Shown one piece after another: positions 1 through 23,249 of a stretch of DNA of 23,249 nt. The notes under the pieces are model-generated. The model did no database searches. It was given only the letters and a program-made list of their open reading frames with translations, and was not told the DNA's origin. The DNA is from a virus: positions 1 through 23,249 of IMG/VR virus record IMGVR_UViG_3300036781_000444. One strand, written 5' to 3'. The position numbers and the translations under genes were made by a program. Positions within the stretch are counted from its first letter, which is position 1; each line of letters begins with the position of its first letter.

Positions 1-510
1 GGCGGCTATGTTAATAACGAGGGACTCAGGAAAGCCTTTGGAATTACCGAAAAGCTATTCAGGCATAAAGATGGCAGACAGCAGGCCATCTGGGAATTTC
101 TTTTAAAGGTCCCCGATGAGCAGCTGGCTACCGCTTTCCGGCACTTCATGCACGAACAATTCAGTAGCCACACTGCCCGTAATAATTCGGACGAGGCTTT
201 TATTATGCGCAAAATGGCTGAGGTATTAATACCCGCAGAAATCGAGGAGACCGAGGCAGCCTTTCATGTAAAGGCCAACACCCGGCAGAACAATGCCGAT
301 AAGAAAATTGCTGCCCTGCAGGAAAAAGTAAACGAATTGAAGGCCGCTAAAACAAAGGCAAAAAAAGCCACTGGCAAAAAGCCTTCTGCAGCAGAAACCC
401 CCTATAAAAAAGATCCAGCCACCGGTATCGAGTACTTGCAAATCCCAGGAGGCAAAATCTCTAAGGATGCTATGGAGAACTTTAATACAATTCTTGAAAG
501 TCGTAAATAG
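1..510 (+). CDS. Hypothetical protein, 3' part only (5' end outside window)
   Basis: The frame is open from base 1 to a TAG at 508-510, giving 169 visible residues. The sequence before the first in-frame ATG (148) reads like real protein (ITEKLFRHKDGRQQ, then FLLKVPDEQLATAF), so the true start is probably upstream of the window and the ATG at 148 is internal. The middle (about residues 95-120 of the visible part) is Lys/Ala/Glu rich with heptad-like spacing (KIAALQEKVNELKAAK) and probably forms a short coiled coil, followed by a Lys-rich linker and a compact C-terminal tail around YLQIPGGKISKDAM. I do not recognise a family. Its place just before the helicase and replication genes suggests an early or DNA-metabolism role, but this is only context. 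The high Lys content would fit nucleic-acid binding. Confidence 0.75.
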   Translation, partial: GGYVNNEGLRKAFGITEKLFRHKDGRQQAIWEFLLKVPDEQLATAFRHFMHEQFSSHTARNNSDEAFIMRKMAEVLIPAEIEETEAAFHVKANTRQNNADKKIAALQEKVNELKAAKTKAKKATGKKPSAAETPYKKDPATGIEYLQIPGGKISKDAMENFNTILESRK

Positions 511-549
511 GCGCCTGACGCCAATATCTTAACCTTAAAAGCATATAAA

Positions 550-942
550 ATGAAGTTGATCTATTTCTCAGAACAAACGCTCCCGAAACAAATGGGGGGG
601 GGTATGCGCAAAAGTGCCCGGGTTTCCTTTACCAAAAGCGGTGTCATCCAGTTCAGTCCATCTGCCAGCGAGCTGATGGGCATTAAGTCGGGTGACAAGA
701 TCACACTTGCCCAGGATGAAGAAGATGCCCATAACTGGTACTTCTTCAAAGATTCGCAGCACGGCTTTGAGCTCCGCGCCGGTTACAAGGATGCGGGATG
801 CATGTTTAACCACAGGGGCCTTGTCCATGAGCTTCTTGGCGCCTTCGGAAAGCCTGAGGATGTCACCCATAAGTTCCTGATCGCCGGCGAACCCACAGTA
901 ATGAAGGGGGACAAAACAAAGTATTGGGGAATTCTTATTTAA
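550..942 (+). CDS. Small conserved-looking phage protein, unknown function
   Basis: 130 residues from the ATG at 550, or 112 from the in-frame ATG at 604. The core reads as a beta-rich small domain: VSFTKSGVIQFSPSA, then MGIKSGDKITLAQDEED, then WYFFKD and a C-terminal YWGILI. The pattern 'start of strand, FS.SA, GDK, QDEE, W' recalls small proteins found beside replication genes in Bacteroidota phages and loosely an AbrB/SpoVT-type swapped-hairpin fold, but I cannot assign it. A run of nine G lies between the two possible starts. The 18-residue extension made from the upstream ATG (MKLIYFSEQTLP...) looks like normal protein, and an A-rich leader (ttaaaagcatataaa) precedes that ATG, so 550 is preferred. 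The next gene begins 4 bases after its stop, so it is probably cotranscribed with the helicase. Confidence 0.75.
   Translation: MKLIYFSEQTLPKQMGGGMRKSARVSFTKSGVIQFSPSASELMGIKSGDKITLAQDEEDAHNWYFFKDSQHGFELRAGYKDAGCMFNHRGLVHELLGAFGKPEDVTHKFLIAGEPTVMKGDKTKYWGILI
594..602 (+). repeat. Homopolymer tract, nine G
   Basis: Nine consecutive G bases at 594-602 lie inside the 5' part of the gene starting at 550 and end one base before a second in-frame ATG (604). A one-base slip would frameshift the long form but leave a product from 604 intact. It may also be a sequencing-error hotspot, or act as a crude ribosome-binding stretch for the second ATG. Confidence 0.9.
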
Positions 943-946
943 GCCA

Positions 947-2632
947 ATGGAGATTACAGAGTCAAAGCTAGGATTTGAAGTAACGTTTGATTTCGATCGC
1001 AGAAAGAACGATGCTATTAATGACATCCGCGGCAGCTGGTGGAATGATACCCGGAAGTGCTGGGTCATTCCGCGCAGCAGACGTGGCGACCTGAAGCGAC
1101 TGCAGGCCCGGTTCGGTAACGGCAAGGAGCTTGGTATCCTTCCTTCGCAGCTGGGATTTGAAATGGACGGCTGCGTCGTTGACAAGACCCTGCCAAAGCT
1201 GGCCATCGCCATTCCGCTGAAACGCGAGCTGCGGGAATACCAGGGCGACGGCATTGCCTATAACCTGGAACACCCCCGCACGCTGATCGGCGACCAGCAG
1301 GGCCTCGGTAAGACCATTCAGGCGATTGCATCGGTGATCGCGCAGAATGCCTTCCCCTGCCTGGTGATCTGCAAATCCTCCCTGGTGCTGAACTGGAAGA
1401 CCGAGATTGAAGACTGGACGTATCAAAAGGTCATGGTCTTCAAGGACAAGGTTAAGCGCAGCTGGCCCGTCTTCTTCCAAACCGGTTTCATGCAGTTCGG
1501 TATCTGCAGCTACGACTCGCTGAAGAAATACTTCGTCCAGAGCCTCAAGGAGCCGCCGGAGGGCGAGGAGTTTATGATTAAGCATATCCTCTACCGGCCG
1601 GAGATGGCACTCTTTAAGTCGGTGATCGTGGACGAATCCCACTACATCAAGGACGAAAAGGTCATGCGCACGAAGCTGACTGTCGGCCTGTGCCTGAAGA
1701 AAGAAGTCCGGTACCTGCTTTCAGGTACGCCGGTGCTGAATTCGCCGGAAGAACTTTTTCCCCAGCTGGTCGCCCTGGGCCTTGCTCACCACTTTGGCAC
1801 CAAACAGCAGTTTAAGGCCCTTTACGGCAAGAACAATCCCAGGCAGAAGGAAGCGTTGCCTTACCTAAACTACCTGCTGCATAAGCATGGTTATTACCGC
1901 AGGCTCAAAAGCGAGGTGGCTACCGACATCCCACCAAAGACCAGGCAAGTGGTATTGTGTCAGATTGATAACAGGGAGGAGTACGACTTCGCGGAGAACA
2001 ACTTCAGGAAGTTCCTCGAGGAGCGGCTGCTGATGACCGGTGGCCAGATCGACCGGGCCATGCGGGCTGAGGCCCTGGTGCAGATGATGAAGCTGCGGGA
2101 GATCTCCGGCCGGGGCAAGCTGAAGGAAGTGCAGCAATGGATGGATGACCTGATCGACCAGGATGAGAAAGTGATCGTCTTCGGGCATCACAAAGCGATC
2201 ACCAAGGCCCTGGCGGAGTATAGGCCCGACATCACGGTCAGGATGTGTGGATCCGCCGACAAAGAAACACTCAACCGCCGGAAGCAACGGTTTCAGACCG
2301 ATCCCGAGACCAAAGCGATCGTCTGCTCCCTGCTGGCTGACTCGGAGGGGCATACGCTCACGGCGGCGAGTAATGTAGGACTGATAGAATTTCCCTGGCA
2401 TTTCGGCAAGGCAGAGCAGGCGGAAGACCGGGCACACCGGATCGGGACTAAGTACCCGGTGGATATTTTCTACTTTCTCGGCGAAAAGACGATCGACCGG
2501 AAGATATACAAGCTCATCATGTCAAAGAAAGACATTCACGACCTGGTCACCGGTACGGACGAAGAGGTCGAGAGCAAGATCGTTGACAACCTGATTAATT
2601 TATTTAACCAAAAAGATGACGATGGATTCTAA
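947..2632 (+). CDS. SNF2-family (SMARCAL1-like) DNA helicase/translocase
   Basis: 561 residues with a full superfamily 2 motor of the SNF2 type. Motif I is QGLGKT at 118-123, motif II DESH at 229-232, motif III SGTP at 259-262, and motif VI QAEDRAHRIG at 491-500, the typical SNF2 arginine-finger motif. The first 55 residues, with the pattern FDFDRRKNDAI...W...KCWVIP, resemble the HARP domain that binds branched DNA in SMARCAL1/HARP annealing helicases. This suggests an ATP-driven enzyme that anneals or remodels forks and recombination intermediates in the host cytoplasm. Phage homologues usually sit in replication modules, as here, and the RuvC-type resolvase at 4317 would act on related structures. 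The start at 947 follows the previous stop by 4 bases. The 3' end overlaps the next gene. The helicase assignment is secure; the branch-annealing role is inference. Confidence 0.93.
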   Translation: MEITESKLGFEVTFDFDRRKNDAINDIRGSWWNDTRKCWVIPRSRRGDLKRLQARFGNGKELGILPSQLGFEMDGCVVDKTLPKLAIAIPLKRELREYQGDGIAYNLEHPRTLIGDQQGLGKTIQAIASVIAQNAFPCLVICKSSLVLNWKTEIEDWTYQKVMVFKDKVKRSWPVFFQTGFMQFGICSYDSLKKYFVQSLKEPPEGEEFMIKHILYRPEMALFKSVIVDESHYIKDEKVMRTKLTVGLCLKKEVRYLLSGTPVLNSPEELFPQLVALGLAHHFGTKQQFKALYGKNNPRQKEALPYLNYLLHKHGYYRRLKSEVATDIPPKTRQVVLCQIDNREEYDFAENNFRKFLEERLLMTGGQIDRAMRAEALVQMMKLREISGRGKLKEVQQWMDDLIDQDEKVIVFGHHKAITKALAEYRPDITVRMCGSADKETLNRRKQRFQTDPETKAIVCSLLADSEGHTLTAASNVGLIEFPWHFGKAEQAEDRAHRIGTKYPVDIFYFLGEKTIDRKIYKLIMSKKDIHDLVTGTDEEVESKIVDNLINLFNQKDDDGF

Positions 2633-2813
2633 TTACTTGTTAACCCGTGTGGTCGATGCCGGTAAGGCTTTGCGCAAGGCCCAAAAAGATTATTACGCCT
2701 GTAGAAAGCCCAGAGAGGACAGGCTTAAACAGGGGTACCTGGACGAAGCTCAGCGCCGGGAGCAGGACTTTGACAAGCTGCTGGTCCTGGTAGAGAAGGC
2801 CAGAGTATTGTAG
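2616..2813 (+). CDS. Small hypothetical protein, helical and charged
   Basis: 65 residues beginning inside the end of the helicase gene (17-base overlap from 2616; 11 bases if the second ATG at 2622 is used). It is rich in Arg, Lys, Glu and Asp with alternating Leu (KALRKAQKDYYACRKPRED, then FDKLLVLVEKARVL), so it is probably an all-helical or coiled-coil protein. No family recognised. The overlap implies translational coupling to the helicase, so a small partner of the helicase or a recombination accessory is possible but unproven. A 56-base gap with an A-rich end separates it from the replication initiator. Confidence 0.6.
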   Translation: MTMDSNYLLTRVVDAGKALRKAQKDYYACRKPREDRLKQGYLDEAQRREQDFDKLLVLVEKARVL

Positions 2814-2869
2814 CCACTTATGACCCGTTTTTAGTTCGTACCCAACACCCATTAAAAGCTAAAATCCGG

Positions 2870-4018
2870 ATGGCAGGTCGCAATATCAAAGAAGGACTCG
2901 ATTACCTTAAGCTGGACGTGAATTACGGAACCGAGGACGCTGTCGAACTCATAGACAGTGAATTTGGCCCCCCTGGTTACAGGATCATCACAAAGCTCAT
3001 TCAGCGCATATACGGGAAGAAGGGATATTTTATTGACTGGAATGAAAAGAGACGCATCCTGTTTGCCAGCGCGGTCAAAGAAAAGGCTTCGCTGGTCGAC
3101 GAGGTTGTCGCCAGGTCGGTTAAGTGGGGACTCTTCAATGAGGCCGTATTTAACAAGTTTGGGATTCTCACAAGCGCGGACATTCAAATCAACTACCTCG
3201 ATGCTGCGAAGCGGCGCGAGGTAGTTGAAATCATCCGTGAAATTTCACTCAGTGACATTTCCGCACACGAAAATGCAATTTATGTCAGCATTAATCCTAT
3301 TTGTGTCAACATAAATGAACAGAGTAGAGTAGAGGAGAGTAAAGAACAGAAGAGTACAGTACAGAATACAGGGGCGCCGGTGGCGCCAACCGACACAAAA
3401 GTTTTAGGGGGAAAGAAGGAAAAGAAAATACGGGCGGCTTTCATTCCGCCCATTCTGCAGCAGGCGAAGGAGTATTTCCTAAAAAAAATCGGCGATCCGA
3501 AGGATCCGCGCAGCTGGCCGGAACACCGGTGTCTCAACGAGGCAGAATCTTTCTGGGATCATTACAAAACAAATGGCTGGGTGCAGGGCCGCGGCAAGCC
3601 CGTCAAAGACTGGGAAGCTGCCGCCCGAAACTGGATACGCAACGGTCTGAAGGGGGTTTTTGAAAAGCCGGAGTTTGTTTCAAAAGAAAAACCTGCTGAG
3701 CGGCGGCGCGAAGAGATGCCCGCCCTGAATAAAACCCAAGAGGAGCTCAATTACCTCTATGAGCATTGGCTGGAAAATCCCGACAACATCACCGTGATCA
3801 GCGTCGAGTCCGCCCACTACAATTTCCTGAAAAGCGCTCACATGATCAGTTTTACCGAGACAGAAGCGGCTGAGATCCGCCGGCTGGCCATCACCCATAT
3901 ACAGGAGAAGAAGCTGGAAGGGCCGAACTATGAAGTACGCCTCATGAAATCCTACGGCGTACTAGAATTTTTCAAACAACTAAAAAACCAGGGCAAGGAG
4001 ACTGTTTTCACATGCTAG
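2870..4018 (+). CDS. Phage replication initiator/replisome protein with Lin1244/Lin1753-like (DUF4373) N-terminus
   Basis: 382 residues in two parts. Residues about 9-125 match the Lin1244/Lin1753-like (DUF4373) winged-helix-like domain of phage replication proteins: a YLKLDVNY start, a GYRIITKLIQRIYGKKGYFIDW core, and an IQINYLDAAKRREVVEI end. A low-complexity linker (about 130-190, Ser/Glu/Lys/Thr rich) follows. Residues about 190-262 have the pattern IPPILQQAKEYF...FWDHYKTNGW...KPVKDWEAAARNWI, which recurs at the C-terminus of such phage initiators. The final 120 residues are helical. By analogy with lambda O or DnaD-type proteins it should bind the origin and recruit the host replicative helicase, since no phage polymerase, primase or DnaB is seen in this window. 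DNA inverted repeats and a purine-rich tract fall in the part encoding the linker, where lambda also keeps its origin. The start at 2870 follows an A-rich leader. The 3' end overlaps the next gene by 7 bases. Confidence 0.85.
   Translation: MAGRNIKEGLDYLKLDVNYGTEDAVELIDSEFGPPGYRIITKLIQRIYGKKGYFIDWNEKRRILFASAVKEKASLVDEVVARSVKWGLFNEAVFNKFGILTSADIQINYLDAAKRREVVEIIREISLSDISAHENAIYVSINPICVNINEQSRVEESKEQKSTVQNTGAPVAPTDTKVLGGKKEKKIRAAFIPPILQQAKEYFLKKIGDPKDPRSWPEHRCLNEAESFWDHYKTNGWVQGRGKPVKDWEAAARNWIRNGLKGVFEKPEFVSKEKPAERRREEMPALNKTQEELNYLYEHWLENPDNITVISVESAHYNFLKSAHMISFTETEAAEIRRLAITHIQEKKLEGPNYEVRLMKSYGVLEFFKQLKNQGKETVFTC
3189..3228. repeat. Perfect 12-bp inverted repeat with inner stem
   Basis: The arms TCAACTACCTCG (3189-3200) and CGAGGTAGTTGA (3217-3228) are exact reverse complements separated by 16 bases. 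Inside the spacer, GCTGC (3203-3207) and GCGGC (3211-3215) can pair with one G-T wobble around a GAA loop, so the whole element can fold as a long hairpin of about 17 pairs. It lies in protein-coding sequence (INYLDAAKRREVVEI), so codon choice must have accommodated it. Confidence 0.85.
3278..3316. repeat. 8-bp A/T-rich inverted repeat
   Basis: ATTTATGT (3278-3285) is the exact reverse complement of ACATAAAT (3309-3316), with a 23-base A/T-rich spacer. It forms the A/T-rich middle part of the candidate origin. Being short and A/T rich it could occur by chance. Confidence 0.55.
3321..3370 (+). repeat. Purine-rich AGAGTA-type direct repeats
   Basis: A 50-base tract of almost pure A and G on this strand holds several imperfect copies of AGAGTA (for example at 3321, 3326, 3336 and 3351) and then ACAGTACAG-type copies. 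It encodes the Ser/Glu/Lys/Thr linker of the initiator. Candidate initiator-binding iterons or an unwinding tract, or simply low-complexity linker coding. Confidence 0.6.
3373..3387. repeat. GGCGCC palindrome pair
   Basis: GGCGCC occurs twice with a 3-base spacer (GGT), so the 15 bases can form a very G/C-rich 6-bp stem immediately after the purine tract. It encodes part of the linker (GAPVAP). Confidence 0.7.
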
Positions 4019-4320
4019 AAATTTTTCAAACCGACACCGGCTATCTGAATTCGCCGGAAGCTGGCGAGCCATCATGTATCTGTTCCCGGTGTATGCGAAC
4101 TATAACGGAAAACGAACTTCCGCTGCGGTTGATGGGCTTGCGCCATACAACCGACGGTTGCTGCTATAGCCGAGGGGATCAGCAGGCCTACGAGTATCGC
4201 TACTGTGACGCCTGCCAGCTGGCAATGGGATTTTCTTTCCTTCCATCGGTCCCTGATCCGGACCTGCACCGGGATCACTTCGACCCAATGGACGAGATTA
4301 AAAGGGAGGACTGTCCATGA
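4012..4320 (+). CDS. Small zinc-finger-like protein, unknown function
   Basis: 102 residues with two knuckles that look like one zinc site: CSRC at about residues 24-27 and CDAC at about 65-68, plus extra Cys (C22, and a CC pair near residue 50). The spacing is that of small phage treble-clef or ribbon proteins such as HNH-less zinc proteins or transcription modulators; no HNH or DNA-cleavage residues are obvious. The start overlaps the initiator stop by 7 bases and follows AAGGAG at 3995-4000. Its stop overlaps the resolvase start (ATGA at 4317-4320). It is therefore translated as part of the replication operon. A DNA- or protein-binding accessory is the simplest guess. Confidence 0.7.
   Translation: MLEIFQTDTGYLNSPEAGEPSCICSRCMRTITENELPLRLMGLRHTTDGCCYSRGDQQAYEYRYCDACQLAMGFSFLPSVPDPDLHRDHFDPMDEIKREDCP
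4304..4309 (+). promoter_or_regulatory. Shine-Dalgarno site of the resolvase gene
   Basis: GGGAGG at 4304-4309 lies 7 bases before the ATG at 4317, inside the 3' end of the upstream gene. It supports the start at 4317 and is notable because many starts in this window lack such a site. Confidence 0.7.
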
Positions 4321-4739
4321 TAGCCAGAAAACAGTACAGAATCGTCATCGGCATCGATACAGGCGTCGAGACAGGATTTGCCATGTGGGATAAGGAACTC
4401 CGCAGGCTCGTCATTGTCGAAAGCCGCATGATCCACGAAGCTATGGATACGGTAAAAGGGTTCGCAGGTCCTGCTACGCTGGTCAGAGTGGAGGATGCTC
4501 GCCAGGCAGTCTATGGCCGGCAGAACGATGCTCACAAGCTGAAAGGGGCGGGCTCAGTTATGCGTGATGCGAAGATATGGGAGGACTTTTTGACAGGCCT
4601 CGGCCTCGATTTTGAAATGCTCAGGCCCCGCAAGCAGTTCACTAAACTCAGCTCCGAAGCCTTCCAAAAGATAACCGGCTGGGCCGGAAGAACCAATAAC
4701 CACGCCCGCGATGCCGCTATGCTGGTATTCGGGTACTAA
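4317..4739 (+). CDS. RuvC-fold Holliday junction resolvase
   Basis: 140 residues with the acidic pattern of the RuvC/RNase H fold. GIDTGVETGFAMW (residues 12-24) supplies the first catalytic Asp (D14) on the first strand, VRVEDAR (56-62) supplies the acidic pair E59/D60, and NNHARDAAMLV (127-137) supplies the C-terminal Asp (D132). A GAGSVMRDA stretch at 77-85 also fits the family. It should cut four-way junctions and branched replication intermediates so that concatemers can be packaged. Length is that of compact phage resolvases. It overlaps the upstream gene by ATGA and has a clear Shine-Dalgarno site, so it is translationally coupled. With the SNF2 helicase it gives the phage its own branch-processing pair. 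Some related proteins in phages are annotated only as RuvC-like; the nuclease role is well supported. Confidence 0.85.
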   Translation: MIARKQYRIVIGIDTGVETGFAMWDKELRRLVIVESRMIHEAMDTVKGFAGPATLVRVEDARQAVYGRQNDAHKLKGAGSVMRDAKIWEDFLTGLGLDFEMLRPRKQFTKLSSEAFQKITGWAGRTNNHARDAAMLVFGY

Positions 4740-4749
4740 AATCAAGTCA

Positions 4750-4977
4750 ATGGCACACGCTGACGTGGACATATTCGCGGCCAACATTAGGCACCTGATG
4801 AATAAGCGGGACTTAACTGATCTGCAACTTTCGATAGATCTCCGGGTCGATCGGGCGCGGGTTAAATCATGGCGCAGCGGGATCTGTTTTCCGACAAAGG
4901 ATGCCCTGGTGAAGATCTGCGAGTATTTCGGGTATTACGACATTTTCAAATTGCTCACAGAAAAGATCAGAATATGA
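4750..4977 (+). CDS. XRE/Cro-type helix-turn-helix protein (copy 1)
   Basis: 75 residues from the ATG at 4750, 10 bases after the resolvase stop. An earlier in-frame ATG at 4711 lies inside the resolvase and is less likely. The first 55 residues have a Cro/C1-type HTH: FAANIRHLMNKRDLTDLQLS, then LRVDRARVKSWRSG with the Trp and Gly of recognition-helix end, then ICEYFGYYDIFKLL. It is clearly related to the protein at 7117-7326 (shared FA-NI-HL, L-VD-R-W-G and ICEY-YD spacing). It probably binds an operator as a dimer and could control early or late phage genes; no operator was identified. The stop overlaps the next start (ATGA). Confidence 0.82.
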   Translation: MAHADVDIFAANIRHLMNKRDLTDLQLSIDLRVDRARVKSWRSGICFPTKDALVKICEYFGYYDIFKLLTEKIRI

Positions 4978-5174
4978 GCCCAGTGGTCCAGGAACGCGGT
5001 ATTGCAATGCTTCTACTTTACTGCGACGGCAGGAAGATCAGCGCGATCGCCGCGGACCATAAAACCAGCGAGCGGTACGTCCATCTATGCTTTGAAGAGC
5101 TCCGGGCCCACTACGGCGCGGCAACCACACCCAATTTAATCGCCATCCTCTTCCGGGAGGGTGTCATTCGGTAA
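4974..5174 (+). CDS. Small LuxR-type helix-turn-helix protein
   Basis: 66 residues starting at the ATGA overlap with the upstream HTH gene (4974-4977). An upstream in-frame ATG at 4869 would duplicate most of the HTH gene and is rejected. The sequence has the order of a GerE/LuxR HTH: ISAIAADHKTSERYVHLCFEE gives the scaffold and recognition helices, followed by LRAHYGAATTPNLIAILFREGVI, which matches the final dimer helix and the 'hxxLI' ending of LuxR effector domains. There is no receiver or ligand domain, so it would be a stand-alone DNA-binding domain. Placed directly behind an XRE protein, it is likely a second transcription factor of the same operon. Confidence 0.7.
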   Translation: MSPVVQERGIAMLLLYCDGRKISAIAADHKTSERYVHLCFEELRAHYGAATTPNLIAILFREGVIR

Positions 5175-5195
5175 CTCCCTAAATAATAAGATGCT

Positions 5196-5396
5196 ATGAG
5201 AAAGAAAGAAAAATGGATGTTCAAAGGTGCTATTGTTTTGGCCTCCGGTAAAAAGGCGGTCATTGAAAAGATGCAAGAAAACCGTCTTGATGGCACCGAC
5301 TACGTGTATTACATCTTCGCCAAACTTGAAGGCGATAAAAAGGCTGGCTGCTATCATCCCGCCGACATTCAGGAACTAATTGTTAACCCGACTTAA
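5196..5396 (+). CDS. Small hypothetical protein
   Basis: 66 residues from the ATG at 5196; an internal ATG at 5217 (MFKGAIV) is an alternative. A basic start (MRKKEKW) is followed by what looks like a short beta-rich domain with alternating hydrophobic residues (GAIVLASGKKAVIEKM, DYVYYIFAKL) and ends with HPADIQELIV. It resembles small KOW/SH3-like proteins in outline only. No catalytic motif and no known family. It lies 21 bases after the LuxR-like gene and 11 bases before the next gene, so it is part of the same transcript. Confidence 0.6.
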   Translation: MRKKEKWMFKGAIVLASGKKAVIEKMQENRLDGTDYVYYIFAKLEGDKKAGCYHPADIQELIVNPT

Positions 5397-5407
5397 TCAC
5401 CCCTACT

Positions 5408-6700
5408 ATGCAACTAGACATGAGCAATCAACAGAAAAGAGAAAAATACCAGGAGGCCGGATACGATGACTTCTGCGAGGCCCATCAGATACCCTATCTG
5501 AATGAGTGCCCGGAATGCGCGGAACTTGTAGAGCAAAGACAGTTGGCAAACGACGCAGGTATGAGTCAGGCGGACTTTGATACGCAACAACAACCCGGAA
5601 AGATACTCGGATGGAGAGAGGAGGCGCAGAAACGGATAGCTTTCCTGGCTCAGGCCGAAAAGAATGCACTGAAAGACATTGACGGAATTCCGGTCGGCAG
5701 TCATGCCCGGTCCCTATCACGGATCTTTATTCACGAATTAGGCCATCGTAAGAACGAATTGCAGGACCTGCTAAAGAAAGTCCCACCCGAAGACCTTTCA
5801 GTCTCAGCCTCCCCTGTAGAAGAGAAGGGGGAAGACGGGTTGCTGACTCGAATGTTTCAGGCTCAATATGGTTCGCGGGAAATCTCCAAACTTATCGACG
5901 AGCATATAGAAGAGTATTTTAAGATCTGGCATACCTACAAAGACAAGTTGACTTATCTAGAATGGTATCACCTGTTCCTGAATTTTGCGGACAAGATAAC
6001 CGAATCCAAGCCTTCCCCTGTCATAGAGATAGGAGAGATACCAGCCGATTTTAAAGGGCGTATAGGTAAAAAGGCTCTGGATTACGGGAGAGATTTGGAA
6101 AAAGCCTACGGCGTTATGTACGGTGAATTGCTCCGTCATCCGGTTGTGGATTTCATGGAGGGAGCAGATTGGACCCTTAAAGAATTAGCAAAATGGGAAG
6201 CCTCCCGTCCAGCCCCCGCCCCTATAGTAGGGGGCGAGCCGTTTAAATGCCCTTCATGCGGCAAGCCGTGGAATACCGAGCGTCATAACGCCTGTATCTG
6301 CGGAGCGATTTTAAAGCCTAAAACCTTTACCGTCGCCAAGTATGGTACCGATTATGGGGAAGTTCCCGCGCATCCCGCCCCCGCAGAGCAGGCCCCACCT
6401 GAAGAGATCGCCCAGTTCACTAAAAGCATCTCTTCAGGCAAAGAAAGCGACTCTTGTATCATTGCGGCATGTAAAAAGCTTTACCATAAGATGTCAGCCG
6501 AATTCCTCACCACCATCTCCGAATGGAAAGGACTGGCGGCTGAATGGGAGAAGGAGCTACAGGCAGGCATAGTACAGGCGGCCTCCGCCCGTCAGCTGAT
6601 CACTGACATCATGCGTGGCAATCACTATCCCGATGTTACCGACCTGGCCGAACGGTGGCTGCGGGAAAATCCGGAAATAGGGAAGGAGGACACAAAATGA
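5408..6700 (+). CDS. Zinc-ribbon-containing protein of unknown function
   Basis: 430 residues from 5408; an in-frame ATG at 5420 is equally possible. It has a CPEC knuckle at 34-37, a HELGH at 109-113, a helical middle (about 155-265), then a clear zinc-ribbon-like half (CPSC at 281-284, with CIC at 296-298), a Pro/Ala-rich stretch (about 320-335), and a final helical domain of about 80 residues (FLTTISEWKGLAAEWEKELQ). HELGH formally fits the HExxH metalloprotease consensus, but no conserved third ligand or Met-turn is obvious, so a protease call is not justified. It is the largest unknown gene in the early region. Its stop overlaps the next start (ATGA), which has a good Shine-Dalgarno site, so the two are coupled. 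Confidence 0.75.
   Translation: MQLDMSNQQKREKYQEAGYDDFCEAHQIPYLNECPECAELVEQRQLANDAGMSQADFDTQQQPGKILGWREEAQKRIAFLAQAEKNALKDIDGIPVGSHARSLSRIFIHELGHRKNELQDLLKKVPPEDLSVSASPVEEKGEDGLLTRMFQAQYGSREISKLIDEHIEEYFKIWHTYKDKLTYLEWYHLFLNFADKITESKPSPVIEIGEIPADFKGRIGKKALDYGRDLEKAYGVMYGELLRHPVVDFMEGADWTLKELAKWEASRPAPAPIVGGEPFKCPSCGKPWNTERHNACICGAILKPKTFTVAKYGTDYGEVPAHPAPAEQAPPEEIAQFTKSISSGKESDSCIIAACKKLYHKMSAEFLTTISEWKGLAAEWEKELQAGIVQAASARQLITDIMRGNHYPDVTDLAERWLRENPEIGKEDTK
6685..6689 (+). promoter_or_regulatory. Shine-Dalgarno site deciding the start at 6697
   Basis: AAGGAGG at 6683-6689 lies 7 bases before the ATG at 6697, whereas the earlier in-frame ATG at 6655 has no such site and lies deep in the upstream gene. 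This supports 6697 as the start. Confidence 0.7.
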
Positions 6701-7083
6701 AAAACATAATTGAGCCACCGATCGGCATCATCCTCACCATGGGCGCCAAGGTTATTCAGGCGAACGGAGGTCTGCGCAACTTCGTCACCCACTTCACCAG
6801 CTGCTGCAGGGATGAAGATAGCGGCCTCTGGCTCCAGAAGAGCAGGGCCTGCCCAACACAAGACTTCGCCCACATTTACCTCATCCTCTGCAACAGGTTA
6901 TGGGGTAGGGTATACTTCGGCGGCTACAGCAAGGAACCGACAACGGTATGGATGCTTGATGGCGAAGAAAGATACTTCCCATATCCCCACATGCTGCTGG
7001 CTGGGCCGTTTGAACGTGCTCCGCATAAAATTCAAATGAGAGGCTTCCAGGGCTTCCGATACATCTACGAGGCTCTCTGGTAA
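6697..7083 (+). CDS. Hypothetical protein, Cys/aromatic-rich
   Basis: 128 residues from the ATG at 6697, overlapping the upstream stop by ATGA. It is rich in aromatic and Gly residues with a CC pair in the first third (HFTSCCRDED) and a patterned C-terminal half (GRVYFGGYSKEPTTVWMLDG, then MRGFQGFRYIYEALW). It looks like a compact mixed alpha/beta cytoplasmic protein without signal peptide or membrane segment. No family recognised. Coupling to the zinc-ribbon gene upstream suggests they may work together. Followed by a 33-base gap and the second XRE gene. Confidence 0.65.
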   Translation: MKNIIEPPIGIILTMGAKVIQANGGLRNFVTHFTSCCRDEDSGLWLQKSRACPTQDFAHIYLILCNRLWGRVYFGGYSKEPTTVWMLDGEERYFPYPHMLLAGPFERAPHKIQMRGFQGFRYIYEALW

Positions 7084-7116
7084 TCCACCCGCAAAACCGA
7101 AAACAGAAATATCCAC

Positions 7117-7326
7117 ATGAACCACTTTGCTACCAATATCACTCACCTGCGCAAGCAGCAAAACAAGACACAAAAGGATGTAGCCCGCGGCCTGAGCGTC
7201 GACGTCAAAAGATACCAGGCCTGGGAAGAGGGCAGGGCCACTCCTCAATTGTCGATGGCTTCCCGGATTTGTGAGTACTATCAATTTTATGATCTGTATT
7301 CTATGATTACAAAAAACATAACGTAG
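7117..7326 (+). CDS. XRE/Cro-type helix-turn-helix protein (copy 2)
   Basis: 69 residues with a full Cro/C1-type HTH: ITHLRKQQNKTQKDVARGL, then VDVKRYQAWEEGRATPQ, where the Trp-Glu-x-Gly-x-x-x-Pro end of the recognition helix is close to the family consensus, and then SRICEYYQFYDLYSMI. It aligns along nearly its whole length with the protein at 4750-4977, so the pair probably arose by duplication. As the last gene before a strong hairpin and the packaging module, it is a good candidate regulator of the early-to-late switch, an inference from position only. Confidence 0.85.
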   Translation: MNHFATNITHLRKQQNKTQKDVARGLSVDVKRYQAWEEGRATPQLSMASRICEYYQFYDLYSMITKNIT

Positions 7327-7369
7327 ATACAGGTACGCTAATCTAATTAGGTTTATTTGCAAACGATGG

Positions 7370-7404
7370 AGAATCGGGGTTATTTTACACATAACCCCGA
7401 TTTT
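7370..7404 (+). terminator. Strong hairpin with short T tract, probable terminator at the early/packaging boundary
   Basis: AATCGGGGTTAT (7372-7383) and ATAACCCCGATT (7391-7402) are perfect reverse complements with a 7-base loop (TTTACAC). The stem can extend outward by G-T (7371/7403) and A-T (7370/7404). The 3' side ends in TTTT (7401-7404), part of which is inside the stem, so the T tract is short for an intrinsic terminator. It ends two bases before the ATG at 7406, so it could also block or regulate translation initiation of that gene, or act in both ways. No obvious promoter was found between the hairpin and the next gene. Confidence 0.75.
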
Positions 7405-7405
7405 G

Positions 7406-7885
7406 ATGACAGCGGCCGCGTTCAGCACGAAAGATCTTGCTCTTCTGGGAAGAACACTGATAAGGAAGCACCCTGCAATGGCAGAGGAGCTTCTTGCTGC
7501 GTTACGCGCTAGCGAACTCCCTCCACTGGAAACCGATTTTTCCAAACTCTCCCTTCTCTTCGATCAATTCTGCGCGCTGAAGGAAACCTCGCGCGAAACC
7601 CTCCTTACTTCCCGGTACAATACCGAAGCAATGCAGCTCAAGCGGCTTTTCATAGGGATAGCGCTTTCCATGTACTATCCCAGTGCGATCGCCAACCCGG
7701 AGAAACTCCTCCGCAAAAGGATCGGTATCCAGCAGCAGCTCGTCCGGACGCTCGGCATCAAAAAAGGAAACCTCAGTCTTATGGCCCATGAAGCCATCCT
7801 TAACTACAAAGTGTATGACAGCTTCCGCCAGGAAGTAGACATGCTCACTCAAATATTAGCCCATGGCAAAAGTTACGAATCGTAA
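7406..7885 (+). CDS. Hypothetical protein at head of packaging module
   Basis: 159 residues from the ATG at 7406, which sits at the foot of the hairpin at 7370-7404; a later in-frame ATG lies at codon 24 or so (HPAMAEE) and could be used if the first is masked. The protein is almost wholly helical by composition, with Leu-rich segments (LALLGRTLIRKH, LFDQFCALKE, LKRLFIGIALSMYYPSAI) and a Lys/Arg-rich middle (LLRKRIGIQQQLVRTLGIKKGNLS) that could be a DNA-binding HTH but does not show a clear one. No family recognised. It overlaps the ParB-like gene by 23 bases and so is translated with the packaging genes. A packaging accessory or late regulator are possible roles. Confidence 0.68.
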   Translation: MTAAAFSTKDLALLGRTLIRKHPAMAEELLAALRASELPPLETDFSKLSLLFDQFCALKETSRETLLTSRYNTEAMQLKRLFIGIALSMYYPSAIANPEKLLRKRIGIQQQLVRTLGIKKGNLSLMAHEAILNYKVYDSFRQEVDMLTQILAHGKSYES

Positions 7886-8453
7886 AATAACTGATCTGCA
7901 TTTCGATAATGCGAACATCAACAAAGGGACTGAGTTCGGTTCTGCTCTTTTAGAAAAGTCCATTCAGGAAGTCGGCCTCGTTCGCAGCGTCGTCGTCGAT
8001 AAGAACGACATCCTCATCGCGGGCAATAAGACAGCAGCTAAAGCTGGCGAGCTTGGCGTGGAAAAGGTAGTCATGATCGAAACGGACGGCACGGAGCTGA
8101 TCGTGGTCAAACGCAAGGATCTCGACATCAACACGCCCCAGGGAGCAAAAGCGAAGATCCTGGATAACACCGTCTCCCGGCATAACTATGTCGAAGACGC
8201 CCAGATCATGACAGCGGTGTGCGAGACAGCTGAGATTTACAACATCCATGCCTATGGCTTAGGTGAGCAGCAGCGCAGGGAGCATGACCCGGATAACCCG
8301 CAGCCCGTGTCTTTCTCGGCAAGCAATAAGCCGGTGATCAAGATACAGCTGGCGTCTGCCGATGACCTTGACGCGGCAATCAAGGACATCAACTACCTGA
8401 TGAACCAGAAGTATGAGGGCGCGATCGTCACCGCGAAGGGAGGTAAGTCATGA
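7863..8453 (+). CDS. ParB-like protein (ParB N-terminal domain), packaging-linked
   Basis: 196 residues. Residues about 5-110 have the shape of a ParB/Srx N-terminal domain: a LEKSIQEVGLVRSVVVDKND strand-helix unit, then LIAGNKTAAKAGELG in the place of the usual G-E-R/H-R box (here G54-N55-K56), then the I-V-V strand and LDINTPQGAKAKILDNT. The modified box (GNKT instead of GHRR) is common in phage-type ParB-like proteins near terminases, some of which have nuclease or CTPase activity, while others only bind DNA. No methyltransferase domain is fused. It starts inside the upstream gene and ends 4 bases into the terminase small subunit gene. DNA binding or nicking near the packaging site is the likely role; activity is unproven. 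Confidence 0.78.
   Translation: MAKVTNRKITDLHFDNANINKGTEFGSALLEKSIQEVGLVRSVVVDKNDILIAGNKTAAKAGELGVEKVVMIETDGTELIVVKRKDLDINTPQGAKAKILDNTVSRHNYVEDAQIMTAVCETAEIYNIHAYGLGEQQRREHDPDNPQPVSFSASNKPVIKIQLASADDLDAAIKDINYLMNQKYEGAIVTAKGGKS
8438..8443 (+). promoter_or_regulatory. Shine-Dalgarno site of terminase small subunit
   Basis: GGGAGG at 8438-8443 lies 6 bases before the ATG at 8450, inside the end of the ParB-like gene. It supports the start at 8450 and implies coupled translation. Confidence 0.72.
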
Positions 8454-9028
8454 CTGATAAACGACCCAGCTCCGTACGGATGAAACGGGAGAAGTTCGGC
8501 AAACTGATGATTGATGTAACAGATTTAGAGGGACAAATAAAGGCTTACAAAAAAGTATATCCGACCTGCAAAAAGAAAGCTGCCGCAATTGCCTCGTCCT
8601 ATAAACTGCTAGAAAACGCTGAAGTAAAGGCTATTATAGACGCTGGCAAAAGGGAAAAAGAAGATACCATACGCGAAGCGGTTAAAGCTGAGCGTATTAA
8701 GAAAGCCCAGGAAATGGTCGCACATGAGTTCGAGCTCGATGCGCAGATGTCCAATATCGCCATGGGGCGCCATCGCCGTAAAAAGAAGACCCCCATATTC
8801 AATCCGGCGGAAAAGAAATTCCAGATCGTCGAAGTGGACGAAGAGCCAACCGAGACTGATATGATCCAGGCAGCGGACAAGCTCTACAAGCGTAAGGGCT
8901 CGTATGCCGCGACAACAGTCAAGCATGAAGGCGGCGACACCTTCATCAACTTCTTTGCCCAGCTGGCGACAGTACACAACAACAACATCCCCAATGCAAT
9001 TACCCCCGGCAGCGAAAGCAAGGTTTGA
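8450..9028 (+). CDS. Phage terminase small subunit
   Basis: 192 residues. The N-terminal part (about 26-63, QIKAYKKVYPTCKKKAAAIASS, then ENAEVKAII) has the classic order of a small-terminase DNA-binding HTH, with the residue pattern A-Y-x-x-x-Y-P and closing 'ENAEVKAII'. A long coiled-coil-like helix (about 65-105, Glu/Lys/Arg rich) for oligomerisation follows, and an Asp/Glu-rich C-terminal part. It recognises the packaging site and stimulates the large subunit. The next gene encodes the large subunit and begins 35 bases before this one ends, which also supports the assignment. The stretch VEDEEP/TDMIQAADKLYKRKG near residues 125-145 recurs in the family. Confidence 0.8.
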   Translation: MTDKRPSSVRMKREKFGKLMIDVTDLEGQIKAYKKVYPTCKKKAAAIASSYKLLENAEVKAIIDAGKREKEDTIREAVKAERIKKAQEMVAHEFELDAQMSNIAMGRHRRKKKTPIFNPAEKKFQIVEVDEEPTETDMIQAADKLYKRKGSYAATTVKHEGGDTFINFFAQLATVHNNNIPNAITPGSESKV

Positions 9029-10592
9029 GGCATACATCAACGACTGGTGCCTGTTCGCCCGGGAATACCTGCGGGTGGATCTGGACGTTGAGCAGGAGGC
9101 TGTATTGCGCTCCGTACAGCACAATCCAAAGACATCAGTGGCCAGCGGCACCAGCCGCGGAAAAGACTATGTAGCAGCTGTGGCGGCTATCTGTTTTCTA
9201 TACCTTACTCCTCGTTGGGATAATGGCATCCTGGTTGCCAACACGAAGGTGGCGCTTACGGCGCCCACCGGCCGGCAGGTGAAAGACATCATGACGCCCG
9301 AGATCACCAGGATCTTTACCCGGTCCATCTACCTGCCCGGCACACTGGTAGGCAATGACATCCGGATACACCCTTACAAAGAATGGTTTCTGACGGGTTT
9401 TAAGGCGGATGACAAGAACACGGAAGCATGGACGGGTTTCCATGCGCCCAACGTATTGTACGTCGTTACAGAGGCTACAGGCCTGCCACAGACCGTTTTT
9501 GACGCAATCGAGGGTAACCTGCAGGGCAATAGCCGGCTGCTGATCGTCTTCAACCACAATATCAATACCGGCTATGCGCATGCGTCGACGCGCGACCCGG
9601 CTTTTAGTAAATTTCGGCTTAATTCCCTCAATGCGCCCAACGTCACTTTAAAGCAGATCAAATATCCGGGCCAGGTCAACTACGACTGGGTAAAGGACAG
9701 GGTGCGGGACTGGTGTATCATCATCGATAAGCAGGACATGAGCGTCATCGAGGGTGACTTTGAATGGGAAGGCGCCTGTTATCGCCCAAATGATCTGTTC
9801 CGCTCCAAGATCCTCGGACTCGGACCAAAGGCCAGCAATGGCGTCCTGGTCCCCATTGAATGGATCGAGCTGGCCAACCAGCGGTGGGCAGACTTCAATA
9901 AGAAGCGAAAGCCCATTGAAAAGCCGCTGCGTCTGGGCCTTGATGTGGCAGGTATGGGCAGGGACAACACCTGCTCGTGCCACCGATACGGTGATTACGT
10001 GAAGAAATTCGAGCTGAAAGAGAGCGGAGGGACTGCTAACCACATGGAGGTAACGGGCATATTTATGAATACGCTGAGGGCCAATCTGGATACATACCAT
10101 GGCCGCTATCCCCAAGGCTTTATTGACACGATTGGGGAAGGCGCCGGGGTGTTCAGCAGGGCAGCGGAGGTCTCCGACGAACAGCCGGCTGACAAGGTAT
10201 TCCAGGGCAGGATTTATAGCTCGAAGTTTTCCCAGGCTGCAAAGGATCTCGCCGGCAACCCCCTGAAGGATCACACTGAGCAATACGAATTTCTGAATAT
10301 GCGTGCATGGCTATACTGGGCGGTGCGCGACTGGTTGGATCCCAGCAAAGGATCAACCGCAATGCTGCCTCCGGATGACCAACTGGCGCAGGAACTCAGT
10401 GAAACCATGTGGAAGTTTAAAAGCAACGGCCGCTGGATCATGATCGAGGAGAAGGAAGAGCTGAAGAAGCGGTTGAAGCGGTCTCCGGATAAGGGTGACT
10501 CTCTAGCGTTGACCTTCTGGCCGGTACCGGATGTGGATCCGCGGCCGGAGAAGAGACAGTCTGCTGCACAATATTTATCGTCATTACCTTAA
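8994..10592 (+). CDS. Phage terminase large subunit
   Basis: 532 residues from the ATG at 8994 (in-frame ATGs further upstream would lie deep inside the small subunit gene). The ATPase part has a Walker A-like SGTSRGKDYVAA at 51-62, with Asp in place of the usual Thr/Ser, an APTGRQV segment (90-96), and a Walker B with catalytic Glu, VLYVVTEA at 154-161. The nuclease part (about 310-510) has an RNase H-like set: GLDVAG (D317), IDTIGEGAGVF (D378) and KGDSLALTFW (D502). It is the ATP-driven motor and headful/cos nuclease that moves DNA into the procapsid. Which packaging type cannot be told from sequence alone. The 35-base overlap with the small subunit gene suggests fixed stoichiometry by coupled translation. 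Confidence 0.9.
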   Translation: MQLPPAAKARFEAYINDWCLFAREYLRVDLDVEQEAVLRSVQHNPKTSVASGTSRGKDYVAAVAAICFLYLTPRWDNGILVANTKVALTAPTGRQVKDIMTPEITRIFTRSIYLPGTLVGNDIRIHPYKEWFLTGFKADDKNTEAWTGFHAPNVLYVVTEATGLPQTVFDAIEGNLQGNSRLLIVFNHNINTGYAHASTRDPAFSKFRLNSLNAPNVTLKQIKYPGQVNYDWVKDRVRDWCIIIDKQDMSVIEGDFEWEGACYRPNDLFRSKILGLGPKASNGVLVPIEWIELANQRWADFNKKRKPIEKPLRLGLDVAGMGRDNTCSCHRYGDYVKKFELKESGGTANHMEVTGIFMNTLRANLDTYHGRYPQGFIDTIGEGAGVFSRAAEVSDEQPADKVFQGRIYSSKFSQAAKDLAGNPLKDHTEQYEFLNMRAWLYWAVRDWLDPSKGSTAMLPPDDQLAQELSETMWKFKSNGRWIMIEEKEELKKRLKRSPDKGDSLALTFWPVPDVDPRPEKRQSAAQYLSSLP

Positions 10593-10601
10593 AATTTTTA
10601 T

Positions 10602-11195
10602 ATGGCAAAGGCATCAAGAACGAAGAAATCAAAGCAATCCGTGGCAAAAAAGGCGTCGGCAGCAATTCGAATTGAGGATCTGAAACCCCTGACATATACG
10701 GAAGAAGAATTGCAGCAGCTGACCGAGGGGCGAAAAGCAATTCCGCTCGATGGTCGCACGATCCCGATGGAGGAGGCGAGGAGGCTGGGGTTACTGCCCG
10801 ACGATATACCTCTGCAACGGGACGTTCTGGGTGAAGTGCAAAGGGTTGCATCAGTTGAAGCACAAATTGGAGTGGATGGTGAGCTCTTTCATTCGCGCGA
10901 GTCGGAGGAGCCACTCCTATTGACGCTTCCTCCGTTGCCGTTCCTTACAGAATTGGTCCAGCTGCCGGTCCGCTACTTCATCAGCGCGACGATCACCTTC
11001 TTCACTGCGGGCTACCAGCAAATCCAGGTCGCGGGCGTCCGAACGCTGAGCGACGATCAATTAGATAGCATCGAGGAACATATCGAAGATCTTTTCGAAG
11101 ACCAGATCCAGACCGCGGGAGAGAAACTTAACCCAGACTGGGATGGCCTGCCCGCCAAAATAGCCCTTACCATTAACACCATTAACCGGCTGTAA
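10602..11195 (+). CDS. Hypothetical protein between terminase and portal
   Basis: 197 residues. The first 25 are Lys/Ser/Ala rich (RTKKSKQSVAKKAS) and look flexible and basic. The middle has a PLDGRTIPMEEARRLGLLPDDIPL stretch, split by charged residues, then a proline/leucine-rich patch (LLLTLPPLPFL), a strand-rich VRYFISATITFF, and an acidic C-terminal helix (DDQLDSIEEHIEDLFEDQI). It carries no recognised motif. Position between large terminase and portal is where phages often have a small structural or accessory protein. An A/T-rich leader (cttaaaatttttat) precedes the ATG at 10602. It ends 17 bases before the portal gene. Confidence 0.65.
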   Translation: MAKASRTKKSKQSVAKKASAAIRIEDLKPLTYTEEELQQLTEGRKAIPLDGRTIPMEEARRLGLLPDDIPLQRDVLGEVQRVASVEAQIGVDGELFHSRESEEPLLLTLPPLPFLTELVQLPVRYFISATITFFTAGYQQIQVAGVRTLSDDQLDSIEEHIEDLFEDQIQTAGEKLNPDWDGLPAKIALTINTINRL

Positions 11196-11212
11196 GGCCC
11201 CAAACATCACTT

Positions 11213-12589
11213 ATGGAAATTGAAGAAATAATTGCACTGGTCCCCAATTATAAAACGCTCGTGGATGCGATCATTAAGCAGACCCCGCCAATTGATCATG
11301 AGACATATGCTAAGCAGTACGACAGCGAGCAGCATGAAATCGTTACAAGGCCCGACAAGACGGTCGAGACTGATGCCGGACCCTCACAGGTAACGGTCAC
11401 GAAAGTGACCATCAACGACCAGCAGCGGATCGTCAATTCGGCGGTGGCCTTTCTATGCGGCAAGCCGATTCGCTTGTCAGCCAACGCGGCGCAGCAGGTG
11501 GAAAAGGACCTTCTCCAGGTCTTGCAGAAAACATGGGATGATAACAAGCTGTTTTATGTCAATCAGAAGTTGGCAAGGCTGATGATGTCTGAAACCGAGT
11601 GTGCGGAAATATGGTACAGCGTACCCTGCTCTCCGGACTATTGGGCCAATACGCCGATGGAGGGCGCAAAGGCGCGTTTTAGAGTGAAGATCCTTGCTTA
11701 TTCACTGGCAGACACGCTCTGTCCGGTATATGACAGATACGGCGATATGGTAGCCTTCGGCCGCGGATATAAAATAACCGTCGGCGACAAGTCGGAGGAA
11801 CACTTCGACCTTTATACTGAGACAAAAACTTATATGGGTGTCAACCAGGCGAACACCTGGACCGTCACCCAGGAAAACGTTCCGGCAGGGAAGATCGGCA
11901 TAATGTACTATTCCCAACCAAGGCCGGAGTGGTGGCCTTCCCAGCGCGCCATCACGCGCAGGGAACTGGTGGTGAGCGGCCATGGCGACAGTAATGACTA
12001 TTTTGGCAGCCCCATGATCATCGTGGAGGGAAAGATTCTATCCTTTTCCAAGAAGGGTGAGCAGGGCAAGGTCTTGGAAATCGAAGCAGGGGGAAAGGTG
12101 TCCACGCTTGCCTGGCCACAGGCGCCCGAGTCCCTCAAGCTGGAATTAGAGAACCTGAAGGCGCTGGTCAATGACCAGACAGACACGCCTGACATCGGTT
12201 TTGATACAATGAAGGGGCTCGGGGCGGTGGCGAGCGGGACGGCGCTGAAGTTCTTCTTCATGAAGCCGCACATGAAGGCGGCCAGAAATGAGGAAACCCA
12301 TGGAGAGATCGTTCAGCGCCGGATCAACTACCTAAAGGCCGCACTTATTAAGCTCAGCCCTAAGCTCGAAAAAGCAGCTACACTATCCATTAGGCCGCTC
12401 TATGAATACTTCCTTCCAAAGAATGACCAGGAGATTGTGACCAACCTGTCGACGGCGACCGGTGGTCGGCCGACCATGTCGCAGGAAACGGCGGTCAAAA
12501 TTAACCCGTACGTTAAGGATCCGGAGACAGAGCTGATAAAGATAAAAGAAGAAGGCGTCGATCCGATCATGGACCCGCTGAATACATAA
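11213..12589 (+). CDS. Phage portal protein (SPP1 gp6-like)
   Basis: 458 residues, close to the usual size of portals of this type. The segment VTVTKVTINDQQRIVNSAVAF with CGKPI following (about 64-84) is the typical N-terminal signature of SPP1-type portals (Phage_prot_Gp6 family), and the end of the protein has the usual acidic tail. The portal is a dodecameric ring at one head vertex through which DNA is pumped by the terminase and to which the connector and tail attach. Position right after the terminase and before the minor head protein agrees. It starts 17 bases after the previous gene and ends 4 bases before the next. No transmembrane segments. Confidence 0.85.
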   Translation: MEIEEIIALVPNYKTLVDAIIKQTPPIDHETYAKQYDSEQHEIVTRPDKTVETDAGPSQVTVTKVTINDQQRIVNSAVAFLCGKPIRLSANAAQQVEKDLLQVLQKTWDDNKLFYVNQKLARLMMSETECAEIWYSVPCSPDYWANTPMEGAKARFRVKILAYSLADTLCPVYDRYGDMVAFGRGYKITVGDKSEEHFDLYTETKTYMGVNQANTWTVTQENVPAGKIGIMYYSQPRPEWWPSQRAITRRELVVSGHGDSNDYFGSPMIIVEGKILSFSKKGEQGKVLEIEAGGKVSTLAWPQAPESLKLELENLKALVNDQTDTPDIGFDTMKGLGAVASGTALKFFFMKPHMKAARNEETHGEIVQRRINYLKAALIKLSPKLEKAATLSIRPLYEYFLPKNDQEIVTNLSTATGGRPTMSQETAVKINPYVKDPETELIKIKEEGVDPIMDPLNT

Positions 12590-12593
12590 CCTG

Positions 12594-13646
12594 ATGCCCA
12601 ACCTTTCCCAGCAATACGAGGTCCGGAACCGGGCTAATATCGTCGCCCTGAACAAGCGGGTTGCTCAGACCTTTCAGGATGCGATCGCGCAGCTGACGCT
12701 TACAGCCTCAGCCATTCCCTTTAACGGGCAGATCATCGCCCTGGATCAATTCCCGGCGCTCCAGCAGCAGATCAACCAGGTGATCCAGTCCATGGGAACG
12801 GTCCTATACGCTGCCGTGGTCAGCGGCATAAGCGCATCGTGGGACCTGTCCAACGAGAAGAACGATATACTCGTTGATCGCAGGCTGGCCGACGCCACGC
12901 CAACACCAGCCGCCAGCCAGGTCCTCTATGATCCGAACGGCAAGGCCCTGACGGAGTTCATCGATCGCAAAGAGAAGGGCCTGGACCTTTCACAGCGGGT
13001 GTACAAGCAGCTGGATCTCTTCGGGCCTGAGCTGGAGCGCGGTCTGCTGGTAGGGATTGCGGATGGCCAGAGCGCAGCCGAGATGACGCAGGATCTCCGC
13101 CAATACCTGAAGTATCCCGATAAGCTGTTTCGCCGGGTCCGGGATGAGGAAGGCAAACTGCGGCTATCGAAGCCCGCTCAGGACTTCCATCCTGGCCAGG
13201 GCGTCTACCGATCCAGCTACAAGAATGCGCTGCGCCTGGGCGCCACAGAAACGAATATGAGCTACAGGAAGGCCGACAACACCAGGTGGGGCCAACTGCC
13301 TTTCGTCGTCGGCTATGATATCAAGCTGTCGGGCAGCCATCGGAAGTGCGATGTGTGCAACAAGCTCGCTGGCGCCTACCCGAAGGACTTTGTTTTTATC
13401 GGCTGGCATCCGCAGTGCCTCTGCTATATGACGCCCCGGCTGTTGACCGATAAGGAATACAGCAGCTATGAGGATGAGATATTGGGCATCGGGAAATTTG
13501 ATGGGCAGGCGGCCAGCGAGATAAAGGATACGCCGGAGGCGTTCCAGGACTATCTGGAAAAGAGTAAGGAGCAGATCAACGGGTGGAGTAATACACCGTA
13601 TTGGGTGAGGGATAATCCTGGCTATACGGCTTCGTTGCAGGAATAA
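12594..13646 (+). CDS. Minor head/morphogenesis protein (Mu F/SPP1 gp7-like)
   Basis: 350 residues. The C-terminal half has the Mu F-like head morphogenesis pattern: LRLGATETNMSYRKAD, DIKLSGSHRKCDVCNKLAG with C252 and C255, then FIGWHPQCLCYMTP with H272, C275 and C277. The CxxC...HxxCxC set probably binds a zinc ion, as in this family. The N-terminal half is helical. Such proteins bind the portal and sit inside the procapsid; some are ejected with DNA or carry fused toxin domains. No extra C-terminal toxin domain is seen here, as the tail after the zinc motif is only about 75 residues and of plain composition. The gene after it runs on the other strand. Confidence 0.87.
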   Translation: MPNLSQQYEVRNRANIVALNKRVAQTFQDAIAQLTLTASAIPFNGQIIALDQFPALQQQINQVIQSMGTVLYAAVVSGISASWDLSNEKNDILVDRRLADATPTPAASQVLYDPNGKALTEFIDRKEKGLDLSQRVYKQLDLFGPELERGLLVGIADGQSAAEMTQDLRQYLKYPDKLFRRVRDEEGKLRLSKPAQDFHPGQGVYRSSYKNALRLGATETNMSYRKADNTRWGQLPFVVGYDIKLSGSHRKCDVCNKLAGAYPKDFVFIGWHPQCLCYMTPRLLTDKEYSSYEDEILGIGKFDGQAASEIKDTPEAFQDYLEKSKEQINGWSNTPYWVRDNPGYTASLQE

Positions 13647-13713
13647 TTTTCCAGGCGAAATAGATTTTGGAGCTGGTGAGCAAAATGCAGACCGGCGAAG
13701 AGCTTGTGTAAGG

Positions 13714-13932
13714 CTATTTCCTCTTAGGTTTCTTCTTAGGCCCGTCCACCACATCCACAAACACCCACTGCTCCGCCAACCACATAAAACGGATAAACCT
13801 CACCTGCCTTGTCTCCTGCTCCCGGTAGGGTATCTCGCATATTGACTCCTCCTTTCGCCCGTAATGCGGCAGGTAGTGCTTTGCTGCGTTGACCAGCGCT
13901 TCCTCATCGTATGGGCCTTGTCTTGTTAGCAT
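13714..13932 (-). CDS. Lone minus-strand gene, unknown function (possible moron)
   Basis: 72 residues from the ATG at 13932; upstream the frame stays open without an ATG to a GTG at 14025. The sequence looks coding: YDEEALVNAAKHYLPHY, then EESICEIPYREQE, RQVRFIRFMWLAEQW, and a strongly basic end (KKKPKRK). It is the only gene in the window opposite to the others and is inserted between the minor head and scaffold genes, where related phages have nothing. Such independently transcribed cargo genes ('morons') can alter the host or exclude other phages. No signal peptide or membrane segment. It is convergent with the minor head gene (68 bases apart) and divergent from the scaffold gene. Function unknown; I cannot exclude that it is not a gene, but the frame is intact and the plus strand has no alternative here. 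Confidence 0.6.
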   Translation of the reverse strand: MLTRQGPYDEEALVNAAKHYLPHYGRKEESICEIPYREQETRQVRFIRFMWLAEQWVFVDVVDGPKKKPKRK

Positions 13933-14025
13933 AGAGTTTATAACTATGATTGAAGTTCTAAAGTAAAAAAACTCCTGCACAAAGCCGCTATCTAATTTCA
14001 CGGCTGTAAAAATCCCACTGTACAC
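13933..14025. promoter_or_regulatory. Divergent intergenic region, possible two-way promoter
   Basis: 93 bases between the minus-strand gene and the scaffold gene. It is clearly more A/T rich than its surroundings (for example A7 near 13965), as expected of promoters. A match to the Bacteroidota -7 consensus TAnnTTTG is present only imperfectly on the minus strand (TACTTTAG at 13965-13958, no well-spaced -33 TTTG). No convincing promoter can be named for either direction. Confidence 0.35.
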
Positions 14026-14682
14026 ATGCGCGAAAAAATCCTGGCAGAACTGAATAAAAAATATTTAGGGCTGTCGAAGAAAGTTCTGGGACTGGTGGCC
14101 GATAAGCTCACGACTACGGTAACAGAAGAATCGCAGATTGCTGGGGCCATCGCGGGACTCGACAATCTGCCCATCACGCTCACTGAATTTGCAGATATCC
14201 TCCAAAAAGATGGCGATGCCAGGGTAACCGAGGCGCTCAAAAAGGCGAAAACCAGGAAAGAGCCAACCGGGGACAATGATGTCGATCCCGAAGAGGAGCC
14301 GGCCAAGGGCAGCAATGCGGCCCTCGCTAAGCAGATAGCTGACCTCTCGAAGCTGGTCATGGGTGTTGTGCAGAACAACACGCAAAAGACCCTCGCGGAG
14401 CAACTGCATGCGAAGCTCACCGAAAAGAAGATTCCCCTGCACATGGCTAAAGGCCGTGTGATCGAAAAAGCGGAGGATCTGGATACGATGGTGGCCGATA
14501 TCGAAACGACGTTCAACGACCTGAAGCAGGACCTGGCTAACCAAGGATTCACCAGCGTTTCAACGCCTACGGGCGGGGGACCGGCTGAGCAGAAAGGGGG
14601 AGCGAAGGCCGCAGCAGCAGACATAGAGTCATGGGCGAAAGCAGGAAAACCGCCGGTGACAGCGGGAGCAGCAACTACTTAA
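14026..14682 (+). CDS. Capsid scaffolding protein
   Basis: 218 residues. It is rich in Ala, Lys, Glu and Asp with long helical stretches (IAGLDNLPITLTEFADILQ, then KQIADLSKLVMGVVQNN, and EKAEDLDTMVADIETTF) broken by a low-complexity acidic linker (about 75-100) and ending in a Gly/Ala-rich flexible tail. This composition, and its place just before the decoration and major capsid genes, are those of phage scaffolding proteins that guide HK97-fold capsid assembly and are later removed. No protease motif was found. The call is by composition and position, since scaffold sequences are poorly conserved. It may have its own promoter, as the gene before it runs the other way. Confidence 0.7.
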   Translation: MREKILAELNKKYLGLSKKVLGLVADKLTTTVTEESQIAGAIAGLDNLPITLTEFADILQKDGDARVTEALKKAKTRKEPTGDNDVDPEEEPAKGSNAALAKQIADLSKLVMGVVQNNTQKTLAEQLHAKLTEKKIPLHMAKGRVIEKAEDLDTMVADIETTFNDLKQDLANQGFTSVSTPTGGGPAEQKGGAKAAAADIESWAKAGKPPVTAGAATT

Positions 14683-14701
14683 TCATCTAAATTTTTTCAT
14701 T

Positions 14702-15286
14702 ATGATCGGACCTCAGAAAGTCTCTGCCACAGCACCTACAGTGATCTGGCAGCGCGTTCACGAAAACGCGCAGGGAGGCTTCACGCTCGATAAGACCGGC
14801 CTTACGGACGGTCAGACGATCCCAGCCGGCTCGCCGTTCGGCTACAATGAAGCCACCCGGCTCGCACGGGTGATCAAGCAAATGACCATGTTTTCCGATG
14901 CCGGCGCCACCGACACCGCGTATAATGTTCTGAAAGGACACAATGCGGCCATAGGAGAATATTTTTCTCCTGGTATCGGAGGTAAGGCGTACAACATCAC
15001 CGCCATCGATACGACAACGTATGCGGACCATGATGTGATTACGGTAGGCACGTCCCTTGGCGCAGCACTCACTGGAACGGTGCTTTATCAGTCATCTGCC
15101 ACCGGTGCCACCGCCGGTGCCCTGATCGTCGCTCCTCGCGGCCTGCTCTATGCAGACCTCGTTGTAGAAACCAACAAGGAAGTGGCCGTCACCATCCGCG
15201 GCACTGTGTACGAGCGCAGGGTTCCGGGCACCCTGGCTGCCATCAAGACGGCCATTCCCAACATCATTTATTCACAGTCTTTTTAA
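14702..15286 (+). CDS. Head decoration/fibre protein
   Basis: 194 residues, Thr/Ala/Gly rich, with a beta-strand-rich pattern. The N-terminal half has LDKTGLTDGQTIPAGSPFGY, then a linker with MTMFSDAGATDTAYNVLKGH. The C-terminal half has APRGLLYADLVVETNKEVAV and VRRVPG-type sequence ending YSQSF. This two-part layout and the position between scaffold and major capsid fit lambda D-like or head fibre decoration proteins that stabilise the mature shell; no catalytic residues are seen. An A/T-rich leader (ctaaattttttcatt) precedes the ATG. A 25-base gap follows, with a Shine-Dalgarno-type AGGAG before the capsid gene. Confidence 0.7.
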   Translation: MIGPQKVSATAPTVIWQRVHENAQGGFTLDKTGLTDGQTIPAGSPFGYNEATRLARVIKQMTMFSDAGATDTAYNVLKGHNAAIGEYFSPGIGGKAYNITAIDTTTYADHDVITVGTSLGAALTGTVLYQSSATGATAGALIVAPRGLLYADLVVETNKEVAVTIRGTVYERRVPGTLAAIKTAIPNIIYSQSF

Positions 15287-15296
15287 AACCCCGAAT

Positions 15297-15301
15297 AGGA
15301 G
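15297..15301 (+). promoter_or_regulatory. Shine-Dalgarno-like AGGAG before the capsid gene
   Basis: AGGAG at 15297-15301 lies 10 bases before the ATG at 15312, with an A-rich spacer (taaataagtt). Together they would give a strong ribosome site for the most abundant head protein. Confidence 0.6.
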
Positions 15302-15311
15302 TAAATAAGTT

Positions 15312-16406
15312 ATGGCAACAATTAAATCTATTTTCGGGGTGTATGCGGACGCGGCAAACATGCAGCTGATGATCGATCGGCAGCTGGACACGTTCGCCCC
15401 CGTGGATTTCACCAAAGACATGAACTGGGGCACCCCGTCGCCAAATCTCACTTATGAGAGTGCGATCGGAAGAAGCCGCATTGAAGCAGCGGCGTCAATC
15501 GCAGACAGGAGCTCTCCAGCACCCTTACGTACCCGGCAAGCGCTGGACAAATTGAGCGGGAAGGTTCCTGCCATCAAGGAGAAGATTTCCCTGGATGAGG
15601 ACCAGTTTCGCTCGTACATGACGATTCAGCAAATGCAGGTGTCGGACGAGGTGAAGAAAAAGCAGCTGCTTGATCTGCTCTTTGGCGATGTGCAGCTCGT
15701 CGGTAATTCTGCCATGAAACGGCTGGATTATATGTACAAGGAGGGTCTGTCAACCGGATCCATCACGCTTACGGTCACCAACAACCCGGATGCACTTGTC
15801 GCACCGACCGCGATCGATCTGCTCTTGAGTGATAGCAATCGCAAGAACTCCACTGTCAGCTGGGACGCAGAGGACAAGACAACCACTAAGCCAATTACGG
15901 ATATCGCCGCGGTGGTGGAAGATGCCGCTGGCAGGGGGATCGTCTTCGAGAAGATCCGTGTCACGCGCGTCACCTGGCTGAATTTCATCAAGTCCAAAGA
16001 AGTGATCGATAGCCTCACCGGCTTCCAGGGGTTGGCTAAGGGCACCATTACGCCCACCCTGGCACAGGTGAATGAATTTCTCGCCAGCAACCTTTACCCG
16101 GTCATCGAGATCGTCACCAACAATAAGATCGGCATCGAAAAGGACGGTAAGATCACAGTTCAGCAACCTTTCATCGATGCGTCGGCTGTGTTTACTCCGC
16201 CTGGAAAACTGGGCGAGATCAAGCTGGCCATGGCGATGGGCGAGATGAAGCCGGTACCACAGCTGTCGTACGCGAAGTTCAACAATGCGCTGATCAGCAA
16301 ATGGGCAGACAACGATCCGTGGATCGAATACACGGCCGTTGAGCTGAACGCGTTCCCAGCCTTCGACGCCATCGACCAGATCTATATCCTGACCGCCAAC
16401 CATTAA
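15312..16406 (+). CDS. Major capsid protein, HK97 fold (phage E type)
   Basis: 364 residues, typical for major capsid proteins of the lambda E/Phage_cap_E group. Recognisable parts are LPxFAPVDFTKDMNW near the N-terminus, RSRIEAAASIADRSSPAPLRTR (split by conserved Arg) in the N-arm/E-loop, a spine-helix-like IKEKISLDEDQFRSYM, and a central FEKIRVTRVTWLNFIKSK (the A-domain core), with the C-terminal half ending in PWIEYTAVELNAFPAF. It forms the icosahedral shell around the scaffold. The position after scaffold and decoration genes is canonical. No signal peptide and no obvious cleavage propeptide is visible, so maturation may be by the scaffold or by a host protease. It is probably among the most expressed genes here. 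Confidence 0.85.
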   Translation: MATIKSIFGVYADAANMQLMIDRQLDTFAPVDFTKDMNWGTPSPNLTYESAIGRSRIEAAASIADRSSPAPLRTRQALDKLSGKVPAIKEKISLDEDQFRSYMTIQQMQVSDEVKKKQLLDLLFGDVQLVGNSAMKRLDYMYKEGLSTGSITLTVTNNPDALVAPTAIDLLLSDSNRKNSTVSWDAEDKTTTKPITDIAAVVEDAAGRGIVFEKIRVTRVTWLNFIKSKEVIDSLTGFQGLAKGTITPTLAQVNEFLASNLYPVIEIVTNNKIGIEKDGKITVQQPFIDASAVFTPPGKLGEIKLAMAMGEMKPVPQLSYAKFNNALISKWADNDPWIEYTAVELNAFPAFDAIDQIYILTANH

Positions 16407-16421
16407 TCAGCTTTTTGAAGC

Positions 16422-16745
16422 ATGACCAATAAAGAAGCCCTGATCGCCTGTCTGCAAGTTGTCACGATGCCCGACAACGCTCTCGTCAAAGCCCTGATAG
16501 ACCGGAGCGTTGTCGGCACCGTTGATTATACGGCAGCATCGGCGTCCGGAATTGATCTGGCGACCATAGATCTCCTCCAGGGCCTCTTGTCGAATCCGGA
16601 TATCACCGAAGGCGGCTATTCCATCCGGTTTGACCGGACGGCGGTCCAAAACAGGCTTCTGTTTCTGGCGAGAAAGAACAACGCGACGGAAGTGATCGCA
16701 GCAATTGCACCAGTGCCCACCATTAAAGGCGCCAGTCCATGGTGA
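16422..16745 (+). CDS. Head-tail connector/adaptor-like protein
   Basis: 107 residues, compact and helical (KEALIACLQVVTMPDNALVKALIDRSVVG, split by charged and small residues), with a C-terminal half ending QNRLLFLARKNNATEVIAA. This is the size, fold type and position of SPP1 gp15/HK97 gp6-like adaptor proteins that dock on the portal ring after the head fills. The call is by composition and gene order; no residue signature is unique. It overlaps the next gene by 7 bases, so the connector genes are translated as a chain. Confidence 0.6.
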   Translation: MTNKEALIACLQVVTMPDNALVKALIDRSVVGTVDYTAASASGIDLATIDLLQGLLSNPDITEGGYSIRFDRTAVQNRLLFLARKNNATEVIAAIAPVPTIKGASPW

Positions 16746-17332
16746 AGCCACTCGTCATCAAGATTTCTGCGGAGCTGGTCGGCCTTAGCCAGATCATTCT
16801 GCCGCAGTTTTCGGGATACGATGTTATGGTTTCACGTAGAGGGCTGGGCGAACTTGATGACGGGGAGCTGGACCTTGCCAACAAGGAGTATGATAGTTTG
16901 CCCAATGGCGGCTTTGCGCTGACAGACGGGGCGACCTTCACACTCAACGAGCGTTACACGGTAACGCCCCTTCCGAACTTAGTTGTTTTCGATCCCTCGG
17001 CGCCGGTCTATCCGGTCTTTCAATACCCACACATCCTGTCGCTGACCACCATTGCGACATCGGCCCAGGATGGACAGGGTAATTGGGTGGCAGGAGCGGC
17101 TACGATCACGCAACGACCATGCCGGCAGGAGCCATCGAGCGGTGGCCGGTACCTGGTAGGAGCAGGCGGCATGAAGATCTACTATGACTTTGTGCTGTAC
17201 ATGCCCCTGCCTTCCGAAACAATCGCAGCCGGAACGAAAGCCGAAGTGTACGACCAGGAGAATAGCTTGCTGGTATCAGGAACGATCAAACGCTTCAATA
17301 AAGGTCAGCTAAACGCCAGAGCATGGGTCTGA
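16739..17332 (+). CDS. Head-tail joining (stopper-like) protein, possibly a two-domain fusion
   Basis: 197 residues. The first ~95 have a beta-rich repeat-like pattern (ILPQFSGYDVMVSRRGLGEL, then GFALTDGATFTLNERYTV), while the last ~65 have IYYDFVLYMPLPSETIAAG and a closing VSGTIKRFNKGQLNARAWV, which is the pattern of SPP1 gp16/HK97 gp7-like stoppers (the final 'G-x-I-K-R-F' strand). The N-terminal block may be a separate domain fused on. It overlaps its neighbours by 7 and 10 bases. It probably closes the connector before tail joining. Confidence is moderate because the N-terminal domain is not recognised. Confidence 0.6.
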   Translation: MVKPLVIKISAELVGLSQIILPQFSGYDVMVSRRGLGELDDGELDLANKEYDSLPNGGFALTDGATFTLNERYTVTPLPNLVVFDPSAPVYPVFQYPHILSLTTIATSAQDGQGNWVAGAATITQRPCRQEPSSGGRYLVGAGGMKIYYDFVLYMPLPSETIAAGTKAEVYDQENSLLVSGTIKRFNKGQLNARAWV

Positions 17333-17862
17333 ATATAACTCCGAAGTTCACCATCGAAGACGTCCGCGCGGCCTTGCTGGACAGGGCCAACCGGATCGAG
17401 GCGGCTGCTATTTCCCGGCTCCAATTCGTCGGAGAGCAGTTTGTGACAAATGCCAGGGATAACGGCGCCTACCACGATCGCACAGGAAACCTTCGGAGTT
17501 CGGTCGGATACATTATCCTAAAGGATGGTGAGCAGATCAACTCCAACTTCCAAGCGTTCCCGCAGGCTGATCCAAAGGCCGAAGGTGCCGGGGTGGGAGT
17601 AGAGCACGGCCAGCAGGAAGCAGCCAGGATAGCTGAAGAGTTAAAGGGTAAATACCCCCGGGGGCTTATCCTGATCGGCGTGGCAGGGATGAATTACGCG
17701 GCGGCGGTAGAATCAGGCAATAGAAGAGCAAGTTACGAGGGCGGGACTTACACTGCCGGTGGCCACGGATACGACGTCATCACTTCATCCGCCCTGATCG
17801 CGAAGGATGCGCTGATCAAAGGGTTTCAGGAATTGCAGTCCAAAATCGCACAAATGAAATGA
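17323..17862 (+). CDS. HK97 gp10-like neck/tail component
   Basis: 179 residues. The segments FVTNARDNGAYHDRTGNLRSS and, near residue 130, YAAAVESG match the HK97 gp10 family (tail-component) pattern with the conserved Arg-Thr-Gly-x-Leu-x-x-Ser core. A helical N-terminal half comes before it. Such proteins sit at the head-tail interface or help build the tail tube end. It overlaps the upstream gene by 10 bases and shares an ATGA with the next gene. Confidence 0.78.
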   Translation: MGLNITPKFTIEDVRAALLDRANRIEAAAISRLQFVGEQFVTNARDNGAYHDRTGNLRSSVGYIILKDGEQINSNFQAFPQADPKAEGAGVGVEHGQQEAARIAEELKGKYPRGLILIGVAGMNYAAAVESGNRRASYEGGTYTAGGHGYDVITSSALIAKDALIKGFQELQSKIAQMK

Positions 17863-18272
17863 GAACGACCCTCGACATAGTTGATATTTTGTGGAGTCGC
17901 CTAAGTGAGAGCAACCTTAAGGATGCGATTACTGGCGGTATTTACAAGCATATCGGCCCGGTCAACAGCACAAAAGAGGATATCGTGATCAATTCGCTGC
18001 CGATCGTGAACCTGGACCTCCAGACAGCCGTCGCTAACGTCAACATCTTTGTTCCGAACCCTACGCAAAACCTGAACGGCGTGCAGGATAACAGCCAACC
18101 GAATGGCGCCAGGCTAAAAGAACTTGGAGCCGTGGCGATGGAGATCCTGGCAGCACAATATGGAGCAGATTATAGTTTCGACGTACAACAATCGGTAACA
18201 CTGCCAGATGAAGCCTCCGGCAGCTGGTACATCAACATACGGGTCAACTTTTATTCAATCAATTTAAACTAA
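17859..18272 (+). CDS. Tail terminator/completion protein (gp17-like)
   Basis: 137 residues, starting at the ATGA overlap (17859-17862). The pattern SPVNSTKEDIVINSLPIVNL-type strand set with LQTAVANVNIFVPN and the C-terminal GSWYINIRVNFYSI fits phage tail terminator proteins (lambda U/HK97 gp10-adjacent completion protein), which cap the tail at the head end. The order adaptor, stopper, gp10-like, terminator, tube is canonical. Sequence evidence alone is modest; gene order strengthens it. Confidence 0.62.
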   Translation: MRTTLDIVDILWSRLSESNLKDAITGGIYKHIGPVNSTKEDIVINSLPIVNLDLQTAVANVNIFVPNPTQNLNGVQDNSQPNGARLKELGAVAMEILAAQYGADYSFDVQQSVTLPDEASGSWYINIRVNFYSINLN

Positions 18273-18279
18273 AATTCTT

Positions 18280-18804
18280 ATGGCTAAATATGGCCTTGGG
18301 CTTGAAAAGATCGAGCTCTCAGACATCGCAGAGGATGGTGGTCCCGGTGTGGCCTTTACGGCTATCGGCAACACTGTCCAGGGATCGGCCCAGCTGACTC
18401 AGGCTGATGGCACGACCACCGATTTTAACATCGAAGAGCAGGATGATCCGGTCGAGACCGTAGTATCCCAAAAAGGAAAGAAAACGCTGGCCTTCTCTTG
18501 TTTCGACGTGGATGGACCAACGCTGGTGAAATTCTTTGGCGGAACGTACACCGCTTACAATGCCACAGGACCGGTGCACGCCAGCTACTCGCCTAATGAT
18601 TCCGCCTCTGCGATCGAAAAGACGGTACGGCTGACGGACAAAAAGGGCAACATCTTCACGATCGTTCGCGGTAACATTGCTGCGAAGTTCAACTGGTCTT
18701 TCACGAAGGACAAGCTGGCTCAAGTGGACCTCACGGTCGACATCCTGGTGCCGACGAAGGAAGATACGCCATCCTTCTCGATACAGTATCCCGACCCTGC
18801 CTAA
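18280..18804 (+). CDS. Major tail tube protein
   Basis: 174 residues beginning MAKYGLGLEKIELSDI. The sequence has the beta-rich, Thr/Asp-rich composition of lambda V/SPP1 gp17.1-type tube proteins (FTAIGNTVQGSAQLTQADG, EEQDDPVETVVSQKGKKTL, and KGNIFTIVRGNIAAKFNW near the end). It polymerises into the long non-contractile tail tube. An A/T-rich leader (aaactaaaattctt) precedes it, and a clear intrinsic terminator follows 22 bases after its stop, which together suggest high and separately controlled expression. The gene order next to the G/GT-like chaperones and tape measure supports the call. Confidence 0.8.
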   Translation: MAKYGLGLEKIELSDIAEDGGPGVAFTAIGNTVQGSAQLTQADGTTTDFNIEEQDDPVETVVSQKGKKTLAFSCFDVDGPTLVKFFGGTYTAYNATGPVHASYSPNDSASAIEKTVRLTDKKGNIFTIVRGNIAAKFNWSFTKDKLAQVDLTVDILVPTKEDTPSFSIQYPDPA

Positions 18805-18826
18805 TCCTTATACTATCACAAAAGCC

Positions 18827-18851
18827 GGCCCCGTAACTGGGGCCTTTTTTT
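18827..18851 (+). terminator. Intrinsic (rho-independent) terminator after the tail tube gene
   Basis: GGCCCC (18827-18832) pairs with GGGGCC (18839-18844) around a GTAACT loop, followed by seven T (18845-18851). This is a textbook intrinsic terminator, preceded by an A-rich stretch. The next gene starts only 5 bases after the T tract, so the tail chaperone and tape measure genes need read-through or a promoter not evident here. Confidence 0.88.
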
Positions 18852-18855
18852 CATC

Positions 18856-19356
18856 ATGGAAACAAAAACAGAAAAGCCGGCGGTCGATGTGCTGAAAGAG
18901 ACGACTGACACCATCCTCCAGGAGTCGGTGAATCTGGAGGTAGATATCCAGCCACGCGGATGGTTACACCAGTTGCTGCAACGCCGGCGCCTGACGGCAG
19001 TAAAGAAGGTGCTTACGATCCGTCCCATCACACTGGGCAACCTGGTACGCATATCGCGGATCCTGCTACAGATCGACCTCAAAAGCATCACAGGCAATAA
19101 CCTTGTCAACCTGAACTTCCAGTTGATCGATCTGTACGGCCATTCGATGTCGGAGATCGTGGCGATCGCAGTCTACAATAGAAAGGCGCCGCCTCCCCAG
19201 TCGCTGATCGACCTGGTAAATACAGAATTTACGTCCGCTGATCTCGCCCGGGCGATCGGGATCGTGCTCCGGCAGATGGACCTTTCCAGTTTTACCAGTA
19301 CTATCATCTCCGCCAGGGGCCTGACGGTGGTGAGCCCGAACGAACAGAGGAGTTAA
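18856..19356 (+). CDS. Tail assembly chaperone (gpG-like)
   Basis: 166 residues. It is helical and charged: RGWLHQLLQRRRLTAVKKVL, then LVRISRILLQIDLKSI, then FTSADLARAIGIVLRQMDL. Gene order (tail tube, two overlapping small ORFs, tape measure) is the lambda G/T arrangement in which the first protein and a -1 frameshift fusion wind around the tape measure during tail assembly. The final ~38 codons overlap an open -1 frame that continues past this stop. The start is at the ATG 5 bases after the terminator T tract. The family is poorly conserved in sequence, so the call rests on composition, position and the overlapping frame. Confidence 0.75.
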   Translation: METKTEKPAVDVLKETTDTILQESVNLEVDIQPRGWLHQLLQRRRLTAVKKVLTIRPITLGNLVRISRILLQIDLKSITGNNLVNLNFQLIDLYGHSMSEIVAIAVYNRKAPPPQSLIDLVNTEFTSADLARAIGIVLRQMDLSSFTSTIISARGLTVVSPNEQRS

Positions 19357-19556
19357 ATAGCCTCTGGTCCATGATCGGGGGCGTCGTCAAATACTTCCGT
19401 TTCTCTGTGGACTATGTGCTGTGGGAGATAAGCCACGCGAACCTGATCATGCTGATGGCGACGATTCCCCGGTATAAGAGCAGTAAGGACGAGGGCGGCT
19501 CGCCTGATCAGGACTTTGAAGATCTTACTAGTTTAGATAACTTTTTAAGAATGTAA
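19242..19556 (+). CDS. gpT-like frame, probably expressed as gpGT by -1 frameshift
   Basis: This frame (-1 relative to the chaperone gene) is open from 19242 to its stop at 19556 and has no good start at its 5' end; the first ATG is at 19371, 14 bases after the upstream stop. Residues before that ATG (GGEPERTEELNSLWS) read as natural protein and run on smoothly into MIGGVVKYFRFSVDYVLWEI and NLIMLMATIPRYKS. This suggests expression as a fusion by a -1 shift within 19242-19353, giving 233 residues in all. Candidate slip sites are the T4 run at 19290-19293 and the G4 run at 19316-19319, neither of which is a canonical heptamer. Translation from the ATG at 19371 alone (61 residues) is the alternative. 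Confidence 0.65.
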   Translation, partial: SRPGDRDRAPADGPFQFYQYYHLRQGPDGGEPERTEELNSLWSMIGGVVKYFRFSVDYVLWEISHANLIMLMATIPRYKSSKDEGGSPDQDFEDLTSLDNFLRM

Positions 19557-19558
19557 GC

Positions 19559-22500
19559 ATGTCAGTAAACGTATTAGGCGGTTCGCTGGAGTTTGATGCC
19601 ATCCTCACTACCGGGGATCTTCAATCAGGCATTGCTGCCGTAGAGGGTCAAATTCAAAAGACTATAGATTCCTTTGCGAACCTCGCGGAGAAAAGCGGAG
19701 AAAGCCTTGACCAGATGAAGGCAAAGCTGGCGGAGCTGGAGAAGCAGGAAGAAACGCTGCGGGTTGCGATCGATCAGGCAACGGATCCGGCAATGATAAA
19801 GCAATATAACGCCGCGCTGGCCGATACAGTAAGCCAGATGAAGGTATTGCAGCAGGCGATCGCTCAGGTCCAGGATGTTCCCGCTGTCCCACAGGTTGCT
19901 CCGACTGCTCCGGCAGAAAGGCCCGATCTTACAAAGGAAGAGCAGCAGGTCGAAGCGCTATATGCTCAATTAGCTAAGCTCAACGGCGAACTGGCATCGC
20001 TTACCAATTCGATTGATCAATCTTTGGATCCAAAAGAAGTAGAGCAATTCAATGTCCAAGTCGCTGAGACTGTAGCGCGGATGAAACAGCTGCAATCGGA
20101 GATCCAGGCCATTCAAGATAGTGGTCCGATCTCCGATACTGAAAAATTGAAGCAGCTGGAAGCAGAGCTCCAGATCCTGGAAAAACAGGCCGCCAGATTT
20201 AGAAGTTCTCTTTCGAATGCGATTAATCCAGAGCTAATTGCTCAGTACAACAAGGGACTGGATGACACGCAGGCCAAAATGAGGGCCATCTATATTCAGC
20301 TGGACGCCATCGAGCATAAGGAAGATGAGGCGCTGAAAACGCCGCCAGTTGTTCCGCCGGTAACTCCGCCGACCACCCCTACCGAGCCTGTCCAACCAGG
20401 AGGCAAGGACGAAGAAGTCCAGGTCGTCGAGAAAAAGATCCTTGCCTATCAGCGTTTACAACAGCTGAGGAACCAGCTGGCTTCTATGGATAAGAACGAC
20501 CCGGCTTTCAAGGCGACTTATGACGAAGCGGTCAAACTGCAAGGCCAGATCAACAACGTCAACCGGTCCCTGCAATTGACCAGCCGGAACGTTGTCGGCA
20601 TTGAGGCATTGACGCAGGGCGCCCGAGCCCTGGTAGGCGCGTTTCAGGCGTATAACGGCATTCTCGGCCTAACCACCGAAGACCAGGAGCAACTGCAAAA
20701 GTCGGTCACTGAAGTTGTGAGCGCGATGGGCGTGCTCAACGGGATCCAAGAGATCGCTGCCGTCCTCGACAAAAACAGTTCATTGAACATCTTCCTGCAA
20801 AAGCAATTTCGCAAAGATGCGGCTGTTGCCACCACGGAGCAGGCCGCTGCGACGGAAGTGCTGGCCGGGGCGCAGGAAGCAGAGGCCGTCGCTACAGGTG
20901 AGGCCGCGGTGGCCCAGGAGACGCTCAATGTCGCGATGGAATCCAATCCTGTGGGTATCATTCTGCTGGCGCTTACGGCCATCGTTGTAGCTCTGCAGGC
21001 TTATGCCTCGGGACAGAAAGACGCGACTGAGCAGCAGACGAAAGCCAACGAGGCTGCTGCGGAGGCTGCTGATACCCTGGCGAAGCTGGTTGATCAGTAC
21101 CGGCAGGTCAGGGATGCACAGGCCCGTTCGGCTGCTGATGCCGTTAGCCTGGCGCAGGCGCAGGGGCAATCGGAGCAGGCAGTGCTGGGGCTTAAACTGA
21201 AGCAGCTGGAGGCCGAAAAGACCGCTAATAGTTATGCCCTGGCGCAGTTGGGTTATAGCTCCGAGGTCTATGCCGACCAACAGGCTACCTTGCAAATTCG
21301 ACTGGAAGAACTTCAGGCCCTGCAGTCTGTCGCCGAAAATGGCGGAGAGCTTTCCAGTCAAAGTAAGGAACGTCTCGCATTGCTACAGGCCCAGATCAAA
21401 GCCCTGGAAGCTCAGATAAACCCTACAAAGGCGCTGATACAAGCCAATGAAACCCTTAATGCCCAAATTGCATCCAACAACGCAGAGCGTGATAAAAAGG
21501 CGTACGACGCCTCCCTGAAGTCGGCCCAGGCGGTCGCTGATGCAAAATTGTTGGTAGACAGAAAGTATACCGCTCAGGCACTGGCCGATCAGGTCGATGC
21601 GATTAAGGCAAGCGCCCTGGTTGAACTGAATAATCCCAACCTTACCTCCGGGGAACAATTTAAGATTCAGCAGAAGCAACAAAAGGATATACAAGACGCC
21701 ACCCGGGAATATCAGGCCGCGCAGCTGAGGTCCGCTCAGGACTTTGCCGACGCCCGACTTCTGATCGATAAGAAGTACACCAAGCAGTCGCTTGATGATC
21801 AAATTGCCGCCATCAAAGCCCGGACGCAGGTAGATCTGGCAAATCCGGATCTGCTTCCTGGCCAGCAAGCGAAGATCCTCGCACAGCAGAAAAAAGACAT
21901 CGACGATGCGAACCGGGAATACAAGCTGGATCAGCTGAATGCGCAGCGCGATACAATCGAGGCCCAGCTGGCCCTTGTTAAAGAGGGGTCGGCTGAAGAG
22001 CTGAGCCTTAAGCTACGGCTTATACAGACCACTTCCGCCGCCGAGATTGTCGAGGCGCAGGATAATGACGCCAAAATTGCCAAAATAACAGCAGCCCGCG
22101 CAAAGGCGTCCGCCGACCTGACAACGAAATATTCTCTGGACGCAGCGGAAGCAGAGGCCGAGGCCACGGTTGCCGGCACCAACGCCAAGCTGGCTGTTGT
22201 TCAGAAAGGATCGGAACAGGAATTGGCCCTAAAAAAACAGCTGGTAGCTGATCAAGCTGCCCTCGATACCATTCAAGCCCAGGAGCGCACCAAAAATGAG
22301 GATACATTAGCTGCAAAGATTCTGAAGATCAATGCCAAGTCGGCAGTGGATAAGAAGAAAATAGATGATAACTATTACGATACCTTACTGCAAAGGCAAT
22401 TAAAAGTCATCGCAAACGAGACGTCTGTAAAAAACGCTCCTTTGCAGGCTATTATAAATAACCCATTTTCTACAAACCCGGCCGTTGAAGACTCTCAAAG

Positions 22501-23249
22501 ACAGCAGTTCCAAAATGATATCGAGGAGATTCAAAAGCAGTTGGATCTCGTCAGTAATAATATTTTGCAGCAGCGTGGGGATCTCGGGAAATTGGAGCAA
22601 GACCTTGCCGCCCTTAAAGCAAAAAAGGCTGCGGCGCAGGCTGACCTCAACACCTTCGATCAAAAGATCGATTACAAGAATTTACAGACGTACCTACAGG
22701 GGATTTCGTCCCTCTCCGGTCAGTTCAAGGACCTTGGCTCATCTTTAAAAAACATAAATCCTGAGCTTGCGGATCTGTTCGATAGATTAGGATCTATAAC
22801 AGATGTTGCCGGAAAAGCCGCGAAGGCTATATTGTCATTTGTAAAAGGCGGTCCGACCGGAATAGTCGATGGGGTTATCGCGGGCATAGGGGCCATCGTT
22901 TCGCTCATTTCGACGGCCTTCAGCGATAACGATGAAATGAAGCAGCAGGTGGCCGAAATGCAGAATCAGGTGATTATCGGGGAGGTTGAGATTACGCGCC
23001 AGTATGACCTTCGCCTGGTTGACCAGGCGAAATTGAATCAACTTCGGTTGCAGGGGATCAAGGACGAACAACAGGCCCTCCAGCAACAGGCGCGGGATAC
23101 TCAGAGCGAATTCAATGACCTGCTGGTCGAAATACAGAAATTGTCGGGAACGAAGCTCGCTCCGGCGGCAATAGGCAATGGATTGTTGCCACATACGTTC
23201 AGTCTGGCCGGGCTGAGCTATGATGAGCTTAACGAGCTCTTTTTAAAGG
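19559..23249 (+). CDS. Tape measure protein (C-terminus outside window)
   Basis: Open from the ATG at 19559 to the right edge without a stop (1230 codons visible). Long, helical and Gln/Ala/Lys rich, with a typical tape measure layout. The N-terminal half has imperfect repeats around 'ID...DP..I.QYN' (about residues 70, 151, 219), a Pro/Thr-rich linker (about 261-282), and a hydrophobic segment VGIILLALTAIVVALQAYA (about 465-483). A central coiled-coil block carries 70-residue tandem repeats (655-794) and two 74-residue copies after 802. A second apolar segment lies near 1105-1121. It sets tail length, fills the tube and probably inserts in the cell envelope at DNA entry. Start follows the gpT-like stop by 2 bases. 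No muramidase or peptidase motif seen in the visible part. Confidence 0.88.
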   Translation, partial: MSVNVLGGSLEFDAILTTGDLQSGIAAVEGQIQKTIDSFANLAEKSGESLDQMKAKLAELEKQEETLRVAIDQATDPAMIKQYNAALADTVSQMKVLQQAIAQVQDVPAVPQVAPTAPAERPDLTKEEQQVEALYAQLAKLNGELASLTNSIDQSLDPKEVEQFNVQVAETVARMKQLQSEIQAIQDSGPISDTEKLKQLEAELQILEKQAARFRSSLSNAINPELIAQYNKGLDDTQAKMRAIYIQLDAIEHKEDEALKTPPVVPPVTPPTTPTEPVQPGGKDEEVQVVEKKILAYQRLQQLRNQLASMDKNDPAFKATYDEAVKLQGQINNVNRSLQLTSRNVVGIEALTQGARALVGAFQAYNGILGLTTEDQEQLQKSVTEVVSAMGVLNGIQEIAAVLDKNSSLNIFLQKQFRKDAAVATTEQAAATEVLAGAQEAEAVATGEAAVAQETLNVAMESNPVGIILLALTAIVVALQAYASGQKDATEQQTKANEAAAEAADTLAKLVDQYRQVRDAQARSAADAVSLAQAQGQSEQAVLGLKLKQLEAEKTANSYALAQLGYSSEVYADQQATLQIRLEELQALQSVAENGGELSSQSKERLALLQAQIKALEAQINPTKALIQANETLNAQIASNNAERDKKAYDASLKSAQAVADAKLLVDRKYTAQALADQVDAIKASALVELNNPNLTSGEQFKIQQKQQKDIQDATREYQAAQLRSAQDFADARLLIDKKYTKQSLDDQIAAIKARTQVDLANPDLLPGQQAKILAQQKKDIDDANREYKLDQLNAQRDTIEAQLALVKEGSAEELSLKLRLIQTTSAAEIVEAQDNDAKIAKITAARAKASADLTTKYSLDAAEAEAEATVAGTNAKLAVVQKGSEQELALKKQLVADQAALDTIQAQERTKNEDTLAAKILKINAKSAVDKKKIDDNYYDTLLQRQLKVIANETSVKNAPLQAIINNPFSTNPAVEDSQRQQFQNDIEEIQKQLDLVSNNILQQRGDLGKLEQDLAALKAKKAAAQADLNTFDQKIDYKNLQTYLQGISSLSGQFKDLGSSLKNINPELADLFDRLGSITDVAGKAAKAILSFVKGGPTGIVDGVIAGIGAIVSLISTAFSDNDEMKQQVAEMQNQVIIGEVEITRQYDLRLVDQAKLNQLRLQGIKDEQQALQQQARDTQSEFNDLLVEIQKLSGTKLAPAAIGNGLLPHTFSLAGLSYDELNELFLK
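21521..21940 (+). repeat. Two tandem 70-residue repeats in the tape measure
   Basis: Bases 21521-21730 and 21731-21940 encode two adjacent copies of one 70-residue unit: SAQAVADAKLLVDRKYTAQA in the first against SAQDFADARLLIDKKYTKQS in the second, then matching 'KIQQKQQKDIQDATREY' and 'KILAQQKKDIDDANREY' stretches. DNA identity is clearly lower than protein similarity, so the duplication is old. Tape measure length changes by such units would change tail length. Confidence 0.82.
21962..22405 (+). repeat. Two degenerate 74-residue repeats in the tape measure
   Basis: Units starting at 21962 and 22184 share AQLALVKEGSAEELSLKLRL against AKLAVVQKGSEQELALKKQL, followed by a looser match. They lie directly after the 70-residue tandem pair and have a different period and sequence. 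Confidence 0.6.

Follow-up and report, generated by a model that had tools for sequence, protein, structure and literature searches.

The initiator gene and its repeats

The stretch of DNA analyzed (the window, 23,249 bases) corresponds to an entire virus record (G000) that is itself probably a fragment. A gene within it encodes a 382-residue protein assigned to the Lin1244_N/DUF4373 type by Pfam PF14297 (E 2e-22; 80 bits against a curated cut-off of 25) and matching PHROG 2562, 'replication initiation protein' (E 6e-43). The features of this gene are listed below.

2870-4018, plus strand: replication initiator gene, 382 aa, Lin1244_N/DUF4373 type; contains the candidate origin
2921-3217, plus strand: predicted winged-helix DNA-binding domain, residues 18-116 (AlphaFold pLDDT >90)
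3189-3228, no strand assigned: perfect 12-bp inverted repeat with inner stem (arms 3189-3200 and 3217-3228, spacer 16); judged outside the origin
3257-3277, plus strand: degenerate outer iteron (ATTTCCGCACACGAAAATGCA), a weak match that keeps the 21-nt register of the two copies after it
3278-3298, plus strand: iteron 1 (ATTTATGTCAGCATTAATCCT), core ATGT-CA-GCAT; a 21-nt repeat with its register fixed to the tract, register and core being shared by many of 58 relatives
3299-3319, plus strand: iteron 2 (ATTTGTGTCAACATAAATGAA), core GTGT-CA-ACAT, adjoining the tract; same basis as iteron 1
3296-3412, plus strand: disordered linker, residues 143-181 (pLDDT <50), encoded by iteron 2, the tract and the GGCGCC pair
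3320-3364, plus strand: pentad tract, 45 nt, purine-rich, 5-nt period (AGAGT/AGAGG/AAAGA/ACAGT); based on 22-mer matches, the codon test and lag-5 periodicity
3373-3387, no strand assigned: GGCGCC pair (3373-3378 and 3382-3387); judged outside the shared element

In the AlphaFold model of the initiator, the disordered residues 143-181 sit between folded parts and the C-terminal part is helical. Comparison of the N-terminal domain by VIA-align returned winged helices of CodY, CRP, TFE and MarR type (Z up to 5.7), a result that, for a predicted structure, backs a generic winged helix and nothing more specific. Foldseek with the full initiator model returned no significant match. Genes adjoining Lin1244 initiators (76 proteins scanned) were found to encode DnaB helicases (13/76), IstB/DnaC-like ATPases (11) and G39P-type loaders (2); in the window, no DnaB or helicase loader adjoins the initiator gene. 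The initiator gene is preceded by one for a SNF2-type helicase (947-2632) and followed by one for a Holliday-junction resolvase (PHROG 1770; 4317-4739). No relatives were found when viral contigs were scanned with single proteins (the initiator and the SNF2 gene product), and megablast of the window against phages gave no match. Cumulative GC skew, calculated for the 23-kb fragment only, climbs across the initiator region without a turning point.

All four symmetry or repeat elements that a sequence-only reading had described in this gene are present, mostly where it placed them. The A/T-rich inverted repeat that it described at 3278-3285 / 3309-3316 does exist: its arms are the outer half-sites of two palindromic direct repeats of 21 bp that lie side by side. 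These two repeats are the iterons at 3278-3319 (core ATGT-NN-ACAT), which stand in fixed register to the tract. Its purine-rich AGAGTA repeat is likewise present and is more accurately viewed as a repeat of 5-nt units spanning 3320-3364, with the consensus ARAGT and beginning CAGAGTAGAG immediately after iteron 2. Lag-5 matches within this tract (31/40) represent the highest 5-nt periodicity of the whole window (mean 9.7, sd 2.9), and the tract is modestly AT-rich (about 42% GC versus about 52%). The two iterons of the window alone displayed a weak excess over synonymous recoding (p 0.03).

The 12-bp inverted repeat, folded as single-stranded DNA, has an energy of -16 kcal/mol (z -7.4), and none of 60 synonymous shuffles of the initiator gene generated an inverted-repeat arm greater than 10; thus, the repeat exceeds chance. 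With its perfect arms, strong fold and absence from shuffles, this hairpin might be regarded as the functional core, for example as a cruciform. A hairpin of this kind should be kept where the initiator is kept, and absence of the repeats from close relatives that retain the protein had been named beforehand as a refutation. In the single close relative found (L006, a contig of Sphingobacteriales 50-39 with 68% identity over the entire initiator protein), both arms are destroyed, the hairpin energy drops from -16 to -2.8 kcal/mol, and the iterons and tract are retained. Similar perfect 12-bp inverted repeats are also present at 7372 and 16471 of the window, where approximately none are expected from shuffles. 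The hairpin was therefore rejected as origin core, a role we now consider extremely unlikely, and the earlier view that the window holds no comparable cluster elsewhere does not hold for the inverted repeat; the tract and iterons are outstanding. L006 retains the GGCGCC pair only within a small block of conserved coding sequence, and the pair was not seen elsewhere in the Lin1244 family. Neither the hairpin nor the GGCGCC pair is judged to belong to the shared origin element.

Three perfect 12-bp inverted repeats in one window are far above the number in shuffles. The repeat at 7372-7402 is intergenic, with a 7-nt loop and a short T run after it (AATCGGGGTTAT-TTTACAC-ATAACCCCGATTTT), and looks like a terminator or operator; that at 16471-16516 is within coding sequence (CCGACAACGCTC ... 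GAGCGTTGTCGG). Compared to L006, base changes that perfect the hairpin arm in the initiator gene are clustered at 3200-3229 (CGACAGGGTTGAT in L006, CGAGGTAGTTGAA in the window), from which we infer an event resembling template-switch (quasipalindrome) conversion in one lineage.

Conservation of the iterons and tract as DNA

The segment 3299-3343 is nearly unchanged in L006. At residues conserved between the two initiators, 38 of 39 codons were identical in codons 121-180 (nt 3230-3409) compared to 135 of 220 elsewhere (p 1.4e-6), a comparison based on fixed 20-codon bins of which three were pooled, chosen as covering the iteron and tract elements. Synonymous change is thus suppressed across the iterons and tract, which is a signature of DNA-level function. 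Immediately beyond the tract and GGCGCC pair (3395-4018), identity to L006 falls sharply; the linker resembles a module boundary at which initiator C-terminal parts could be swapped.

A set of 70 distinct Lin1244 genes (window included) was assembled by searching with the N-terminal domain, with no selection based on the tract. The tract (at least 19 of 22 positions) was detected in 58 of the 70 genes, at the same mid-gene place as in the window, and 54 genes scored above synonymous shuffles of their own sequence (p 0.05 or lower). Identity within the family tracts was 0.61-0.73 at lags of 5, 10, 15, 20, 25 and 30 and approximately 0.3-0.4 at other lags, values that are favorably biased by the picking of tract positions on the real sequence, a bias of which the synonymous-shuffle and codon tests are free. 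The 84 nt upstream of the tract displayed a single sharp period of 21 nt (0.48 versus approximately 0.28) with its register locked to the tract start, the typical family unit being GTTAATGTNNACATTAATCCC followed directly by CAAAGTAAAG. The reading frame is constant across the tracts because the other two frames hold stop codons; therefore, the constant frame is no evidence either way.

Conservation of this kind might also arise from selection on the encoded peptide: a need for flexibility or for binding a partner would maintain the linker (QSRVEES/QSKVKES, of S-K/R-V-K/E-E repeats), and the DNA repeats would be secondary. The linker peptide is recurrent, and synonymous recodings of AT-rich genes score fairly high (null mean 17 of 22). 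By contrast, codon choice was found to be set by position and not by amino acid. Within the linker peptide S-[KR]-x-x-x, Ser was encoded by AGT in 88/88 cases (background 25%) and Val by GTA in 68/68 (background 33%), while the Lys codon in the same repeats was AAA before Val (82/82) and AAG after Val (63/65) against a background of 65/35% (p 8e-40). All synonymous codons were in use for the conserved motif ILTSxGIQ of the same genes, which served as an ancestry control; thus, shared ancestry does not explain the fixation of tract codons. The 70 genes are partly related, forming 9 groups at 50% identity, and one representative per group gave the same codon pattern (AGT 8/8). Period 5 was above the synonymous null at each multiple of 5 in the Lin1244 family tracts, and initiators of the type found in Lactococcus phage Tuc2009 keep period 5 with a different peptide (VRLGKDRLGK). 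Peptide selection is, by these findings, highly unlikely. Position, register, periodicity and selection acting on DNA and not on peptide are shown by these computations.

The tract was also examined beyond this gene set. An IMG/VR scan with the exact tract 22-mer (window 3320-3341) identified 13 viral contigs, 11 of them distinct (two pairs identical), and in 13/13 the 22-mer was in frame within a replication initiator gene, immediately following the part for the N-terminal domain. Ten of these proteins were scanned: six matched Pfam Lin1244, and the rest matched PHROGs of DnaD-like helicase loaders or other replication proteins. The same exact scan with the reversed 22-mer as control detected 0 contigs. 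An A-rich 22-mer (CAAAGTAAAGTAAAGGAAAGTA) was present in at least 120 contigs, of which 80 were examined; Lin1244_N was detected in 74, including 32 that also had a DnaB_2/DnaD-like domain, and several of the contigs with no Lin1244_N match were short or cut off at the contig end. When 296 Bacteroidota genomes were searched with a degenerate tract pattern, four occurrences were found, three of which were in Lin1244 genes. A pattern match in a bacterial genome (L134) is not within an initiator and seems to run antisense to a gene resembling a transporter; it was treated as chance. ARAGT tracts are common among the Bacteroidota Lin1244 genes, some of which have AAAAC, ACAGT or ACAGAA repeats or none visible; in about half, inspection by eye showed a different tract type or no evident tract.

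Short-period repeats in disordered coding stretches are typical slippage sites, and the tract could in principle be a chance microsatellite or slippage product within an unconstrained linker. This explanation is barely credible: hundreds of otherwise different and divergent phages share the tract pentamers letter for letter, the spacing to the iterons is constant, reversed control patterns do not occur or are no more frequent than chance predicts, and slippage in 5-nt steps would destroy the reading frame.

Comparison with known origins

The arrangement was compared to that of known origins. As in the lambda ori, the phage candidate is located mid initiator gene, with palindromic iterons followed by an A/purine-rich region on the same side. 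Lambda differs in that its iterons are 20-24 bp apart and of another sequence, its tract is of the ACACAAAAGACA type with no strict 5-nt period, and the DNA-binding domain of its initiator is from another family. According to the part of PMC7466680 that cites Dodson 1986, two lambda iterons plus the adjoining AT-rich region are enough for unwinding, and lambda O binds single-stranded DNA of the AT-rich region (PMC7466680). Lambdoid O genes (L255 and L338-L345: lambda, P22-like, HK446, SEN22 and PhiR30) were observed to have unlike iterons followed by a common ACACAAAAGACA...ACAAAAG; this sequence of lambda and several lambdoid O genes is the known AT-rich region, conserved beyond the iterons. 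In Paenibacillus phage Pd_22F (MZ092003), the C-terminal part of the DUF4373 protein matches lambda O residues 158-270, which connects Lin1244 initiators with O-like C-terminal domains.

The rep gene of Lactococcus phage Tuc2009, annotated in its record as 'contains origin of replication', served as a positive control. Similarly to the Lin1244 genes, it has iterons (GCAACCAAATGNC) followed by a purine tract of strict 5-nt period (AGGAT/AGGTT) starting AGGATAGGATAGGAGAGGTTAGGTTAGGTAAGG; it differs in its pentamer (AGGWT versus ARAGT) and in its DnaD-like initiator, the N-terminal domain of which is of another PHROG family. The same 5-nt period was found in Tuc2009-type genes (41 distinct; identity 0.64-0.78), with a pentamer unlike that of Lin1244. 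Tuc2009-type DNA-binding initiators (L258-L337) usually have AGGWT tracts. Two genes (L008 and L009) instead pair the Tuc2009-type DNA-binding domain with an AGAGT tract; thus, tract type and DNA-binding domain are recombinable.

Other systems are similar in part. In SPP1 oriL, the initiator gene itself (gene 38) contains direct repeats to which the initiator binds, together with an AT-rich DUE (PMC6316719), a likeness in layout to the Lin1244 candidate that is drawn from the published description alone. In rep of pSK41, a RepA_N plasmid, the origin repeats are central in the gene, the linker that they encode is not needed at the protein level, and the C-terminal domain is DnaD-like (PMC5703833); the central position of origin repeats over a linker is shared with the phage gene, while the plasmid setting and RepA_N domain are not. 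The DnaA-box/DnaA-trio module of oriC has double-stranded initiator sites beside a short-period, A-centered repeat tract (PMC8287927), much as the iterons adjoin the pentads. By contrast to the 3-nt period of the DnaA-trio, the pentad tract has a period of 5 nt and no 3-nt signal: identity at lag 3 was 0.32, like that at other non-multiples of 5, and 0.71 at lag 5.

Iterons often double as autoregulation sites, and the tract includes Shine-Dalgarno-like GAGG/AGG letters, as might be expected of a regulatory operator or RNA element (for initiator autoregulation or as an internal ribosome site) instead of an origin. The site, however, is mid-gene and away from the gene start, no start codon was found at a fixed distance 3' of the tract, and the layout matches the known initiator-embedded origins of lambda O, SPP1 gene 38 and Tuc2009 rep; a regulatory role in place of an origin is thus very unlikely. 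A series of primase trinucleotides (CTA or TTA, one per 5 nt of the pyrimidine strand) was also considered as the cause of the 5-nt period; the AAAAC and AGGTT variants are a poor fit to it.

A candidate origin, possibly read in fives

We propose, with a probability of roughly 0.85, that replication of this phage originates in the segment 3257-3364 within its initiator gene, an origin composed of iterons and a tract for unwinding and helicase loading. By sequence, the segment would fall in the lambda-type class: it is inside the initiator gene and has dyad-symmetric direct repeats with a strand-asymmetric, A/purine-rich adjoining tract. The suggestion of a lambda O-like origin embedded where the initiator gene encodes its linker is strongly supported by the iterons and tract, though two of its proposed elements, the hairpin and GGCGCC pair, are judged not to be part of it. 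As had been expected, such a candidate origin defines an origin type for Lin1244/DUF4373 initiators.

By analogy with lambda, SPP1 and pSK41, the initiator would bind through its winged-helix domain to the palindromic 21-bp iterons (3278-3319), which are two helical turns apart and thus on one DNA face. The iteron-bound complex would then open the neighboring purine tract of 5-nt period (3320-3364), and the initiator or a partner may hold the single strand of this tract during loading of a DnaB-type helicase. As the encoded segment is a disordered linker, the DNA letters are free for selection on origin function.

The constant five-base step suggests, by analogy, that some protein may read the tract stepwise as DnaA reads trios. 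More tentatively, and as a possible rather than probable reading, the tract may be a sequence-specific single-strand element, the phage counterpart of the DnaA-trio, that is read every five bases by a shared factor and serves several unrelated initiator families. We take these families to be the Lin1244, DnaD-like and other replication proteins, and the factor to be, presumably, the initiator C-terminal domain or a helicase loader.

Both Firmicutes and Bacteroidota have phages and prophages with Lin1244/DUF4373 proteins. A literature search, mostly without subscription journals, found no published origin or origin-activity measurement for Lin1244/DUF4373 phages. Origins of the lambda/SPP1-like kind are already known; on our best reading, what is new is the Lin1244 family and its conserved pentad tract. 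The layout predicts a base-exact candidate origin in every Lin1244 phage with such a gene, and linker peptides such as QSKVKESKVKES would be DNA signals in disguise. The conserved 5-nt period, as opposed to the 3-nt period of the DnaA-trio, raises the question of which protein reads single-stranded or melting DNA by fives. If true, the reading of pentads by a shared factor would provide a general rule to find and classify phage origins from sequence.

Follow-up and report, generated by a model that had tools for sequence, protein, structure and literature searches.

A conserved T_TTT tetramer as the probable -1 slip site of a putative tail-chaperone gene pair in a phage family

We detected two overlapping reading frames, here called G and T, in the window (the whole stretch of 23,249 nt that was analysed, from IMG/VR record IMGVR_UViG_3300036781_000444) that very probably form a lambda-type G/GT tail-chaperone pair, in which a -1 slip at TTTT 19290-19293 would allow a minority of ribosomes to produce a 233-residue GT protein. 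The majority of ribosomes would translate G, with a G:GT ratio presumably in favour of G. The minority would slip back one base with tRNA-Phe on TTT 19291-19293, which would re-pair on the identical triplet 19290-19292, and would continue in the -1 frame through T as far as 19556, yielding G residues 1-146 followed by 87 further residues. The slip motif would be the tetramer U_UU.U. The preceding Ser tRNA should be unable to re-pair in the window (AGT to CAG), so that slippage would involve one Phe tRNA, or a tandem slip without P-site pairing. A -1 frameshift of the G/GT type had been proposed in an earlier sequence-only reading of this DNA, and comparison of relatives, 151/157 of which have the two-frame arrangement, supports it well.

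The G/T locus, its predicted function and its relatives

The features of the locus are given in Table 1. The -1 frame overlaps G by 115 nt and extends 200 nt past the G stop; its opening, overlap, extension and end had been placed exactly by the sequence-only reading, and the fusion length that it gave (233 residues, from 146 + 87) was reproduced for a slip on TTTT. No X_XXY_YYZ heptamer occurs in the G/-1 overlap of the window, as had been stated before. The overlap contains three in-frame Z_ZZN tetramers: T_TTT (19290-19293, zero-frame codons AGT TTT), G_GGC (19317-19320) and C_CCG (19335-19338). The tracts TTTT and GGGG (19316-19319, zero-frame codons AGG GGC) listed by the earlier reading are both present, but C_CCG was missing from its list.

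Table 1. Positions of the G/T genes, the candidate slip site, the predicted hairpin and the neighbouring genes in the window
Feature	Position	Strand	Remarks
Tail tube protein gene, upstream neighbour	18280..18804	+	Pfam Phage_TTP_17, E=9.3e-7, above cut-off
G gene	18856-19356	+	Zero frame, ATG..TAA, 166 aa; predicted tail assembly chaperone
Open -1 frame	19242..19556	+	TGA 19239-19241 before, open 19242-19553, TAA 19554-19556
Slip site C_AGT_TTT (candidate)	19287..19293	+	Conserved element is the tetramer T_TTT, 19290-19293
T part as post-slip translation (F of slip codon + 87 residues)	19290..19556	+	F-[YF]-x-x-Y start conserved in relatives
10-nt spacer, slip codon to predicted hairpin	19294..19303	+	
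Predicted downstream hairpin	19304..19333	+	TCATC/GGTGA, CCG/CGG, CAG/CTG; -13.1 kcal/mol
Long open frame, downstream neighbour	19559..23249	+	1230 codons, runs off window; tape measure gene position

The gene order fits a G/T arrangement, with an overlapping pair placed after the tail tube gene (identified by Pfam) and before a long frame, and with the second member in -1 without a start of its own. Tape measure proteins are annotated at the position downstream of G/T in three relatives (L002, L005, and L009), and a profile search with the window frame 19559-23249 gave no tape-measure match. This frame matches phrog_971, labelled endolysin, with E=2.9e-5 over 475 residues; we do not accept this label literally, and the similarity is perhaps a coiled-coil match.

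The G protein of the window has no Pfam match, and its PHROG matches (15994, 12247, and 14983) are all families of unassigned function. Among 73 family members, one matches Phage_TAC_12 (E=0.0021). The AlphaFold model of G (pLDDT 86.6) showed low-scoring VIA-align similarity to 3klu (YqbN, Z 4.4) and 3fgx (Z 4.3), which we take to be chaperone relatives, and to the HK97 chaperone 2ob9 (Z 3.8 over 101 residues, 6.8 A). The second match in BFVD is annotated as 'Pre-tape measure frameshift protein G' of Xylella phage Sano (E=6.5e-3) and several more are named tail assembly chaperone, while Foldseek against PDB returned no significant match for the G model and none under E 0.9. The T part matches phrog_11996 (E=1.2e-9), and its model is poor (pLDDT 70). 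The fold is insufficient on its own; because the weak fold matches and the gene order point the same way, G is likely a tail assembly chaperone.

We assembled 157 loci, counting the window and its own copy (L001), of which 151 carry T in the -1 frame and six encode both parts in a single ORF (L010, L060, L062, L091, L118, and L139; excluded from all slip counts). G is truncated within the locus in three of the 151. Removal of 48 sites as redundant at 85% left 103 non-redundant sites, from which the 73 and 71 sequences of two alignments (A8 and A9) were chosen. A tblastn search with the -1 frame detected 57 phage records, nearly all from Bacteroides, Riemerella, Porphyromonas or uncultured phages; ten regions were examined among these matches, and nine have the same overlap while in one (L010) a single ORF encodes both parts. 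Scanning viral contigs with a profile identified 72 viral loci, with matches that mostly begin at the F of TTTT, although the query itself started at that F and the scan alone cannot fix the start. Searches with the single G protein against viral contigs and phages gave no matches because G diverges faster than T, and alignment A1 is too variable to serve as a query. Genome searches gave two matches in 396 genomes of the order of G001 and 49 in 400 of the order of G002; all 20 retrieved places were used.

The nearest viral-contig relatives of the window are L084 and L085 (66% over 62 residues), and a prophage-like relative (L086) is present in the metagenome-assembled genome Sphingobacteriales bacterium 50-39 (68% over 60 residues). 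Based on these relatives, a Bacteroidota host is likely. One phage record, OQ791282 ('Shigella phage Henu10'), has a match at 9690-9896 with coordinates and identity equal to those in Riemerella phage vB_RanS_PT15 (ON933637), and may be mislabelled.

Position of the slip site and start of the -1 coding frame

The motif NNT|TTN is found at the position of the TTTT of the window in 151/151 two-frame loci, and on a tree of the 103 non-redundant loci the wobble T before the slip codon underwent 0 changes (compared with 26-55, mean 41, at nine other upstream wobble sites), but per-locus sites were chosen among T_TT sites and the T is present by construction in both the site count and the tree test. 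The tree itself was built from protein parts without the slip site. The alignment of G proteins, the stops and conserved residues of the -1 frame and the single-ORF homologues do not depend on this choice of site alone. In the slip-independent check, based on 73 aligned zero-frame G proteins, the column of F146 holds F in 72/73 and the preceding base is T in 72/73; in L020, the sole exception, T_TTG is shifted downstream by one codon. The wobble position of the column preceding F146 is 98.6% T in these 73 proteins, and no wobble column further upstream exceeds 58%.

The slip codon is TTT in 99, TTC in three and TTG in one of the 103 loci. The residue preceding it changed at least 34 times on the same tree, and 12 amino acids are found there, every codon ending in T. 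An invariant wobble T despite a varying residue indicates selection on the nucleotide, pointing to TTTT 19290-19293 as the slip site. The sequence-only reading had proposed to look for conserved bases between 19242 and 19353, with TTTT or GGGG as candidates; this comparison recovered the invariant wobble T at TTTT, which is taken as the site, whereas GGGG is not conserved.

The distribution of stops shows where the -1 frame becomes coding. Across the 103 loci, the 12 codons preceding the slip codon contain 59 -1-frame stops, and the slip codon and the next 13 codons contain none (0/103 at each). In relatives, stops approach the slip codon to within two codons on its upstream side; in five of the 103 loci, the open T frame extends back from the slip by at most one codon. 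Position 0 of the -1 protein is F in 103/103 and position +4 is Y in 100/103, and the -1 frames of the window and L086 share 4/16 residues before the slip and 7/12 just after it. A conserved slip site is followed directly by a coding -1 frame. With no -1 stops after the slip and an unconserved ATG 19371, these relatives strongly support the preference of the sequence-only reading for a fusion over a separate gene of 61 residues; a relative with a -1 stop upstream of 19371 had been named as counter-evidence, and the stops found there are all upstream of the slip codon. The peptide ERTEELNSLWS, which had been thought to be real protein, lies inside the fusion, but coding does not extend back to 19242, as the -1 protein starts with FYQYYHL at 19290.

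The single-ORF relatives carry the two parts already joined. Within the one continuous ORF of L118, residue 174 is the last matched by the G profile and residue 175 the first matched by that of T, which places the junction where the slip would join the two parts. L091 encodes ...VEEFIHYFGLD... in a single frame, resembling the slip product ...SSFYQYYHL..., and L139, L010, L060, and L062 are further one-ORF fusions. A script had classed L139 as a '+1' and L091 as a '-1' arrangement, and both were rejected as such since their translations are single ORFs. Judged from their reading frames, the six fused phages presumably make the long form only, in which case a separate G product would not be universal in the family.

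Slip motif, downstream stem and alternative explanations

The heptamer position of the window reads CAGTTTT (C_AGT_TTT), which departs from the canonical X_XXY_YYZ and retains the Z_ZZN tetramer. At the homologous position, a full XXXTTTN heptamer was identified in 43/103 non-redundant loci. The bases before TTTN are most often GGA (23), AAA (22) and GGG (18), followed by GTC, GGC and others, and G_GGT_TTT (18) and A_AAT_TTT (22) together account for 40/103 sites. The base at -4 equals that at -3 in 82 of the 103 loci, compared with a mean of 41.6 (sd 4.3, maximum 55) in 5000 shuffles and with 15-28 at other codon borders. This excess indicates that the family favours a P-site tRNA able to re-pair, without requiring one. 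With C_AGT, the window belongs to the 21 loci lacking this identity and has the weaker kind of slip site.

Just upstream of the slip, in the window (19270-19290) and in the relatives, predicted anti-Shine-Dalgarno pairing rises to a mean of -3.17 kcal/mol at -12, from about -1 further up; this perhaps partly reflects GGG GGT codons. The probable Bacteroidota hosts belong to bacteria that use Shine-Dalgarno sequences little.

Downstream of the slip site, 45-nt stretches starting 11-14 nt past the slip codon's first base show a sharp dip in folding energy, which is average again at 17. A 16-nt arm placed 8 nt past this base has a mean duplex energy of -11.97 vs -9.07 with codon-shuffled downstream sequence (mean z -1.51), and arms placed elsewhere give -8.6 to -10.2. 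Among the 103 loci, the z of arm pairing is below -2 in 39 and at or above -1 in 47.

A covariation-supported stem starting 5-10 nt after the slip codon was found in two groups of relatives, A4 and A6, neither of which contains the window. The A4 stem (37 loci) has 12 bp and is separated from the slip codon by 5 nt, its clearest form being CTCTATCAGATC...GATCTGATAGAG. Paired bases make up 87.6% of the A4 cells, a percentage that is biased towards the stem since both groups were assembled by eye after the stem had been seen (A4 nevertheless includes L132, which lacks it); the compensatory counts are less affected. Both sides changed 38 times in A4, compared with 14.9 +/- 3.0 in shuffled alignments and at most 14 in slid controls, and RNAalifold found eight of the 12 pairs unaided. 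The 7-bp stem of A6 (24 loci) starts 10 nt after the slip codon, with both sides changed 30 times vs 10.0 +/- 2.2 shuffled and at most 11 in slid controls. None of 500 shuffles reached the compensatory counts of A4 or A6.

The hairpin predicted in the window is no better than shuffles (z 0.19), as are the 107-nt fold (z 0.31) and the pairing of its 5' arm compared with codon-shuffled downstream sequence (z 0.6). The hairpin of the near relative L084 has the same position and layout and a z of -2.48. In the reading proposed here, the hairpin at 19304-19333 would probably stimulate the slip in the window.

By heptamer class, sites with XXX before TTTN have 22 short, 16 long and five no spacers, those with XXN 11, 21 and seven, and all others four, 15 and two; the tendency of canonical heptamers towards short spacers is a trend that is confounded by ancestry. 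A second dip in folding energy, for 45-nt stretches 59-92 nt past the first base of the slip codon (mean z down to -0.75, relatives included), sits around the G stop and TTAAATAGCC (19350-19385 in the window), where a 10-bp hairpin is predicted at 19360-19382.

Could T be a gene of its own, translated from ATG 19371 as a 61-residue protein, either through internal initiation or because ribosomes re-initiate once G has ended? This ATG is located 14 nt past the G stop, GAGGAG at 19347-19352 resembles a Shine-Dalgarno sequence, and in public records T appears as a short hypothetical protein of its own with an internal start (L002, 1726-1854; L005, 1633-1833; L007, 1588-1773), with no frameshift among the displayed features of these three records. 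However, conservation of the -1 frame begins at the F at 19290, 27 codons ahead of the ATG, and M is found at the ATG column in 9/71 relatives, the nearest relative being without it. Upstream of the slip, the T frame contains no ATG, GTG or TTG in 90/103 loci, and the first one after it is located a median of 44 codons downstream. The six single-ORF homologues also speak against a separate gene, which we consider very unlikely.

Slippage of RNA polymerase on the T run would give the same fusion without a ribosomal slip, and the homopolymer at the site, with six or more T in a few relatives, would suit it. Four T are short for transcriptional slippage, some relatives have only TTTC (3/103) or ATTTG (1/103), and the codon-phased identity of -4 and -3 (82/103) and a covarying stem at ribosomal spacing fit a ribosome, making this explanation extremely unlikely. 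A ribosomal slip elsewhere in the overlap, at GGGG (19316-19319) or C_CCG (19335), is the least probable of all: G_GGC and C_CCG are in-frame Z_ZZN tetramers, but the -1 protein is already conserved eight codons before GGGG, even the nearest relative has no G run, and C_CCG has no support from relatives. Moreover, neither G_GG.C nor C_CC.G is among the six clearly shift-prone tetramers of E. coli in the excerpts of PMC4066793.

Relation to known frameshift systems

A ribosomal slip at TTTT is of a known kind, whereas the G/T family and its relaxed slip site appear to be undescribed in the literature searched: within open-licence publications on tail chaperones and frameshifts in Bacteroides, Flavobacter- and Riemerella phages, no description of this family was found. 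The comparison assigns a precise, testable slip site to a large phage tail gene family, in which the second product has been missed or is listed as a hypothetical protein of its own. The absence of a heptamer does not imply the absence of a slip site. The family is also a natural series in which the tetramer is fixed while the preceding codon and the spacer vary, from which it may be learned how much P-site re-pairing matters. Tentatively, and with less than even confidence, we propose that tail-chaperone frameshifting in Bacteroidota phages uses a bare U_UUY and a stem, with P-site re-pairing an option that was repeatedly lost and gained, giving a series from the canonical heptamer to one-tRNA slippage; loci with short spacers (5 nt) might slip while Phe occupies the A site, and those with long spacers (9-10 nt, including the window) one step later, when it occupies the P site.

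Phage lambda slips on a G_GGA_AAG-type heptamer. The window family differs in its T_TTT with a variable preceding codon and in having relatives that are single-ORF fusions, and lacks detectable sequence similarity to named chaperones except for the one weak Phage_TAC_12 match. As in lambda, a tail tube gene is followed by G, an overlapping T in -1 and a long downstream gene, and the fusion consists of most of G with a short C-terminal extension (excerpts of PMC5009743).

In the PRFect work on phage chaperone frameshifts, most annotated overlaps are likewise reported to lack XXXYYY, and other motifs are listed (excerpts of PMC10885494). Judged by its name alone, the motif 'twoonefour' would fit GGATTTT, whereas the motif names in these excerpts do not fit CAGTTTT of the window; the term Bacteroid- is absent from the same text.

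The window site resembles Z_ZZN tetramers, which are described as the least that almost every -1 frameshift needs in sequence (excerpts of the review PMC5009743). In E. coli, such tetramers direct -1 frameshifting in the presence of a stimulator, in the order A_AA.G >> U_UU.C > U_UU.U, reaching 0.26-5.6% when the stimulator is strong and almost zero when there is none, and U_UU.Y is among the most shift-prone (excerpts of PMC4066793). The suggestion of the sequence-only reading that the slip mechanism may be unusual thus holds in part: the site of the window is not a canonical one, but U_UU.U has been described as a minimal slip motif and 43/103 loci have a heptamer. R_RR.U_UU.Y heptamers are described as exceptional, the shiftiness of UUY making up for a mixed P-site codon (excerpts of PMC4066793); the 40/103 family sites with G_GGT_TTT or A_AAT_TTT resemble this class, whereas C_AGT_TTT of the window falls outside it. 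Like the Z_ZZN sites of E. coli assays (U_UU.Y) and of the IS1 and IS3 families, the window site would combine one re-pairing tRNA with a downstream RNA structure (excerpts of PMC4066793), but the phage family keeps its tetramer constant while the preceding codon encodes 12 amino acids and many loci have full heptamers.
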